From Peptostreptococcaceae bacterium (lineage in GTDB: Bacteria > Bacillota > Clostridia > Peptostreptococcales > Filifactoraceae), in the NCBI GenBank assembly GCA_030532905.1, contig JAUNKE010000003.1:1-64000 (forward strand): 64,000 bases of DNA, in the 5' to 3' direction. The notes beneath the pieces were generated by a model. The model was not told the origin of the DNA and searched no databases. It saw only the letters and a list, made by a program, of their open reading frames with translations. Of the stretch, positions 1-64,000 are shown one piece after another. The first letter of the stretch is position 1. Each line of letters begins with the position of its first letter. The position numbers were made by a program, and so were the translations under genes.

Positions 1-32
1 GGCTTGCTCTTATGAGTTTGCCATTTTTTTTA

Positions 33-54
33 GGGGCTATTTTGCAACAGCCCC
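33..54. terminator. Hairpin at the left edge, possible terminator
   Basis: A perfect 6-bp stem (GGGGCT/AGCCCC, loop of 10) lies 4 bases past the stop of the minus-strand gene. The T-rich side (CGTTTTATTG) follows it on the plus strand, so it fits better as the terminator of a plus-strand gene left of the window. On the minus strand an A-run follows, which does not fit a terminator. Part of the motif, CTGTTGC, recurs in the hairpin at 23608-23649. Confidence 0.35.
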
Positions 55-58
55 CGTT

Positions 59-3000
59 TTATTGTTCTTTTTCATCGTCTCGCTGAACTTTGTAGAATTC
101 CGCTTGCTTCAAATACATATCCGCTTGCTGCGTATAGAAATCCAACTGACCTTCTGTAACCGACAATTGCTTCTGGTAGTATCCCATCTGCTTTTTGTAG
201 AAGTCAATCTGTGTCTTCAAGAAATAGTATTGACTCTTATGATATTCTTCCTGCTGATTGCAGAAGATATCCATTTCGACGGATGCCTGCTCTGCAGATT
301 CGCCGCTCGCATTCAGGAATTCTTCTTCCAGTTCAATCATCTCAGCAGCCGGATCAAACTCGTTGATTGGTGCGGACTCAACTTCAACGCCTTCCGCAAT
401 ATAGTTGTCAATCGAAATTTGATTTTCAAGCTCCGCAAATTCATTTTCTATCGCTTGCTCGGATTCTGAAGCTTCGATTACCGGTTCCTGAATTTCTTCA
501 ATCATCGGCTCTTCGACAACCGGCTCCGGCATTTCTTCAACAACTTCCGCTGCCGGCTCCTCCATTTCGGATGTGATTTCAATCGGTTGTACTTGCGCTA
601 CCGATTCTTCCATTTCAACAGATGTCGTCGCAGGCTCCGGAATTTCAATCGCTTGAATTTCCGCCACCGGCTCTTGCATTTCCACAACCGTCATTTCAGG
701 TGCCGAAACTTCAACCGGTGCTACTTGAGCCGCCGGCTCCTGCGGCAATTCTTCCGCCGCTTGTGCCACCAACGAATCTTCGATAATCGCTTGCGGCTCT
801 TCGTCATTTGTCATGGAGTCCGCAATTTCGTTTTCGTCATCTTCATTGAGAAGGTCGAGCCAATGACTGAAAATCGTTTCTTCCGATTGCGTCTCTTCCA
901 CAATCTCCTGAGATTTTTCTTTTTCCGCCATTGCTTCCATCGCCGCCAAAATTTCAGGCGCAATCACAAACTCTCTTGTTTGCTCGAGTTCTTCCGCCGT
1001 CATCGGAGTATCCATCGGTACTACATTGGATGCAAGCGGTTCTTCCATAACCGGTGTTTCCACATCCGTTGTTTCCGATTTCGTAATTTCAGGCGCAATC
1101 GACAAATCCGCCTTCGCCACCATCGGTGTTACAAAAGGTGTTACCGGTGCAGTCATTACCGTTGGCTGCGGTGCAGGTTCTGAAACCGGAACCGCTACCG
1201 GACGATAAGTCGGTGTTTCCGCAACAAATTCTTTCGGTGTCTCTTGCACAACTTCTTTCGGCATTTCCGAAATCGGCTCCTGTGGTTCTTCGGCGGATTT
1301 TTTCTCCACCACCACATTGTCAACAATATATTTTGACTTGTCATTGGACAGTTTGATATTTACAACGATGCTGTCCGACTCTGAATCAACAAATGCTTCC
1401 GTTTCTCCCAATCCGTCGATATTGATACGCACCGGTACCTTCTCTTCTTTTGGAACTTGGTTTTCTTCTACCGCTTCTTTGTTCATTAACGCAATGTTCA
1501 TCTCGTCAACCTCTCCCCCGATTTCATCCGCAGCAATTTCCGCTACGGCAAATTCAACTGGTGCCGTTTCAAGCACGATTTCCGCATTCTCCTGCGCAAC
1601 TTCCTTAATATCCCCTAAGTTTTCCTGTGCAGAAGCAATCGCCGAAGCCGCTTCTTCGCTCGCTTTTTGTTCTTCCGCCAGCTTCAACTCGCCAATCGCC
1701 CGATTGACCGCGCGCATGATATCTTCGATTGCCGCCGGTCTTTCGTGAATCGGCTGTTCCGTCGCCACTTCCTGAACAACTTCTTCGATAATCGCTTCCA
1801 ATTCATCCTGCGTTACTTCGGTAACATTGCTCAAAGTGTCTTTCGCAATCTCCGGTGAAATTTCTTCCTCCGCTATAATAATCGGTTCTGAAATCTCAAC
1901 TTCATCCACAGGTTTTATAATATCTTCAACAGAAGATTCTATAACCACTTCCGGTTCAACAACCGCTTCAATGAGCATCTCTTGCGGAGCTTCTCCCACC
2001 TGCTCAAAATCCACAACGGCCGTCATCGGTTCTTCAATTTCTTGTGTAAATACCTTTGTCTGTGCCAATTCCGCATTCGCCACGGAAATTTCTTCCGTAT
2101 CCGCATTGAAATCCGCTACATTCTCAAGCGCTTCCGATACCGAAACATCTTCCGTCACTTCATCCGCTTGTTTTGAAACTTGAGCAATCAACTCTTCGTC
2201 CACTGCGATTGTTTCTTCATCGATCAATATGTCCGCAGTCGGCACTTCGTCCAAGAACAACGGTTGTTCTTCCGAAGCAACCGGCTTTTCCTCTTCGATT
2301 TCTTCTTTGTTTTCGACAGCATTGGCTCCCATCTTGGTAAGCTTGTTGAAATAATGGCTTTGGAAGTCCGTAATATTGTTGCGCTCGAAGCTGAAACTTT
2401 GCGTAAAGTGCACCGACTTGACCGCGTCCATCGCCACCGACGCGTTCGCCGCAATCGTATGAGCAAAGACTTCGCCGTCTTCCAATGCCGCCTGCTCGTT
2501 TTCTTCGCTGATTTCTTGCGCAATAGCCTGCTCTTCCTGAGCAATCTCAACTAATTCTTCGGCAATAATCTCTTCTGCGGATTCTTCCGTCAAAGAATTC
2601 TCCTCAATTTCATCCGAAAGCGTTGAGAACTCAAGATTTTCTTCCGCAACAAGCAATTCTTCATCCGATGAAGATTGAATTTCAGCTGCCGGACTTTCAG
2701 AGACATCTTCCAACGAAGGAAGCATCTCGTCCGCAGGCTCAAATATTTCTTGCGCCTGTTGCTCGGCAAGAATTCTCTCCTGCTCTTCCGCAAGCCGTTT
2801 CGCTTCTTCCTCTTGGCGTCGTCTTTCGGCGTTTTCACGCTGAATTTGTGCAAATTTGCTGGTTTCGCTGATGACGGAGCTGTAATCCACATGAATTTCT
2901 TCATATTCGTCCTCGTCATCCAAGCCGTCTTCGGATTGGAACGCATCCAATTTGTCAAACAGACTCTCTCCCGCCGGCTCCTGTTGCTCAGCGACAATTT

Positions 3001-4309
3001 CTTCCGTCATTTCCGAAGCGGTTTCTTCTATTATATTGTCTCTATTTTCAATCTCGGTAGTATTTTCCGGCTCAATCATTTCATCCGGCAATACCGCTGC
3101 GATTTCTTCCGCTTGAATCTCTTCAATCGGCGCTTCAGCGATTTGCTCCATCGGCTCACTCACTTCATCCGAGCTGTCGCCGAAGAAGTCAATCAACTTT
3201 TCTTTCTTTCCAAGCGAAGTGTCATTAAACAAATCAAATTTCTTTTCTTTAATTTCAAAAGGTCGAATCGTGGATTCTTGAGCAATCGGTTGTTCCTGAG
3301 GCTCTTCGATTTTTTCTTCCGGTTCTTCCGGTAAAGAAGCTTCGATGGTCTCAACATTTTCACCAAGGGAAATTTCTTCCGCCTTCACTTCTATATTATC
3401 GGTTGAAACTTCATTCTCAGTCGGAACTTCCGGCACAACTTCATCAAGTGAAACTTCCGGCACAATTTCTTCCGCCTTTTCCACCGCTTCCATCGACTCG
3501 GTTTTTTCTATCGATTGAACAATAGGTTCAGCCTGCTCTTTTTTCTTGCCGAAGATTTCCGCATAGATATCTTCCTCATCCGCGCCTTCGTTGAACAATT
3601 CTTCCAAACTGCGCAATCGACCGGTCACATCCAATCTCGAATCCGCACGCTGCTGGTCGAAATTACCGACAGCGGTTGCCGCTTCCGCACTCGCAAGTGC
3701 CGCCGCATTGGACATCGGTGTCGCCCAGTTCTCATTGTAGTCGTCAAATGCTCCGTCATACGAAGTCAACTCTTTACGCTTACGACTTCTGCCAATCATA
3801 AGCGACATTAAAAATATAAATAAAGGCGCCAGACTGTACACTCCGTTTCGAATCGGATCCAGCTCCGAAAAATAGCTTGTGCTCGCCGCCGGGTCATTGG
3901 AGTATGAAGAAGTCGAATTGAATTTCATAAAGGCAACAAAAACAGACGCTAAACTGATTATAAATCCGGAAACCAAAGTCGCAAATTGGAAGTTGCGATA
4001 TTTCTGTCCCGGTGTCACCTTGTTCATCACGAGATTGACAATTAAAATAATCACGATGAAACTGAGCAAACCGATTTCGCGCATAACGAACCATGCCGGT
4101 AGTATCGCAAAAAGAGCTGCCGTTCCCGCCGCGTCTGAAGTAATGTAATTTTTTCTTGAATAAGCAATCAGACCGATGATGCTCAAAAGCAAAATCATAA
4201 TTGCTATGTACGAGCCGTACTCGGTGTATTCCATTGCTTTTGCAAGGTTAGAGCCGGAAAGTGTAAGTCCAACCCAAAAACTTTTGATAGTTTGTATTAG
4301 ATTCTCCAT
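59..4309 (-). CDS. Large membrane-anchored acidic protein with C-terminal glutamine heptad coiled coil
   Basis: Not recognised as a known family. The ATG at 4309 (product begins MENLIQ) is preceded by TTGGGGGAAAT, a good ribosome site; an upstream in-frame ATG at 4348 lacks one. The 1416-residue product has about four hydrophobic segments in the first ~180 residues and then a basic RSRKRK stretch. About 1,150 residues follow that are extremely rich in Glu, Ala, Pro and Val (EEPVAEIQ-like degenerate repeats) and probably disordered. The last 57 residues form seven consecutive heptads, each starting with Gln, mostly Q-x-x-F/Y-Y-x-x, which predicts a short coiled coil or zipper. No catalytic motif is visible. 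A cell-envelope scaffold or a partner-binding tail is possible but inferred only. The plus-strand open frames across it are shadows of its low-complexity code. Confidence 0.8.
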   Translation of the reverse strand: MENLIQTIKSFWVGLTLSGSNLAKAMEYTEYGSYIAIMILLLSIIGLIAYSRKNYITSDAAGTAALFAILPAWFVMREIGLLSFIVIILIVNLVMNKVTPGQKYRNFQFATLVSGFIISLASVFVAFMKFNSTSSYSNDPAASTSYFSELDPIRNGVYSLAPLFIFLMSLMIGRSRKRKELTSYDGAFDDYNENWATPMSNAAALASAEAATAVGNFDQQRADSRLDVTGRLRSLEELFNEGADEEDIYAEIFGKKKEQAEPIVQSIEKTESMEAVEKAEEIVPEVSLDEVVPEVPTENEVSTDNIEVKAEEISLGENVETIEASLPEEPEEKIEEPQEQPIAQESTIRPFEIKEKKFDLFNDTSLGKKEKLIDFFGDSSDEVSEPMEQIAEAPIEEIQAEEIAAVLPDEMIEPENTTEIENRDNIIEETASEMTEEIVAEQQEPAGESLFDKLDAFQSEDGLDDEDEYEEIHVDYSSVISETSKFAQIQRENAERRRQEEEAKRLAEEQERILAEQQAQEIFEPADEMLPSLEDVSESPAAEIQSSSDEELLVAEENLEFSTLSDEIEENSLTEESAEEIIAEELVEIAQEEQAIAQEISEENEQAALEDGEVFAHTIAANASVAMDAVKSVHFTQSFSFERNNITDFQSHYFNKLTKMGANAVENKEEIEEEKPVASEEQPLFLDEVPTADILIDEETIAVDEELIAQVSKQADEVTEDVSVSEALENVADFNADTEEISVANAELAQTKVFTQEIEEPMTAVVDFEQVGEAPQEMLIEAVVEPEVVIESSVEDIIKPVDEVEISEPIIIAEEEISPEIAKDTLSNVTEVTQDELEAIIEEVVQEVATEQPIHERPAAIEDIMRAVNRAIGELKLAEEQKASEEAASAIASAQENLGDIKEVAQENAEIVLETAPVEFAVAEIAADEIGGEVDEMNIALMNKEAVEENQVPKEEKVPVRINIDGLGETEAFVDSESDSIVVNIKLSNDKSKYIVDNVVVEKKSAEEPQEPISEMPKEVVQETPKEFVAETPTYRPVAVPVSEPAPQPTVMTAPVTPFVTPMVAKADLSIAPEITKSETTDVETPVMEEPLASNVVPMDTPMTAEELEQTREFVIAPEILAAMEAMAEKEKSQEIVEETQSEETIFSHWLDLLNEDDENEIADSMTNDEEPQAIIEDSLVAQAAEELPQEPAAQVAPVEVSAPEMTVVEMQEPVAEIQAIEIPEPATTSVEMEESVAQVQPIEITSEMEEPAAEVVEEMPEPVVEEPMIEEIQEPVIEASESEQAIENEFAELENQISIDNYIAEGVEVESAPINEFDPAAEMIELEEEFLNASGESAEQASVEMDIFCNQQEEYHKSQYYFLKTQIDFYKKQMGYYQKQLSVTEGQLDFYTQQADMYLKQAEFYKVQRDDEKEQ

Positions 4310-4725
4310 ATTTCCCCCAAATCTATTAAAAAAATCATTAAAAATCAAGTCTGTCCATCTATTTTACCATACTTGGAACAACATTTCCACAATCAATTAT
4401 AAAAGATGTGTAATTTTTTTAGTTTTAATTATGTAACTTCACCACTTTAAGCAAAGTCGCTCTTTCTCTTTCTACCCTAAAAATTACTTTTTTATTCTTT
4501 TGATAAAAAAATTTATTTCAAAATGCAAACGAAAATTAAAACGGACTCAAAATTTAGGACATGAGTATCTTTATCCTTCCCTTTTTTCGACATTTTTAAT
4601 CAAGAAATAAGGATTTTCTATTTAAAAAGGCAGTATATTGGGGTATGATAAAAGAGCAATACAAAGGTAGCGATTTTTATTTCTATTTTGATTTAATATC
4701 ATTAAGGTATTTGGAAAGGGAATGT
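4310..4725. other. Intergenic region between divergent genes
   Basis: This AT-rich stretch separates two divergent genes. For the minus gene a TGG-TAAAAT element (extended -10-like) lies near 4366, about 57 bases before its ATG, with no clear -35. Nothing convincing was seen for the plus-strand MATE gene beyond AT-rich TATATT/TATGAT strings near 4634-4647. No hairpin or small gene was recognised. Confidence 0.4.
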
Positions 4726-6093
4726 ATGGCAAAATTTGAAAGGGATTTGACATCTGGGAGTGTTGTCAAAAAACTGATTTTATTCGCTTTGCCCTTTATG
4801 CTGTCCAACTTTATACAATCGATGTATAATATCGCCGATATGTTTATCGTCGGACGCTTTATGGGGAAAACGGGGATTTCGGGAGTATCCATCGGCGGAC
4901 AGTTGATGATGATCATGACCAATGCCGCAGTGGCAATTTGCACCGGCGGCGCCATTATCATCGGACAGTTCATCGGTGCGAAGGAGCGTTGCAATGCGGT
5001 GAAAACCGTAGCGACCCTGCTCACTTTTTTATTGGGAATCGCGGCTTGTCTAACGGTCTTTATGCTCTTCGCTTCCGATAAGATTCTTGAGCTTATCAAA
5101 ACTCCGCCGGAATCGTATGAATATGCCAAGCAATATTTGAGCATCACGATTCTCGGCTCGACTTTTATCTTCGGATACAATTCCTTGACTGCCATCATGC
5201 GCGGAATGGGAAATTCAAAAACACCGCTGTATCTCGTATCCGGCGCTTGCATCATCAATATCCTGCTTGACCTGCTCTTCGTCGGCGTTTTCGATATGGG
5301 CGTTCGCGGCGCGGCAACCGCAACCGTCATCTCGCAGGCATTCAGCATGAGCGCATGTATCTACTTTTTGACGCATACGGATTTTATGTTCGATTTTCGT
5401 CCGTCGTCATTCAAAATTCATCGCGATAAATTAAAATTAATTCTATCGACCGGATTGCCGATTTTGATTCAATCCTTGGCGATGAGTTTTTCATTCTTGA
5501 TGATGACCGTTATCTCCAACACTTTGGGCGTTACGGCATCAGCCGGTTTGGCAATCGTGGCGAAATTTAACGGCTTCGCACTCATGCCTTCGATGGCGGT
5601 CGGCGCATCCGTATCCGCAATGGTCGCGCAAAATATGGGTGCAAATCAAATCGATCGTGTCAAAAAAACAATGCATGCCGGTCTCGGCATCTGCTTTCTC
5701 GTGTCGATTCCGATTTATATCTTCGCACAATTCTTTTCAGCAACATTCATCTCTTTATTTGACAAAGACGCCGATTTGATTGTCGCCGGTGTCGAATATC
5801 TCAAATATTTCAGTTTGGACTATTTGATTATGGCATTCTTCTCACCGGTCATCAGCCTGATAATCGGCTCGGGACATACGAAGTTCTCGTCTTTCTTGGC
5901 GATTTGTTCTTCCGTGCTCATTCGATTGCCGCTCGCCTATTTCTTTGTCATGGTGATGGATTTGAACTTGGCGGGAATCGGACTTTCCGCTCCAATTGCC
6001 AGCTCCATCGCAACCATTGCCGCATGGTTTTACTATTCAAGCGGGCGTTGGAAAGAAAAGGTGATTACCAAAAAAGTGATTCCAAGCACATAA
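4726..6093 (+). CDS. MATE family efflux transporter
   Basis: The 455-residue integral membrane protein has the usual MATE length and two-lobed 12-helix pattern. An N-terminal stretch (LPFMLSNFIQSMYNIADMF) and a related repeat start near the middle (GLPILIQSLAMSFSFLMM). MATE proteins export cationic drugs or metabolites in exchange for Na+ or H+; the substrate cannot be read from sequence. The start at 4726 (MAKFERDL) follows GGAAAGGG at good spacing. The frame is open 27 codons further upstream, but that part has no ribosome site and is poorly MATE-like. The gene stands alone and is followed by a hairpin terminator. A second, diverged MATE gene lies at 20540-21928. Confidence 0.9.
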   Translation: MAKFERDLTSGSVVKKLILFALPFMLSNFIQSMYNIADMFIVGRFMGKTGISGVSIGGQLMMIMTNAAVAICTGGAIIIGQFIGAKERCNAVKTVATLLTFLLGIAACLTVFMLFASDKILELIKTPPESYEYAKQYLSITILGSTFIFGYNSLTAIMRGMGNSKTPLYLVSGACIINILLDLLFVGVFDMGVRGAATATVISQAFSMSACIYFLTHTDFMFDFRPSSFKIHRDKLKLILSTGLPILIQSLAMSFSFLMMTVISNTLGVTASAGLAIVAKFNGFALMPSMAVGASVSAMVAQNMGANQIDRVKKTMHAGLGICFLVSIPIYIFAQFFSATFISLFDKDADLIVAGVEYLKYFSLDYLIMAFFSPVISLIIGSGHTKFSSFLAICSSVLIRLPLAYFFVMVMDLNLAGIGLSAPIASSIATIAAWFYYSSGRWKEKVITKKVIPST

Positions 6094-6101
6094 TTTCACA
6101 A

Positions 6102-6150
6102 AAATACCAACCGAGCTGTTCGAGAAAACGAACTTTGACGGTTGGTATTT
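6102..6150 (+). terminator. Rho-independent terminator of the MATE gene
   Basis: A perfect 12-bp stem (AAATACCAACCG at 6102-6113 with its complement at 6139-6150) is followed by GAATTTTA. It lies directly after the MATE stop codon and could also act for the convergent minus-strand gene. Confidence 0.75.
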
Positions 6151-6226
6151 GAATTTTATCTCAATTATTCATGCCAATTTTGCAGAAATTCCTATTCATT
6201 TCCAAATCCCGAAGCAAACGCTTCAT

Positions 6227-7177
6227 TTATATATCATCCTTCCAAATATCTTCTCGTTTGAATTTCAAATATCTCAAATCCTTCGGTTTTTTCTCCGGGT
6301 CGTCGATATTCGCATAGTTGATGGCTTTCGGCAGTCCGAACACCCAAATGAATCCCGTACATCCGAAAGACAGCATGAAATCCCATAGATAGATTGCCAG
6401 CATATCGATTCCGCCACCGAAAATAATGCTCGGCAAGCGATTGAAAACCTGCCAATAACTCATCCCATGCGACATCGTAACATCCGTATGGACAATCGCC
6501 GACCAACCCAACATCTTTCCCAGAAACAATCCGAAGAAAGAAAGCCCGTAAATCGCAATCGCTCCGTAACCGCTGACTTTTCCCGAACCGAAAACCGTGT
6601 ATCCGATAAAAGGCAACCAGCCCATCGCCAAAGCGATAAAAATACATCCCGCATAAAATCGAAAATTGAGCGGAATCAAAAGTGTGATAAAGGCCGTCAG
6701 TCCGATTCCCAAAAACATCCCGATAATCGCACCGAGCGTTGCCAAAGTTTTGTTCTCGATGATCTCGCCGTCTTTGACAATAGACTTCTTCTTTTTAGTT
6801 TTTACTCCCCCGCTTTCATCCTTCTGCACTTCAACATAAGGCTGTATGTAAGCATTTTTCTTCATATAAGCGATAATCTTATCGATCGTTTCGGCAATCA
6901 CAAGCTCCATCCCGACTTCATCATGATGTGCCATCAGTAAGAAACATCCCCGCTTATATCTTACCTGATGAATGCATTTCCCATCGACCAAACTCTCCAT
7001 GAATTCCGCCTGCTCCAATTCATCTTCCATACTCGGAATGCCGTCAATCTTCATCCACAGCTCATTTTGGTCGTTGAGCCGAGCAGTGAAAGGATAATTA
7101 TCAATCTTGCCGGCTATATCCCACTCACCCGAATCCGCTAAATTGTATCTTTCTTTCAAAAAATCAAAAGTAAACAT
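6227..7177 (-). CDS. Conserved-type membrane protein of unknown function
   Basis: Not recognised. The 316-residue product starts with a soluble domain of about 140 residues (MFTFDFLKERYNL; contains GCFLLMAHHDE), which resembles small YbjN-like or chaperone-like domains only vaguely. A basic linker (KTKKKK) follows, then four to five hydrophobic segments (~145-290) and a charged tail ending in WKDDI. The start is supported by GAGGAGGAAAG just before the ATG. It is transcribed alone from a promoter at 7210-7238 and converges on the MATE gene. Confidence 0.7.
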   Translation of the reverse strand: MFTFDFLKERYNLADSGEWDIAGKIDNYPFTARLNDQNELWMKIDGIPSMEDELEQAEFMESLVDGKCIHQVRYKRGCFLLMAHHDEVGMELVIAETIDKIIAYMKKNAYIQPYVEVQKDESGGVKTKKKKSIVKDGEIIENKTLATLGAIIGMFLGIGLTAFITLLIPLNFRFYAGCIFIALAMGWLPFIGYTVFGSGKVSGYGAIAIYGLSFFGLFLGKMLGWSAIVHTDVTMSHGMSYWQVFNRLPSIIFGGGIDMLAIYLWDFMLSFGCTGFIWVFGLPKAINYANIDDPEKKPKDLRYLKFKREDIWKDDI

Positions 7178-7209
7178 CTTTCCTCCTCTATCCCCGTTCG
7201 ACTACTTCT

Positions 7210-7238
7210 ATGATAGCATATCCGATTATCGAATTCAA
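7210..7238 (-). promoter_or_regulatory. Sigma-A-type promoter of the 6227-7177 gene
   Basis: On the minus strand TTGAAT and TATCAT are separated by 17 bases, and the -10 lies about 33 bases before the ATG. Confidence 0.55.
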
Positions 7239-7264
7239 TCAATCAATTCTCTTTTAATTTACCC

Positions 7265-7294
7265 AAAAAAGCCACCGGACTTTCATCCGATGGC
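7265..7294 (-). terminator. Terminator downstream of thiD
   Basis: On the minus strand a 9-bp stem with one G-U-type pair (GCCATCGGA/TCCGGTGGC) is followed by six T. It begins 6 bases after the thiD stop codon. Confidence 0.85.
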
Positions 7295-7300
7295 TCAATT

Positions 7301-8077
7301 TTATAAATGATACATGTGATTGAGCGGCCCGCGACCGCTTCCGATAGCCAAACCGTCCGCAATCGCCCCAGCGACATAAGCCTTTGCCGAAGCGACCGAC
7401 TCTTCCAACGATTTTCCTAAAGCCAAGTTACTTGCAATCGCCGATGACAAAGTACAACCCGTACCATGAGTGTTCGGATTTTCAATCAGCTTTCCGTCAA
7501 AACACTTCCACTGACCGCCAAACAAAATATCCATCTTGCCGCTTTCCAAATGACCGCCCTTTATCAACACCGCCACCTTGTACTTCTCAAAAATCTTTTG
7601 AGCCGCCGACTTCATCTCATCCACCGTACGAATGGAAAACCCCGACAAAATCTCCGCCTCATATAAATTCGGCGTAATCAAGTTTGCAATCGGAAACAGC
7701 TTTTTCTCCAGCGCCGCAATCTCATCTTCCGCAATCAAGCGGGTGCCCGATGTCGAAACCATCAACGGATCCAAAACAATATTCTTCGCTTGATACTGCA
7801 ACAGCTTATTCGCAATGATTTCTATCGTTTGGATATTTGAAACCATGCCGATTTTTACCGCATCCGGAAAAATATCCGTAAATACCGCATCCATCTGCGC
7901 CGCAATCACATCCGGCGAGACATCCTCAATCGCCGTCACCCCCAAAGTATTTTGAGCCGTAATCGCCGTGATGACCGACATCCCGAACACCTTGTGCACC
8001 GTCATCGTCTTCAAATCCGCCTGAATACCCGCACCGCCCGAACAATCCGAGCCCGCAATCGTCAACACTTTTTTCAT
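7301..8077 (-). CDS. thiD: Hydroxymethylpyrimidine/phosphomethylpyrimidine kinase
   Basis: ThiD phosphorylates HMP and then HMP-P to HMP-PP, the pyrimidine half of thiamine. The 258 residues match the family length. Visible hallmarks are the N-terminal AGSDCSGGAGIQADLKT substrate and nucleotide motif, DPLMVSTSG, TPNLYEAE, VLIKGGH, and the C-terminal NTHGTGCTLSSAIA anion-hole and catalytic segment of the PfkB/ribokinase-like fold. AAGGAG precedes the ATG. It lies downstream of thiC in the same orientation, but two copies of the non-coding repeat separate them by about 940 bases. Whether it is read through from the TPP-controlled thiC promoter or has its own promoter is not clear. No thiE or thiM is in the window. 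Confidence 0.95.
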   Translation of the reverse strand: MKKVLTIAGSDCSGGAGIQADLKTMTVHKVFGMSVITAITAQNTLGVTAIEDVSPDVIAAQMDAVFTDIFPDAVKIGMVSNIQTIEIIANKLLQYQAKNIVLDPLMVSTSGTRLIAEDEIAALEKKLFPIANLITPNLYEAEILSGFSIRTVDEMKSAAQKIFEKYKVAVLIKGGHLESGKMDILFGGQWKCFDGKLIENPNTHGTGCTLSSAIASNLALGKSLEESVASAKAYVAGAIADGLAIGSGRGPLNHMYHL

Positions 8078-8187
8078 AAAAACTCCTTACAATAAAAACC
8101 AAATCCCTGTTGATACTTTCAATTCATACATTCCAAAACCATCATCTGCCAAATCCGATTTGCCAAGCAAAAAACGAGTTTCTTCCT

Positions 8188-8589
8188 AAAAGCTTTGTTT
8201 TGCTTTATCTTAAAAATCTTAACGAGCGAATCCGACAGTTTATTTCTCGCAAGCTAAAGCAAAAAGAATGCAAGCTATGATATGAGCATCGGCAATGAAA
8301 GTTAATCGGCTTTATCACAAAAATCCCAATGCGTAAGTTCGTAAAAATTCAGACCCGGACGCACGATGCGGACGGGAGCTTCGTGAAACACGATGTTTCT
8401 TACGAAGCGCTCGAATTTTTTGAACGCACAAATTTGATTTTTCATAAAGCCGATTCGTTGAAAGGCGATGTTCATAACTGCATTCATTTTACGATGTGCA
8501 AGTTTGATTTTTCTTAAAGCATAAATCTGAGCGTCAGTAATGTCTTTCGAAAAAGCTACACCCTATTCCGCGAATACTCGAATGAATAC
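8188..8589 (+). repeat. Dispersed non-coding repeat, copy 1 of 4 (5' truncated)
   Basis: This copy begins at AAAGCTTTG and lacks the 5' hairpin module of the other copies. It contains the shared core with a strong hairpin at 8378-8408 (stem GCTTCGT-GAAAC). It also has an inner segment (~8420-8495) that copies 2 and 4 have lost. It ends in the shared CCGCGAAYACTCGAAYGAA tail. Small open frames on both strands follow the repeat and are not supported as genes. Confidence 0.85.
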
Positions 8590-9020
8590 AATTTCGGAAT
8601 GCCCCAAGCATTCCTACTTTTTCCCTTCCCCGCAAGAGAGCGTGTTCACCGGAATAAACATACTCATAAAGCTTTTAGAAAAGACATTATCTGAAAGCTT
8701 TGTTTTGCTTTATCTTAAAAATCTTAACGAGCGAATCCGACAGTTTATTTCTCGCAAGCTAAAGCAAAAAGAATGCAAGCTATGATATGAGCATCGGCAA
8801 TGAAAGTTAATCGGCTTTATCACAAAAATCCCAATGCGTAAGTTCGTAAAAATTCAGACCCGGACGCACGATGCGGACGGGAGCTTCGTGAAACACGATG
8901 TTTCTTACGAAGCGCTCGAAACTTTACGATGTGCAAGTTTGATTTTTCTTAAAGCATAATCCGAGCGTCAGTAATGTCTTTCGAAAAAGTTACATCCTAT
9001 TCCGCGAACACTCGAACGAA
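8590..9020 (+). repeat. Dispersed non-coding repeat, copy 2 of 4
   Basis: It starts with the hairpin GGAATGC-cccaa-GCATTCC (8596-8614), runs through the AAAGCTTT pair and the core hairpin at 8883-8913, and ends in the CGAACACTCGAACGAA tail. The tail touches the thiC stop codon at 9021-9023. Relative to copy 1 about 80 bases are missing after the core hairpin. Confidence 0.85.
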
Positions 9021-10325
9021 CTATTCTGCAAGCTTTATCTTCTCCCCGCTCAAAATTCGATTCGTCGTACGCATCGCACACATCTTTCCGCACATCGTAC
9101 AAGTATCACGCTCACTTGGCGGCTTGGACTCAAAATATTCCCGCGCCTTCTTGCTGTCGAGCGCATAAGAGAACATTTCTTCCCAATCGATTCGTCGTCG
9201 CGCATCACTCATCTTATTGTCAATATCGCGCGCACCTTCAATGCCTTTAGCGATATCTCCCGCATGCGCCGCAATCTTGGACGCGATAATTCCGTCACGA
9301 ACATCCTGAAGGTCAGGCAAACGCAAATGCTCCGCCGGTGTTACATAGCAAAGGAAATCCGCGCCCGCACTCGCTGCCACCGCACCGCCGATTGCCGAAG
9401 TGATATGATCATAGCCTGGCGCAATATCCGTTACAAGAGGTCCGAGAACATAGAACGGCGCTTCATGACAAAGTCTTTTCTCCAAAATCATATTTGCCGC
9501 AATTTCGTTGATCGCCATGTGACCCGGTCCTTCAATCATAACCTGCACATTCTTTTCCCATGCTCTTTTGGTCAAAATTCCAAGTTCAATCAACTCCGAA
9601 ACCTGAGCCGCGTCCGTACTGTCATGAATACTTCCCGGTCGAAGCGCATCGCCCAACGAAATCGTCACATCATATCGATATAAAATATCCAGCAATTTAT
9701 CATAATGCTCAAAGAAAGGATTCTCATTGCCCGTCATTTCCATCCATGCAAAAAGCAACGAACCGCCGCGCGACACGATATTCGTCACCCGCTTGCTCGC
9801 CTTAAATCCTTCAATCGCTTTACGATTGATGCCCGCATGAATCGTCATAAAATCCACACCTTGTTTCGCATGATATTCCACAACTTCCAAAAAATCATCC
9901 GCTGTAATGTCTTCCAATTCTTTTTCCAAATAGCCCACCGCATCATACATCGGAACCGTACCAATCATCGCCGGCGAAAAATCAATCAGCTCCTGTCGAA
10001 ATTGATTCGTCTTTCCATAGTTTGACAAGTCCATAATCGATTCCGCACCAAGCTCAATCGCCAATTTCACCTTTTCAAACTCTTCCTTGTAATCCGGACA
10101 ATCACCCGAAACGCCTAGATTCACATTGATTTTGGTACGAAGCCCCTTACCAATCCCCTCCGGACTGAGCGATTTGTGATTGATATTTGCCGGAATCGCG
10201 ATTTTCCCTTCCGCAACATAACGCATCAATAAATTGATGTCCATATTTTCTTTTTGCGCCACGGTTTTCATCTGCTCCGTCACAATGCCTTTTTTGGCAG
10301 CTTCCATTTGTGTTTTATAATTCAT
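9021..10325 (-). CDS. thiC: Phosphomethylpyrimidine synthase ThiC
   Basis: ThiC is a radical-SAM enzyme that rearranges 5-aminoimidazole ribotide to HMP-P in thiamine synthesis. The 434 residues correspond to the shorter ThiC form. Seen: [61 protein letters not shown], the [17 protein letters not shown] region, and the C-terminal cluster motif CTMCGKMC. Here three residues separate the second and third Cys, against four in the E. coli enzyme. AGGAGGGAAT precedes the ATG. The gene is controlled by a TPP riboswitch and terminator directly upstream, so it should be shut off when thiamine is plentiful. The downstream end abuts a repeat copy, with no terminator of its own seen. Confidence 0.96.
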
Positions 10326-10362
10326 ATTCCCTCCTAAATTTTAGGGAGAGCGGCAAGAGAAT

Positions 10363-10388
10363 AAAAAAGCGCCCGAAAATCGGACGCT
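10363..10388 (-). terminator. Riboswitch expression-platform terminator
   Basis: On the minus strand, AGCGTCCGA-ttt-TCGGGCGCT (9-bp stem, one G-U) runs into TTTTTT. It sits between the TPP aptamer and the thiC ribosome site, the arrangement expected for transcription attenuation. Confidence 0.9.
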
Positions 10389-10400
10389 AATCAACGGATT

Positions 10401-10477
10401 GTTCCCTTCGTTGGCATTACCCACATCAGGTACGGTCGAAACTTTTGTTTCCTCTCAGCCTGCATACAAGCTCCCGA
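10401..10477 (-). ncRNA. TPP riboswitch (THI element) aptamer
   Basis: Read on the minus strand, the segment carries the conserved THI-box pieces in order: GGGAGC, GCAGGCTGAGAGGA, GACCGTACCTGAT, and GGGTAATGCCAACGAAGGGAA. These form the pyrimidine- and pyrophosphate-sensing helices of the family. It lies in the thiC leader, downstream of a consensus promoter and upstream of an intrinsic terminator. Confidence 0.96.
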
Positions 10478-10487
10478 ATATGATTTG

Positions 10488-10516
10488 ATTATATATTAGC
10501 GCTTAGTATTTGTCAA
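10488..10516 (-). promoter_or_regulatory. Consensus promoter of thiC
   Basis: Minus strand: perfect TTGACA and TATAAT separated by 17 bases, ending just before the TPP aptamer. The match to the sigma-A consensus is full, as expected for a gene controlled by attenuation rather than by an activator. Confidence 0.9.
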
Positions 10517-10558
10517 TTATTATCCCGCCGCGCGTCAAACCGCAAACGAATAAAATTT

Positions 10559-10975
10559 TTGGAATGCGTCAGCATTCCTACCTTTTTCCCTTCTCCCGCA
10601 AGAGAGAGTGTTCGCCGGAATAAACATACTCATAAAGCTTTTAGAAAAGACATTATCTGAAAGCTTTATTTTGCTTTATCTTAAAAATCTTAACGAGCGA
10701 ATCCGACAGTTTATTTCTCGCAAGCTAAAGCAAAAAGAATGCAAGCTATGATATGAGCATCGGCAATGAAAGTTAATCGGCTTTATCACAAAAATCCCAA
10801 TGCGTAAGTTCGTAAAAATTCAGACCCGGACGCACGATGCGGACGGGAGCTTCGTGAAACACGATGTTTCTTACGAAGCGCTCGAATTTTTTGAACGCAC
10901 AAATTTGATTTTTCATAAAGACGATTCTTTGAAAGGCGATGCTCATAACTGCAGCCAAATAAAAACCAACACCCA
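10559..10975 (+). repeat. Dispersed non-coding repeat, copy 3 of 4
   Basis: This copy has the 5' hairpin GGAATGC-gtca-GCATTCC, the CCCGCAAGAGAGAGTG stretch, the paired AAAGCTTT boxes, the core hairpin at 10849-10879 and the inner segment seen otherwise only in copy 1. After the inner segment it diverges (10955-10988, AACACCCAACAAATAC) and lacks the usual tail. Confidence 0.85.
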
Positions 10976-10988
10976 ACAAATACAATTT

Positions 10989-11312
10989 AGGAATGCGTCA
11001 GCATTCCTACCTTTTTCCCTTCTCCCGCAAGAGAGAGTGTTCGCCGGAATAAACATACTTCATAAAGCTTTTAGAAAAGACATTATCTGAAAGCTTTATT
11101 TCGCTTTATATTAAAAATCTTAACGAGCAAATCCATAAAGTTTCAGACCCGGACGCACGATGCAGACGGGAGCTTCGTGAAACACGATGTTTCTTACGAA
11201 GCGTTCAAAACTTTACGATGCGCGAGTTTGATTTTTCTTAAAGCATAATCCGAGCGTCAGTAATGTCTTTTACAAAAAAGCACCCCAGTCATTCCGCGAA
11301 CACACGAACGAA
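10989..11312 (+). repeat. Dispersed non-coding repeat, copy 4 of 4
   Basis: It opens with the perfect 8-bp hairpin AGGAATGC-gtca-GCATTCCT. The core hairpin lies at 11172-11202. A middle block present in copies 1-3 (from GACAGTTT to the AAAATTC before CAGACCC) is deleted, as is the inner segment. It ends in the CCGCGAACACACGAACGAATA tail, 11 bases before the SDR gene's -35 box. Confidence 0.85.
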
Positions 11313-11323
11313 TAATTTTTAGA

Positions 11324-11352
11324 TTGGTCATTCCCGCTTTTTGTGCTACAAT
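11324..11352 (+). promoter_or_regulatory. Promoter of the SDR-aminopeptidase operon
   Basis: TTGGTC and TACAAT are 17 bases apart, and TGC before the -10 makes it an extended -10. A small TTGCTT-gaaa-AAGCAA hairpin follows in the leader at 11363-11378. Confidence 0.7.
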
Positions 11353-11401
11353 ATAAAAAGATGTTGCTTGAAAAAGCAATCCAATCACGAAGGGAGATGA
11401 A

Positions 11402-12139
11402 ATGAGCAAAACCGTCCTGATTACCGGCGCAAGTCGCGGCATCGGCAGAGGAATCGCGGAGCATTTTGCAAGACATCAATACAATGTCGTTATCAACTAT
11501 TGCCACAGCGAAAAACTTGCCGAAGAGTTGCGGGACAAAATTATTGCGAGCGGTACCAACGCTATCGCCGTTCGAGCCGATGTTTCCAAGCGAAACGAAG
11601 TCGATGCGATGATAAGTCAAACGATGGAGCGTTTTGGCAAAATTGATATTCTAGTGAACAATGCAGGGATTGCAGAAATGAAATTATTTACCGATATTCA
11701 GCCTGATTATTGGGAACGCATCTTTGAAGTCAATGTCAAAGGCATTTTCAACTGCTGCCACCAAGTCATACCCCACATGCTTTCGAGAAAAAGCGGAAAA
11801 ATCATCAACATTTCTTCCGTCTGGGGCATCGTCGGTGCCGCAATGGAAACCCATTACTCCGCAACCAAAGGTGCCGTCAATTCTTTTACAAAAGCTCTCG
11901 CAAAAGAATTGGGACCATCCGGAATTACCGTCAACGCAGTCGCCCCCGGCGCTGTCTATACCGATATGATTTCCGGACTCGGCGATGACATTCTGAATTA
12001 TGTCAAAAACGACACACCGCTTGGAGAACTCGGAACCGTTGAGCAGGTTGCTCAAATGGTGTATTTCTTAGCGGACACCACAGGCGATTTTATCACCGGA
12101 CAAATCATCAGCCCCAACGGCGGCTATGTGATATACTAA
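11402..12139 (+). CDS. SDR family NAD(P)-dependent oxidoreductase, FabG-like
   Basis: The 245-residue product is a classical short-chain dehydrogenase/reductase. It has the Rossmann motif TGASRGIG near residue 8, NNAG near 87, the catalytic Ser in ISSVWG, the YSATK active site (Tyr-x3-Lys) near 152, and VAPGAVYTDM after it. It resembles 3-oxoacyl-ACP reductase, but with no fatty-acid genes nearby the true substrate is open. GGGAGATGAA provides the ribosome site. It is first in a compact three-gene operon (gaps of 17 and 10 bases) with a YwaF-like membrane protein and an M29 aminopeptidase. Confidence 0.92.
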   Translation: MSKTVLITGASRGIGRGIAEHFARHQYNVVINYCHSEKLAEELRDKIIASGTNAIAVRADVSKRNEVDAMISQTMERFGKIDILVNNAGIAEMKLFTDIQPDYWERIFEVNVKGIFNCCHQVIPHMLSRKSGKIINISSVWGIVGAAMETHYSATKGAVNSFTKALAKELGPSGITVNAVAPGAVYTDMISGLGDDILNYVKNDTPLGELGTVEQVAQMVYFLADTTGDFITGQIISPNGGYVIY

Positions 12140-12156
12140 TCGGCAAAGGAGATTTT

Positions 12157-12930
12157 ATGAACCATCTGTATTATTTCTTCCGCGGCGTTTCGGATAATGC
12201 GGTGTATGATTCCTATTCACCCACGCACATTATCTTGCTGATTCTGACTGCAGTCATCAGTTTATATATTTATTTCAATCGGGAGACTCTGCGAAAGCCT
12301 TCCGCGGACAAAAAACTGAAAATATTTTTTATCGTTTCGCTGCTTACTCAGCAGGTGATGCTTTATTCATGGTATGTTTTTTCGGGCTATTTCAAAATCA
12401 CCGAAAGCCTGCCGCTGTATCATTGTCGAGTCGCAATCATCTGCACGATTATCGGATTGATTACCAATCGCTCGATATTCCGAAGCATCGGTTGCATGTG
12501 GGGAAGTGTCGGAGCCGTCATCGCTTTGATTATTCCGAATCCGGATCCTTTCCTCTTCCCGCATTTCACATTGCTTTCGTATTTTGCGGGTCACATGATA
12601 TTGCTTTGGGCAAATATGTATGTTCTCTTCGTTCAGGAATTTACATTGCAAAAGAAAGAATTGCTCAAGACATTGGTGATTACGAATGTATTTCACCTTT
12701 TCGTACTCGGATTCGATATGCTGACCGATGCAAATTATTGCTACTTGATCAGCGCCCCTTTCAATTGGGCAATCTTCAACGATCCGATTGTCAAAATGAT
12801 TTACACGCCTGCGATTTTCGTGCTGTTCAGCTTGGCAATCATCATATTTTACGCACTCACAAACATTCGTCAGGCAACTCACCAAAGAGTAAGCTTGCAT
12901 CAGATAAAATCATACAACAAATACAAATAA
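12157..12930 (+). CDS. YwaF/TIGR02206 family membrane protein
   Basis: The 257-residue product has about six to seven transmembrane segments. The motifs LPLYHCRVA in the third segment region and a GFDMLTDANYCYL-type stretch late in the protein recall the YwaF family, whose function is unknown. The start follows AAAGGAGATTTT. It lies between an SDR reductase and an aminopeptidase, which does not define its role. Confidence 0.75.
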   Translation: MNHLYYFFRGVSDNAVYDSYSPTHIILLILTAVISLYIYFNRETLRKPSADKKLKIFFIVSLLTQQVMLYSWYVFSGYFKITESLPLYHCRVAIICTIIGLITNRSIFRSIGCMWGSVGAVIALIIPNPDPFLFPHFTLLSYFAGHMILLWANMYVLFVQEFTLQKKELLKTLVITNVFHLFVLGFDMLTDANYCYLISAPFNWAIFNDPIVKMIYTPAIFVLFSLAIIIFYALTNIRQATHQRVSLHQIKSYNKYK

Positions 12931-12940
12931 GGAGAATTTC

Positions 12941-14164
12941 ATGGAAAAAAAATTGGAAAAATATGCACGATTGTTGGTGCAAAAAGGAATCAATGTCCAA
13001 AAAGATCAATTGCTCGTAGTCAATGCGCCGATTGAAATGAGCGATTTTGTTCATTACATCGCTAAAGAAGCGTATGCCGTCGGTGCAAAAAATGTTCATG
13101 TCGAATATCGCGACGACTCACTGAACCTTATCCGATATCAAATGGCGCCTTTGGAGAGCTTCGGCGAGGCTTTGCAATGGAAGGCGGACGGATTTGCGCA
13201 GATGGCGGAATCCGGCGGTGCTTTTTTGAGCTTGACGGGAACCGACCCGGATTTGCTCAAGGGCGTCGATTCCGATAAAATCGCTTTGAACCAAAAAACA
13301 CATGGTAAAGCGATGGAGCCGTTCAGAAAATTGATGATGGCGGGTACGGTTTCGTGGTGTGTGGCGGCCGTTCCGAATCCGGCATGGGCGAAAAAAGTAT
13401 ATCCGAATCTGTCCGAGCAGGATGCCGTTGCCAAACTTTGGGACAGCATCTTCAAAATGACGCGAGTCGATGCGGACGATCCGGTTGCCGCATGGAACGA
13501 GCATGTTGCGAATCTGAATGCAAGAGTGGAGAAATTGCAGAACTACAATTTCAAATCCCTTCATTATAAATCACCGATTACCGACCTTGTCATCGACTTG
13601 GTACCGAATCATGTTTGGGTATCCGCGGAAGAAAAAAACGGCAAGGGCGTTCCGTTCATCGCCAATATGCCGACGGAAGAAATTTTCACCGCGGCAAGAA
13701 GAGACGGCGTAAACGGCTATGTCGGCAACACGATGCCGTTTAACTATTCCGGTACGCTGATTGACGGTTTCAAGCTGACTTTCAAAGACGGAAAAATCGT
13801 AGAGATGACCGCAAAGGTCGGCGAAGAAGTGTTCGAGAAATTGCTTGATACGGATGAAGGCGCTCGCTATCTCGGCGAAGTGGCACTCGTTCCATACGAT
13901 TCTCCGATTTCCAACACCAAGACGATTTACTACAACACTTTGTTTGACGAAAATGCGTCCTGCCATCTCGCATTCGGCGCGGCATATCCGACCAATGTCA
14001 AAGGCGGCGACAAGATGAGTCAGGAGGATTTGAAAAATGCGCAAATGAATGTTTCGATGGTGCATGAAGACTTTATGATCGGCTCCGCGGATATGAATAT
14101 CGACGGAATCACTCATGACGGACAGGTCATTCCGGTATTTAGAAACGGAAACTGGGCATTATAA
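12941..14164 (+). CDS. M29 family aminopeptidase (AmpS/PepS-like)
   Basis: This cytoplasmic metallopeptidase is expected to remove N-terminal residues from peptides. At 407 residues it matches the M29 family in length and end-to-end pattern: N-terminal KYARLLVQKGINVQKDQLLVV, then ANMPTEEIFTAA, VALVPYDSPIS, NTLFDENASCHLAFG and VHEDFMIGS near the end. These carry the Glu, His, Tyr and Asp residues that bind the two metal ions. AAGGAGAATTTC precedes the ATG. It is the last gene of the operon and is followed by a clear terminator. Confidence 0.93.
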   Translation: MEKKLEKYARLLVQKGINVQKDQLLVVNAPIEMSDFVHYIAKEAYAVGAKNVHVEYRDDSLNLIRYQMAPLESFGEALQWKADGFAQMAESGGAFLSLTGTDPDLLKGVDSDKIALNQKTHGKAMEPFRKLMMAGTVSWCVAAVPNPAWAKKVYPNLSEQDAVAKLWDSIFKMTRVDADDPVAAWNEHVANLNARVEKLQNYNFKSLHYKSPITDLVIDLVPNHVWVSAEEKNGKGVPFIANMPTEEIFTAARRDGVNGYVGNTMPFNYSGTLIDGFKLTFKDGKIVEMTAKVGEEVFEKLLDTDEGARYLGEVALVPYDSPISNTKTIYYNTLFDENASCHLAFGAAYPTNVKGGDKMSQEDLKNAQMNVSMVHEDFMIGSADMNIDGITHDGQVIPVFRNGNWAL

Positions 14165-14172
14165 TAAAAACG

Positions 14173-14205
14173 AAAGCAGAAGTTCCATCGAGCTTCTGCT
14201 TTTTC
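14173..14205. terminator. Bidirectional terminator between aminopeptidase and ABC ATPase genes
   Basis: AAAGCAGAAG (14173-14182) pairs with CTTCTGCTTT (14193-14202) and is followed by T on the plus strand. The minus-strand reading ends CGTTTTTATT, so it can serve both converging operons. Confidence 0.85.
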
Positions 14206-14209
14206 ATTG

Positions 14210-14300
14210 TATCTTTGTTTTTTGGTTTTTGGTTTTCTATTTCTATTTCTATTTCCATTTCGGTTTTGGATTTTCAATTTCCGTATCGGTTTTTGTTTTT
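14210..14300. repeat. Low-complexity T-rich degenerate repeat
   Basis: Short TTTGG/TTTTTGG and CTATTT units (the latter three times in a row) alternate with TTTCCATTTCGG-like variants over about 90 bases. The stretch lies between two converging gene ends. No hairpin or gene is seen in it. Confidence 0.6.
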
Positions 14301-14315
14301 ATGAATGAATCCACA

Positions 14316-15314
14316 CTAATTATCCAGCAAGACGGATTCGCCATAGCGAAGTTTTCGTCGGATTTCCTGAACCTGATTGTCCATTTTTTCCAAGTCTTTG
14401 AGTCTCTCTTTTTCTTCCTGAGAAGTCTCCAGTACCTTGCTGATTCCGCCATTGGAAATTACGATTCTTCTGTCCGCCATCAGCGCAAGCAGAGGGTCAT
14501 GCGTCGCCATCAATACGATTTTGTCCTCCGACACGAGCAAGTCCAACGCTTTTTTTCGGTCGATTCCCGCATTTTCAATTTCGTCAATCAACACGATGGG
14601 AGATGTACTCAAAATCGCGGTATCCGCAATCATCAGCGCGCGCGACTGTCCGCCGGAAAGCGAAGTGATTTGTGTCTCGAGCGCAAATTTTTCGCCCGCC
14701 AAATTGTTCGCCGCTTCATGAATTCTAAGCACCACATCCGAAATATTGTTGACCATTCGGCTCTGCGCATGCAGCTCCAAGAATTCCCGAACGCTCAAAT
14801 CCATGACGAAGTTCATATTTTGCGATAGCTGCGCCACCAATTTGTTGTTGGATGAAAAACGCCATTTTTTGTCCGGCAACTCATTGTTAATCAAAATTTC
14901 ACGATTGGTCGGCGTATCTCGTTGCGCCGTCCATTCGATATCCGCCAGCAATCGCGATTTTCCCGATCCGGTCGGTCCGACGATGGCTACAATTTCGGAT
15001 TTTTTGATTTCCAAACGCTCAAAGCCTTCTTTCTCACCGGACTTGTTTTGTCCCGACAAAATCGTCAGACTGTGGACACCCTTGTCCTCATCAACGCCGA
15101 GAAAAGCCTGCATCTGCGTGATGTAGTCAAAGAAATCCTGCTCCAACTGAGCGATGTCCATCGCATTGTCTTCAATTTCCTCCTCCGAAAAATGAGCCAG
15201 ATATTCGCCATAAGTTTTGTCTTCATAACCCGTGATGTCAAATTGATTATCTTCAAAATAAGTGGTGATATACGGATAGAGATTGAGCAGTTCACTGATT
15301 TTTTTATTTTGCAT
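14316..15314 (-). CDS. Lone ABC-type ATPase with N-terminal helical extension
   Basis: The 332-residue cytoplasmic protein has no membrane segment. Residues ~1-80 form a helical extension (LLNLYPYITTYFEDNQFDI) that echoes the N-terminal domain of the substrate-binding protein two genes upstream. The ATPase core follows: Walker A GPTGSGKS (~107), Q-loop region LVAQLSQN, signature LSGGQSR, Walker B IVLIDEIENAG and switch H in MATHDP. The C-terminus is a charged coiled coil (EEKERLKDLEKMDNQ). GGAGG precedes the ATG, and its start overlaps the upstream GTPase gene by 11 bases, so translation is probably coupled. Lacking a permease, it may be a regulatory or metallocentre-linked ATPase rather than a transporter subunit; that is inference. 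Confidence 0.85.
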   Translation of the reverse strand: MQNKKISELLNLYPYITTYFEDNQFDITGYEDKTYGEYLAHFSEEEIEDNAMDIAQLEQDFFDYITQMQAFLGVDEDKGVHSLTILSGQNKSGEKEGFERLEIKKSEIVAIVGPTGSGKSRLLADIEWTAQRDTPTNREILINNELPDKKWRFSSNNKLVAQLSQNMNFVMDLSVREFLELHAQSRMVNNISDVVLRIHEAANNLAGEKFALETQITSLSGGQSRALMIADTAILSTSPIVLIDEIENAGIDRKKALDLLVSEDKIVLMATHDPLLALMADRRIVISNGGISKVLETSQEEKERLKDLEKMDNQVQEIRRKLRYGESVLLDN

Positions 15315-16020
15315 TTTCAGCCTCCATCTTTTCCACCATATTCATTTTACGCACATTTCCCATCTGATAGTTGTCTCCGATTCTTCGCTCACCCAAACAG
15401 TAGGAGCAAAGTGCCGACGGCATCGGGAATCGAAGCTCCATGCCCTGAACGGTTTCGACATTTTTTTCTTCATCATAGAGCAGAGTGCTGAGCTCGTAGG
15501 CTCCCTGTCCTGTCAGTCCGTTCACATGCATCGTGATTGCACGCGGATTGACCGAGCTTACCTTCGCCGCAAAAACTTCCCGCTCCGCCTGAGATACGAT
15601 ATCGCCTTTGGTAATCACGACGATGTCCGCCGCGCGAAGCATCGGCCCGATTTTTTTCGGCGTGTTGATGCCGGATAGATTGTCGATAACACAGATTCCT
15701 TTTACTTCCTTGAGATACGGAGAGCAACGGTTACATAGTCCCGCCGATTCCGTAATCAGCAAATCCAATTTGTTTTTTCTTCCCCACTGCACGACTTCTT
15801 CGACATTCGATGCGAAAAAGTGGTCGGGACAAAGCGCTCCGGACAGACCTTTCTGCACGGGAATCCCCGCTTTTTCATATAAAATATCATCATCGGTGTA
15901 AAGGCAGTCGAATTTCACAACGCCCACCGTAATATTTCTTTGCTTCAGAGCCTCCGCCGTTTTGAGTATCAAACCCGTTTTGCCGGATGACGGCGGCCCT
16001 GACACAACAACAAAATTCAT
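15304..16020 (-). CDS. CobW/HypB/UreG-like P-loop GTP-binding protein
   Basis: The 238-residue protein begins with VVSGPPSSGKTGLILKTAE, the Walker A of the SIMIBI metallochaperone class. Later come VGVVKFDCLYTDDD, the Walker-B-like LLITESAGLCNRCSPY, and the base-specificity candidate VITKGD. It ends with a Cys pair in CSYCLGERR. Relatives insert or traffic Ni, Co or Zn using GTP. Cys residues in SGALCPDHFF and NRC could bind metal. It lies 57 bases after the binding-protein gene and overlaps the ABC ATPase gene, forming one operon. The metal or cofactor served is not evident. Confidence 0.82.
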   Translation of the reverse strand: MNFVVVSGPPSSGKTGLILKTAEALKQRNITVGVVKFDCLYTDDDILYEKAGIPVQKGLSGALCPDHFFASNVEEVVQWGRKNKLDLLITESAGLCNRCSPYLKEVKGICVIDNLSGINTPKKIGPMLRAADIVVITKGDIVSQAEREVFAAKVSSVNPRAITMHVNGLTGQGAYELSTLLYDEEKNVETVQGMELRFPMPSALCSYCLGERRIGDNYQMGNVRKMNMVEKMEAENAK

Positions 16021-16077
16021 ATCATTCTCCTTCTATATTAAAAAACTGCCGGCATACTTATACCCATCATCCGAATT

Positions 16078-17307
16078 TTATACGCCTACAATCTCCTTAA
16101 AAATTCCTTCCGCATGCTCCAAGAGTGCACCGATGTCGTTATTGTGGATGAAATCCCATCCAATCCACGCAAATCCCTGGTCTTCGCTCAAGCCGTTTTC
16201 AACATTCGGATTGGTTGACGGGAATTTTCCTCCGCCCGAGAAAATTTCGCCCACTTCTTTGGACATGAAGTAATCCAAGAAAGGCTCCACTTCTTTCGTA
16301 TCTTTTTTCGCAATCAAAAATATCGGACTCACAATCGCGCCCTCTTTCGGCCAAACCGGTTTTACCGGCCCGTTCTCCGGCAACATCTGTGTGAAGAAAT
16401 AAGGTGATATGCTGATTACCGGATCCACCGTTTCTCCCGCAATCCCTTTCGTCTTTACCATCTGCGCAGGGTGAAGGCTCTTTTTGAAAGAGCGTGCCAA
16501 ATTGTAAATGCCTTCTTCGCCGAACATTTTATAAATATGAAGGATGACGGCATTGAACAAGTCCAAGTCATGCATCGGCAATGCCATCGTATTTTCAAAC
16601 TCCGGCTTCAGAATGTCCGCCCAGCTTGTCGGCATCGGTCGGTCGCCGAGCAACTGCTCATTAACCATGATAATCGCCGGCACCACGCCGATGATGGCAT
16701 ATTCTTCTTTCGGGTCGCGCAAATCGATCTTGTCATTGCAGAAATCTTTGTTGAATCCTTTGTTCAAGGTACGGAAAACATCCTTATCCTTAAATTGTCC
16801 CATATATTTTTTGTCAAAGAATAAATCGAATCCCGCAGACAGCATCATATCCGGCAATTGATTCACATCGCCGCTTTTCACCTGCTCTTTTATCCAATCC
16901 AAGCCCATGCTCGCCGCGCGCAAATCGTATCCGATTTTTTTGTCGGTTCCGTTTTTGAGCGTATCGAGCGCATTGGTAAAATTCTCCAAAAGCGGAATTC
17001 GAATCGGACAAGGGAGCACCCCTTCAATTCGAATATCGCCGTCGGCAAAACTTCCTTCTTCACGAAGCGTTTGGTCGATTCCTTCACGGCTTTGGCTGAT
17101 CGCGTCGTTGAGTTTTTCGACAAACAAATCGACATTGACATTTTTCATTTTGAGCGCCATCTCCAGCGTCACCGAATTTGCCATCGTCTTTCGCATAATC
17201 GGATTTTTAAGTTGCTCAAAACCGTTTATTAAAAACACTTCCAATGTTTCAGGATATTTATCAAGAATTGCACCCACTTTATCTTTTGTACTGAAATATT
17301 TTGACAT
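16078..17307 (-). CDS. ABC-type substrate-binding protein with DUF1858-like N-terminus and no signal peptide
   Basis: The 409-residue product starts at 17307 (MSKYFSTKDK), preceded by AAAGGAAATTACT; an in-frame ATG 15 codons upstream has no ribosome site. Residues ~1-70 resemble DUF1858 (ILDKYPETLEVFLINGF...), and the rest is a periplasmic-binding-protein type 2 fold like iron(III) or spermidine binders (TSWADILKPEF, PMHDLDLFNAVILHIYK, SPIFLIAKKDTKEVEPFLDYF). No signal sequence or lipobox is seen, so it should be cytoplasmic, which is odd for such a fold. It heads an operon with a GTPase and an ABC ATPase and lies just downstream of an ECF transporter operon. Confidence 0.82.
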   Translation of the reverse strand: MSKYFSTKDKVGAILDKYPETLEVFLINGFEQLKNPIMRKTMANSVTLEMALKMKNVNVDLFVEKLNDAISQSREGIDQTLREEGSFADGDIRIEGVLPCPIRIPLLENFTNALDTLKNGTDKKIGYDLRAASMGLDWIKEQVKSGDVNQLPDMMLSAGFDLFFDKKYMGQFKDKDVFRTLNKGFNKDFCNDKIDLRDPKEEYAIIGVVPAIIMVNEQLLGDRPMPTSWADILKPEFENTMALPMHDLDLFNAVILHIYKMFGEEGIYNLARSFKKSLHPAQMVKTKGIAGETVDPVISISPYFFTQMLPENGPVKPVWPKEGAIVSPIFLIAKKDTKEVEPFLDYFMSKEVGEIFSGGGKFPSTNPNVENGLSEDQGFAWIGWDFIHNNDIGALLEHAEGIFKEIVGV

Positions 17308-17352
17308 AGTAATTTCCTTTCTCTGCGTCCATAGTTTGTTATAACTAAACAC

Positions 17353-17375
17353 AATATACCATACAAAGCGCTTTG
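17353..17375 (-). promoter_or_regulatory. Extended -10 promoter with overlapping palindrome
   Basis: Minus strand: TGG-TATATT (extended -10 at 17353-17361). The perfect 12-bp palindrome CAAAGCGCTTTG lies just upstream at 17364-17375, in the position between -10 and -35 where a repressor would block polymerase. No good -35 is present. It would drive the binding-protein/GTPase/ATPase operon. Confidence 0.5.
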
Positions 17376-17410
17376 ACTCTGTAACATTTGATACTATCGT
17401 TTCAATCTAT

Positions 17411-17441
17411 AAAAAAATTGTGCACGCGGCACAATTTTTTT
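17411..17441. terminator. Terminator after the ECF transporter operon
   Basis: A 12-bp stem (AAAAAATTGTGC/GCACAATTTTTT, loop ACGCG) with T on both outer sides lies 26 bases past the MptD-type stop codon. It separates the ECF operon from the binding-protein operon. Confidence 0.85.
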
Positions 17442-17466
17442 ATTTTCCATATCAAAGTCGAATTGA

Positions 17467-18072
17467 CTAATTGACACGCTCATAATTTTCGAAATGCTTT
17501 TTGAGAATTTTGGAGCCGATATAGACGCCGATAAATGCCAGCACGAAGGTGACAACAACCGCCGATACGCCCATCAACCCCTTGGTTGCGGCAATCATAC
17601 TGTCCATTCTCTCCGGTGTTTGTCCGCGCGCAATCCATTCGCTGCGATAGGATTCGACAAAGAACCACACCGGCAAAATTCCGCCCAATGCCTGTCCGAC
17701 CTGCATCAATCCGAAGCTGACGCCAATCTGAAGAACCGACGGATTGTCTTTTGACGAAGTGATGAAATCCGCAATAATCGCCGCCGCCATCGAAGAAAGA
17801 AACCACGGCAGATAGCCGGCGCCCATCAGAGTAAACATTCCCATAATAATTGCCGTCAACACCGTAAATTGCCACATCTTCCCGATTCTCTTCGCCGTAA
17901 AATAGATAATCGTTCCGCCCACCAATCCGAAGATGCCCGGACTGATTGCATGACCGTAAGCGCCCAGCGGGAAAATCGCGAGCATGATGACCATATACAG
18001 CACCTGATATAAAGCGGTCACGATTGCCAAAAAGACAAAGTCTTTGATTTTCAACATTTTATTTCTTTTCAT
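17467..18072 (-). CDS. MptD/Trep_Strep family ECF transporter S component
   Basis: The 201-residue product has about five to six membrane helices and the family's opening (LKIKDFVFLAIVTALYQVLYM), a GHAISPGIFGLVGG loop and a late IGVYIGSKILKKH helix. S components bind the ligand (usually a vitamin or metal) and pair with EcfT and EcfA; the ligand of this family is not established. The start at 18072 (MKRNKMLK) follows AAGGAGG with good spacing and overlaps the ATPase gene by 14 bases. The frame stays open upstream, but that part is the ATPase gene in another frame. Confidence 0.85.
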   Translation of the reverse strand: MKRNKMLKIKDFVFLAIVTALYQVLYMVIMLAIFPLGAYGHAISPGIFGLVGGTIIYFTAKRIGKMWQFTVLTAIIMGMFTLMGAGYLPWFLSSMAAAIIADFITSSKDNPSVLQIGVSFGLMQVGQALGGILPVWFFVESYRSEWIARGQTPERMDSMIAATKGLMGVSAVVVTFVLAFIGVYIGSKILKKHFENYERVN

Positions 18073-19480
18073 CGAATGCCTCCTTTTCCATTGCTCTGAA
18101 AATCTTTTCAATCTCCACGACGGAAGACTCTTCCACCTTAAAATCTCTTTTGATTTTTCCATTCTCCAGATAAACAATTCTCCCTGCGACGCGACGGATA
18201 AATTCATAATCATGAGAAATCACGAGAATTCCTTTTTCATTTGCCAAATTCAAAATCAACCGACTGACCCTTTCCATCGATTCCAAATCCAAACCCGAAG
18301 TCGGCTCATCAAAAACCAATACTTCGGCGGGCGACACATAGGCGGTTGCCACTTGCAGACGCTGTTTCTCGCCGCCCGATAAATTGAACGGATGCGACTT
18401 GGACAATTTTTGCAAACCGACCATCGCGAGCGCATCGCGCACTTCTTCATCCGAAACCCTCTGCGGACTGATATGGAGTTCATGCTCCACCGATGTGCCG
18501 AACAACTGATAATCCGAATCCTGCAAAATAAACAGAGGCAGACCGCCCTGCTCAATTTTTCCGCTGTCCGCTTTTTCCATCTGACAAATCAGTTTCGCCA
18601 GCGTCGTCTTGCCCGCTCCGTTTTTACCAATCAAGGCGAGCACTTCTCCCTGATGAAGCTGCAGATTCACTTTGTCCAAAATATCTTTGTAGCAAAGCCC
18701 TTCAATCGACAAGACTTCTCGTCCCGCCTCCTGCTCGAGCGGTAAAAATTCCTGTGCAAACAGCTCAAAGCTGCGCAAGCGATAATCCGATTGTTTGAAT
18801 TCCTCTTCGGTGTAAATTCCCTGAATTGCACCTTCCTGCAACAGAATCACTTTATCCAATCGGTTTTTAAGATAAAAATAGCGATGATCCGCGACAATAA
18901 TCGTATAGCCCTGCGCTTTAAGCTCGGTGATGTATTCCCCCATCTTCATCGTCATCGCATAATCCAAATTGGATGACGGCTCATCCAAAATCAAAATGCT
19001 CGGCTCCAAAGTCAATGAGCAGGCGAGACTCAATTTCTGCCGCTCCCCGCTGGAGACAGAGAAAATGTCTCTGTCCATAATCTCTTCCAGACGAAATTTT
19101 TTGCCTAAAAATTGTATTCTTGACTTCATCTCATCAAGCGGAACGCCGAAATTTTCCATCGCAAAGGCAAACTCGCTGCTCGTATTCGTTGTAAAAAATT
19201 GACTGCGCGGACTTTGAAAAACGCAGCCGATCGTTCGACTGATTTCCTCCATGCTCATTTGAGAAACAGATTTGTCCCGCAATCGAATCTCACCCGTCAG
19301 CTCCCCTTCATACAAATTCGGAATCAAGCCGTTGAGACATTTGAGCAGAGTCGATTTGCCCGAGCCGGAAAGCCCCGTAATCAACACCACCTCGCCGGGC
19401 TCAATTTCAAAATTGATGTCCCGCAAACTGTACTGATGCGCTCGGTCGTAACGAAAAGATACATTTGAAAATGAAATCAT
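18059..19480 (-). CDS. ECF transporter ATPase with two fused nucleotide-binding domains
   Basis: The 473-residue protein carries two ABC ATPase domains. Domain 1 has Walker A GLSGSGKST (~36), Q-loop QSPRSQF, signature VSSGERQK, Walker B ILILDEPSSNLD and an ADHR switch. Domain 2 (from ~245) has GKNGAGKTT, LQDSDYQLFG, LSGGEKQR, VLVFDEPTSGLD and ISHDYE. Both domains look catalytically complete. It energises import with the adjacent EcfT and the S component. Its ATG overlaps the EcfT stop codon by 4 bases (ATGA), a sign of coupled translation. Confidence 0.94.
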   Translation of the reverse strand: MISFSNVSFRYDRAHQYSLRDINFEIEPGEVVLITGLSGSGKSTLLKCLNGLIPNLYEGELTGEIRLRDKSVSQMSMEEISRTIGCVFQSPRSQFFTTNTSSEFAFAMENFGVPLDEMKSRIQFLGKKFRLEEIMDRDIFSVSSGERQKLSLACSLTLEPSILILDEPSSNLDYAMTMKMGEYITELKAQGYTIIVADHRYFYLKNRLDKVILLQEGAIQGIYTEEEFKQSDYRLRSFELFAQEFLPLEQEAGREVLSIEGLCYKDILDKVNLQLHQGEVLALIGKNGAGKTTLAKLICQMEKADSGKIEQGGLPLFILQDSDYQLFGTSVEHELHISPQRVSDEEVRDALAMVGLQKLSKSHPFNLSGGEKQRLQVATAYVSPAEVLVFDEPTSGLDLESMERVSRLILNLANEKGILVISHDYEFIRRVAGRIVYLENGKIKRDFKVEESSVVEIEKIFRAMEKEAFDEKK

Positions 19481-20190
19481 GATGAACCTCCATATCGAAT
19501 GACAAAAAACATCCCGAGCAAAAATCCGCCGAACACGACGGTATCATACCAATGCCATCCATGCTCAAAAATACTCGTGCGTTTACATTTCGAATCGATT
19601 CCCTTGGTCAGACCGGCGGAAGTCAACTCCTCCGCAAGCAAAGAGCATCGGAACAACTGCGGCACGATAAAATAAGAAAAGCTCTGTATGGGCTTTTTCC
19701 ACGAAAATCCGATTCCGCGAAGGTACATGCAATTTTTAATCAAGCGAAACTCTTCCCGAAAAGTCGGAACATAGCGAATCGCAATCGTAATCGCGATGAT
19801 GATTTTTCGCGGCAGATGTATCGATTGCAACGCGGATAAAATTTCCGAAGTTTGATAATCAAAGAACAGCAACGAGCCGATCATCATCATCGGAAGAAAT
19901 TGGTAGATAATAAAAAAGGTCATCGAAAAAAAGCTCAACCACATCGCAGATTCCGGTATGGGCATGGTTGCGAGAAATCGGAATATGACGAATGCAATCA
20001 GATATTTGAAAAATCGTCTCGTTTTTTTGTAGTAGAGCATAATCATACTCGCGAAAACAAACACATAGGGTATCGTCCACTCGCTTCGATACATCGAAAG
20101 CAGTATCGGCAGCAGCAAATTGACTCCCAAAAGCACGAGTACATTCAGCTTATTATTTTTCTTCACCGCTTCTTCGTTTGAATAAATCAT
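19477..20190 (-). CDS. ECF transporter transmembrane component EcfT
   Basis: The 237-residue integral membrane protein is the first gene of the ECF operon. It has about five helices and two Ala-Arg/Glu-Gly-like coupling helices (YLRGIGFSW; LLAEELTSAGLTKGI) that dock onto the ATPases. The ATG at 20190 follows GGAGAGAAAA; twelve upstream in-frame codons lack a ribosome site. A TTGACA-17-TAGAAT promoter stands directly upstream with an inverted repeat beyond it. Confidence 0.88.
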   Translation of the reverse strand: MIYSNEEAVKKNNKLNVLVLLGVNLLLPILLSMYRSEWTIPYVFVFASMIMLYYKKTRRFFKYLIAFVIFRFLATMPIPESAMWLSFFSMTFFIIYQFLPMMMIGSLLFFDYQTSEILSALQSIHLPRKIIIAITIAIRYVPTFREEFRLIKNCMYLRGIGFSWKKPIQSFSYFIVPQLFRCSLLAEELTSAGLTKGIDSKCKRTSIFEHGWHWYDTVVFGGFLLGMFFVIRYGGSS

Positions 20191-20208
20191 TTTTCTCTCC
20201 AATAAACA

Positions 20209-20224
20209 GTTAGTATGAGCTAAC
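20209..20224. promoter_or_regulatory. Inverted repeat just downstream of the EcfT promoter
   Basis: GTTAG-tatgag-CTAAC lies at the expected transcription start of the ECF operon, where a bound repressor would block initiation. No regulator gene is adjacent, so the ligand is unknown. Confidence 0.4.
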
Positions 20225-20227
20225 ACA

Positions 20228-20256
20228 ATTCTACTCTTTCTGATACATTATGTCAA
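20228..20256 (-). promoter_or_regulatory. Promoter of the ECF operon
   Basis: Minus strand: TTGACA and TAGAAT with a 17-base spacer, ending 38 bases before the EcfT ATG. Confidence 0.85.
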
Positions 20257-20428
20257 CAAAACAATCTCATTATTTGATTGAAAATATCGCTTCCGAAATT
20301 TTTATCTCCGGCAAATCTTTTTGCACAAAAAAAGACCCGCTTCAAAAGAGCGAGCGCAACATCCGTTTTCAAATCTTTCTGATTGCACGGAGAGCAAAAA
20401 GAATGAAAAAACCGAAAACAAAGTTCTA

Positions 20429-20457
20429 TTGACAAACAAAGCATTAAAATTTAGAAT
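20429..20457 (+). promoter_or_regulatory. Promoter of the second MATE gene
   Basis: TTGACA and TAGAAT with a 17-base spacer. The same pair of hexamers is used by the divergent ECF promoter 170 bases away. The rest of 20257-20539 holds no recognised gene. Confidence 0.85.
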
Positions 20458-20539
20458 ATCTTTATCGCAATTTCCGAACAGTTTAAGGAAATTGATTGAA
20501 TTGACAACCATTGGTTTTTCATCCGCGAATGGAGGTTGT

Positions 20540-21928
20540 ATGAAAGAACCGAATTTTGATAATCGTGCCGTCATGCTTTCCGAAAGCCCGACAAAGTTGA
20601 TGATATCTCAAAGCTTTCCGGCAATTCTCGGAATGATTGTGGTGGGGCTTTATTCTTTTATGGATGCGGTTTTTGTCGGGAATCTCGTCGGCAAGACCGC
20701 GATGACCGCCACCTCGGTCGCCTTTCCTTTCACGCTGCTGAACAACGGTATCTCAACGCTGATCGGAATCGGTTCGGCATCGATTTTATCTCGCGCAATC
20801 GGACGAAAAGATAAAGAAATCATCGAGCACATCATGGGCAATATGATTGCTTTGGTCAGTATCTTTTCTTTGCTGCTGAGCGTCTTAGGCATTACTTTTA
20901 CGCGTCCCTTGCTGATGATGGCGGGTGCGGAAGGCGAAGTGCTGGACGGTGCGGTGCGATATTTGAGAATAATCTTTATCGGCGCTGTTTTTGTAAACTT
21001 TGCACTCGCCGCCAATATGATGATGCGCGGGGCGGGCGAGCTCAGAAAAGCGATGCTTTATATGGCTGTCGGAGCCGTCATCAACATCGTACTCGACCCG
21101 ATTTTCATCATTCTTTTCCGAAGCTCCGGCAAAGGATTGGAGGCGGCCGCCTTCGCGACGATTTCAGCACAATTTATACAGGCGGCGATTACGCTGCGAT
21201 ATTTTATCGTTGAGAGCGAGGATGTAAAAATAAAAGACATCGCCATCTACAAAAAAATTGTACCGGAGATTTTCGCCATCGGGCTCTCCGCAACATTGAT
21301 GCAGATTATGACGATGCTCCAGCAGACCTTTATGTATCGAATCGCCTTTTTGTACGGCGGTACCGATTGGCAGACCGTCTTGGGTGCGTCCTTACGGATT
21401 CAGGCATTCGCCTTTATTCCGCTGTGGGGAATCAGCCAGAGCTTTCAGCCCATCGTCGGTACGAATTACGGCGCCAAAGAATATGCCCGCGTGCGAAAAA
21501 TCACATTGACATTTATCGGCGGCGCTACGCTTTTGGCTCTGCTTTTCTATATTCCGATACAACTTGCTCCGGAAAAAATCCTTGCGCTTTTCATCAACGA
21601 TCCCGCCATCGTTGCGATGGGGAAGAACGATTTTCGGCTGATGTTCGCCATGTATTTTCTCTTCGGATTGATGCTTATCAGCATCACCTTGTTCCAAGCG
21701 CTCGGCAGACCGGTTTTCGCAGGAGTCTTGGCAGTACTTCGACAAGTGTTGCTGTTGGTTCCGCTCGTATATTTTTTACCTCGGATTTCCAACTTGGGCA
21801 TTCACGGCGTATTTCTCGCGCCTGCGATTGCGGACGGGCCTCTCGCCGTCATCTGCATCATACAGGTTTCGCAAACACTCAAAGCGCTCGGACGATACGG
21901 AAAAAATATTGCACATGAAAAAACCTAA
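20540..21928 (+). CDS. MATE family efflux transporter (MepA-like)
   Basis: The 462-residue protein has about 12 membrane helices and the MATE pattern (SFPAILGMIVVGLYSFMDAVFVGNLVG, LAANMMMRGAGELRKAM, FQPIVGTNYGAKEY, FQALGRP). The ALGRP and NYGAKEY motifs suit the MepA-like branch of multidrug exporters; the substrate is not predictable. The start at 20540 follows GGAGG; 73 open codons upstream cross the promoter and are not translated. The stop codon lies inside the terminator stem. Confidence 0.9.
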   Translation: MKEPNFDNRAVMLSESPTKLMISQSFPAILGMIVVGLYSFMDAVFVGNLVGKTAMTATSVAFPFTLLNNGISTLIGIGSASILSRAIGRKDKEIIEHIMGNMIALVSIFSLLLSVLGITFTRPLLMMAGAEGEVLDGAVRYLRIIFIGAVFVNFALAANMMMRGAGELRKAMLYMAVGAVINIVLDPIFIILFRSSGKGLEAAAFATISAQFIQAAITLRYFIVESEDVKIKDIAIYKKIVPEIFAIGLSATLMQIMTMLQQTFMYRIAFLYGGTDWQTVLGASLRIQAFAFIPLWGISQSFQPIVGTNYGAKEYARVRKITLTFIGGATLLALLFYIPIQLAPEKILALFINDPAIVAMGKNDFRLMFAMYFLFGLMLISITLFQALGRPVFAGVLAVLRQVLLLVPLVYFLPRISNLGIHGVFLAPAIADGPLAVICIIQVSQTLKALGRYGKNIAHEKT

Positions 21929-21986
21929 TCGTGACTTTCGACCGATGACCCGAAGAGTCTATTCGGTCAGTGTCATGATTAGGTTT
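21921..21986 (+). terminator. Long terminator hairpin of the second MATE gene
   Basis: AAACCTAATC-GTGAC at 21921-21935 pairs with GTCA-t-GATTAGGTTT at 21972-21986. An inner GACCGA/TCGGTC hairpin lies in the loop, and TTT follows. The closely similar AAAACCTAAGC hairpin at 34983-35056 suggests a recurrent terminator design in this genome. Confidence 0.7.
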
Positions 21987-21998
21987 CATTATTTATCA

Positions 21999-23015
21999 TT
22001 ATATAATCCATTGTTCTTCAGAAGTTTCACTTTCAATTATTCGGTTCGGAATCTCGAGTCGGATGCAAAACCGCTCATTCATATTCAATTCCATCTTTCC
22101 GTTGAGCAGCTTGACATTTTTTCGAATACATCCCAAACCGCCATGCTCGGTAATTTGCTTCGTCGGTATAATTCCGTCATTTTCGATTTCAATTCGACTT
22201 TTATTTTCCATTCGACGAATATAAATCCACAAATTGTTTGCACGACCATGTACGATGGCATTGATTGCCGTCTCTCTGAAAATCTCAAAGAGAATTTGCT
22301 GAACATCTTCCTGAATCGGCATCTGTCCGTAAATATGAATCGCCAGATCCAACGGCTTAAAAGAGCAAATCAAATTTTCCGCTCGTTCTTCCATGATTTT
22401 TTTCCGCATCGCATCCACTTCACTCATTTCGTCGATTTTTTCGCTTTGTCTTCTCACCTCGTCGAAAAAACAAATTTTGTCACTCATTGACAATCGATTA
22501 CCCATCGGATCATTTTCATCCGTTTGGATGGAAAGAATGTCCTGATTTCCATTCACTTCGGCTTTGTCAAAAATCAACATGGAATGAGACGAACTCGGAT
22601 ACATACCGTTTTTCGCATGATTCCTCGGCGCCTCGTTTGGAAGCTCGGTATAATAATCGCCCATCGCGATTTGTTTGTTTTTCATCTGCTCCAATCGACA
22701 GCTGAGACAAATTTTTCTTGCCGCCGCAAGAATATGCTGCAATTTATATTCATCGCGCACCCGATTCGGCATTTGCAGATGCAGTTGTTTGGAGTTGCAG
22801 TAAATACATCCTTTGTTTTCCTGCTCCGGATAAAATACAAGATGCGAAAAATGCTCCACTCTCCGTTTGACAAAATAAATCGCCAAACCATTATATGCTC
22901 TCGCGCCATTCCAAGAAATCCACGAAATTGTTCGTATCGATATCAAAACAAGAGCACTTATAAAAAGCATTTCCTGTAGAATCACGCGTCCTAAAAAACT
23001 ATAATTCGTTAACAT
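21999..23015 (-). CDS. Histidine-kinase-like ATPase membrane protein with two Cys-x2-Cys pairs
   Basis: The 338-residue product has one hydrophobic segment near residues 10-30, then a cytoplasmic region with CIYC (~70) and CLSC (~103), a possible zinc site. The C-terminal GHKL domain shows the N box (ETAINAIVHGRANN), the G1 box (IENDGI) and a short G2 (GGLGCIRKN), as in LytS/NarX-like kinases. The helix before it (RKKIMEERAENLI) lacks the phosphoacceptor His one would expect. No response regulator is adjacent. It may be an orphan sensor or a non-kinase ATPase. GGGGGTGAGACT precedes the ATG. Confidence 0.75.
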   Translation of the reverse strand: MLTNYSFLGRVILQEMLFISALVLISIRTISWISWNGARAYNGLAIYFVKRRVEHFSHLVFYPEQENKGCIYCNSKQLHLQMPNRVRDEYKLQHILAAARKICLSCRLEQMKNKQIAMGDYYTELPNEAPRNHAKNGMYPSSSHSMLIFDKAEVNGNQDILSIQTDENDPMGNRLSMSDKICFFDEVRRQSEKIDEMSEVDAMRKKIMEERAENLICSFKPLDLAIHIYGQMPIQEDVQQILFEIFRETAINAIVHGRANNLWIYIRRMENKSRIEIENDGIIPTKQITEHGGLGCIRKNVKLLNGKMELNMNERFCIRLEIPNRIIESETSEEQWII

Positions 23016-23100
23016 AGTCTCACCCCCATGTGCAGCTCATGCTTATTTAGAATATTTGACTCCCCCGCAAATTTTCTAAAATGAATTTGTACTTAGTTCT

Positions 23101-23106
23101 ATTATA
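23101..23106 (-). promoter_or_regulatory. -10 element for the histidine-kinase-like gene
   Basis: Minus strand TATAAT about 85 bases before the ATG; the -35 is weak. Confidence 0.4.
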
Positions 23107-23607
23107 TTGAAACTCTATTCTCCGATTTGCCCGAAGAATTTTTTCAAAAGTGTGCTCTTTCGAATCGTCGAGAGATGCTTGGAGCATCCTTTTCTTGACG
23201 AACAATTCTTCGATTTGATTGAAACGCTTTATTCTCTATTTTGAAACATGTCTGTCTGTCCTATCAAGAAATTGATTCCCAATAGGACAGACAAAGGAGA
23301 TTACTCTTCTTACACATTCATATCCCATCGCCGAAAATCCTTCAGCGATTCTCCCTGAATATAAGATATCATAAATCAAATTTTTTCACATGGCCCATTT
23401 GGGCCATTTTTGAAATTTGTTCATATTTTTGTCGGCATTTTCTATAAAACAACTTTCGATTTTTGTATTTTGCCATCACTCTTCTATCGGATTTTAATGC
23501 TAAAACGGCTGAATCGCAATCCTTACATCAAAATATCCGAACCGAGATGGATAAAACGGCGCGGGCTTTACAACAAAAATTTTTTATCCGCTTGCGTTGC
23601 AAGTCAT
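23107..23607. other. Gene-free region with several hairpins
   Basis: No gene is recognised. Hairpins seen are GATGCT-tgg-AGCATC (~23174-23188) followed by CTTTTCTT, a perfect 12-bp stem TGTCTGTCCTAT/ATAGGACAGACA (23253-23264 with 23282-23293), and ATCGC/GCGAT (~23328-23350). The last is ATGGCCCA-tt-TGGGCCAT followed by TTTTT (23390-23411), which has the look of a plus-strand terminator. Together they could be a small RNA gene read left to right, though no convincing promoter was found. Confidence 0.4.
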
Positions 23608-23649
23608 AAAAAAACTGTTGCAGAATCAATTTTTGTTCCGCAACAGCCC
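23608..23649 (-). terminator. Terminator of the copper-amine-oxidase-N protein gene
   Basis: Minus strand GGGCTGTTGC...GCAACAG (7-bp perfect core) followed by seven T, about 100 bases after the stop codon. Confidence 0.75.
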
Positions 23650-23747
23650 TATAATTTCTAAACTTTTTTGAAATGCGATGACAATACAAAGACATTCTCC
23701 TTGTATTGCTCACTTTGAAATGCATTATGATTATTCATCGATTGTTA

Positions 23748-24854
23748 TTACCGGCTTATTTGAAATTGAATACCCAATCCTTCCGATACCGCTTTAACGG
23801 ACACATAGTATTTGCCATCCAAGTAAATCGGCTTGGTCGGTGTTACAAATATCGTAATATTCTCAAGCTCGTCAGTCGCAGCAGTACCGTGGAATCCCAT
23901 ATTAAAATCAAGCGGAAAACCAGCCAGTCTGTCATTATCATAATTTCCGATTACACATCCCTCATACTCCGTCCCATCGACACTCGCACGAAAATAATAA
24001 AACAGCCCGAGAACCTCAAAATCAGATGCACCTATCATGATATCGCCATTTACCTCAATAGTATCCAATTGTGCCGTTTTTCCATTATAGCTTACATTCT
24101 TCTTCACCTTTTGGATTTTGCTCGTATCAACTATTATAGGTGAAGGAATATTCCCGTTCTCCATCCTAAATTTCTGCATTTTCGACACAACAGGTTTCTT
24201 CGGTTGAACCGGTTGAGTTGTCTGTCCGGATCCGGTAACAAGCGGTGCCGACTTCTTCAGCTCCGGTAAAGAGACGATTGTTCCACCCGAGCCTGAAGTA
24301 TTCGGTTGCATATTTGATTGGGAAGAACTCGAACCGGCCGACAAAGTTCCGCCGAGATTTTCCACCGTATAACGAAGCGGAACATAGGTGCGTCCGTTTC
24401 TCGTTGTGGCAACCACCGGTGCTTCCTTTATGATGATATTGTCTGAATTGCCGTCGGTAATCGCCGCCGCAATCTTTTGTTTACTGTCCACACCGAATGC
24501 GATTACATACCGCTCTTTGCCAAATCCTACGACATTTATTCTTTTTCCGTTTTTCTCAATCGGCTGCACAACCAAAACCGCTCCCAACGGATCAACCAAG
24601 TCGCGAGCCAATGCCATCGTCGTTCCTCTTTGAGTAAAAACTTCAATCTCCGCTAACTCTCCATTGATGTAAAATTGCTTCTTGGTAATTGCCGAAGCTT
24701 TTGAAGATACCTTTTTCTTGCTTTTTTTCTTCGCCAACTGCGTGTAACGAATCGTATTTTCCCGCTTCAAATTTCCCGATTGCGCATCCGCATAAGAAAA
24801 AGAGGATAAAAACAAGACCCCCGCCAAACAAAACGAAAATATTTTTCTTCTCAT
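23748..24854 (-). CDS. Secreted protein with copper-amine-oxidase N-terminal-like domain
   Basis: The 368-residue product starts at 24854 (MRRKIFSFCLAG), after AGGAGGTTCT, with a clear signal peptide cleaved near SYADA-Q. A Lys-rich segment (KKKSKKK) follows. One Cu_amine_oxidN1-like domain (~60-190) shows FYINGELAEIEVF, VDPLGAVLVV and the NGRTYVPLRYTVENLGG motif. A Ser/Gly/Pro-rich linker and a second, diverged domain (~240-368) ending in YYVSVKAVSEGLGIQFQI follow. In clostridia such domains are non-catalytic surface modules. It is read alone; the divergent neighbour is a small secreted protein. Confidence 0.85.
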   Translation of the reverse strand: MRRKIFSFCLAGVLFLSSFSYADAQSGNLKRENTIRYTQLAKKKSKKKVSSKASAITKKQFYINGELAEIEVFTQRGTTMALARDLVDPLGAVLVVQPIEKNGKRINVVGFGKERYVIAFGVDSKQKIAAAITDGNSDNIIIKEAPVVATTRNGRTYVPLRYTVENLGGTLSAGSSSSQSNMQPNTSGSGGTIVSLPELKKSAPLVTGSGQTTQPVQPKKPVVSKMQKFRMENGNIPSPIIVDTSKIQKVKKNVSYNGKTAQLDTIEVNGDIMIGASDFEVLGLFYYFRASVDGTEYEGCVIGNYDNDRLAGFPLDFNMGFHGTAATDELENITIFVTPTKPIYLDGKYYVSVKAVSEGLGIQFQISR

Positions 24855-25184
24855 AGAACCTCCTATGTATTTTTTCTTTAACATTCTTCTACCCAATTCT
24901 GATGAAAAATATCTTTTGAAGCGAATTTGCTTAACAAAAAAACATATTATAGCTCCGCCATCCGCTCGGTTGTTATATCAACAATATCGATTGAACAGTA
25001 ACGAAAAAATCGCTTCCTTATTATATTATCTTGTCGGATTCTTCTCCGCATTGTTTGTTCTCCAATCTTTTTCTTATTGTTCATCCGGTGTTCACAATGA
25101 AGCTTTATTATTAAGTTGTGTCAAGGACTTCTCTAAGCACAAAATATAAGAACTTGGCAACATTTAATGGAAAAGGAGTACAGA
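24855..25184. other. Divergent promoter region
   Basis: This region separates two divergent secreted-protein genes. A minus-strand TATAAT (plus positions 24946-24951) could be the -10 for the copper-amine-oxidase-N gene, without a recognisable -35. On the plus side only AT-rich strings (AAATATAAG near 25140) are seen. No small gene or clear hairpin was found. Confidence 0.4.
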
Positions 25185-25652
25185 ATGAACAAAAAATCTA
25201 TGGCTGCATTATTCGCTGCAGGATTGCTGTCCACTTCAGCTTTCGCTTTTGCGGCAGATGCAAATAACAAACCGAATTCGTCAACACAATCCGTTACGAC
25301 GACACAATCACAAAAACAAAAAAGAGAATTGACGGAGACGGAGAAAAAAGAGTTTGAAGCTCGACGAGAAGCGATGACTCAGGCAAAAAGCAAATGGAAT
25401 GCCCTGTCCGATTCGCAAAAACAGGAGGTGTATGCACTCGAAGAAAAAATAATCGCTCTGGAAAAGGAGCAAATCGACAAATTGGTTTCTCTGGGCGTAA
25501 TGGACAAAACGAGCGCCGATGCTCAAAAGAAAAAATTGGATGAGCGATTCAGCCAACAAAAACAATCCGGAGCGCTCCCTTTCGGCAAAGCTCACAAAGG
25601 CGGTAAAGGCGCAAGACCCGGCGATGCCGCTAAGAATGCAAGCACAAAATAA
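25185..25652 (+). CDS. Small secreted helical protein, DUF2680/YckD-like
   Basis: The 155-residue product starts at 25185 (MNKKSMAAL) behind AAGGAG; six upstream codons are open but lack a ribosome site. The signal peptide is cleaved near FAFAADA. A Ser/Thr/Gln-rich stretch precedes a charged helical region with ALSDSQKQEVYALEEKI and KEQIDKLVSLGVMDKTSA. These resemble the paired helices of DUF2680 (YckD-like), a family of unknown function. The tail is Gly/Lys-rich. It is monocistronic. Confidence 0.75.
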   Translation: MNKKSMAALFAAGLLSTSAFAFAADANNKPNSSTQSVTTTQSQKQKRELTETEKKEFEARREAMTQAKSKWNALSDSQKQEVYALEEKIIALEKEQIDKLVSLGVMDKTSADAQKKKLDERFSQQKQSGALPFGKAHKGGKGARPGDAAKNASTK

Positions 25653-25780
25653 GCGACGACGAAGCGAGCAATAACTCGGGAGATTCGTTCTCCTGAGCAT
25701 CACTTGACCCAATACCCGCTTCCGAAATTGCAGAAAAGCATCCCCCTATAACTCACAACAAAAAATTGTAAACCCACTCA

Positions 25781-25818
25781 GCAAAAGCAGCCCTTTCGGA
25801 CTGCTTTTGCCAATTTAT
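25781..25818 (+). terminator. Hairpin terminator downstream of the DUF2680-like gene
   Basis: A perfect 10-bp stem GCAAAAGCAG/CTGCTTTTGC with loop CCCTTTCGGA, then CAATTTATT. It is 130 bases after the stop codon. Another hairpin (CTCGGGAGA/TTCTCCTGAG, 25674-25697) lies between and has no T-run. Confidence 0.6.
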
Positions 25819-25946
25819 TCCATTATACAACTCAAAAGCACAAGTTCAAAGAATGCGTACATCTCTCCACTCAAAGAAAAGTTGGAGAAGCCGGTTGATG
25901 TTTTGAAAGAATTTCAGTATGAACTTTTCACATGCGCTCTCAAACA

Positions 25947-26630
25947 TTATGACAGCATAATTTTTTCCAACTGAAGCGGCTCCACATATTCGCCTTTTCG
26001 ATAAGCTCTCATATTTCCGCCGGAGATTTCATCAATCAGCGCAATCTGTCTCTTTTCGCCGACACGACCGAACTCGAATTTGATATCATAAAGCTCCAAT
26101 TCTTTTTTTGCTAATTCTTCCTTGACGATAAGCGCGATTTTTCTTGTCATCTCCGCTAAAGTTTTATATTCTTCTTTGCTCATAATCCCGAGCATCTCAA
26201 GCGCCTCGTCGGTAATGAGCGGGTCATTGCGGTCATCATCCTTTAAAGTAACTTCAACATAGGCATCCAAAGGCTGTCCTTCTTGCGCGTATTTCCCGTA
26301 GCGACGAAGGAAACTGCCCACCGCTTTGAATCGGCAAATCACTTCGACACCTTCTCCAAAGACAGTTGCAGGCAAAACGGTCATTGTGCGATTCTCGATG
26401 TCGGCATCCACATAATGCGTCAGGATTCCGGCGGCATTTATTTTTTCAAAAAAGAATTTGGTCAACTTGAGACCCGCTTCACCGGCGCCCTCCATCGTCA
26501 AACCGACGGTATTTGCGCCCGGGTCGAAAACACCGTCCACACCGGTCACATCGTCTTTGAATTTCAACAGAAAATTGCCGTTCTCCAAATCAAATACATC
26601 TTTTGTCTTTCCCTGATATACCTTTTTCAT
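25947..26630 (-). CDS. purC: Phosphoribosylaminoimidazole-succinocarboxamide synthase
   Basis: PurC joins CAIR with aspartate using ATP in purine synthesis. The 227 residues match the compact bacterial form: KKVYQGKTKDVF with the Gly-rich ATP loop, LKFKDDVTGVDG, VICRFKAVGSFLRRYG, LKDDDRNDPLI and the ATP-binding LIDEISGGNMRA. It stands alone, with no other pur genes in the window, and has a TTGAAC-17-TATTAT promoter. GAGAGGTAACGG precedes the ATG. Confidence 0.96.
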   Translation of the reverse strand: MKKVYQGKTKDVFDLENGNFLLKFKDDVTGVDGVFDPGANTVGLTMEGAGEAGLKLTKFFFEKINAAGILTHYVDADIENRTMTVLPATVFGEGVEVICRFKAVGSFLRRYGKYAQEGQPLDAYVEVTLKDDDRNDPLITDEALEMLGIMSKEEYKTLAEMTRKIALIVKEELAKKELELYDIKFEFGRVGEKRQIALIDEISGGNMRAYRKGEYVEPLQLEKIMLS

Positions 26631-26671
26631 CCGTTACCTCTCATTTATCACAAAAATTTTACTCCAAAACA

Positions 26672-26700
26672 ATAATAACGAAAAAAAGAAAAATGTTCAA
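26672..26700 (-). promoter_or_regulatory. Promoter of purC
   Basis: Minus strand TTGAAC and TATTAT with a 17-base spacer, about 42 bases before the ATG. No PurR-type box was recognised. Confidence 0.6.
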
Positions 26701-26850
26701 GGTTTTTTGGATAAATTTCTTGTTTTATCGTTGATTTTTTCAAAAACAAGCTTTATTCCCGAACTTATTTCAAATTCATAAAAACTTATATTCGGATATC
26801 ACTTCTTTCAACTTCAAAAAATCCGCTTGTTAATTCTTTTTTCCCTGCAT

Positions 26851-26886
26851 AAAAAAGCGTAGCCCTGATACAGCTACGCAAAAAAT
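26851..26886. terminator. Terminator of the diguanylate cyclase operon
   Basis: GCGTAGC/GCTACGC stem flanked by A6 and A-rich sequence on the plus strand, so the minus-strand reading ends in TTTTTT. It lies about 55 bases past the last cyclase gene. Confidence 0.85.
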
Positions 26887-26939
26887 TTCTATACAATCTT
26901 TACTCGAAGTCACTTCATCCGATTTCAAAGCCGAGTCTT

Positions 26940-28706
26940 TTAATATCGAACCTGCTCTTCTTTTTTCCGCTTCTTATCCATATAAAGCGCATTGTCCGCC
27001 CGATTCATCAAATCTTCAAAACGATGGTCTAAAATGGAATCGTAATAAGCGACACCACAGGATGATGAAACCGTGAATCCTCTCTTTTGGCTTTGCATAT
27101 TCATTTGCTGCTCGACCAATCGAATCCTTTTTTCCACGATGGATCTGTCAACATTTTTGAGTACGCACAAAAACTCATCTCCGCTCATGCGATAGCACTC
27201 TCCGATGTCGGAAAAATTATCGAACAATGTCGATGCGACCGTTTGAAGCAACTCATCCCCTTTGGAATGTCCCAAAGTGTCATTGGTCAACTTGAGATTG
27301 TCCGCATCGAAAGCGATGACCGTCAGCGACATAAAGTCCGCTTGATATTCCACCAAATCTTCCATAAAAGATGTACGATTTTTCAGAGCCGTCAAGTTGT
27401 CGCGACCCGCGAGCTCTTTGTAGTATTCCATCGACTGCCCTTTTTCATAAAGCTCCGAATAGAAACGAAGCTCCTTGAGAATCAGAATGAAAAAGAACAA
27501 CGCGACGCCGACCGCTTCGAGCAATGCCGCATGTCGAAGATTCATATTCTCCTGCATTCTCGAAAGCAGCAAAAATACCAAGAGTACGAAATATCCGAAA
27601 ATCAAATTGTTGCTGCTCGGTTTACCCTCTTTACTCTCAACCATCAAGAGAAGCAGATTGAAAATGACAAACAGAATAATCAGCACCTTCTCCGATATCA
27701 ATAAATCCAGCAGAATACCGACGCCGAACAAATATCCGGAAATTTTGACCGCGATGAACAAGGCGATGAGAGCCATCTCCGTAAAGATAATCGCTCGGCA
27801 ATTCACCACCTTGGATTTTAACATATAAAAACCGAAGCTGAAGCCTGCCAGCAATTTGGACATCCCGTATATCTGGTCGAGCATCGCCGCATCATAAAAA
27901 ATATAGCGCAACACACCATTTGATGCCATCTCCGCCAAGCCCATAAAGATCGTGCTGAGCCCTAGATATTTCAAATGCTGATGATTACCGATATTGCGAT
28001 ACGGAAGAAATCCGAAAAACGCAACGATAAAACCCATTGTCGCAATCACCGCACCAATCGCGAGAGAAAAAGCTTCTCTGGTAAAAATGTAGCTGAACAT
28101 ATCTTGTCGCGATGCCAGGTAGATGTCTTTTATCTTAATCGTTTTGGAAAAATGCGGCATATGTTTTTGCTCGTGCAGATATTCACCAATCGTTCTCTCA
28201 ATCGGAGCTACCGATTGCAGAAGCGTTTTGCTTTCTTCATCATCCAAAATAAGATTTTGCAAATTTGAAATATCGATGCGAATCACATCACCGACGGATG
28301 CCTTGCCGCGCAAATCGATAAAATTCCATACTTCACCGCCAATCGTTGCGAGTTTGCTCCCTCTGTCCCGATCCAACGAATAAATCAGTCGCCCGTTGAC
28401 ATATACTTTCACCAACTGATCCTTCGTCGCGAAAGCCATGCCGCCATAGTATGAAATCGCATTGTCCACCCGCCGACGAATCGTCGCTTTGTAGCGATGC
28501 GGTGCTACCGTAATCGGCAAATCAATCTCCTGGGTCATGTGCTCCACATCGAGCTGCCATTTCTGAGAATATGACACGACTCCTCGGGACAGGGTCGCCG
28601 TCACATGATCGCTCATCACCGCTTCCACGATGCCCGCGATGCTTAAAATGACCGCAACAATCCCCAGTATGATATTCAAATATTTTATTTTTTCAAATCG
28701 TCTCAT
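26940..28706 (-). CDS. Membrane diguanylate cyclase, subfamily 1 (fourth gene of operon)
   Basis: The 588-residue protein has an N-terminal helix (~10-30), an extracytoplasmic sensor domain (~30-190, with KVYVNGRLIYS and GEVWNFIDLRG) and seven membrane helices (~200-390). A C-terminal GGDEF domain follows (DADNLKLTNDTLGHSKGDELL; active-site SGDEF at ~525). SGDEF is an accepted active variant that makes c-di-GMP from two GTP. No RxxD inhibitory site stands five residues before it. The gene starts 3 bases after the preceding gene's stop, with a weak ribosome site (GGATAGAG), suggesting coupled translation. It is closer in sensor and motif to 30381-32051 than to its immediate neighbour. Confidence 0.9.
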   Translation of the reverse strand: MRRFEKIKYLNIILGIVAVILSIAGIVEAVMSDHVTATLSRGVVSYSQKWQLDVEHMTQEIDLPITVAPHRYKATIRRRVDNAISYYGGMAFATKDQLVKVYVNGRLIYSLDRDRGSKLATIGGEVWNFIDLRGKASVGDVIRIDISNLQNLILDDEESKTLLQSVAPIERTIGEYLHEQKHMPHFSKTIKIKDIYLASRQDMFSYIFTREAFSLAIGAVIATMGFIVAFFGFLPYRNIGNHQHLKYLGLSTIFMGLAEMASNGVLRYIFYDAAMLDQIYGMSKLLAGFSFGFYMLKSKVVNCRAIIFTEMALIALFIAVKISGYLFGVGILLDLLISEKVLIILFVIFNLLLLMVESKEGKPSSNNLIFGYFVLLVFLLLSRMQENMNLRHAALLEAVGVALFFFILILKELRFYSELYEKGQSMEYYKELAGRDNLTALKNRTSFMEDLVEYQADFMSLTVIAFDADNLKLTNDTLGHSKGDELLQTVASTLFDNFSDIGECYRMSGDEFLCVLKNVDRSIVEKRIRLVEQQMNMQSQKRGFTVSSSCGVAYYDSILDHRFEDLMNRADNALYMDKKRKKEEQVRY

Positions 28707-28709
28707 ACT

Positions 28710-30371
28710 CTATCCAATCTTCATTGTAATTTTTCTAAGATACATATTCTCATCCGCTCGGTCAATCAAATCTTTGATTTTTAAATCACGACGGGAATCA
28801 TACACGGCGACGCCGGTTGCGATTTCAAGGGGACATTCGTTCTTTGAATTATATTTATGAATCTTGCTGTCCATCTCCCAAATCAACTGATTGAGCTCGT
28901 CCTCGGTTTTTCCGCTGCACAATATCGCAAATTCATCGCCGCCCAATCGAAACTTTCGATATTCCTCATTAAATACCTCACGCAGCACATCCGCCAGCGC
29001 AACGAGCAATCTGTCGCCCGCCGCATGCCCGAAGCTGTCGTTGATTTGTTTCAGATTGTTCACATCGATGGCGATGATGCCGATTTTTTGGATGTCGGTC
29101 AGCGTTTCAATCTGCTGCAAAAATGCCGATTGATTTTCCAAATTCGTCATGATGTCAATTCCGGCAATCGCTTTGTAATGCTCCACCCACATACTCAATC
29201 GTTGTGCCAGTTTGATTTCGCGTATCGCTTCCAAAGTCATCAACAGAAGAGAAATCGCCATCCCAAGCTCAATCAAGGAGGCACTCAATCTGTCGGGATC
29301 GATTTGATGTAAAAAAGTATCCAGCGAAATCAAAAAGAAGAGCACGAAGGATGGTAAAATCATTTTGCCGACGGAGGAGTTTTTACTCTCATTGTAATCT
29401 AAAATCAGCAAAAGAATTAAAATCGCTCCACCGAATAGCTTGACGATCATCTCCGCATCCGCATACTGATACACGTCAAATCCGATGCTGAAATATAAGA
29501 CCAGACGCAAGATCGTATAAACCGAAAGAATCAGCAGCATCGTCATCATCGAATTTTTGTATTTAAAATCCGGAATCAGATACATCGTCCACAAAACCGG
29601 CATACACATCAGACAGCCCGCCGTAAACGAAATCATTTTGATGACCTCTTCATCCTTAATCACGAATTGTATCCAGACATTCTTTGAAAAAAACCAAGCA
29701 AAAGAAAGCAAGGCAAATACGCCAATCCACAGAATTCGATCGGGTATCTGAGACTTTCTTCGATTGACGAAATAATAAGAAATGGCAATCAGTGAAAAAA
29801 TGAATACCCCGAAGCTGTAAACCATCGCGAATTGATTTTTGCCCAACAGAAAGCCTGCAAAATCATAATCGTCCGCCGAATACATCTTTGGCAATTTGTT
29901 ACGCCACAGCGGATAGTTCGGCGTCAACACCAATTTGATTTTGTCGCCCTGCTTCGCATATTCGGGAATATGAACAATATTCCATTTATGTCCGTAATAA
30001 TTTTTCGTGTTGAAGACATGACTCTCATTTCCGAAGCGATAAATCTCGTAGCTGTCGAAAAATGCCGCCACCCCCATGTCCTTCGTATAGAAAATCAAAC
30101 TTCCCTTGTTTATCATACAGGATGTCAACTTTCTTTCCAGTACGATGACCTGCATATCTTCATATTTATACGGAACCGTCGTGGTGATTTTTCGAAAGCG
30201 GTCTCCATCCAACGACAATCGCCAATTTGCGGATACATCCGAAATATTGTGACTGAATCTCGAGCCGTCAGCCACTTCACGATAAGCGAAAATCGCCATC
30301 GCGATACTGATCAACAACAGGAAAACATCCAGTCTTATATATTTAAAAATCCTTTTCGATTTTATCTCCAT
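28710..30371 (-). CDS. Membrane diguanylate cyclase, subfamily 2 (third gene of operon)
   Basis: The 553-residue protein has the same layout: an N-terminal helix, an outside sensor (~30-185, with GHKWNIVHIPEY and PKMYSADDYDF), seven helices, and a GGDEF domain (DVNNLKQINDSFGHAAGDRLL; canonical GGDEF at ~490). No RxxD I-site is visible, so product inhibition through that site is unlikely. It resembles 32060-33715 in the MYSA sensor motif and the canonical active site. AGGAG precedes the ATG, 9 bases after the previous stop. Confidence 0.9.
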   Translation of the reverse strand: MEIKSKRIFKYIRLDVFLLLISIAMAIFAYREVADGSRFSHNISDVSANWRLSLDGDRFRKITTTVPYKYEDMQVIVLERKLTSCMINKGSLIFYTKDMGVAAFFDSYEIYRFGNESHVFNTKNYYGHKWNIVHIPEYAKQGDKIKLVLTPNYPLWRNKLPKMYSADDYDFAGFLLGKNQFAMVYSFGVFIFSLIAISYYFVNRRKSQIPDRILWIGVFALLSFAWFFSKNVWIQFVIKDEEVIKMISFTAGCLMCMPVLWTMYLIPDFKYKNSMMTMLLILSVYTILRLVLYFSIGFDVYQYADAEMIVKLFGGAILILLLILDYNESKNSSVGKMILPSFVLFFLISLDTFLHQIDPDRLSASLIELGMAISLLLMTLEAIREIKLAQRLSMWVEHYKAIAGIDIMTNLENQSAFLQQIETLTDIQKIGIIAIDVNNLKQINDSFGHAAGDRLLVALADVLREVFNEEYRKFRLGGDEFAILCSGKTEDELNQLIWEMDSKIHKYNSKNECPLEIATGVAVYDSRRDLKIKDLIDRADENMYLRKITMKIG

Positions 30372-30380
30372 TTCAAACTC

Positions 30381-32051
30381 CTACCGCAAATAATTTTCTG
30401 AATCCTTCGAGCTGTTTTTGTCATCGTACATTTCCTTGTCCGCACGAATCATCGTATCCTGCAAATTTCTGTCCGTATCCTCGGAAAAAGTCGCCAGCCC
30501 CGCGGATATCCGAAGAAGATAAGGCTTGTTGTGATCCAATGCTCGAATCGCCTGCTTGAAGCGGAACAGATGATTGGTAATCACAAAAATATCCGCATCC
30601 GAAATGCACAAAAATTCATCACCGCTGATACGATAGCAATCGCCCAATCCGCCAAACACTTCATAAATCAACCGGCTTGCGGTGATAATCATATCATCTC
30701 CCAAATTGTGACCGAAATTGTCATTGACCGTTTTCAAATTGTCCACATCAAAACTGATGACCGAAAGCCCTTCTTTGTTCTGATTGAATCGCTGCAAATC
30801 CTCCACGAGAGAAATTCGATTCTTCAGACTCGTCATCTGATCCGTTCTCGCCAGATATTTATAGTAATTGGTCAGCTCCGCCCATTCATACAATTTCAGC
30901 GTGGTTTGAATCTCAGAAACCGCATTGATTAAGAAAAAAATCACCACACCGAGCAAAGCAAACACCGGACCGCTCACGCCGGTTCCGTAATTGAGGAGAA
31001 AATCCAGCATGACCAAGCCGAGTAGCTGAGAAAAAGAAAGTAAAATCACTTTCAACTCGCCGCGTCCTTTGCTGAAAGCATGCGCGAGCAGGAGCAAAGA
31101 ATATACCAAAGTCCCGACAATCAAAGTGACAAAAACCGCATACTCCCAAGATTCAATCAGGCGATGACGCGTCAAATGCACCGCTGAAAAAAGCACCACC
31201 CAAAGAACCGACAGCCGCATCAGATAAACCAGACTCCTTCGCTTCGACAAGGATTCGAATTGGGCGATATATCCCGCAACCGCCGTAACGGAAAGTAGGA
31301 GCGAATTATAGCCGACGATGCGCAAAGTGTAGGCGCTCAAATAATCAAAAGATACCACATTGCTGATGCTGAGCACCGATGCGGCGGCAAACAGGGAGCC
31401 GAATCCCAACATCACGATGGACGGATGCAGACCGATGGTGCGACGATACAAAAGACGGAACAGCAAAACCGAAAGCCCCATCATCATCAATAAGAGAATC
31501 ACGATATATTTATAATAATCCAGCCCCAAAGCAATCGAGAAAATTTCCTGCTGCTTTCCCATATAGATATTGCCGATTTTCACATTGCCGAATTGCGCAA
31601 AGGAAGTAAATTCCAATTTGATTTCATCCACTTCCGGACGATAATCGCGCAGCTCAACATAATGCCATAAATCACCGATATCCATTCTTCGCCCTTGATT
31701 GTCATAGTCAAAATTTGAATAGATGAGCTGATTGTTGACATAAGCCTGCACATAAGAATTGACGGCAAAGAAACCGATTCCACCTTTGCTGACCATCTCC
31801 TCGCTGATCGGACGCATGATGACGGCAACGCCGTCCGTCGTCGTAATCTGTCCGGGCACATCAATATAGCTGTATCCCCATGTGGAGCTTTGATGCCAAT
31901 GGTCATTTGCGGTCGATACATCATTGTCCCGATAATAAGTTTCGTCCGCAAATTTTTTGGTCAACGCGGCGAAAGCCAATACCATAACAAGCATCAGCAC
32001 AAACAAAAGCCAATTTATTCTATTTATATGTCGCCGAATCCATCCCCACAT
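30381..32051 (-). CDS. Membrane diguanylate cyclase, subfamily 1 (second gene of operon)
   Basis: The 556-residue protein has the sensor-7TM-GGDEF layout. The sensor contains AYVNNQLIYSNFD and DLWHYVELRDY, matching the 26940-28706 gene, as does IYMGKQQEIFS before the first of the seven helices. The cyclase part shows DVDNLKTVNDNFGHNLGDDMI and the SGDEF variant (CYRISGDEFLC). No I-site is seen. AGAGGATATT precedes the ATG, 8 bases after the upstream stop codon. Confidence 0.9.
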   Translation of the reverse strand: MWGWIRRHINRINWLLFVLMLVMVLAFAALTKKFADETYYRDNDVSTANDHWHQSSTWGYSYIDVPGQITTTDGVAVIMRPISEEMVSKGGIGFFAVNSYVQAYVNNQLIYSNFDYDNQGRRMDIGDLWHYVELRDYRPEVDEIKLEFTSFAQFGNVKIGNIYMGKQQEIFSIALGLDYYKYIVILLLMMMGLSVLLFRLLYRRTIGLHPSIVMLGFGSLFAAASVLSISNVVSFDYLSAYTLRIVGYNSLLLSVTAVAGYIAQFESLSKRRSLVYLMRLSVLWVVLFSAVHLTRHRLIESWEYAVFVTLIVGTLVYSLLLLAHAFSKGRGELKVILLSFSQLLGLVMLDFLLNYGTGVSGPVFALLGVVIFFLINAVSEIQTTLKLYEWAELTNYYKYLARTDQMTSLKNRISLVEDLQRFNQNKEGLSVISFDVDNLKTVNDNFGHNLGDDMIITASRLIYEVFGGLGDCYRISGDEFLCISDADIFVITNHLFRFKQAIRALDHNKPYLLRISAGLATFSEDTDRNLQDTMIRADKEMYDDKNSSKDSENYLR

Positions 32052-32059
32052 AATATCCT

Positions 32060-33715
32060 CTACAATTTATTGGTAATCTTTTTGAAATACATATTCTGAT
32101 CTGCTCGATTGATAAGCGAATCGATATTCGCATCGCGCTTCGGCTCATAGATCGCATAGCCGGTCGCAACACTCACTTTGTAAGCTCTCTTTACATTCAG
32201 ATGACGAATCTTACTTTCAAAATTCCACAAATCATCTTCAATTTGCTTGCTGTGCTTGTTGAAAGCGAAGATGGCAAATTCATCGCCGCCGATTCGAAAC
32301 AATTCATAGCCTGAAGTACCGAAAGCTTCCACAATCATCTTCGACACATCGACAATCATTCGGTCGCCCTCCTGATGTCCGTAGGTATCATTTATTTTTT
32401 TGAGATTGTTCACATCCATAATGATGACGCACAGATTGCTTAAATCCGTCAGCGCTTCGATTCGTCTGGAGTAGCAGTTACGATTCTTGAGCCCGGTCAG
32501 GATATCCGTTTCAAACAAAATTTGATATTTCTGCGCATCAATCGACTCTTTATAAATCGAAGCTAAATTCCCCGCAGCATTGTTCGTCACATACACGATT
32601 CCGAGAATCAACAAAAAGCTGAACAGATTGACGGAATAGAAATAATGACCCGACTTCACGATGACCAAATCGATCATCATCGCCACATACATGGCAAACA
32701 ACGGCAACATCAGACGAAAAATATCCCGATTGTCGGTTCGGTGGTAATCATCCACCAATGCCCAAATCATTGCAAGTCCCATCAAAATCATCACAAAAAG
32801 GTCAATCGGATAGATGATGAACCAATTCCCGTAGCCCATCAATTCGAGAACGACACGACTTGTAATGAAAATCATCTTGAAGAAAAGAAGAATCCGGAAC
32901 AATTTTATATGATTGGTTTGAACCATCTGACTGCAAAGTAAAAGAAGCGGCAAAATCATCAACAGACTGGTATAAGTTGTCAAAACCGACAGCAAAATTC
33001 CGTCGTTAAACACCCATCCCGTCCAAGTGATGCGCATCGAAAAGCTGACCGCCGCCAAAAAAGCGAACAATCCGATATTGAGCAGCTCATAGCTGTTTCT
33101 CTTCCAACTTTTTCGAATAAACCACAGACTGATGATTCCCATCGAAAGCACCAGCAGCAACGCACAGGTTATCATCGAAAAAATACTGTCGCGCAATACC
33201 AAGTCAAAAAAATCGACCACTTCCGCCGAATACATCATCGGCAAATTCCCGAATTCATTGGCTCGCTCATAACGAAACACGATGCTCAGATTGTCGCCCG
33301 GCGAAATATCGTGGGGCAAATCCACCACATTCCATTTCCAGCCACTGTACCAAATTTTAGAATCATTGTTATCGTAGCTGTAAACTTTTTTCTGATTGAG
33401 AAAAACCTCCACATCGACACCGACGCTGTTAAAAATCAGCGTCCGCGTCTGCAACAAAGGCGCATCGACATATCGCCAAATCCGAAGCGAATCCTCAACC
33501 GGAATATCCAATTTTGTATCAACCTTCGTCGGAAAAACTTGGTTTTGAGATTGATATAACCAATCGTTCGTCAAAACAAAAACCTTGCTTTTCAAATCAT
33601 TGCTCTTAACGGCTTTTGAAGCAAGAATAATCACAATCAAAATCGAGAATATGGCAAACAGAGCAATAAAACCGCGCAAAGCATTTTGTGTTTTTTTCTC
33701 TAATCTCTCATTCAT
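32060..33715 (-). CDS. Membrane diguanylate cyclase, subfamily 2 (first gene of operon)
   Basis: The 551-residue protein opens the four-cyclase operon. The extracytoplasmic sensor carries SGWKWNVVDLPH and PMMYSAEVVDFFD, as in the 28710-30371 gene. Seven helices follow, then a GGDEF domain with DVNNLKKINDTYGHQEGDRMI and canonical GGDEF (LFRIGGDEFAIF). No RxxD I-site is seen. The start (MNERLEKK) has a weak ribosome site (GGGATATT). A TATAAT -10 lies about 106 bases upstream. Confidence 0.9.
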   Translation of the reverse strand: MNERLEKKTQNALRGFIALFAIFSILIVIILASKAVKSNDLKSKVFVLTNDWLYQSQNQVFPTKVDTKLDIPVEDSLRIWRYVDAPLLQTRTLIFNSVGVDVEVFLNQKKVYSYDNNDSKIWYSGWKWNVVDLPHDISPGDNLSIVFRYERANEFGNLPMMYSAEVVDFFDLVLRDSIFSMITCALLLVLSMGIISLWFIRKSWKRNSYELLNIGLFAFLAAVSFSMRITWTGWVFNDGILLSVLTTYTSLLMILPLLLLCSQMVQTNHIKLFRILLFFKMIFITSRVVLELMGYGNWFIIYPIDLFVMILMGLAMIWALVDDYHRTDNRDIFRLMLPLFAMYVAMMIDLVIVKSGHYFYSVNLFSFLLILGIVYVTNNAAGNLASIYKESIDAQKYQILFETDILTGLKNRNCYSRRIEALTDLSNLCVIIMDVNNLKKINDTYGHQEGDRMIVDVSKMIVEAFGTSGYELFRIGGDEFAIFAFNKHSKQIEDDLWNFESKIRHLNVKRAYKVSVATGYAIYEPKRDANIDSLINRADQNMYFKKITNKL

Positions 33716-34105
33716 AATATCCCGTTTCGAATGAAGCGCTGCCGCGTTTCACTCAAAAATAAAATCCTTTCAAAAATAGACATCCAACCGAATCGAAAAT
33801 CTCGGTTTTAGGATATGTATATTATAACAGTTTCACAACAAAAATGTAATGCCTTTCAACAAAAAAGACGCTCTAAAGCGTGTTAAATTCCATATTTTTA
33901 TCTCAGATATTCATTTTCCTGTAATAATATCGTAATTTTATGCTTGATTCTTAATACCGAATTTGAATTTTAACTCAGACTTACGCCGCATAAAAATCGA
34001 TTCCTATTCTGTTTTGTAAAAATTTGTGCGATTGACGACGTTTGAGATTATCTTTTCAATTTTCGGGTACATATTATAGTGGAGACAAAATTAAGGAGGT
34101 TATGT
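33716..34105. other. Divergent region between cyclase operon and ferritin
   Basis: Contains a minus-strand TATAAT (plus 33821-33826) as likely -10 of the cyclase operon. Also present is a minus-strand terminator-like hairpin ACGCT-ttag-AGCGT followed by CTTTTTT (33861-33881). The hairpin lies upstream of that -10, so it may end a short upstream transcript. The ferritin side has TATTAT near 34073 with no clear -35; no Fur or PerR box was recognised. Confidence 0.45.
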
Positions 34106-34621
34106 ATGATTGATAAGAAAGTGGCCGCTCTGTTGAATGAGCAAATTAACAAGGAGTTTTTCTCCGCGTATCTGTACTTGGATTTCTCGATTTATTATGA
34201 CAAAGAAGGACTTGCCGGTTTTGCAAACTGGTTTCGAATTCAAGCGCAGGAAGAGAGAGACCATGCGATTATCTTTTTAAACTATATGCAGGAAAACGGA
34301 TTGGATGTGACATTGGAGGCGATCGACAAGCCGAATGTAAAAATCAAAGCGCATATCGACCCGCTGAAAGAGGCGTTGGCACATGAGAAATATGTGACCG
34401 CTTCCATCAACGAGATTTATACTGCGGCAAACAAGGCAAAGGATTATCGAACCATGCAGTTTTTGGATTGGTTCATCAAAGAGCAGGGCGAAGAAGAAGC
34501 AACCGCCGACACCAATATTCGAAAAATGGAATTGTTCGGCGTGGACGGCAAAGGACTCTACATGTTGGATTCTGAGCTGGGTTCCAGAACTTACAACCCT
34601 CCGACGATTTTATCGGAATAG
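34106..34621 (+). CDS. Ferritin (FtnA-like iron-storage protein)
   Basis: Ferritin oxidises Fe(II) and stores it as mineral inside a 24-subunit shell. The 171 residues form the four-helix ferritin-like fold with visible ferroxidase ligands: Glu in NEQINKEFFSAYLYLD, Glu and His in QAQEERDHA, Glu in AHEKYVTASIN and Gln in WFIKEQGEEEATA. The start at 34106 (MIDKKVAALL) follows AAGGAGG at optimal spacing; nine upstream open codons contain the ribosome site itself. It is monocistronic with a strong terminator. Confidence 0.96.
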   Translation: MIDKKVAALLNEQINKEFFSAYLYLDFSIYYDKEGLAGFANWFRIQAQEERDHAIIFLNYMQENGLDVTLEAIDKPNVKIKAHIDPLKEALAHEKYVTASINEIYTAANKAKDYRTMQFLDWFIKEQGEEEATADTNIRKMELFGVDGKGLYMLDSELGSRTYNPPTILSE

Positions 34622-34653
34622 CAAACAAATCATTTCATAGATTAACACCTTTC

Positions 34654-34689
34654 AAAAAATCATCCTACGCTCATAGGGGATGATTTTTT
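34654..34689. terminator. Ferritin terminator
   Basis: A perfect 12-bp stem AAAAAATCATCC/GGATGATTTTTT. It includes the ATG at 34680 that would otherwise begin the next open frame. Confidence 0.9.
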
Positions 34690-34703
34690 CACGAGTGAAA
34701 GAT

Positions 34704-34976
34704 ATGCAAATTACAATTACAGAACAAGCCAAACAATATTTGAATAAAAAAAATATCCGGAGCATCTCGGTACTTTTTCCCGGATGCGGAAAATGCAACA
34801 GTCCAGCTCGGCGCGCTTCAGTCGGAACGATTACGCCGGGCGATTTGTCGCGATACGAATCCCATCTTGTGGACGGCATCGAAGTTCATGTGCGCGATGA
34901 TGTGCGAAAGCATAAGGATTCGCTGACGATTTCGTTGAGCAGATTTTTATGGCAGGTAGAGCTCGTTGCGGATTAG
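34704..34976 (+). CDS. Small protein resembling the CC/Se-motif family
   Basis: The 90-residue product (start MQITITEQAKQYL) has an N-terminal helix ending in YLNKKNI, a strand SISVLFPGCGKC with a Cys-x2-Cys pair, and VDGIEVHVRDD near 60. This recalls the HesB-like CC/Se-motif small proteins, in which paired Cys or Sec may bind metal or act in redox chemistry. Here all residues are ordinary Cys. The ribosome site is weak (GAGTGAAAGAT). The upstream ATG at 34680 lies in the ferritin terminator and is unlikely to be used. Its own promoter is not evident. Confidence 0.6.
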   Translation: MQITITEQAKQYLNKKNIRSISVLFPGCGKCNSPARRASVGTITPGDLSRYESHLVDGIEVHVRDDVRKHKDSLTISLSRFLWQVELVAD

Positions 34977-34982
34977 TAAAAC

Positions 34983-35056
34983 AAAACCTAAGCGAAGGCA
35001 TATCTCAAAGTCGGATTGACATCGGGCTTTTGAGAGTACGCTCTTGCTTAGGTTTT
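34983..35056. terminator. Bidirectional terminator between converging genes
   Basis: AAAACCTAAGC (34983-34993) pairs with GCTTAGGTTTT (35046-35056), with an inner CTCAAA/TTTGAG stem. It separates the small CC/Se-like gene from the converging minus-strand operon. Confidence 0.75.
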
Positions 35057-35065
35057 TGCTTTTTA

Positions 35066-35776
35066 TTACAAATCTTTTCGATATTGCTTCATAATCGCTT
35101 CGAACAATTCCGCAGTCGTCGGCGGCGTGTAGGTGATTGCATTCGCCCCCGCCTCAATCGTTTCGATAATCGATTCCTCCGTCGGCCCGCCGGTTGCGAT
35201 AATCGGGAAAGTGGAATGAAGCTGACGGATTTTGCGTACGATTTTTGCCGTATCCGCCCCGCCCGAAACATTGAATATCCCGACACCCGCTCGAATACGC
35301 GCTTCAAAATCCTCTTTCTCCGAAACCACCGTTATCACAATCGGAATATCGATTCGGTCACGCATCTTGCTGATCAATTCATTCGGCGCGGGCGCATTCA
35401 TCACCACCCCGTAGGCGCCGGAAAGTTCCGCATGAAAGGCAATGTCCAGCGAGCGCTGACCCGAAGTCAGACCGCCGCCCACTCCGCAAAAGACCGGCAT
35501 GGGCGAATTTTCAATAATCGCTTTTGAAATCGCCAAAGTCGGCGTGAACGGATAGACCGCAATCACCGCATCGGCATTCGTATTGTTGATAATCGCCAGA
35601 TCCGTCGAAAATACAATCGCCTTCATCCGCTTGCCGAAAATTTTGATTCCGGACGCGCGATGAATCACGCTCGGCACTTCCACCGTTCGCTTACGAAGCT
35701 TGGATTCGATGACGGGCACATTTTTGCCGCCGCTCGTTTCCACCGTATGACTTACATTGTCAAAAAAATTTTCCAT
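35066..35776 (-). CDS. TIM-barrel-like protein of unknown specificity
   Basis: The 236-residue product starts at 35776 (MENFFDNV) after AGGAGAACAG. Alternating strand/helix repeats end in ATGGPTEESIIETIEAGANAITY, the phosphate-binding last strands typical of (beta-alpha)8 barrels such as thiazole synthase or NanE-like enzymes. Other segments are VFCGVGGGLTSGQRS and GVGIFNVSGGADT. The exact family was not recognised and the substrate is unknown. It starts 8 bases after the ATP-pyrophosphatase gene, so the two form one unit. Confidence 0.7.
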   Translation of the reverse strand: MENFFDNVSHTVETSGGKNVPVIESKLRKRTVEVPSVIHRASGIKIFGKRMKAIVFSTDLAIINNTNADAVIAVYPFTPTLAISKAIIENSPMPVFCGVGGGLTSGQRSLDIAFHAELSGAYGVVMNAPAPNELISKMRDRIDIPIVITVVSEKEDFEARIRAGVGIFNVSGGADTAKIVRKIRQLHSTFPIIATGGPTEESIIETIEAGANAITYTPPTTAELFEAIMKQYRKDL

Positions 35777-35784
35777 CTGTTCTC

Positions 35785-36423
35785 CTATCTCAAACGGACG
35801 ATGTATGACCAATCGTCCTCATAAATTTCACCCAATTCATAGCTCAGCGGCTTGGAAAAAATTCCACCGTCAAATACGACGGTATGGTATTCTCCATTCT
35901 CTCCGCTCGCGTCCAATCCCAAGTTCTCGATTCTCTGCACCAGCTCTTTGGTGAGTACCTTCCCGAGCCACTCCTTACCCAATTTCTTCTTATCCACTTT
36001 TTTGATTACCGTACAGTAGCCCTTGTCCAAAAATTCTTCGACCAAGGCTTTTCGGTTCCCGTTCCAAAGCGGAAATACCGCTTCGACCTCCGCAGCTTCG
36101 GCGATGCTTTCGCACCATTGACGATGCGGCTCCAAATCGATATCGCCGAAGATGATGCCCTCCGCTCCGGTCTGTTGCGCGATTTTTTTCAGTTCTTCTT
36201 TGAAATCCTGTGTATAGTCCGCCCCGCCGCGCGTTTTGATTTTGAAAATCTCAATGCCGATCGCTTCCGCCATCTTGTCCATAAAATCGCCGTCAATTTC
36301 ATGAAACCAGCTTTCCTTATCCTTGAAGGTCGTAATCAATCCGACAATTTCATGCTCCCGAATCGCTCTATCAATCGACAGGACGGAATCCTTTCCGCCC
36401 GAAAAAGATGCAAGCAGTTTCAT
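35785..36423 (-). CDS. Dph6-type ATP pyrophosphatase (DUF71/MJ0570-like)
   Basis: The 212-residue protein opens with the PP-loop ASFSGGKDSVLS, which binds ATP and releases pyrophosphate. It also shows GIIFGDIDLEPHRQW and the late ENGEYHTVVFDGG motif of the diphthine-ammonia ligase family. Bacteria do not make diphthamide, so here it probably amidates or otherwise adenylates another substrate, unknown. The neighbour TIM-barrel gene may act in the same pathway. GGAGAGAAT precedes the ATG. Confidence 0.88.
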   Translation of the reverse strand: MKLLASFSGGKDSVLSIDRAIREHEIVGLITTFKDKESWFHEIDGDFMDKMAEAIGIEIFKIKTRGGADYTQDFKEELKKIAQQTGAEGIIFGDIDLEPHRQWCESIAEAAEVEAVFPLWNGNRKALVEEFLDKGYCTVIKKVDKKKLGKEWLGKVLTKELVQRIENLGLDASGENGEYHTVVFDGGIFSKPLSYELGEIYEDDWSYIVRLR

Positions 36424-36469
36424 ATTCTCTCCTTTTCAAAATAAGGCGCAACCTTGTGATTACACCCCT

Positions 36470-37438
36470 TTATCCGATTAACTCTTTGATTTTTGCCATC
36501 TGCATTTCATCATCAATAATGATATGCTTTGTTTTGCCATTCTCCGTTATGCTGATTTTGATTTGGTCGCTCGGCAGAATGCGCTCCGAAAAGATTTCGT
36601 CGATATCCTTCATCGTCAGCGATGACTTGAGCTCCTGTGCAATCTTGCTCGGATATTTGGACAGCGCCGACATATAGTGCTGAACGATATGCTCCTGCAC
36701 CCTGCTTTTGAGTCCGGCAATTTTGGATGCCAGCTCCAAAGAGATTTTCCCCTGATAAAATAATTCCAGAAATGCATCGTCAAGTTTTTCCAATCGCTTG
36801 TAACGGTCGATGTGACGACCGCTCAATTTGAAATCCTTTGCGACGATTTCGCGAGTCTTCAGCGATTTGTACTGTGCATCCGCGCTCTTTTTCCGCTTAT
36901 CCTGAATGATGCGATATTTTTCAATGACCGAGCGCGTAATCAGCTTCGGACTGAGTTGTCGCTGAATGTAGTTCGCATCGATAATAATCTCGCGCGCCTC
37001 ATCATCCGAAATATCCTCTTTGACCACACACATGATTTGCTGAAAATCCGTCAGCTTCAGCTCATCGCTCGGCTCCAAAAGAAATCGCCCGTTCTCCCCC
37101 TTGCTCAGATTTTCGATATCTTTGGCAATCGCGCGGTAGGCACGCACTCGATTGTGTCCCGACAAAATAATATTTTTGTTGTCGATTCGGCGAATAACCA
37201 CCGGATGAAGCAGACCATGTTCCAAAATCGACAGTACGAGCTTTTCAAATTCATCCTCGGAAAGCTCCGGGTAGAAATTCCATTCGCTCGGCGCATGCGT
37301 AAGCTGGTCAATGTCGATTCGCACAATCTTGTCATCTTCCAAAATCGGCTCTTTGATCTTCTCCATCGAATAGGAAGTTCTGCTGCGGTTGTTAAAACTC
37401 ATATTGGAGCCGATGTCCATTTTCTTAGCCTTTGACAC
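36470..37438 (-). CDS. ParB/Spo0J-like partition protein
   Basis: The 322-residue product has a ParB N-terminal nuclease/CTPase-like domain: IDIDQLTHAPSEWNFYPELSEDEFEKLVLSI and HPVVIRRIDNKNIILSGHNRVRAY (~45-110). The GHNRVRA box corresponds to the ParB GERRxRA motif with an altered sequence. A helix-turn-helix middle (REIVAKDFKLSGRHIDRYKRLEKL) and a short C-terminal domain follow. It overlaps parA by 14 bases. No gidA/gidB or other chromosomal-origin genes are adjacent and no TGTTTCACGTGAAACA-like parS was seen, so it looks like an accessory partition pair. Confidence 0.87.
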   Translation of the reverse strand: MSKAKKMDIGSNMSFNNRSRTSYSMEKIKEPILEDDKIVRIDIDQLTHAPSEWNFYPELSEDEFEKLVLSILEHGLLHPVVIRRIDNKNIILSGHNRVRAYRAIAKDIENLSKGENGRFLLEPSDELKLTDFQQIMCVVKEDISDDEAREIIIDANYIQRQLSPKLITRSVIEKYRIIQDKRKKSADAQYKSLKTREIVAKDFKLSGRHIDRYKRLEKLDDAFLELFYQGKISLELASKIAGLKSRVQEHIVQHYMSALSKYPSKIAQELKSSLTMKDIDEIFSERILPSDQIKISITENGKTKHIIIDDEMQMAKIKELIG

Positions 37439-38255
37439 GCTTTATCACCTCTTTTGTTAAATCCTTATATTGAGTCGCCGCCCTCGTCTTCGGTGCAAAT
37501 TCGTACGCCGTCACATTGTTCCACTGTGCTTTTTCAATATTCGCATCGATTGAAATTTTGGTTCGGAACAGCAGCTCACGCCCGAAGATATTGAGCAGCA
37601 GATTCTCCGCCCGCTCATTGATAATCTTGTTGTTGTGACGATACATAGTCATCAAAATCCCCATAATTTCGAGATTCGGATTCATCTGCGTAAATTGGTT
37701 GAAGAAGTCGATGAAGGTTCGTATGCCTCGAATCCCGAACATCGCCATCGGCACCGGAATGATAACCTTGTCGGTGATATTCAAAATATTCGCCGCCAAA
37801 TCTCCGAGATGCGTCGATGTGTCAAAGATGATGAAGTCATACCGCTTCTCGTCAATCAACTCCTGCATGATTTTTTTAAGTACCGTTTCGCGTTGGAACT
37901 CATGATGCAATTCAAATTCGATGCGACCGATATAATCATCGCCCGCAATCAAGTCCAAGTTGCGATATTTCGTTTTTACAATAAAATCTTTCGGATTTCC
38001 CTTTTGTCGAATCAGTTGATAAATCGTCTTGTTGAAATCCGTCAGCGTCAAGCCGAATTCGACCAATGATTCGTCCACCGTAAATCCCAAAGTGTTGGTC
38101 AAGTCCATCTGCGAATCGCAATCGATTACGAGCACTTTGTAGTTCCTCTCCCCGAGCGAGCGCGCAAGCATCGATGCGGTCGTACTCTTGCCCGAGCCCC
38201 CTTTTGAATTGGCAATCGCCAACACACAAGTTTTTTCCAACTTGATCGTTGCCAT
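37425..38255 (-). CDS. ParA-family ATPase
   Basis: The 276-residue product starts at 38255 (MATIKLEKTCV) after AGGAGGGATT; 20 upstream codons are open but lack a ribosome site. It has the deviant Walker A (ANSKGGSGKSTTASML), VIDCDSQMDLTNT, and the Walker B-like DFIIFDTSTHLGDL. The partition NTPase drives segregation of DNA together with the adjacent ParB-like protein. The DTSTHLG box departs from the common DxxPxLG. A plasmid-derived or integrated-element origin is possible; no replication or integrase gene is nearby. Confidence 0.88.
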   Translation of the reverse strand: MATIKLEKTCVLAIANSKGGSGKSTTASMLARSLGERNYKVLVIDCDSQMDLTNTLGFTVDESLVEFGLTLTDFNKTIYQLIRQKGNPKDFIVKTKYRNLDLIAGDDYIGRIEFELHHEFQRETVLKKIMQELIDEKRYDFIIFDTSTHLGDLAANILNITDKVIIPVPMAMFGIRGIRTFIDFFNQFTQMNPNLEIMGILMTMYRHNNKIINERAENLLLNIFGRELLFRTKISIDANIEKAQWNNVTAYEFAPKTRAATQYKDLTKEVIKRVKG

Positions 38256-38338
38256 AATCCCTCCTAATCGTTCCCATCTATAACCGTCAAGAGCCTCGAT
38301 AACTCTCTTAAACAATTGAAATAAAATTACTCTTTCCT

Positions 38339-38368
38339 ATTATATCAAATTATAACAGCCGATGGCAA
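38339..38368 (-). promoter_or_regulatory. Promoter of the parAB operon
   Basis: Minus strand TTGCCA and TATAAT with an 18-base spacer. A second TATAAT string lies ten bases upstream. Confidence 0.6.
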
Positions 38369-38598
38369 ATGAAAGAAAGTGAAGTTCGGCATTTTTATAG
38401 TAATTTTTTAGAATGACGCGAATATCCGATTGGAAAAACTTCTTTTTACATAAATTTTTTTACGCTCTCAGCCAAGTTTTTAATCTCACTTTCTAAAAAC
38501 TGCCATTCATTAATATAATTCTTGTATAATTTTGTTTCATCTTTCTATTTGAAATCAATACTTCTATTTTTAATTTCAAAAATCACAAAATAATTTTA

Positions 38599-38627
38599 TT
38601 GACAAATGTAATCGGTTAGATTACACT
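38599..38627 (+). promoter_or_regulatory. Promoter with embedded palindromic operator
   Basis: TTGACA and TACACT with a 17-base spacer. The inverted repeat TGTAATC-ggtta-GATTACA (38607-38625) covers the spacer and the -10, the position of a classic repressor operator. A TetR-, BlaI- or Fur-like regulator could bind; the sequence does not say which. Confidence 0.7.
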
Positions 38628-38762
38628 AACTTTGGTAATGAAAAATTTAAATTTATGCGCATGAAAAAGTTTTTCATTTCATTTGTGTTTTCGGGGTAGA
38701 AGAAAAAATGTGAACTGAGTGAGGGGTAAGAATTCAGTTTACAAAACGCAAAGGAGAACAGG

Positions 38763-41700
38763 ATGAACAAAAGAAGTATCAAAAACTTGTTATCATCAAT
38801 GCTCGCTCTGCTTATGGTTTTCAATTCATTTAATTTTGCCTATGCGAACCAAAGCGGAAATCAAAAAGCAAGCGAAAAAACAAGACAACAGGTTTTAGAA
38901 AAAGCAAATCAACTGCTCGCTCAAGAAAATTTGACGGAGCGTTTTTTGGGGACGGTATTTTTACATGGTGCAACTCGAGAGCCCGGTTATGTGATCGGCT
39001 CGGACAAGTATCCTATTCCAAGCGATGCACTGTCATCAACAGCTTGGTACAATATATGGCAGGTCGCTGCCGAAAGCAAGGTGATGCTCAACAGCTACAC
39101 GGAAAAACTTGCGCTCAATCGCCTGAACGAAATGGCGTATTACGAGATGCTGTACGGTTTTAAGATGAGCAATCATTTGGCAAAGGACGGCTTCTACGAA
39201 GGCAATTTCAAAATTTACGATATGAACTTCAACGGAGGAAGCGTTCATCACCAATCTTTTTACAAAAAAGGCGCACTCAACCCTGCCTTGAGAGAACTAT
39301 TTTCCGATGTTGCCGTATTCAAATCCGGTAACGATTTGGAAATCACTTTTGCACTCAACAAGGCAAAAGCAAGAGAAGTTCAATATGTGAATGTCAATCA
39401 GATTGCAACGATTCAAGCACCGGTTGAACTCGGTCCTCAGGATAAGGAGAAAACTTTGTTCCTCATCAAAGTGCCCGGAGAAGTCGCTGTTGAGAATCTG
39501 GTGATTTCTCGAATGAGTTATGTCGACGCGACGGGAAAGGAACAAAAAACCGGTCCATTCGGAGTTGAAATCGACTATAAAACATTGCAATTTGACAAAG
39601 ACTATGTTTTGCCGAACTACAAACAAAATATGCAAACTAAAATTCAAAATTGGATCAATCGCGGTGATAATCTGGTAAGGGGTTATCTTTCGGATAAAAA
39701 ACAAATCGATCGGGTCAATGCCGTCATTGTTCAACTTCAAAAAGCCAAAGTTCAGCCGGATTTGACATTGAATCAGCTTTATACAATGGTAAAGCCGATT
39801 CATACCATTGAAAACGAATTGACCTTGCAGGATTTGGTCTTGAAGAAAATAACCGACCACAGAGAATCCTTGGAAGACGGTTTTTACTCCAAAGAGGTTT
39901 ATACCAAAGAAAGTATTGATGCTTATCAAACATTCCTCGATAAGACGGAAAGCAAAATTCACGAAAAAAATCTGTCCGAGTTGATGGAAATCAATGCAAT
40001 GCTTGACAAGGCAACACTCAATACGATTTTGCGATTCAATATCGCACCGCTGAAAAAACTGTTGCAAATCACAGAGAACAAGAATATCAATGATTATACC
40101 GAAAAAACACTTCCTGCGTTTTTGAAGGCAAAATCCGATGCGAAGCAATGGATTGAACTTAATGAAGAAATGCAACCGAGCCTCAATGAGACGGATACAC
40201 ATCTTTCCGCATTGCTCAAAGCCACCAATAAATTGGTTCGCAAAGACGGCAAAAAAGAAAAGCCGATTGACAAAAAAGACTTATTTGAGCCGGAGAATAA
40301 TAATCCGAGACCTCAGGAAGAGAAAATTTACACCGTCATCGGAGAATTTTTGAACTCAAACAACTGGCGACAACCTTCCGATTTAAAGGATATGTTTGAA
40401 ACCAAGATCAAGTTGATCGAAGACGGAACAGGAAATGCCAAAATCCATTTGGATTTAAATCTTATCAAAGATGCGGCGGGGCTTCCGCATAAAGCGGCAA
40501 CCAGAGTGGACTTTAACAAAGATGGAAAGATTACCACCGCGGAAGCTTTAGAGAATTCGACCATTGAATTTGAAGGCAGTGCAACCGTACCGAGTACCAT
40601 TGTGAAGATTGTAGAGAAAGCGGAAATTACAAATATCGATACGAAGAGTACAAAGCCGATCACCTTATACATGTACTACTTTGACAAAGACGCTCATCGA
40701 GTACTGTCCAAGGATGTTGCACTTCGAATCAATTTTGATGACAAAAAACCGGGCTTTGACGAATATGCTCCGCCAAGCGACAAGATTTACACCGTCAATG
40801 TGCGGTTCTTAAACGCAAAGGAACTCGACAAAGAATCCCATGCCAACGCAACGCTTGTTCCACGAGCGAAGTTGGAAGTGAAGGGAAATGACCAAAAACT
40901 CACCCTAAAACTCAAACCGATGATGAATGGTCAAAATCAGGTTTCCGGCGTGCTGACCAATCTATTCTATTACAACGACAGATTCGACAAAGTTCCGGCA
41001 ACCAAGCATGATGAAAAGACAATCGAGATTCATTTTCAAGGCAAAAGTAAAAAATACACCTATCCGACAGCAGTCAGTTTGCCGGTTGACGGACATTCCG
41101 CATTGGTGAAATGCAGCGTCGAATCCGGAACTCCGGTATTCGACGAACCTCATGTCGATGATGTGTACTTGGAAATCAACTACGACTCAAAGCGCGAAGG
41201 TTATAACGAAAACGAAGCCGACAAGTCTCTGTTGACCGATTTAATCAATATTTTGGACGGTTCATATTACAAAAGCATCGCGGACAAAATCCCTGCTGAA
41301 TTGAAGCGACAATTAGAAAATGAGCTTGAAAAAGCGAAAAATATTCAAAAAGACCCGCAAGCAAAAGAGCAGGATATTCAACTTTCCGTTATGACATTGA
41401 GTCGTTTGAAAGAACAAATCGACTTCTTCATCATTTTGGATACAACACTCAAGCAAGTCGATGCCGATTTCAAATCGGACGAAAGAAATCAAAACTACTC
41501 CAAAGAGAGTAAGGACAATGCAAAAAAATATATCGAAGATAAAAAGAAAGAAATTGAGAACTATCTGAAGCAAGATAATTTTTCAAAAGATGTTGCTCAA
41601 AAGATGCTCAAGGATTTAAGCAACTACCACTCCTTGCTTCGATATGACATTACAGAGCTTGAAAATGTGATAAAACAGGCCGAGGAAAAAATCAACAGCA

Positions 41701-43538
41701 ATCAATACAGCGACGAAACCGTTCAAGCGCTTCAAGCGGTGTTGTTGAAAGCAAAAGCCTATGTTGAGAAAGCAAAAGAAACCAAGTTTATCGCTGACGA
41801 GCGTGCAACGCATATCAAAAACTTGAACGAAGCCATCGGCAATCTGATTGAAAAACAGAAAAAACCGAATCTGATTACCGCCATGCTGGATGCAAAATTA
41901 ATGCAACCAAGCGGCAAAGAATCCATGGCGAGTAATTTCTTAGAGAATAAAAAAGTGAAGGTCATCTACAACAAAGACCTGAACAATACCACTTATGAAA
42001 TGACCTTTAATGTAACCGTTCTAAGCTCTGCCGACATTGATGCGCCGAAACAAACAGCGGACGCACCGATGATGCTACCTGAAAACGAAGAGCTGAAAAA
42101 TGATGCACTCCTCAAGAAATATACCGCTGCTTTTGATTCGGAAAATCAAAATGAAAATCCAAAGAGTGACATCTCTACCGTTATTGAAGAAAGTCATGCG
42201 GACGAGTTGGCATCGGAAAACATGGCGGATCTCTCCAAAATCGCCAGAGAAGAAATCCTGCCCGTCGCGGAGAGTTTTACATCCGAAAATTCAGCCGAAA
42301 GCGTTCAAAGCAAAAAGCCGCTTGCGTTTTGGTACAAAGACGGCGGAGAATACAAAGAAACGGAAGTTGTTCATCAAGATAAGCAAAAAATGACCTTCCG
42401 ATTCACCGTTGCCGGTAAGGTACAGCAAAAAACCGAAATGAAAGTTTATGTCGGAATAATGAATTCCACCAACGAAGTGAATTTGGAGCTTACAATCCCG
42501 GATGATTTCTACGGCAATGACAATGATAAGATTAAGGAAGCCAAAGACGCTCTTCAAAAACTTGTGGATAAAGCGAAGACATACCAAGCCGAAGATTTTG
42601 ACAAGGACTCTTTTGACAAATTGACCGCAGAGATTCAAAAAGCTGAAGAGCTGCTCAAAAGAGATGCGAGCGAGCAGGAGTTGAGCAATGCTGCGAACAG
42701 CTTGCAGACGGCAATCGACTCACTCAAACCGAAGACGGACAACAAAATCAAAGAAGCCAAAGACGCTCTTCAAAAACTTGTGGATAAAGCGAAGACATAC
42801 CAAGCCGAAGATTTTGACAAGGACTCTTTTGACAAATTGACCGCGGAGATTCAAAAAGCTGAAGAGCTGCTCAAAAGAGATGCGAGCGAGCAGGAGTTGG
42901 GAAATGCTACGAACAGCTTGCAGATGGCAATCGACTCACTCAAAAAGAAAGATAATTCGAATTCCGGCGGCGGCTCAGGCGGTTCAGGCGGCTCGAATTC
43001 CGGCGGTTCGGGCGGTTCTTCAAACAGAAATTCCCAACGCCCTGATAATAAGAGCAATTCAACCCCAAGCACTTCCAAAGCGGAAGAAATTAAACCGTCC
43101 ATCGTTCCTTTGGCGGCAAAATCTTCTTCCACTGCGATACTGACTATCAATTCCAAAAACTACACCTTGACAGTGGATGGTAAGGTGCAAAACAAACAAT
43201 TGGATGTAGCACCGATTATCGAAAAAGGACGCACCATGCTTCCGATTCGTGCGATTGCAGAGCTTCTGAACATTCAATTACGCTATGACCATCAAAGCAA
43301 GACCGTGCATTTTATGTATGCCGACAATGGTGTAAATAATACGATTGAAATTAAAACGGGAAGTATGGCGATGAAGGTGAACGGCAACGACAAGATGATG
43401 AGTGCGAAGCCGATAACGAAGAATTCTCGCATTCTTCTTCCGCTCAGCGATATCCAAAAAGCTCTGGCGGAATTGGGATTGCAATCTGAAATTTCATGGA
43501 ATCCTTCCTCCAAGCAGGTTAAAATTGTAACTCATTAA
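38763..43538 (+). CDS. Large surface protein with NEAT-like, FIVAR and copper-amine-oxidase-N domains
   Basis: The 1591-residue protein has a signal peptide cleaved near FAYANQ. At least two regions look like NEAT haem-binding domains: ~521-664 and ~674-814 (the latter with ANATLVPRAKLEVKGNDQKL). A third candidate lies at ~1036-1246 (SMASNFLENKKVKVIY). A charged helical segment (~815-1030) separates them. Two nearly identical 72-residue FIVAR-like repeats (~1256-1399), a Gly/Ser linker, and a C-terminal Cu_amine_oxidN1-like domain (NSKNYTLTVDGKV; GRTMLPIRAIAELL) follow. It lacks an APKTG signal, so it may bind the wall through its end domain. A role in haem capture is inferred from the NEAT similarity alone. 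Confidence 0.78.
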   Translation: MNKRSIKNLLSSMLALLMVFNSFNFAYANQSGNQKASEKTRQQVLEKANQLLAQENLTERFLGTVFLHGATREPGYVIGSDKYPIPSDALSSTAWYNIWQVAAESKVMLNSYTEKLALNRLNEMAYYEMLYGFKMSNHLAKDGFYEGNFKIYDMNFNGGSVHHQSFYKKGALNPALRELFSDVAVFKSGNDLEITFALNKAKAREVQYVNVNQIATIQAPVELGPQDKEKTLFLIKVPGEVAVENLVISRMSYVDATGKEQKTGPFGVEIDYKTLQFDKDYVLPNYKQNMQTKIQNWINRGDNLVRGYLSDKKQIDRVNAVIVQLQKAKVQPDLTLNQLYTMVKPIHTIENELTLQDLVLKKITDHRESLEDGFYSKEVYTKESIDAYQTFLDKTESKIHEKNLSELMEINAMLDKATLNTILRFNIAPLKKLLQITENKNINDYTEKTLPAFLKAKSDAKQWIELNEEMQPSLNETDTHLSALLKATNKLVRKDGKKEKPIDKKDLFEPENNNPRPQEEKIYTVIGEFLNSNNWRQPSDLKDMFETKIKLIEDGTGNAKIHLDLNLIKDAAGLPHKAATRVDFNKDGKITTAEALENSTIEFEGSATVPSTIVKIVEKAEITNIDTKSTKPITLYMYYFDKDAHRVLSKDVALRINFDDKKPGFDEYAPPSDKIYTVNVRFLNAKELDKESHANATLVPRAKLEVKGNDQKLTLKLKPMMNGQNQVSGVLTNLFYYNDRFDKVPATKHDEKTIEIHFQGKSKKYTYPTAVSLPVDGHSALVKCSVESGTPVFDEPHVDDVYLEINYDSKREGYNENEADKSLLTDLINILDGSYYKSIADKIPAELKRQLENELEKAKNIQKDPQAKEQDIQLSVMTLSRLKEQIDFFIILDTTLKQVDADFKSDERNQNYSKESKDNAKKYIEDKKKEIENYLKQDNFSKDVAQKMLKDLSNYHSLLRYDITELENVIKQAEEKINSNQYSDETVQALQAVLLKAKAYVEKAKETKFIADERATHIKNLNEAIGNLIEKQKKPNLITAMLDAKLMQPSGKESMASNFLENKKVKVIYNKDLNNTTYEMTFNVTVLSSADIDAPKQTADAPMMLPENEELKNDALLKKYTAAFDSENQNENPKSDISTVIEESHADELASENMADLSKIAREEILPVAESFTSENSAESVQSKKPLAFWYKDGGEYKETEVVHQDKQKMTFRFTVAGKVQQKTEMKVYVGIMNSTNEVNLELTIPDDFYGNDNDKIKEAKDALQKLVDKAKTYQAEDFDKDSFDKLTAEIQKAEELLKRDASEQELSNAANSLQTAIDSLKPKTDNKIKEAKDALQKLVDKAKTYQAEDFDKDSFDKLTAEIQKAEELLKRDASEQELGNATNSLQMAIDSLKKKDNSNSGGGSGGSGGSNSGGSGGSSNRNSQRPDNKSNSTPSTSKAEEIKPSIVPLAAKSSSTAILTINSKNYTLTVDGKVQNKQLDVAPIIEKGRTMLPIRAIAELLNIQLRYDHQSKTVHFMYADNGVNNTIEIKTGSMAMKVNGNDKMMSAKPITKNSRILLPLSDIQKALAELGLQSEISWNPSSKQVKIVTH
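42529..42960 (+). repeat. Two tandem 216-bp copies encoding FIVAR-like modules
   Basis: Copies at 42529-42744 and 42745-42960 are offset by exactly 216 bases (72 codons). Over ~42537-42720 they match almost base for base (for example GCCAAAGACGCTCTTC at both); only a handful of substitutions separate them. The encoded modules contain KEAKDALQKLVDKA and AEELLKRDASEQEL. Confidence 0.9.
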
Positions 43539-43570
43539 AATGCTCGACAGGTTTTACCGACCTTCTCATC

Positions 43571-43604
43571 AAAACACCGGATGTGTTCGTACATCCGGTG
43601 TTTT
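43571..43604. terminator. Bidirectional terminator between surface gene and EF-G-like gene
   Basis: A perfect 14-bp stem AAAACACCGGATGT/ACATCCGGTGTTTT with T on both sides. Confidence 0.92.
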
Positions 43605-43617
43605 ATTTTTCCATATT

Positions 43618-45603
43618 TTATTTTTCCGCTTTAGCGTCTGCAATAATTTTTTCCGCCATCTGTGCCGGAACTTCTTCATATCGCACAAATTCCATTTCAA
43701 AATATCCTCGTCCCTGCGTCATCGCTTTGAGGTCGATTGCATATTTGAAGGTTTCCGCCTGCGGTGCTTCCGCATGAATGATTTGCTTGTTGTTCTTATA
43801 CGCTTCCATTCCCAGAACGCGACCGCGCTTTTTATTGATGTCGCCCATGATATCGCCCATGTACTCTTCCGGCACATAGATATCGAGTTTCATCACCGGC
43901 TCAAGTAATACCGGTTTCGCTTCCTCCATTCCTTTTTTGAATGCAAGATTCGCCGCCAATTTGAACGCCATTTCCGATGAATCGACATCATGATAAGATC
44001 CGTCATACAAAATCGCCTTGATATTGGTCACCGGATAGCCCGCAAGTACGCCGTTTTCCATCGACTCGCGCAATCCTTTTTCAACCGCCGGCACATAGGA
44101 TTTCGGAACGGAGCCGCCGAACAGCTCTTCACCGAATTCAAATGCCTCGGTCGATGGAGAGAATCGAATTTTAACATCCCCGTATTGACCGTGACCGCCC
44201 GATTGCTTCTTGTGTTTTCCCTGTACATCGGAAGTTCCTTTTATCGTCTCGCGATACGGTACTTTCAAATCTTTAAGCACCACATCGACGCCGAATTTCT
44301 CTTTGAGTTTGTCCTTGAGCGCGTTGACATGAATCTCGCCCTGCACGCCGAGAACGGATTGCTTCGTTTCCGCATTTCTCGCATAAGTGAAAGACGGATC
44401 TTCGTCCAACAAACGCTGAATACCTTGTGAGATTTTGTCCTCGTCGTTTTTGTTGACCGCTTCGACCGCCACGAGCATTTGCGGTTTCGGGAACTCAAGC
44501 GCTTCCTGATGTCCGTAATCCGCCTTGCTGGAAAGTACATCGCCGGTCACAACATCGCCCAACTTCGTAAAGACAACGATATCGCCCGCATTTACTTTTT
44601 CAACTTCTTTCAATTCCTTATTGATAACGGTGAACATTTTATTGATTTTTTCCTTCGTTCCCTTGTTGATGTTGAACACTTCCATATCCGGCTTGAACTC
44701 GCCCTCACAAACTTTGGCATAGCTGACGCGTCCTAGGAAAGGGTCATAGACCGTCTTATAAATTTGCGCAACGGAATCCGCCGAATAACGAGGCACGCCT
44801 TCATCAAGCGGCGACGGCAGATAGTCCACCACCATGTCGAGCAGCGTATGAATACCGATATTTTTTGCAGTCGAGCCGCAAAGCACCGGAATCACATCGC
44901 CCGCCAAAACGCCCGCTCGAAGTCCGCCGTGAATTTCATCCCGCGTAAACTCTTCGCCCGCAAAGAATTTGTCGAGCAATGCTTCGTCGGTTTCCGCCAC
45001 CGCTTCAAGCAACATCTCGCGAATCGGCTCCACCTGATGCTGAATATCTTCCGGCATCGGTACGGTTACACATTCCGAGCCGTTGTATTCGCGCGCGAAC
45101 ATATCCACGACATTGATAAATCCTTTGAAATCGTCCGCCTTGCCCCAAGGCACATGAAATGGAGCAATCTTTTTGCCGTATTTTTCGCGAAGTTGCTCCA
45201 AAATCTTTTCATAATCCGCTTTTTCACTATCTATCTTATTGACGAATATAAATTTCGGCATCGCCAAATCGTCAGTTATTTCCAAAGCCTTTTCCGTTCC
45301 TACCTGAAGGTCGGTTGTTCCGTCCACCATGATGATTGCACCCAGCGCCGCCTTCATCGCGGAAGTTACTTCTCCCGAAAAATCAAAATATCCCGGAGTA
45401 TCCAAAAAATTGTATTTACTGTTGTTGTACTCTACGCAATAGAGCCCAACCGTATTGGTTAACTTGACCTCATCTGTCGGTTTTGAAATTCTGTTTGCCA
45501 GCCCCGCTGTAAAATGGATCGCTTCGATAAGATTACTCTTACCGCTACCCGCATGTCCCAGTATCGCCACATTTCTTATCTTGTCGCTTTCGTAAACCCT
45601 CAT
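43618..45603 (-). CDS. Elongation factor G-like translational GTPase
   Basis: The 661-residue protein has the EF-G domain order. G1 is GHAGSGKSNL, G3 is DTPGYFDF, G4 is NKID. Domain II contains DPFLGRVSYAKVCEG, domains III-IV run through GGHGQYGDVKIRF, and the last domain has EPVMKLDIYVPEEYMGDIMGDINKKRGRVLGME. It is shorter than canonical EF-G (about 690-700) and belongs with the EF-G paralogues (EF-G2-like) whose role in translation or ribosome recycling is uncertain. No rpsL, rpsG or tuf neighbours are present, unlike the main fusA. The ATG at 45603 follows AAGGAGG by nine bases; a TTG two codons upstream is the less likely start. Confidence 0.9.
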   Translation of the reverse strand: MRVYESDKIRNVAILGHAGSGKSNLIEAIHFTAGLANRISKPTDEVKLTNTVGLYCVEYNNSKYNFLDTPGYFDFSGEVTSAMKAALGAIIMVDGTTDLQVGTEKALEITDDLAMPKFIFVNKIDSEKADYEKILEQLREKYGKKIAPFHVPWGKADDFKGFINVVDMFAREYNGSECVTVPMPEDIQHQVEPIREMLLEAVAETDEALLDKFFAGEEFTRDEIHGGLRAGVLAGDVIPVLCGSTAKNIGIHTLLDMVVDYLPSPLDEGVPRYSADSVAQIYKTVYDPFLGRVSYAKVCEGEFKPDMEVFNINKGTKEKINKMFTVINKELKEVEKVNAGDIVVFTKLGDVVTGDVLSSKADYGHQEALEFPKPQMLVAVEAVNKNDEDKISQGIQRLLDEDPSFTYARNAETKQSVLGVQGEIHVNALKDKLKEKFGVDVVLKDLKVPYRETIKGTSDVQGKHKKQSGGHGQYGDVKIRFSPSTEAFEFGEELFGGSVPKSYVPAVEKGLRESMENGVLAGYPVTNIKAILYDGSYHDVDSSEMAFKLAANLAFKKGMEEAKPVLLEPVMKLDIYVPEEYMGDIMGDINKKRGRVLGMEAYKNNKQIIHAEAPQAETFKYAIDLKAMTQGRGYFEMEFVRYEEVPAQMAEKIIADAKAEK

Positions 45604-45658
45604 TGTCAATTTCCTCCTTATTTTTGAGTTTGTTTTTTCGCCGATGTTTCTCGGTGGA

Positions 45659-45678
45659 GAAGTTCGCGTCGGAACTTC
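45659..45678 (-). promoter_or_regulatory. Leader hairpin of the EF-G-like gene
   Basis: GAAGTTC/GAACTTC stem of 7 bp with a 6-base loop, in the ~105-base leader before the ribosome site. Confidence 0.45.
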
Positions 45679-45715
45679 GTATCTAATCGTATTCTAAAAA
45701 TTAGATATTTTTTTA

Positions 45716-45744
45716 ATTATACACCATCCAATTGATTTATACAA
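45716..45744 (-). promoter_or_regulatory. Promoter of the EF-G-like gene
   Basis: Minus strand TTGTAT and TATAAT with a 17-base spacer, about 113 bases before the ATG. Confidence 0.7.
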
Positions 45745-46211
45745 TTGTTTTCCCGTACAAAAATAATTTTTTTGGTGCTATTCGACAATTTAATTTTTGT
45801 TTTCGTCCAATTGCTATCGCTTAAATTTCAAAAATGAATTTCGAATCGGCGCATTGTAAGATTCGGGGTTGAAATTCCGCTTACAAGGAATTTCATTTTC
45901 ACATGCGAACTGTGATATTGAATACTTTTTGATTGTTGATTGTTGATTGTTTATGCCGTTTTTATCGTCCGTCGGATTGTTATCGAAATTCTACGCTATT
46001 TTGGTGTCGTATTGCACAATAAATTCTTGTGAAAAAAATCTACAAATAGTTTGTTCCAAAAAGAGCTTGAAAATTTCAGTTGAATGTGTTTTGCATTGAA
46101 ATATTGTCGATTAAAAAATCCCAAAAAAATCATTATAATTTATTTAATTTCTTCTTAATCCGGTCGATATACTCTCAAGACTTTTAATGTCAATTTATAA
46201 TGGAGGAAAAA
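45745..46211. other. Region upstream of the first adhesin with competing inverted repeats
   Basis: No gene is seen. TTGTAAG (45854-45860) can pair with CTTACAA (45880-45886), and GAAATTCC (45871-45878) can pair with GGAATTTC (45887-45894). The two stems overlap and exclude one another. Four GATTGTT-like units follow at about 45930-45952. A TATAAT at about 46133 may serve the adhesin gene, but no -35 is clear. Confidence 0.45.
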
Positions 46212-49200
46212 ATGAACAAAAACAAAAAGATAAGTTTAATCGGTTTGGCAATGGCATTGATGCTTGTATGCAATCTGCTTTTGCCTCCACAATTTTCATT
46301 TGCAACCGATGCTTCGCCAACCGTAACGCTTGGCGAAAACTCGGGAACAACCGCGGGAGACGCAAGCGCAACTCAGCCGAGCGTTTCGCCGACACAGACA
46401 ACTCCGGTGCAACCGCCGGCAACCAATGATACAACTAATACTGCAACCGGCGGCACACAAGCGAACAATTCACAAGACCCGCCGGCGATGGCAGTCAATT
46501 TACAAAATACCGGCACCAATGCAGCCGGAAAAACTTGGGAAGGTACTGAAGCATGGAATGCCATTTCAATTTCCGATGTACGCACACAAAACGGCGATCA
46601 GATTTATGCCGGCGAGTATATCAATCTTTTATTCGACTTTACGATAAAGACCGCTCCTACTAATACAAGTCCCGTCACAAAAGACGATACAATCATATTG
46701 GAGCTCAGTTCCGATTTTAAAGCACAGGGAGCTCGCGCAGAAAAAGATATTGAAATAAATAACAAAAAAATCGGAACAGCTCTCTTTGAAACAAAAAATG
46801 ACAAGCTTTATGTGACCATTACCTTTGAAAAGAGTGCAAATTTTGATGGAAGCGATCTTAACGGAACTATTACTGCTTATCTGGCTTACAAAAATGATAA
46901 ACTCGATAATCGGATTGACGCAAATTTTGACAAACATACTTTGACTGTTTTCCCGGCAAGAATCCCTGTTTATACGCTGAATAAGGAAGGCACAATCACT
47001 AAAAACGGAACAATCTTGTGGACCATTACCGCAGGCGCTACACTGAACGGAAAGCCATACTCACTTCAAGGAACAAAAATTGTGGATAATCTTAAAAAAG
47101 TTGGTGCTTTTGTAGAGAGTTCTTTTATGGTAGATGACCAAAAGGCTCAAAATTTTTCAAGAAGCGGGAACACACTCACTTATCAATTCGGTAATGTTAC
47201 ACAACAAAAAATTTCATTTGAAACCAAGTTCAACGAATATTACGCCCCTAACACATCCGTTATTAGTAAAAATAATTCCGCCATACTACAAAAAAATGTC
47301 GGCGAAGAAATTACAACTGCCGAAACAACCGTAAATTTTAATCCAATAAACTGGATAACAAAACTGGGCAGAAAAATTGACAACAAAAATGAAATCGAAT
47401 GGACAATCACCATCAATGAACCTAAAGCGAATCTAACAGATGTAATAATCAGCGATATTCTCTCTACCGGTCAGAGTGTCCAATCTGCAAAGTTTAAAGA
47501 AAACGGACAACCGGAAAGAGACATTCTCTCCCTTATTCAATCTAAACCGAGTGAAATTAAACTGGGCAATATCAGCGATGTGGCTACGATTACCATCGTG
47601 ACCTCTTATACTACACCGTCAAATTACTCCAATACGGCAACCTTAAAATCCAAAGAAATTACTGACCCACGGATTAAAGCGACCGCCGTTGTTCCAATGA
47701 GTGGTGTCGGCATATCGAAAGAACTGATTCCTAAATATCCGGATAGAAAATTAAAACATCCGAAAAGCATTTCACCTTTTGATGCGGACTTGATAACATC
47801 CACTTTGGAATGGAAAATCAGCGTAGATAACAGCACGGACGATAATCATGTCATTTATGAATTGTTAGTGTATGACGAAAAGAGTTGGAATCAACTTTCG
47901 GACACCGTGAAGAACAGCTTTAATCTTCCGGAAAAAATTAAAGAGAGCTTCGGTTTGAAATACTATACCGAATCTCCACAAAACTTCATAAATAAAAGAG
48001 AAATTATACACGGCGGAAAAACTATTGCAGAGCTACTCAGCATACGGGTAGGCGATATCCCTCTAGATGCAGAAAACCAAAAAATATTCAGCTATAAAAC
48101 AAAAGTATTGGACAGAGATGCTGTTTTTTCAATGTATGGAAAAACGATGATCAATATCGCCCATCTGTATAACGGAAATAATTTGTTGAGTTTGGCTGAA
48201 GCAAGAGGAATTTTTCAGAACAGTCAAATCCTCAAAACAGCTCTTGAGCCTACAACATCTACTGCAACAAACCTTGATTTGAATCAAAACTTTGGAAATG
48301 TTAAAAACTATAATTTTGAAAATCGAGAAATTTTCTATCGCTTAAGTATCAATTCCGCCAAAGCGGACTTCACGCAGTATGAGAACAAAGACGGAAAACT
48401 GCCCCCTATCGTTATAAGCGATGAATTTCCAAAAGAATTAGAGCTGGTGAATTTTGAGGATACAAACACTCCATACAAAATTTTCCGCTCTACCGAAAGT
48501 ATTTCCGGAACGGAATATTCAAATCTGATTAACGACTACAAAGATAAGCTTTCCGAATTGTTGGTTACAGATTTGACAACAGAAAAAATCAGCGTGAACA
48601 CCAGCGAGGATTCCAAGGTTAAATTCACATTCGAGGAATTAAATAAACCTTATGTCATTGTAATTCGCATGAGATTAAAAGAATCTGTTTATTTGGATTA
48701 TGTTGCCAAAGCGAAAGCGAGCGACACAATCATTGAGCCTCAGAAGGATAAAGCTTTACGAAATCGAATTGCAAACAATTTGCGTTTTAATTACGAGAAC
48801 ACAATAAAAGATAACGGATTCTCTCGTGGCTTAGCTACGGAATTTCAAGCACCCGTTCTAACCAAAGCTTCCGATGCGAAGAATGATGTAGTGCAATGGG
48901 TTGTCAACTACCAACCTTATCTTCTCGCAGCAACTCAAGAAAATGTAAAACTTGTGGATACGATTCCGGAAGGAATTGACTTACAAATGGATGAAAACGG
49001 TAAACCGATTATTGAAATTGAAGAACAAACCATGGGTGAAAGTTACGCTTATAAAAACCCAAAAAAACTTACCTTGGAAGAAGCAAATGCCCCGATTGTA
49101 AACTATAATCCGGATAATCGACAATTATCCATTGAAATTAGTGATAAGGCAAAAGCGTATCGCATCAGCTACTTTACACCATATTCCGCTAAAGCACAGG

Positions 49201-50246
49201 AATTATCAGGTAACACGGGAGTTAGAATCAGTAATACGATTCAACTTCTTCACGGAGAAGAAGTATATCGCTCTCAATCCGCATCTCATGAAATCAAAGC
49301 CGGTTTCAGCATTTCCGCATGGCTTTCCAAAATCGGCGGAGTGCAAATCACAAAGGTGGATGCGGATGAGCCTACCAAAAAACTGAGAGGGGCGATATTC
49401 GGGCTTTATCAAGGAAATCTGGAGATCAAACAAGGTGCTACGAATGAAAAAGGCGAACTCATTTTCGCTCCTTTGGCTGTCGGAGAATATACACTGCGAG
49501 AAATAACTTCTCCTAATGGCTATGATAAGTCGGAAGTTTCTTATACCATATCCGTAACGCAAAATGGAAAAGATAAACAAACCGTCGTTACTAAAACCGG
49601 CGAAAGCAATCCCGTAGAAAATAAGCCACTGATTCAAATCAGCAATAAGAAAACAACGACCACCCCACCTCCAACCGGCGGTGGTGCAAATCAAGGCAGC
49701 GGCAATACGCCAAAGGATCCGCCGACTCCACCGAGTACACCGCCTTCAACAAGCGGTTCGGGCGGCGGTACTCCGAACAATTCATCAAATGTGAGACCGA
49801 ATCCGTCGACTCCGACGGAGAACAAGGACAAGAATCCTACCAATCCGGAGCAAAAACCGGCAGAAAAGCCGAATCCTACACCGGAGCCGGCACCGATTCC
49901 GGTAAATACGAATCCGAAGCCGGGAACAAATTTGAACAATAACAACTCGAATCCTTCTTCAGTCAGACCGTCGGGCACTTCGTCAGGCAGACGAAGAATC
50001 ATCGGCTATACTCCGGAAGGCGAACCGATTTACGACGATGCTACACCATTCGACAATCGTGAAAAGGAAGATCAGGCAAAAAAATCCAAGCAGAATAAAA
50101 ACAATCCGGGCAGAATCGGTTCCGCACCGAAAACCGGAACGGGACAGATTTCCCTATCCTCGATCGGCATGGCGTCGGGCTCCTTTGCTATTTTAATCGT
50201 CGCATTGCGCGAAAGATTCTTATCCAAAAAACGAATCAACAAATAA
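46212..50246 (+). CDS. Giant cell-wall-anchored adhesin with SpaA-type domain, APKTG signal (1 of 4)
   Basis: The 1344-residue product starts at 46212 (MNKNKKISLIG) behind GGAGG, with a signal peptide ending near FSFATDA. A Thr/Gln/Pro-rich stretch follows. A long series of all-beta adhesin domains (~100-1030) contains recurring segments such as WTITAGATLNG, WTITINEPKANLTDV and IVISDEFPKELEL, found also in the downstream paralogues. One SpaA/prealbumin-like domain (~1042-1148; VQITKVDADEP ... GEYTLREITSPNGYDKSE) comes next, then a Pro/Asn/Gly-rich wall-spanning linker. The sorting signal is SAPKTG (Ala1305 onward), a hydrophobic helix and KKRINK. It has no DUF5979-like repeat. Sortase anchoring and adhesion are inferred from the layout. 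Confidence 0.9.
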   Translation: MNKNKKISLIGLAMALMLVCNLLLPPQFSFATDASPTVTLGENSGTTAGDASATQPSVSPTQTTPVQPPATNDTTNTATGGTQANNSQDPPAMAVNLQNTGTNAAGKTWEGTEAWNAISISDVRTQNGDQIYAGEYINLLFDFTIKTAPTNTSPVTKDDTIILELSSDFKAQGARAEKDIEINNKKIGTALFETKNDKLYVTITFEKSANFDGSDLNGTITAYLAYKNDKLDNRIDANFDKHTLTVFPARIPVYTLNKEGTITKNGTILWTITAGATLNGKPYSLQGTKIVDNLKKVGAFVESSFMVDDQKAQNFSRSGNTLTYQFGNVTQQKISFETKFNEYYAPNTSVISKNNSAILQKNVGEEITTAETTVNFNPINWITKLGRKIDNKNEIEWTITINEPKANLTDVIISDILSTGQSVQSAKFKENGQPERDILSLIQSKPSEIKLGNISDVATITIVTSYTTPSNYSNTATLKSKEITDPRIKATAVVPMSGVGISKELIPKYPDRKLKHPKSISPFDADLITSTLEWKISVDNSTDDNHVIYELLVYDEKSWNQLSDTVKNSFNLPEKIKESFGLKYYTESPQNFINKREIIHGGKTIAELLSIRVGDIPLDAENQKIFSYKTKVLDRDAVFSMYGKTMINIAHLYNGNNLLSLAEARGIFQNSQILKTALEPTTSTATNLDLNQNFGNVKNYNFENREIFYRLSINSAKADFTQYENKDGKLPPIVISDEFPKELELVNFEDTNTPYKIFRSTESISGTEYSNLINDYKDKLSELLVTDLTTEKISVNTSEDSKVKFTFEELNKPYVIVIRMRLKESVYLDYVAKAKASDTIIEPQKDKALRNRIANNLRFNYENTIKDNGFSRGLATEFQAPVLTKASDAKNDVVQWVVNYQPYLLAATQENVKLVDTIPEGIDLQMDENGKPIIEIEEQTMGESYAYKNPKKLTLEEANAPIVNYNPDNRQLSIEISDKAKAYRISYFTPYSAKAQELSGNTGVRISNTIQLLHGEEVYRSQSASHEIKAGFSISAWLSKIGGVQITKVDADEPTKKLRGAIFGLYQGNLEIKQGATNEKGELIFAPLAVGEYTLREITSPNGYDKSEVSYTISVTQNGKDKQTVVTKTGESNPVENKPLIQISNKKTTTTPPPTGGGANQGSGNTPKDPPTPPSTPPSTSGSGGGTPNNSSNVRPNPSTPTENKDKNPTNPEQKPAEKPNPTPEPAPIPVNTNPKPGTNLNNNNSNPSSVRPSGTSSGRRRIIGYTPEGEPIYDDATPFDNREKEDQAKKSKQNKNNPGRIGSAPKTGTGQISLSSIGMASGSFAILIVALRERFLSKKRINK

Positions 50247-50274
50247 TTTGAAAATCTTTTCAGCTTTCAAAATC

Positions 50275-50310
50275 AAGACCGGACGGGCTTATGCTCGCTC
50301 GGTCTTTCTT
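50275..50310 (+). terminator. Terminator of adhesin 1
   Basis: AAGACCG at 50274-50280 pairs with CGGTCTT at 50300-50306, with an inner GGGC/GCTC pairing, and TCTT follows. Confidence 0.7.
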
Positions 50311-50950
50311 ATACACAACTTGAAAGACTTTACGGTTATGCTGTTCTATCTGTGTTCTGCACATATCTCCGGTTTTGTTTTTCTATCTGCTTTCTACACC
50401 GGCCTCCGGTTTTCCTTATTCAAAGTCCATTCATTTTTTGCGTCTATTCTTCATTTAATGATGTCGATTTAATCTCTTTTTGTTTTTCTCATTCAAAAAT
50501 TTATCCGGCATTTCGTTTTTTACTTTTTTCCCCCCTGCTCTTTCCTTATTTCTTCTATGATTAATTTTTTCATTTTTATACAGAATTACTGAATTTAAAT
50601 TCTGCGCAGGAAAAAAATTTTTTTTCTCATTTTTTAATTGCTTTTTGTTTTTGCATTTCTTTTCAATGCTTTGCGATTCATACTCATGCTTTTATTTTTT
50701 ATTGTAAACAAATAAATTGCAATTGTTTCACTTAAATTGTTAGAAGGAATTATTTTGTGGTATAAAAATAATGTATGGGAGATAGTGATTTTTTTGTTCA
50801 ATTATTTTGGATTGTTTGCCACAATGCATTTTGTTAAGCGAGCACAAATCGAAAAACAAATTAGAAAATTAATTGTTTTTTACTTTGTGTCAATCCAAAA
50901 AAGAACAACGGTAGGTGGTTTATTTTTTTAACCCGAAAGGAGGGTGCATT
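50311..50950. other. Long T-rich spacer and leader of adhesin 2
   Basis: About 640 bases with strong T excess on the plus strand and no recognised gene. An extended -10 (TGTGGTATAAA) lies at 50756-50766, giving a leader of roughly 180 bases. A short open frame beginning at TTG 50737 overlaps the promoter and is not supported as a gene. Confidence 0.5.
50756..50766 (+). promoter_or_regulatory. Extended -10 promoter of adhesin 2
   Basis: TGTGG-TATAAA, with TG one base before the hexamer. The same string stands before adhesins 3 (55406-55415) and, as TGGTGGTATAAT, 4 (61101-61112). The -35 is weak in all three. Confidence 0.6.
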
Positions 50951-53900
50951 ATGCAAAGAGATAAGAAATTATCTTTTGTCAGCTGGTGGATGGCGGTATT
51001 TTTAATACTGAATGTCTTTATGCCGACCAACTTGGCTTACGCAGACGATCTTGATCCTTCTGTTATGAAAGAGGTCAAAGTCGAACTGAAACAGGAAGGC
51101 AATGTCATTTTGGAAGGCGGCGACATCGTCGGCAACAAAGAATTTAGATTTGACGGCGAATTCAAATTAAAGCTCGGGCCAAACGGCGATGTCAAAATGA
51201 AGGATACTCTAACTTTTGAAGTAACCGATGCCTTTGAGCTACTCGGACCGTTCGAACTTCCGATTTTTATGGATCGTCAAAAACCTGACACCAAAATCGG
51301 AACGATGGCACTAAAAAGCGAAAACGGAAAAATTGTTGCGACCATTACTTTCAATGGAGATAAATCCAACTTTGATACGGATACAAATGCAACAATTCAA
51401 TTCGATGCGATGCTTAAGTACGGTGGTGACGCTTTTGCAATTCCAAAAGAGGGACAAAAGGTAAAAATTTTAGACAAAGAATTTAATCTTGTTCCCCCGC
51501 CGGATGTATTGGAGCACAAAATAAGCAAAAAGGGCGAATTGGTTGACGGCAAAGTGACCAGTCGAAAAATCAAATGGACGGTCGAAGTTTCCGCAATCAA
51601 GAACGGAACGCCTTTCGATTTAAAAGATTATATTTTTACCGATGACTTGGATTCGGTAAAAGTCGGTTCTTATGTTCCCGACTCATTTATGGTGAACGGA
51701 AGTGCGACTACTCCAACAATCAACGGGGATAAAATCAGCTACACATTCCCGGACGGCGTCGGAGATAAAGCAACATTGACATTTGAAACGAATATTCCAA
51801 GCGACAAGTTCCATCTTCCTGCATCATCCGTTACCAACAAGGCGGTTTTGACCGACCCGCAAGGAAATGCAAAAGATGCGGAAGCCAAAGTTGACTTCTC
51901 GGTACCGTGGATAAGCAAAACCGGAAAGAACAACGACGTTCCGGACAGCGCATACAATCCGAAAGACAGAACGATTGAGTGGCAGATTACCATAAATCAT
52001 TTAGCTCAACCGCTCAACAATGTCAAAGTCAAAGATGTTTTAAAAGATAACAAGGACTTGGGTCCACAAACCTTCGTAGAGGCATACTACAATGTCATCG
52101 ACGAAAAAGGTGTTTCGGGGCCGAAATTCCCAATCAAACCGGACAGCAATTCTGTATATGACTTGGGTAATATCGACAAAAAAGTTGTGCTTACCATCAT
52201 CACGAAGGTGCCGGATGCGAAGGATGATTATACCGCTTCGGAATTGGCTTACGAAAATGATGCGATTATCACTTCCGATGAAATCAAGACGCCGATAATT
52301 GCAAAGGCGGAAAAAACTCCAATCGGATATAATCCTATCAGCAAGGATGTCGGAAAAGTCAATAGGAAAGATGCGACTATCGAGTGGAAAATATCTGTCA
52401 AAGAACGAGGACAAAACATTCCGAATCTCTCGGTTTATGAATTGTTCGTCTATGACAAAGCAGCATTGGACTTGACTAAGGTGCAAGGTCTTCCTGCGGG
52501 ATTTGACACAACAAGTTTCCCTGCTGAGTATCAGGCACTCGGTCAAAAATATGTCGAAGGCTCATTTAATGGAAGCGGACTGGATGTACAGGTTTATCCG
52601 ATTACCCTAAACGGTCAACGCGTTGCCGACTTTGTGCAAGTCAAAGGATTCAGCAACAAATTGTCCGAGCAATTTACGTTAAAATCTAAAATTGTTGCAC
52701 CTGAAATCTTACTAGCTAATCTAAACGACGGCAACAATGTAAAAAATACGGCTGCGCTATACAGCAATAACAAAAGAATCAATCAAGCGTCAAAAGAAAT
52801 CAATGTTCCGATGCGTTTGGTATATAAAGAAATGCTCCAACCGACAGCGGTGGCATCGCCGAATCCGGAAAAGGAAGTCGGTGCAAAATCAACCAATCCG
52901 GCTGTCGGATTCAACAACAAAGAGAAGGCGGTCATCTATCGCATTACCGTAAACTCCGACAATGCTCATTTGAACGAGCGAGAGTTGTCCAATGGCTCGA
53001 AGATGGGCGACATCACCGTGACGGACGAATTGCCGGAAGGCTGGGAATTCATCGCAATCAAAGGCACAGAGAAATTCCTGATTTTTGATGCTTACGAGAA
53101 CAACGGATTGGATGCGGGCGTTGTGGATACGAATCCGGACACCGTAGCGGATATGGATGCTACAATCGACGGCAACAAAGCAAGTTTCGTATTCAAGAAA
53201 TTGGACAAACCTTATGTCATTTTGCTCAAGGCGGCACCGACTGCTGAAAAAGCAAAAGAATATTTCTCGAAAAACGCGACGACCACAATTACAAATAATG
53301 TTTCGCTCAAGCCTCAAAATCATGTTCATTCTGCAAAATGGAAAATGGATACGAAGATTGTAAGCGAAGTGCTCAAAAAAACTTTCAATGATAAACCGAA
53401 CGGCATTCTTGACGGAACGGTTATTTGGACAATCGACTACAAGCCGAATGAAATCGCGCATCCAAATGCAAAGATTATGGATGTTCTGCCACCGGGCTTG
53501 GATTTGCCGACGGATGACCACGGCGAATTGACATTGAAGGTCGGTAACGAAGATTTTGTTACGGCAAAAGAATTGTTATTGCAGCCGGACGGAACTTATA
53601 AGGAAGGCGATGAAGTTGTACTGACTTTGGGCGATAATATCCTATATGATAAGGTAACCCGTGCAATCACTTTCAAACTTCCTTCTACGGATAAAGGCTA
53701 TCGACTCAACTATCGAACCTATATCACCGGAGATACCGGAGAAGTGCATAATCGCGCGAAGCTATGTGCGGATGATATTCAATCCGTTGAAGTCGTTTCA
53801 AAATTTGCGATCGACGACGCGCATGTACGGGCAATTCTGGATCGCGTACCGCATATCAAAATCATCAAATTGGATGCGGCAAACACAGCGCTCAAACTTA

Positions 53901-54862
53901 AAGACGCGGAGTTCACATTGTTTGCAAAAGACGGAACAACCAAGGTTCGTATCGCAAAAACGGGTCAGGACGGAATCGCTTATATGAAAGCCCTACCGGT
54001 CGGCGAATATATCTTAAGAGAAACCGCTGCACCGACAGGTTATGCCGCGATTACAACACAATACAAAGTGAAAGTCGAACCAGTACCGGGCTCCATCAAC
54101 AAGCTTGTGACTATTGACGGCAATCAAACCAAAGAGCTGATTGTGAAAAACACAAAACTCGGAGCCGATGTCGGTAAAGTAAAGATTACCAAGATTGTTT
54201 CCGGCTCTCTTGCAAATCAGCAAAAAGAATTTGAATTCACAATCACTTTCAATTCATTCGATGTATATCCTTACACATTGGATGGCGTTGCCGGTCGAAT
54301 CAAGAGCGGCGATAAATTAAAATTAAAACACAACTCGGTTCTTATCATTTCGGAGTTGCAAGACGGATTGAATGTAAAAATTGCGGAAGACCCTGAAAAC
54401 TATGTACCGAAAAACGGTAAAGAGCAGAGTGTTATTGTAAAACCGAAACCGAATGCGCCGGATGAAACGCAGGATGTTGTATTTGAGAATGTTCTCAATC
54501 CGGGTGGGCAGGGTGCGGGACCTAATCCGCCGGGAACTAATCCTCCGGCAAACAACCCGCCTCAAGGACCGAATAATCCGGTTCGTCCACCGGCAGATAA
54601 TCCGCCGGCAAACAATCCTCCGGGCGAAGACACTATTACGGACAATACCGTTCCGCAGGCGAACCCTCCATCCGATGTATCCAACGAAGAAAAGACGGAT
54701 GAAGTGATTTCGGACAATACCGTCCCTAAAGCGAAAGTTCCAAAAATAAAAGGTGCACCGAAAACTGGATTGCAAGTGGCAAGTGCATCATTCGGAATGC
54801 TCGGCATGGGTGCGGCGGCAGCTTTGGTACTTGGACTATCCAAGAAAAAAGGTAAGAAATAA
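50951..54862 (+). CDS. Giant cell-wall-anchored adhesin with SpaA-type and DUF5979-like domains (2 of 4)
   Basis: The 1303-residue product starts at 50951 (MQRDKKLSFVS) after AAGGAGG, with a signal peptide cleaved near LAYADD. Beta-rich adhesin domains (~35-960) share segments with the paralogues: KVDFSVPWISKTGKNND, NPKDRTIEWQITINH, GWEFIAIKGTEKFLIFDAYEN and KLDKPYVILLKA. A SpaA-like domain (~966-1071; IKIIKLDAANTALKL ... GEYILRETAAPTGYAA) is followed by one DUF5979-like domain (~1073-1183; GKVKITKIVSGSLANQQKEFEF). A Pro/Asn linker, GAPKTG (Gly1268), a hydrophobic helix and KKKGKK end the protein. Its own promoter and terminator make it monocistronic. Confidence 0.9.
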   Translation: MQRDKKLSFVSWWMAVFLILNVFMPTNLAYADDLDPSVMKEVKVELKQEGNVILEGGDIVGNKEFRFDGEFKLKLGPNGDVKMKDTLTFEVTDAFELLGPFELPIFMDRQKPDTKIGTMALKSENGKIVATITFNGDKSNFDTDTNATIQFDAMLKYGGDAFAIPKEGQKVKILDKEFNLVPPPDVLEHKISKKGELVDGKVTSRKIKWTVEVSAIKNGTPFDLKDYIFTDDLDSVKVGSYVPDSFMVNGSATTPTINGDKISYTFPDGVGDKATLTFETNIPSDKFHLPASSVTNKAVLTDPQGNAKDAEAKVDFSVPWISKTGKNNDVPDSAYNPKDRTIEWQITINHLAQPLNNVKVKDVLKDNKDLGPQTFVEAYYNVIDEKGVSGPKFPIKPDSNSVYDLGNIDKKVVLTIITKVPDAKDDYTASELAYENDAIITSDEIKTPIIAKAEKTPIGYNPISKDVGKVNRKDATIEWKISVKERGQNIPNLSVYELFVYDKAALDLTKVQGLPAGFDTTSFPAEYQALGQKYVEGSFNGSGLDVQVYPITLNGQRVADFVQVKGFSNKLSEQFTLKSKIVAPEILLANLNDGNNVKNTAALYSNNKRINQASKEINVPMRLVYKEMLQPTAVASPNPEKEVGAKSTNPAVGFNNKEKAVIYRITVNSDNAHLNERELSNGSKMGDITVTDELPEGWEFIAIKGTEKFLIFDAYENNGLDAGVVDTNPDTVADMDATIDGNKASFVFKKLDKPYVILLKAAPTAEKAKEYFSKNATTTITNNVSLKPQNHVHSAKWKMDTKIVSEVLKKTFNDKPNGILDGTVIWTIDYKPNEIAHPNAKIMDVLPPGLDLPTDDHGELTLKVGNEDFVTAKELLLQPDGTYKEGDEVVLTLGDNILYDKVTRAITFKLPSTDKGYRLNYRTYITGDTGEVHNRAKLCADDIQSVEVVSKFAIDDAHVRAILDRVPHIKIIKLDAANTALKLKDAEFTLFAKDGTTKVRIAKTGQDGIAYMKALPVGEYILRETAAPTGYAAITTQYKVKVEPVPGSINKLVTIDGNQTKELIVKNTKLGADVGKVKITKIVSGSLANQQKEFEFTITFNSFDVYPYTLDGVAGRIKSGDKLKLKHNSVLIISELQDGLNVKIAEDPENYVPKNGKEQSVIVKPKPNAPDETQDVVFENVLNPGGQGAGPNPPGTNPPANNPPQGPNNPVRPPADNPPANNPPGEDTITDNTVPQANPPSDVSNEEKTDEVISDNTVPKAKVPKIKGAPKTGLQVASASFGMLGMGAAAALVLGLSKKKGKK

Positions 54863-54943
54863 ATCACAAAAAACGGAAACCCCTAACCGTTCACTTTGAC
54901 AGCAGAGTTTATCCCTACACAACTGTACCCCTAACAGTTGGAA

Positions 54944-54974
54944 GAGGCTGAGAGAAATCTCGGCCTCTTTTATT
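54944..54974 (+). terminator. Terminator of adhesin 2
   Basis: GAGGC-t-GAGA pairs with TCTC-g-GCCTC and is followed by TTTTATT. A weaker CAACTGT/ACAGTTG hairpin precedes it at 54920-54940. Confidence 0.8.
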
Positions 54975-55614
54975 GCTCTCTGTGTTTCTCAAAAAATCGC
55001 TTCCTATTATATAGCGCTTTTCATATAGTATAGCACTTTTTTATATAACAATTTTTATAACGATTTTCTGTAGCGCTTGTAGAAAATTTTTATTTCGGGT
55101 TTGCTATAATTGCTTTTCAGTTTTATTTTTTTGCAGTTTCATTTGTTACTTCCACATCCCCTTTTCAATGCTCCGAGCCGATTTTTAATTTTCTTTTCCC
55201 TTTCTAATGCTCAGAGCTGATTTTTCATATTCTTTTCATGTTCTGTTTTAATTTTTTATTTTAATTTTCATTCCCCTTTCATCTTTTTTATTTTCTTTCA
55301 AAACGCTAATTCTTATTTAATATTATATTCGAGTTCTTTATCACAAAGTTGATTTTTAAAAATTTACTAAGAAAAAAGCTTCCCTGTTTTTAGATTATTA
55401 TTTTTGTGGTATAAACTTATAGAGAACGTGGAAAATATTTTCTATTGAATGAAATTTTTGATATGGATATTTTTCAATGTTTCGGGGGCTATATTCGTTT
55501 TGTTGGCAATCTGAACTTTTATTATTTTTTATCCTTTGTCAGCTTGCTCTTACTTTCAGTCGGTTTTCAAAACGAAAAACAGTCTCTTTTTAATTTTCTA
55601 TGGGAGGATGCACA
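54975..55614. other. Long T-rich spacer and leader of adhesin 3
   Basis: A 640-base stretch with marked T excess on the plus strand. Degenerate TTTTCAATGCTCCGAGC/TCTAATGCTCAGAGC-type repeats occur near 55167-55220, and TATAGCGCTT/GTAGCGCTTG strings near 55013-55072. The extended -10 is at 55406-55415. No gene is recognised; an open frame from 55445 overlaps the leader and the adhesin start in another frame. Confidence 0.5.
55406..55415 (+). promoter_or_regulatory. Extended -10 promoter of adhesin 3
   Basis: TTTTTGTGG-TATAAA, identical in its core to the one before adhesin 2. The leader is about 190 bases. Confidence 0.6.
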
Positions 55615-58600
55615 ATGCAAAGAAACAACAAATTCAAATGGCTCAGCTATTGTATGGCGATGCTGTTGGTGTTGAATATTTTCTTTCCGCCGGAGTTTAT
55701 CAACTCTTACGCAACGGTTTACGGAAAAGATAAATTGGAAGACATCGTAGTAACCATCAAGCAAAATGGAGCCGTACTCGGAGATAATGCCGAATTTGAC
55801 GCGAAGTCTCCGTTGGATGTTTTCGTCCAATTCAAAGTACCTGTTAAAGGTGCTGCCGATGGCGGCGTGATGAAAGGCGATATCCTTGAATTGGAGATTG
55901 CGGATAATCTGGAGTTAATAGGAACGATTGAGAACTTACCTATGTTCCCTATTGATCAAAATAAAATTCGTGATCCGTTTGCTATCGCAAGTTTATCCGT
56001 TCGTAATCAGAACAATAAGTTGATGGCATTTATCGATTTTAACGGTAACGATAGTCATTTTGAGCCGGGCGTCAACGATGCTACACTCGATTTTAATATG
56101 AGTCTGAGATATTCGGGAGACCAGAACGGTGACCAGGACGGAAAGTATTATATTGAGATTCTCGATAAAACTTTTACCTTTGTAAAAGCACCGCCGAAAA
56201 TGGAATATGCCTTGACGAAGTCGGGCGCTTTTGCGGATTCGAAAAAGCGTATCATCGATTGGACAGTCGTTGCGTCTGTTAAAAAAGATAATTTCCCTTC
56301 TACACTCAAGGATATGAAATTTGTTGACGAGTTGAGCGGAAATGTCGGAAGCTATGTTCCAAATTCATTTACTATCAATGGAGATGCGGTTGCGGATGCG
56401 CAGGTAATCCAAGGAAATACAATTCAGTATCTTTTTGCGGATGACATTATCGGCGATCGTACGATTAAATTCCAAACCATGCTTTCGGATGATGTATATT
56501 TCACCGACACAACGCATAAAATCAGCAACACCGCAAAACTTACCAATGCAAGCGACCATGCTGTAAAAGAAGCGGCTGCCGTTTTGGAATACAAAGGCGA
56601 GTGGATTAAAAAAGGAAGCACGGACGACCCTCAAGGAAGTTCCGCTATCTATAATCCGAAAGACAGAACGCTTACTTGGACAATCACAGCGAATGACCAG
56701 GAAGCGACATTGAAAAATGCGGTAATTACCGACCAATTGGAAGGCGGATTGACTTATCGCTCATCCACTTTGCAAAAATGGAACGGGACTGCTTGGTCCG
56801 CTTCGGAAAATATTGTTCCGCAAGGCGACGATTATATTCTTGGCACAATCGATACCAAGGTGATGCTGACCATCGTAACCAAGGTTCCGGATGCGGATTA
56901 TTCCGCTGAGCAGAAAGTATTCAAAAATCGTGCGACACTTCGTTGGGACGGCGGAAATTCCGGCACCGGCTATGTCGATGGACGAGTAGGATACAATGCG
57001 TTGGAAGTAAAAACCGCCGGCGTGAATATGCAAACCGGTCAAATCAACTGGAATGTAAAAGTGAATCAGAAGCAGCAGAACATTCCGGATCTTCGTCTTT
57101 ACCATGTATTCGTGCATGGCGATAAGCAACTGGATTTGACAAAGGTTGACGGTGTACCGAGCGGATTCAATCCGTCCTACAACGCAAATTATGTTCAAAA
57201 TTACGGACAGCAATATATCGACGGAACTTTTAACCGCGGCGATTTGACTTTTACGCATCACAAGTTGACCGTAAACGGTAAAGTTGTCGGCGACATACTC
57301 GAGATTACAGGTTTTGCAAAAGACAAAGTGGAAGAAATGAATTTCTCAACAAAAGTCGTTTCTCCAAGAGTCGTTTTGAAAAACTCAAACGAGTATTCGA
57401 AAAATACCGGTGTGTTGTTCAGCGCGAATACCGGAATCAATATGTCAACGGCAAATGCAAGCTATGCGAGCCGTATGCTTTATAAAGAATTGCTCAACCG
57501 CGATGTAATCAGCAATCCGTCGGTTGGCGTAAACAGCAAGAAAACCAGAGAGATAAAACTCGGATTCGACTATGCGGAAAAAGCTGCGATATTCAGAATC
57601 AGCTTGAACGCAAACGGAATCGATTTCAAATCTCGACCGATATTTGATGAAACAACGAATGATTTTACAACTTTAGGAAAAATAACATTGAAAGATACGC
57701 TTCCTGCGGGTTGGGAATTCGATAAAATCAATGGAAAAGATTTCCTGATTTTTGAAGGAAATATTAACTCGGGCGGAATTGACACCCTTGCAAAAGACAC
57801 GACGCCGGACGAAGTGGCGGGATTGAATGTTTCGTTGCAGGGCGAAGTGGCGACTTTCACATTTGACAGTTTGGACAAGCCTTATGTTGTTTTGATAAAA
57901 GCCAGACCGAATGAAGCGAAACAAAAAGAATACTTCAGCAAAAACGGAAGCACCACGGCTGAAAACACGGTGAATATTACGGCTGAAAATTCAAAAGCAA
58001 CAGCGTCTTATACGCAGGTTGTGGAAGTGGACAGCCAGGTAATCAGCAAGGATAATATCTTTGAAAATGCAGGCAACTCGGTAACATGGACAGTCGATTA
58101 CAAACCGAGCAATGTCAATATCAACGGACAGAAAATTACGGACACATTGTCCGGCGGAATCGATTTGAGAACGGACAGCAAGGGTCAACTTCTATTGGAA
58201 GAAGCAGGCACAAAATATTTCACAATCAAAGAATTGGTATTGCAGGCGGACGGAACTTATACCGAAGGTGTCGATGTACCGGTCGTGATTGGACAGAATG
58301 TGTCTTATGACCTTGTAAGCAGAACATTGACTTTCAAAATTGCAGAGCCGCAAAAAGCATATCGTTTCAAATACCTAACGGATATCACCGGCTCACCGAA
58401 GGAAGAAGCGAGCAACTCCGTTAAGCTGACCGGCGCATTGTCGCAGCCGACGGAAGCGAAGCGAACTTTCATCATTACCGAAGCACAGGCGAGTGCAATG
58501 CTCAGCCGTAGCGGATGGTTAAAAATCGTCAAAGTGGACGGTGCTACCAATGCACCATTGGCGAATGCACAATTCTCGATTCTGTTGGAAGACGGAACCG

Positions 58601-60957
58601 TATTCAGAACAGGAAAGACGCAGGCGGACGGAACTTTGTTCCTAAAAGCTTTGCCGGCGGGACAATATAAATTGAAAGAGACCGCAGCTCCTGCAGGATA
58701 CGACTTGGATTCCACCGAGTACAGCGTTCTTGTAGAAAAAAATACAAGCGGCAGATTCACTACAACAATAAACGGCAACAAAAATATTCTTACGGTTCAA
58801 AACTTTAAGGACGATACCGGAAAACTCAAAGTTACAAATAAAGTAACCGGTAGCGCATCCGACCCGCAAAAAGACTTCCCGTTCAAAGTGGAATTCTCCG
58901 ACGGCGGAACTTACACTTATATCCGTAATGACGGTACAACCGGAAAGGTAAAGAGCGGCGACAGCATCCAGCTTAAGCATGGACAGTCCTTTACAATCGT
59001 AGGAATGCCGAATGATTTACAAGTAACGATAACCGAAACACCGGGCGACTACAAAGTAACGCCGAATCCGGTTCAAAAAGCGGTCATCGTTGCAAAACAA
59101 ACGAAAGAGCTTGAGTTTGTTAACACGAAAGACGCAGTTGTTGTCGGCGATTTGAAAATCAGTAACGAGGTAAGGGGAACGGATTCCGACCCTACAAAAC
59201 CGTTCACTTATCAAATCACATTGCCGGCGAATTTGACAGGCGAATATGAATATGTCGGTGAAGGCGGCGCAGCAAACGGAAAAATCCGAAGCGGCGGAAC
59301 TTTCACATTGAAAGACAAACAGGCAATCATCATCAAAGGATTGCCGGTCGGAACGGAAGTAATGGTTACCGAAACACCGGATGATTACAAAGTCACACCG
59401 GGCGCGGTACAAACCGGAACGGTAAAAGATCCGGCTCAACCGATTGAGCATCTTCACTTCATCAACACGAAGGACAAAGTTGCTCCGACCAAAGGACAGC
59501 TGACTATCAGCAATGAAATCAAAGGTGATGCGGCGGATTTGACCAAGAAATTCACCTTTACCATCACACTTCCTGCCGGAATGGCTCTAAACTATAAAGG
59601 AAACGGCGTACCGGACGGAACATTGAAAGACGGCGATACTTTTGAGCTTACCAATGCGCAATCCATCACCATCGGAGATATTCCATTCGGAACTGAAGTT
59701 TCGGTAACGGAGACACCGGATGATTATACGGTAACTCCATCCGCTACTCAAAAAGCAACGGTTGATGCAAACAATATTCATCCGATTCTGCCATTCGTGA
59801 ATACGAAAAATAATTCCGGCGGTGGCGGCGGTGGCGGTGGCGGCACCAATCCTACCGAAAAAGGAAATCTTGAAATCAGCAATACGGTTTCAGGAGCAGG
59901 TGCGGATTTGAGCAAGCCGTTCCACTACAAGATAACTTTTGACGGCGACGGAGAATACACTTACGAGCACAGCAACGGAACCACCGGAAAAATTAAGAGC
60001 GGAGACAACTTCATTTTGAAAAACGGAGAGAAGATTCTTATCAAAGATATGCCGATTGATTTGGTAGTTACGATTGTGGAAGACCCTATCGTATCCACCG
60101 GATATATCGTGGATCCGCCAACCGGAACCATCGTGAAGAAAATTGAAAAAGGTACCGTATATGCACCATTTACAAATACGAAAGACCTTGCTCCTAAGCA
60201 GACGGGTGATTTGATTATCACGAATACCGTAACCGGACCGGGCGCGGATAAAAACAAAGACTTCACTTACACGATAGTCACCGGCGACGGAAAAGAATAT
60301 GAATATGAGAAGAGTGACGGCTCAACCGGAAAAATCAGAGACGGCGAGACCATCACTTTGAAAGACGGCGAGCGAGTTATCATCAAAGATTTACCGAAAG
60401 ATTTACCGGTAACCGTTACGGAAACCGTAGATCCGGACTACACACCGAATATTGTGAGCGAGTCCAAGGTAATTGTTGTCGGAGGCGCAAATCAAATTGA
60501 CTTTGTCAATGTAAGAAAACCTTCCGTCGTACCGACTCCTCCACCAAGCGGTGGCGGAGGAAATACAGGCGGTTCTCCACAATCACCGGTAAGACCGGAC
60601 AGAGATCCGGCTCAGCCGAACAATCCGAATCAGCCAACTACTCCACCGACAGCGAACACGCCAAATGATACGACAACCATCGAGGACAATCGTACACCAT
60701 TGGCAAATCAGGATGTCAACTCCGGAAACAGAAATCCGCAAACAAATCAGGACAATGTAGCCGGCGAAGTGATTGAAGATAATGTCGTACCGAAGGCTGC
60801 TTCTCCAAAGAGCAGAGTACCGAGAGTAAGCGGTGCACCGAAAACCGGCATTCAATATGTCGGCTCGATGCTCAAGGGCTCCTTGGGAATCGCAGCGGCA
60901 ATCCTGTTCATTCTGATTTTAATCGATGAATATCGTTTCAGAAAATACGGGCGCTAA
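55615..60957 (+). CDS. Giant cell-wall-anchored adhesin with five DUF5979-like repeats (3 of 4)
   Basis: The 1780-residue product starts at 55615 (MQRNNKFKWLS) after GGGAGGA, with a signal peptide ending near NSYATV. Adhesin domains (~40-955) parallel those of its neighbour: NPKDRTLTWTITANDQ, GWEFDKINGKDFLIFEGN and SLDKPYVVLIKA. A SpaA-like domain (~962-1065) comes next. Five tandem DUF5979-like domains of about 105-115 residues start near 1067, 1175, 1293, 1415 and 1530, each opening with G-x-L-x-I/V-x-N-x-V and ending in F-V/I-N-T/V-K/R. An oligoglycine linker divides the third from the fourth. A Pro/Asn linker, GAPKTG (Gly1740), a hydrophobic helix and RFRKYGR follow. Confidence 0.92.
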   Translation: MQRNNKFKWLSYCMAMLLVLNIFFPPEFINSYATVYGKDKLEDIVVTIKQNGAVLGDNAEFDAKSPLDVFVQFKVPVKGAADGGVMKGDILELEIADNLELIGTIENLPMFPIDQNKIRDPFAIASLSVRNQNNKLMAFIDFNGNDSHFEPGVNDATLDFNMSLRYSGDQNGDQDGKYYIEILDKTFTFVKAPPKMEYALTKSGAFADSKKRIIDWTVVASVKKDNFPSTLKDMKFVDELSGNVGSYVPNSFTINGDAVADAQVIQGNTIQYLFADDIIGDRTIKFQTMLSDDVYFTDTTHKISNTAKLTNASDHAVKEAAAVLEYKGEWIKKGSTDDPQGSSAIYNPKDRTLTWTITANDQEATLKNAVITDQLEGGLTYRSSTLQKWNGTAWSASENIVPQGDDYILGTIDTKVMLTIVTKVPDADYSAEQKVFKNRATLRWDGGNSGTGYVDGRVGYNALEVKTAGVNMQTGQINWNVKVNQKQQNIPDLRLYHVFVHGDKQLDLTKVDGVPSGFNPSYNANYVQNYGQQYIDGTFNRGDLTFTHHKLTVNGKVVGDILEITGFAKDKVEEMNFSTKVVSPRVVLKNSNEYSKNTGVLFSANTGINMSTANASYASRMLYKELLNRDVISNPSVGVNSKKTREIKLGFDYAEKAAIFRISLNANGIDFKSRPIFDETTNDFTTLGKITLKDTLPAGWEFDKINGKDFLIFEGNINSGGIDTLAKDTTPDEVAGLNVSLQGEVATFTFDSLDKPYVVLIKARPNEAKQKEYFSKNGSTTAENTVNITAENSKATASYTQVVEVDSQVISKDNIFENAGNSVTWTVDYKPSNVNINGQKITDTLSGGIDLRTDSKGQLLLEEAGTKYFTIKELVLQADGTYTEGVDVPVVIGQNVSYDLVSRTLTFKIAEPQKAYRFKYLTDITGSPKEEASNSVKLTGALSQPTEAKRTFIITEAQASAMLSRSGWLKIVKVDGATNAPLANAQFSILLEDGTVFRTGKTQADGTLFLKALPAGQYKLKETAAPAGYDLDSTEYSVLVEKNTSGRFTTTINGNKNILTVQNFKDDTGKLKVTNKVTGSASDPQKDFPFKVEFSDGGTYTYIRNDGTTGKVKSGDSIQLKHGQSFTIVGMPNDLQVTITETPGDYKVTPNPVQKAVIVAKQTKELEFVNTKDAVVVGDLKISNEVRGTDSDPTKPFTYQITLPANLTGEYEYVGEGGAANGKIRSGGTFTLKDKQAIIIKGLPVGTEVMVTETPDDYKVTPGAVQTGTVKDPAQPIEHLHFINTKDKVAPTKGQLTISNEIKGDAADLTKKFTFTITLPAGMALNYKGNGVPDGTLKDGDTFELTNAQSITIGDIPFGTEVSVTETPDDYTVTPSATQKATVDANNIHPILPFVNTKNNSGGGGGGGGGTNPTEKGNLEISNTVSGAGADLSKPFHYKITFDGDGEYTYEHSNGTTGKIKSGDNFILKNGEKILIKDMPIDLVVTIVEDPIVSTGYIVDPPTGTIVKKIEKGTVYAPFTNTKDLAPKQTGDLIITNTVTGPGADKNKDFTYTIVTGDGKEYEYEKSDGSTGKIRDGETITLKDGERVIIKDLPKDLPVTVTETVDPDYTPNIVSESKVIVVGGANQIDFVNVRKPSVVPTPPPSGGGGNTGGSPQSPVRPDRDPAQPNNPNQPTTPPTANTPNDTTTIEDNRTPLANQDVNSGNRNPQTNQDNVAGEVIEDNVVPKAASPKSRVPRVSGAPKTGIQYVGSMLKGSLGIAAAILFILILIDEYRFRKYGR

Positions 60958-60992
60958 GATACAATCACAAACAAAATAAGTTTTAATTATTG

Positions 60993-61029
60993 CAACCACC
61001 TTTTCTTTGGAATCGGTGGTTGTTTTTTT
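60993..61029 (+). terminator. Terminator of adhesin 3
   Basis: CAACCACC (60993-61000) pairs with GGTGGTTG (61015-61022), followed by TTTTTTTG. Confidence 0.88.
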
Positions 61030-61100
61030 GTAATTCGGATGGGATTTTTTAGGAAATTTTCTCCATTTTAATAACGAAATCTTGGTTATAAACTCCATAA

Positions 61101-61112
61101 TGGTGGTATAAT
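61101..61112 (+). promoter_or_regulatory. Extended -10 promoter of adhesin 4
   Basis: TGGTGG-TATAAT. TTGGTT lies 19 bases upstream as a possible -35. The leader here is short, about 50 bases. Confidence 0.65.
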
Positions 61113-61166
61113 GGATAAGATACGAAATTGAACCTATTTATTTGAAATATGATTGGAGGAGAAAAA

Positions 61167-64000
61167 TTGCAAAGCAAAAAAAGAAAGAATCTGCTAAGTC
61201 TTTTGATGGCGACCCTACTTATATTTAATGTACTTTTGCCATCGGAAATTTCTTATGCAAAAGATTTGAACAAAAACGACATTGTCACCGAAGAAAAACT
61301 CATCTCGTTGACACAGGACGGCGTTGCAATCGGCGATACCATCGATGCCGGCAAGAGAATCAAAATGAATTCTCAAGTCGCGCTGAAATTGATCGATACC
61401 GCTTCGCAAACCATTTTGGCAAATGCGGGCGACCGATTGGTGCTTCCGATTCACAAAGATTTGAAAATCTCCGGAGCGCCGACTCCGAAAGAAATCAAAG
61501 ACGGCGACACCGTCGTAGGCACCATCACCTATCAAAATGATGGGAACTTGGGCGCGGTCGCGATAATCGACTTCACCATCGACCAAACCAATTTGCCGGA
61601 AGACGAGCGCGTCGTCAGCATTCCGTCTCTTGATGTCACCGCCGAATTGGAATATGCCGGCGATGCAAATGCTTTGCCGACGGATATTACCCTCTTCGGC
61701 AAAGCATATCAGCTACTGCCCCCTACTCCGCAAACTCGACACAGTTTGACAAAGACGGGACAGCTTAATTTGAAAACACAAAGCATCACTTGGACAATCG
61801 ACATCGTCGGAAAAGACCAAAATGACCGACCGATGAGTTTGAGCAACACGAAATTTTTGGACGAACTCGGCGCCGAGCTCAGCTATGTGCCGAATTCATT
61901 TAAGGTAAATCAAAATCCGACAAGCATTGCTGCGGATAACGGCGGAAACCGAGTGGAATACCTCTTCCCTGCCGGAACCGGAGATACCGTACAGGTGACT
62001 TTTGAGACTGAAATTGCGGATGACACATTCTTTACACAAAAAGAAAGCGGAAGCAATGTCACCGGAAAAAACAGCTATGAAACTACAACGATTACAAACA
62101 ATGCCCGGCTGTTGAATGAAAAAGATGCTCCGATTGCGCAAAATGATGCAAGCGTAAGCTTTACGCCGGAGTGGATTTCAAAATACGGAATCTCTCATCA
62201 CAATGAAATTGAAAAAACTTCGGATATCTACACGATTTCTTGGGTTATCGAAGTAAACAAGGACGCGATGTCGATGAGCAATGCCGTCGTTAACGATATG
62301 TTGCCGGACGGACTTGTTTTCGAAAAAGCGCTCATCGAAAAAATGGAAAACGGAGCTTGGACGACGGTTCAGGAAATCAATACCGACCCGAGAGGAACTT
62401 ATACTCTCGGCAACATCGATTCCATGCACCGAATCACCATCGTTTCCACCATTGACAAGAACAGATTCGTAAATCAAAGAAAGTCATTTGAAAATCAAGC
62501 GACTCTCTCTTTTGGCGAATATGCAAAACCGATCAGCTCCAAGGATATTGCGGAAGCCGGACTCAATGCGCTCGGCAAAAGACCGGGCTTGGCGGATGAA
62601 AACGGCACGGCGCACAAGGTTGCGCTGAAATGGGAGGCGGACGGACTCTATGCTTACTGGCATGTCTCCGTCGATTTGAAAAACAGCATCCAGTCGAACA
62701 AGCTGAAAATTTTTGATGTCTTGACTTTCAATCATGAAATCTTAGACATGAACAACAAAAAGCCACTCGATTTAAAGAGCGTTGAGACGATTTCATTACC
62801 GCAAGAAATATTAGCTAATATAGAGGATTTCAGCACGCAAAATTATCAGGCGATCGGACAGCAATATGTGCCTTCGAGTTTTGAAAGTCCGGATAACTTG
62901 CTGCTGACTGTTAGTTATATTGAAAAAGAAGGAAAAAAGGTCGGTCAGGTTATGGAAATCTACAACATCGACCCTTCCAAGAGACAGACCTTCTCTTACA
63001 AAACTAAAATTGTAGATGTGAGCTTGCTGTTCCCGAATACTCAGGAGACCTATTCTCAAAACGAGATTCGAAATACGGCGGTTCTGCTCGACGGAAACAA
63101 AGTAATTACCCACGCTTCCAATCGACATTTCAACCAAAATTCAAGCATCTATAAAGAAGCGATACCGGCGCAGAAAGTCGTCGATTTGCAAACTCCTGAA
63201 AAATATGTCAATGCAACAGCCGACAACAAGGAGACCAATGCGGATCATGCGTATAACTATGCGGACGGCACCGTCGTTTTCCGTCTCAGCGTCAACGCGA
63301 GCGAGCGAGATTTTGACAATGCAACCGTTTGGAATACAAAATCCAATTCACTTATGCCGATCGGCACGATGACATTGACCGATAAACTGCCGATGGGCTG
63401 GAGCCTCGTTCCTTTTGAAAGTGGTGAGAAATTTATTCTTTTCGCCGGAAAAGAGCGCGCGGGACTCGGACTCAAAGCGGACGAAAACCAAAAACTCGAT
63501 GCCGCAGCAACCGGTGTGGTACTCGATGAAAAAAATGAAGAAGTTAACTTCTCCTTCACCAAAGGGCTGAATACATCTTATGTCATCCTGCTCAAAGCGA
63601 AACCAAGTTCAGACACGCTCAAAGACTATTATGCTAAAAAACACAATGGCGGCTGGTCGATGGAGATTCGAAAAGACCATATCAAAGAGAGCAATCGCGT
63701 GGAATTAGGCTTGAAGGCGTGGAAAGAAAACGGCAAAGAGCACGGACTTCTTCAATATCAGGATGTCCACATGAAATTTGAATTATTGAGCAAAAAATCG
63801 ACCTATGAAGGCAACGGATCGATTCGTTGGGAGATTGATTACAAGCCTGCCGGTGCGGATTATTCCAAAGGAAATGAAAATCCGAAACTGGTGGACAAAT
63901 TACCGGCGGGTATTGAATTGCCGGTGGATGCGGATGGCGAGCTGCTGTTCGGCAATGAGCATATTCGAATTTATGAACTCCTGCCGAATGTTGCCGGCGA
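61167..64000 (+). CDS. Giant adhesin, N-terminal part, cut by the window edge (4 of 4)
   Basis: The frame is open from 61167 to the edge (944 codons, no stop). The proposed start is TTG at 61167, preceded by GGAGGA; it gives QSKKRKNLLSLLMA, aligned with the MQRDKK and MQRNNK starts of the two neighbours. An in-frame ATG at 61149 lies before the ribosome site and is less likely. The signal peptide ends near ISYAKD. The domains follow the paralogues: SITWTIDIVGKDQNDRP, FLDELGAELSYVPNSFKV, TISWVIEVNKDAMSMSN, QAIGQQYVPSSF, GWSLVPFESGEKFILFAG and SYVILLKAKPSS. The SpaA domain and sorting signal are expected beyond the edge. Confidence 0.88.
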   Translation, partial: MQSKKRKNLLSLLMATLLIFNVLLPSEISYAKDLNKNDIVTEEKLISLTQDGVAIGDTIDAGKRIKMNSQVALKLIDTASQTILANAGDRLVLPIHKDLKISGAPTPKEIKDGDTVVGTITYQNDGNLGAVAIIDFTIDQTNLPEDERVVSIPSLDVTAELEYAGDANALPTDITLFGKAYQLLPPTPQTRHSLTKTGQLNLKTQSITWTIDIVGKDQNDRPMSLSNTKFLDELGAELSYVPNSFKVNQNPTSIAADNGGNRVEYLFPAGTGDTVQVTFETEIADDTFFTQKESGSNVTGKNSYETTTITNNARLLNEKDAPIAQNDASVSFTPEWISKYGISHHNEIEKTSDIYTISWVIEVNKDAMSMSNAVVNDMLPDGLVFEKALIEKMENGAWTTVQEINTDPRGTYTLGNIDSMHRITIVSTIDKNRFVNQRKSFENQATLSFGEYAKPISSKDIAEAGLNALGKRPGLADENGTAHKVALKWEADGLYAYWHVSVDLKNSIQSNKLKIFDVLTFNHEILDMNNKKPLDLKSVETISLPQEILANIEDFSTQNYQAIGQQYVPSSFESPDNLLLTVSYIEKEGKKVGQVMEIYNIDPSKRQTFSYKTKIVDVSLLFPNTQETYSQNEIRNTAVLLDGNKVITHASNRHFNQNSSIYKEAIPAQKVVDLQTPEKYVNATADNKETNADHAYNYADGTVVFRLSVNASERDFDNATVWNTKSNSLMPIGTMTLTDKLPMGWSLVPFESGEKFILFAGKERAGLGLKADENQKLDAAATGVVLDEKNEEVNFSFTKGLNTSYVILLKAKPSSDTLKDYYAKKHNGGWSMEIRKDHIKESNRVELGLKAWKENGKEHGLLQYQDVHMKFELLSKKSTYEGNGSIRWEIDYKPAGADYSKGNENPKLVDKLPAGIELPVDADGELLFGNEHIRIYELLPNVAG

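Follow-up and report, generated by a model that had tools for sequence, protein, structure and literature searches.

Duplication of a receptor gene pair as the simplest history of a four-cyclase operon in a Peptostreptococcaceae bacterium

The window analysed here, a stretch of 64,000 nucleotides from contig JAUNKE010000003.1 of a Peptostreptococcaceae bacterium, contains four consecutive genes for membrane-bound GGDEF proteins, in which two types, A (genes 1 and 3) and B (genes 2 and 4), alternate. This arrangement raises the questions of how the ABAB order arose and whether the A and B members work in parallel or jointly. The genes are co-directional on the minus strand, run from 33715 to 26940 and are separated by gaps of 8, 9 and 3 nt. 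The features are as follows:

32060..33715, minus strand: gene 1, A type, 551 aa; transmembrane helix, outside beta domain, 7TM part and GGDEF domain; motifs FRIGGDEF and DVNNLKKIND
30381..32051, minus strand: gene 2, B type, 556 aa; architecture of gene 1 with SGDEF; motifs YRISGDEF and DVDNLKTVND; structure model m2bde964ac026
28710..30371, minus strand: gene 3, A type, 553 aa; GGDEF; motifs FRLGGDEF and DVNNLKQIND; structure model mcf3c56a72ea8
26940..28706, minus strand: gene 4, B type, 588 aa; SGDEF; motifs YRMSGDEF and DADNLKLTND; outside domain with an approximately 35-residue insert
33821..33850, minus strand: promoter-like site upstream of gene 1, a consensus match only (ATTACA, 18 nt, TATAAT; the second hexamer is preceded by TG)
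26857..26879, minus strand: terminator-like hairpin right after gene 4, a consensus match only (8 pairs followed by a T run)

Between positions 25600 and 34200, 30 promoter-like sites were found versus 17.2 expected in shuffled sequences, and 14 terminator-like hairpins versus 8.6. Two promoter-like sites within the operon (32983 and 28696) score as high as the upstream one, and a single transcript, on which one promoter would drive all four receptor cyclase genes, is therefore a prediction only. An Rfam scan of the window gave no match at the gathering score. The source genome has 10 GGDEF matches in apparently nine proteins, two of the matches sharing one reading frame, and the operon provides four of these approximately nine proteins. 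Other tandem genes are found elsewhere in the same genome: two adjacent, clearly related GGEEF proteins of 756 and 763 aa (L120:3410-8484, contig C33) represent another tandem cyclase duplication, and two related genes side by side, for proteins of 410 and 413 aa that match EAL in part (L121:3820-6294, contig C107), form a third tandem pair of the c-di-GMP type. The window itself also encodes two copper amine oxidase N1 proteins (38763-43538 and 23748-24896), one of them 1591 aa long with FIVAR domains, which are probably surface proteins.

All four proteins pass the curated cut-off of the Pfam GGDEF family (PF00990, 23.8 bits), with 84.9, 72.9, 99.2 and 101.8 bits for genes 1 to 4. The Pfam scan placed no second family above its cut-off in any of them, and among NCBIfam models only the general GGDEF domain exceeded the cut-off. 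The first-pass annotation had described GGDEF with NNLKxIND in genes 1 and 3 and SGDEF with DNLKxxND in genes 2 and 4, and both the open reading frames and the alignment agree with this alternation. Motifs were counted in 12 operon proteins, i.e., those of the window and their counterparts in two other genomes of the genus, and in 17 relatives from the order. The letter-perfect GG(D/E)EF motif is present in all six A proteins, while all six B proteins read SGDEF and depart from it; the B type is assigned to the GGDEF domain family because it passes the curated cut-off, and active SGDEF enzymes have been published.

Each protein consists of an N-terminal membrane helix, an outside beta domain, approximately seven further helices, a signalling helix and the GGDEF domain. 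AlphaFold models, built for genes 3 and 2 from nine-sequence alignments and of modest confidence (mean pLDDT 75.7 and 80.8, respectively), share the same order: one helix, some 120 residues of beta-rich outside domain, about seven helices, a long helix and GGDEF; hydropathy likewise places seven helices after the outside beta domain. The suggestion that A and B sense through two different outside domains does not survive this comparison, as the four outside domains align end to end with common invariant positions, and the alignment and the models both indicate a single homologous domain. The sensor motifs proposed for the two types are present in the window, although their meaning changes. MYSA occurs literally only in window genes 1 and 3, their orthologues having IYSA, VYAA or IYAA; the same columns read IYMG and IYLA in window genes 2 and 4, and IYMG, IYLA, IYVG, IYAG or IYLG across the B type. 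The B motif YVNxxLIYS aligns with FLNQKKVYS and FFDSYEIYR of genes 1 and 3, which makes them two states of one site; this second site keeps its tyrosine in 12/12 operon proteins. In a fold search, the GGDEF domain of the gene 2 model resembled that of DgcB (6ttr_A, Z 19.8, 2.1 Å over 173 residues), and the top lists obtained with the models of genes 3 and 2 were filled by GGDEF-domain matches. A search with the sequence profile A2 for a solved relative of the outside domain gave no convincing match, and the coiled-coil register of A versus B, compared by eye in the alignment, is ambiguous.

The origin of the alternation was addressed by phylogeny, as the first-pass annotation had proposed. In a tree of 29 full-length proteins (the 12 from the genus and the 17 relatives as outgroups), genes 1 and 3 group together with a support of 100/99.9 and genes 2 and 4 with 100/99.6, and the copies of each gene from the three genomes form a separate clade. 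The groupings {1,2}, {3,4}, {1,4} and {2,3} were all rejected by the AU test (p = 0.0016, 0.0020, 0.0024 and 0.0018, respectively). Thus, the proteins are neither grouped by adjacency nor equally distant from each other, and the alternation of motifs goes beyond chance. The sensor half alone gives the same clades (A 97/95, B 99/97), as does the GGDEF half alone (A 89/85, B 98/90), which rules out a domain swap or gene conversion that made only one half alike. A larger tree of 47 proteins, including relatives from the class, again recovers A (100/100) and B (100/99) and rejects {1,2} with a p-AU of 2.5e-06. The union of all twelve operon proteins in one clade is not resolved in the 29-protein tree and weak (82/65) in the 47-protein tree.

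Relative to speciation, the duplication is dated to 2.35 (2.09–2.55) for A and 2.58 (2.31–2.88) for B, and the split between A and B to 3.26 (2.94–3.59) in the same units; the ages are point estimates from FastTree, with ranges from 100 resamples of alignment columns. These ages fit a single event without proving it. The slightly older point estimate for B could also reflect separate duplications of A and B, the copies of which came to alternate through rearrangement, but the intervals overlap, the median B/A ratio of 1.10 has a range (0.98–1.27) that includes 1, and more events would be needed; this history is decidedly improbable. A single event in which an A-B pair was duplicated in tandem would be the simplest history, and the earlier proposal of a two-gene unit whose halves had already diverged is borne out by the clades, the half-trees, the AU tests and the compatible ages. 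An extant stand-alone A-B pair of the ancestral kind was sought and none was found among the sampled genomes of the order and class; the coupled pairs from G008 and family f37 described below form clades of their own.

All four genes are present in both other genomes of the genus, G001 and G002, even though the window proteins share, gene by gene, only 33–48% identity with their counterparts in the sensor half and 49–61% in the GGDEF half, indicating that the duplication predates the ancestor of the genus. The full unbroken order is found only in the window and in G001, a second species, where the ABAB arrangement is retained at a sensor identity of 33–45%, and a gene-3-type end adjoins gene 4 in all three genomes. 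The flanking genes of the window differ from those in G001 and G002, and the operon has therefore been kept as a block in changed surroundings. In G002, genes 1 to 3 are located on contig C20, with gene 3 cut by the contig end, and gene 4 is on contig C52. The 92 bases in front of gene 4 encode the tail of a gene-3-type protein, and this tail and the end of gene 3 on C20 do not match (L032:1-1609 and L033:6669-8545). One neighbour on C52, a 792-aa protein that is FliD-like by eye, shares 84% identity with its G001 counterpart, whereas the sensor half of gene 4 reaches only 51%. Either the two contigs of this metagenome genome stem from different strains or it contains one further A gene.

The two types differ at defined positions of the catalytic domain. 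The first motif position is G in 6/6 A proteins, S in 6/6 B proteins and G in 17/17 relatives; the position equivalent to PleD D329 is N in all A proteins, D in all B proteins and N in 15 of the 17 relatives. By these counts, the B state is the unusual one in this receptor group at both positions. The genus-wide fixation of the serine in the six B proteins, with none of the 17 relatives having it, is a new observation. In addition, Cys-Tyr precedes the arginine of the motif region in 6/6 B proteins. PleD residues D327, N335, D344, E371 and K442 provide contacts to metal, guanine and phosphate. The equivalents of the first four are retained in 12/12 operon proteins and K442 in 11/11, the twelfth (gene 3 of G002, G2_3) being unreadable there because of the contig end. 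Orthologue identity in the GGDEF domain of the 12 proteins is 48–72%, and the catalytic positions are kept wherever they can be read. A change of the guanine-contact aspartate, the mark of Hypr-type enzymes that make cGAMP, was not seen, D344 being retained in all twelve. The RxxD inhibitory site, already reported missing from the four window proteins, is absent at the I-site positions of all 12 operon proteins, so that product inhibition at this site would not be expected.

Whether the B proteins synthesise c-di-GMP depends on the effect of the serine. VCA0965 lost its activity when the first residue of the motif was replaced by serine (PMC3974145), and the long conservation of this residue is what would be seen if it served as a functional switch. 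On these grounds, the B proteins could be non-producing modulators in which SGDEF abolishes synthesis and which bind GTP or an A protein, thereby tuning or blocking A. The metal-, guanine- and phosphate-contact positions are, however, intact in all six B proteins, unlike in decayed enzymes. Moreover, evidence of c-di-GMP synthesis is described for the SGDEF protein ECA3270 of Pectobacterium (PMC3974145) and evidence of activity in vivo for the SGDEF protein MbaA of Vibrio cholerae (PMC8079147). Seen together with the loss in VCA0965, these accounts suggest that SGDEF activity depends on context. A modulator role is therefore improbable, and the B-type motif need not mean an inactive enzyme, to judge from the other catalytic residues and the published precedents.

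Matches to the sensor profile were obtained in 30 of 297 genomes from the order (E up to 0.001), three of them from the genus, and in 38 of 391 from the class (1e-8), one of which was the window's own. Outside the genus, no sampled genome showed more than two matches among the candidates scored (at most six per genome in the order and four in the class). Among 40 fetched loci whose neighbourhoods were inspected, tandem genes of the same type occur at six: two in G008, a genome of the window's family (L065, L066), and one in each of four f37 genomes (L100, L101, L102, L112). Their gaps or overlaps are 42, -4, -20, -20, -8 and -8 nt, and the tree places the first L066 gene with the others, although it has no sensor-profile match of its own. 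In the tree, the f37 pairs cluster in a clade of their own (100/100), distinct from A and B, and the G008 proteins in another; pairing therefore arose independently on at least two further occasions, and its separate origin in two other lineages is also a new observation. At three loci, in three genomes of sister genera (L067:5685-9654, L068:5884-9421 and L069:3597-6656), a single 7TM-GGDEF gene lies beside a GGDEF-EAL gene, a cyclase–phosphodiesterase pairing in place of a cyclase array. The matched protein lacks a GGDEF match at seven loci (L072, L073, L074, L082, L111, L113 and L116), and no GGDEF neighbour was found on the same strand at operon distance at the other remaining loci, some of which end near a contig edge. 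In other families, most of the inspected loci have a relative of this architecture as a lone gene, suggesting that the protein can work without a partner gene.

These observations bear on the question of joint function. Strict A-B adjacency and the recurrence of coupled pairs elsewhere hint that partners may work jointly, not in parallel. In the strongest form of this idea, A and B are obligate heterodimers, genes 1 and 2 and genes 3 and 4 each encoding one two-input receptor, and both genes of the pair would have been duplicated together since each depends on the other. The gaps of 3–9 nt, the ABAB order kept in G001, the B-specific serine, aspartate and Cys-Tyr in 6/6 proteins, and the overlapping or near-touching genes of the f37 and G008 pairs would all suit such an arrangement. 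Set against them, most inspected relatives are single genes, making partnerless function the likely ancestral state; the B proteins lose no known catalytic residue that would necessitate a partner; and the published SGDEF proteins act with no GGDEF partner reported in the accessible text (PMC3974145, PMC8079147). Obligate heterodimers are accordingly unlikely, though to be taken seriously. The bolder proposal that each A-B pair forms an obligate heterodimeric two-input cyclase with an active site joining the GGDEF and SGDEF halves, that single 7TM cyclases of the class gave rise to this design more than once, and that the operon thus comprises two coincidence detectors is speculative and rather unlikely.

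The best explanation of the whole, to which we assign a probability of roughly two in three, is a pair-duplicated operon of four parallel membrane receptor diguanylate cyclases that feed the c-di-GMP pool. Four parallel cyclases are the most likely arrangement, and A:B heterodimers or paired sensing are possible. Each outside domain would sense a different ligand or surface cue, and the signal, passed on through the helix, would bring two GGDEF domains of the same protein together as a homodimer that makes c-di-GMP from GTP, the SGDEF members being presumably active or conditionally active. The four inputs would sum into a c-di-GMP pool read, among others, by a PilZ protein, and motility would be lowered as long as the cues are present. 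The source genome contains one PilZ match, with neighbours recognised by eye as flagellar-type, as well as a protein in which EAL is combined with GGDEF matches, and two more matches of the EAL type.

The operon provides a clean natural example of a signalling gene pair that has been duplicated together and has stayed intact, with a changed catalytic motif fixed in one half of the pair while the remainder diverged. It allows two questions to be tested, namely the effect of substitutions at the first position of the GGDEF motif and the formation of heterodimers by neighbouring cyclases. That coupled pairs recur in other lineages points to a benefit of pairing as such; apart from possible heterodimers, the locus is otherwise an orderly receptor expansion.

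Literature on tandem or adjacent cyclase genes, on c-di-GMP in oral Peptostreptococcaceae and on heterodimeric clostridial cyclases yielded, in the text available, no report of this operon, and the closest systems share different parts of it. The architecture is like that of 7TMR-DISM receptors fused to GGDEF (PF07695/PF07696 with PF00990), which combine an outside beta domain, seven helices, a signalling helix and a cyclase output. Neither PF07695 nor PF07696 exceeded its cut-off in the four window proteins, and the sensor halves of genes 2 and 4 scanned alone gave no match. PF07695 (7TMR-DISM_7TM) matches 5/7 scanned outside relatives weakly and near full length, none reaching the curated cut-off, and the receptor is therefore called 7TMR-DISM-like and not filed as a member. 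For the 7TMR-DISMED2 outside domain, the accessible part of a review gives a prediction of carbohydrate sensing through a jellyroll fold (PMC8846402).

The dgcA-dgcB genes of Listeria monocytogenes (lmo1911-lmo1912) are likewise two diverged membrane GGDEF paralogues, approximately 30% identical, 20 bp apart and likely in an operon, each with cyclase activity (PMC4125290). They differ in that there are two genes with six or eight helices and an EAL phosphodiesterase in the operon; there is no second copy of the pair, and SGDEF is not mentioned in the available text (PMC4125290). The LA2926-LA2933 locus of Leptospira interrogans is also a tandem array of related cyclases, comprising seven PAS-GGDEF genes, but its sensors are PAS domains, and an alternating pattern of two subfamilies is not mentioned in the accessible text of that report (PMC5932348). 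ECA3270 and MbaA have the serine in common with the B proteins, as far as their accessible descriptions go, but belong to distant hosts and have no link to a doubled gene pair, and MbaA additionally contains an EAL-type domain and has a binding-protein partner (PMC8079147). Compared with these systems, the operon is an unusual arrangement of well-known parts and not a new kind of system.
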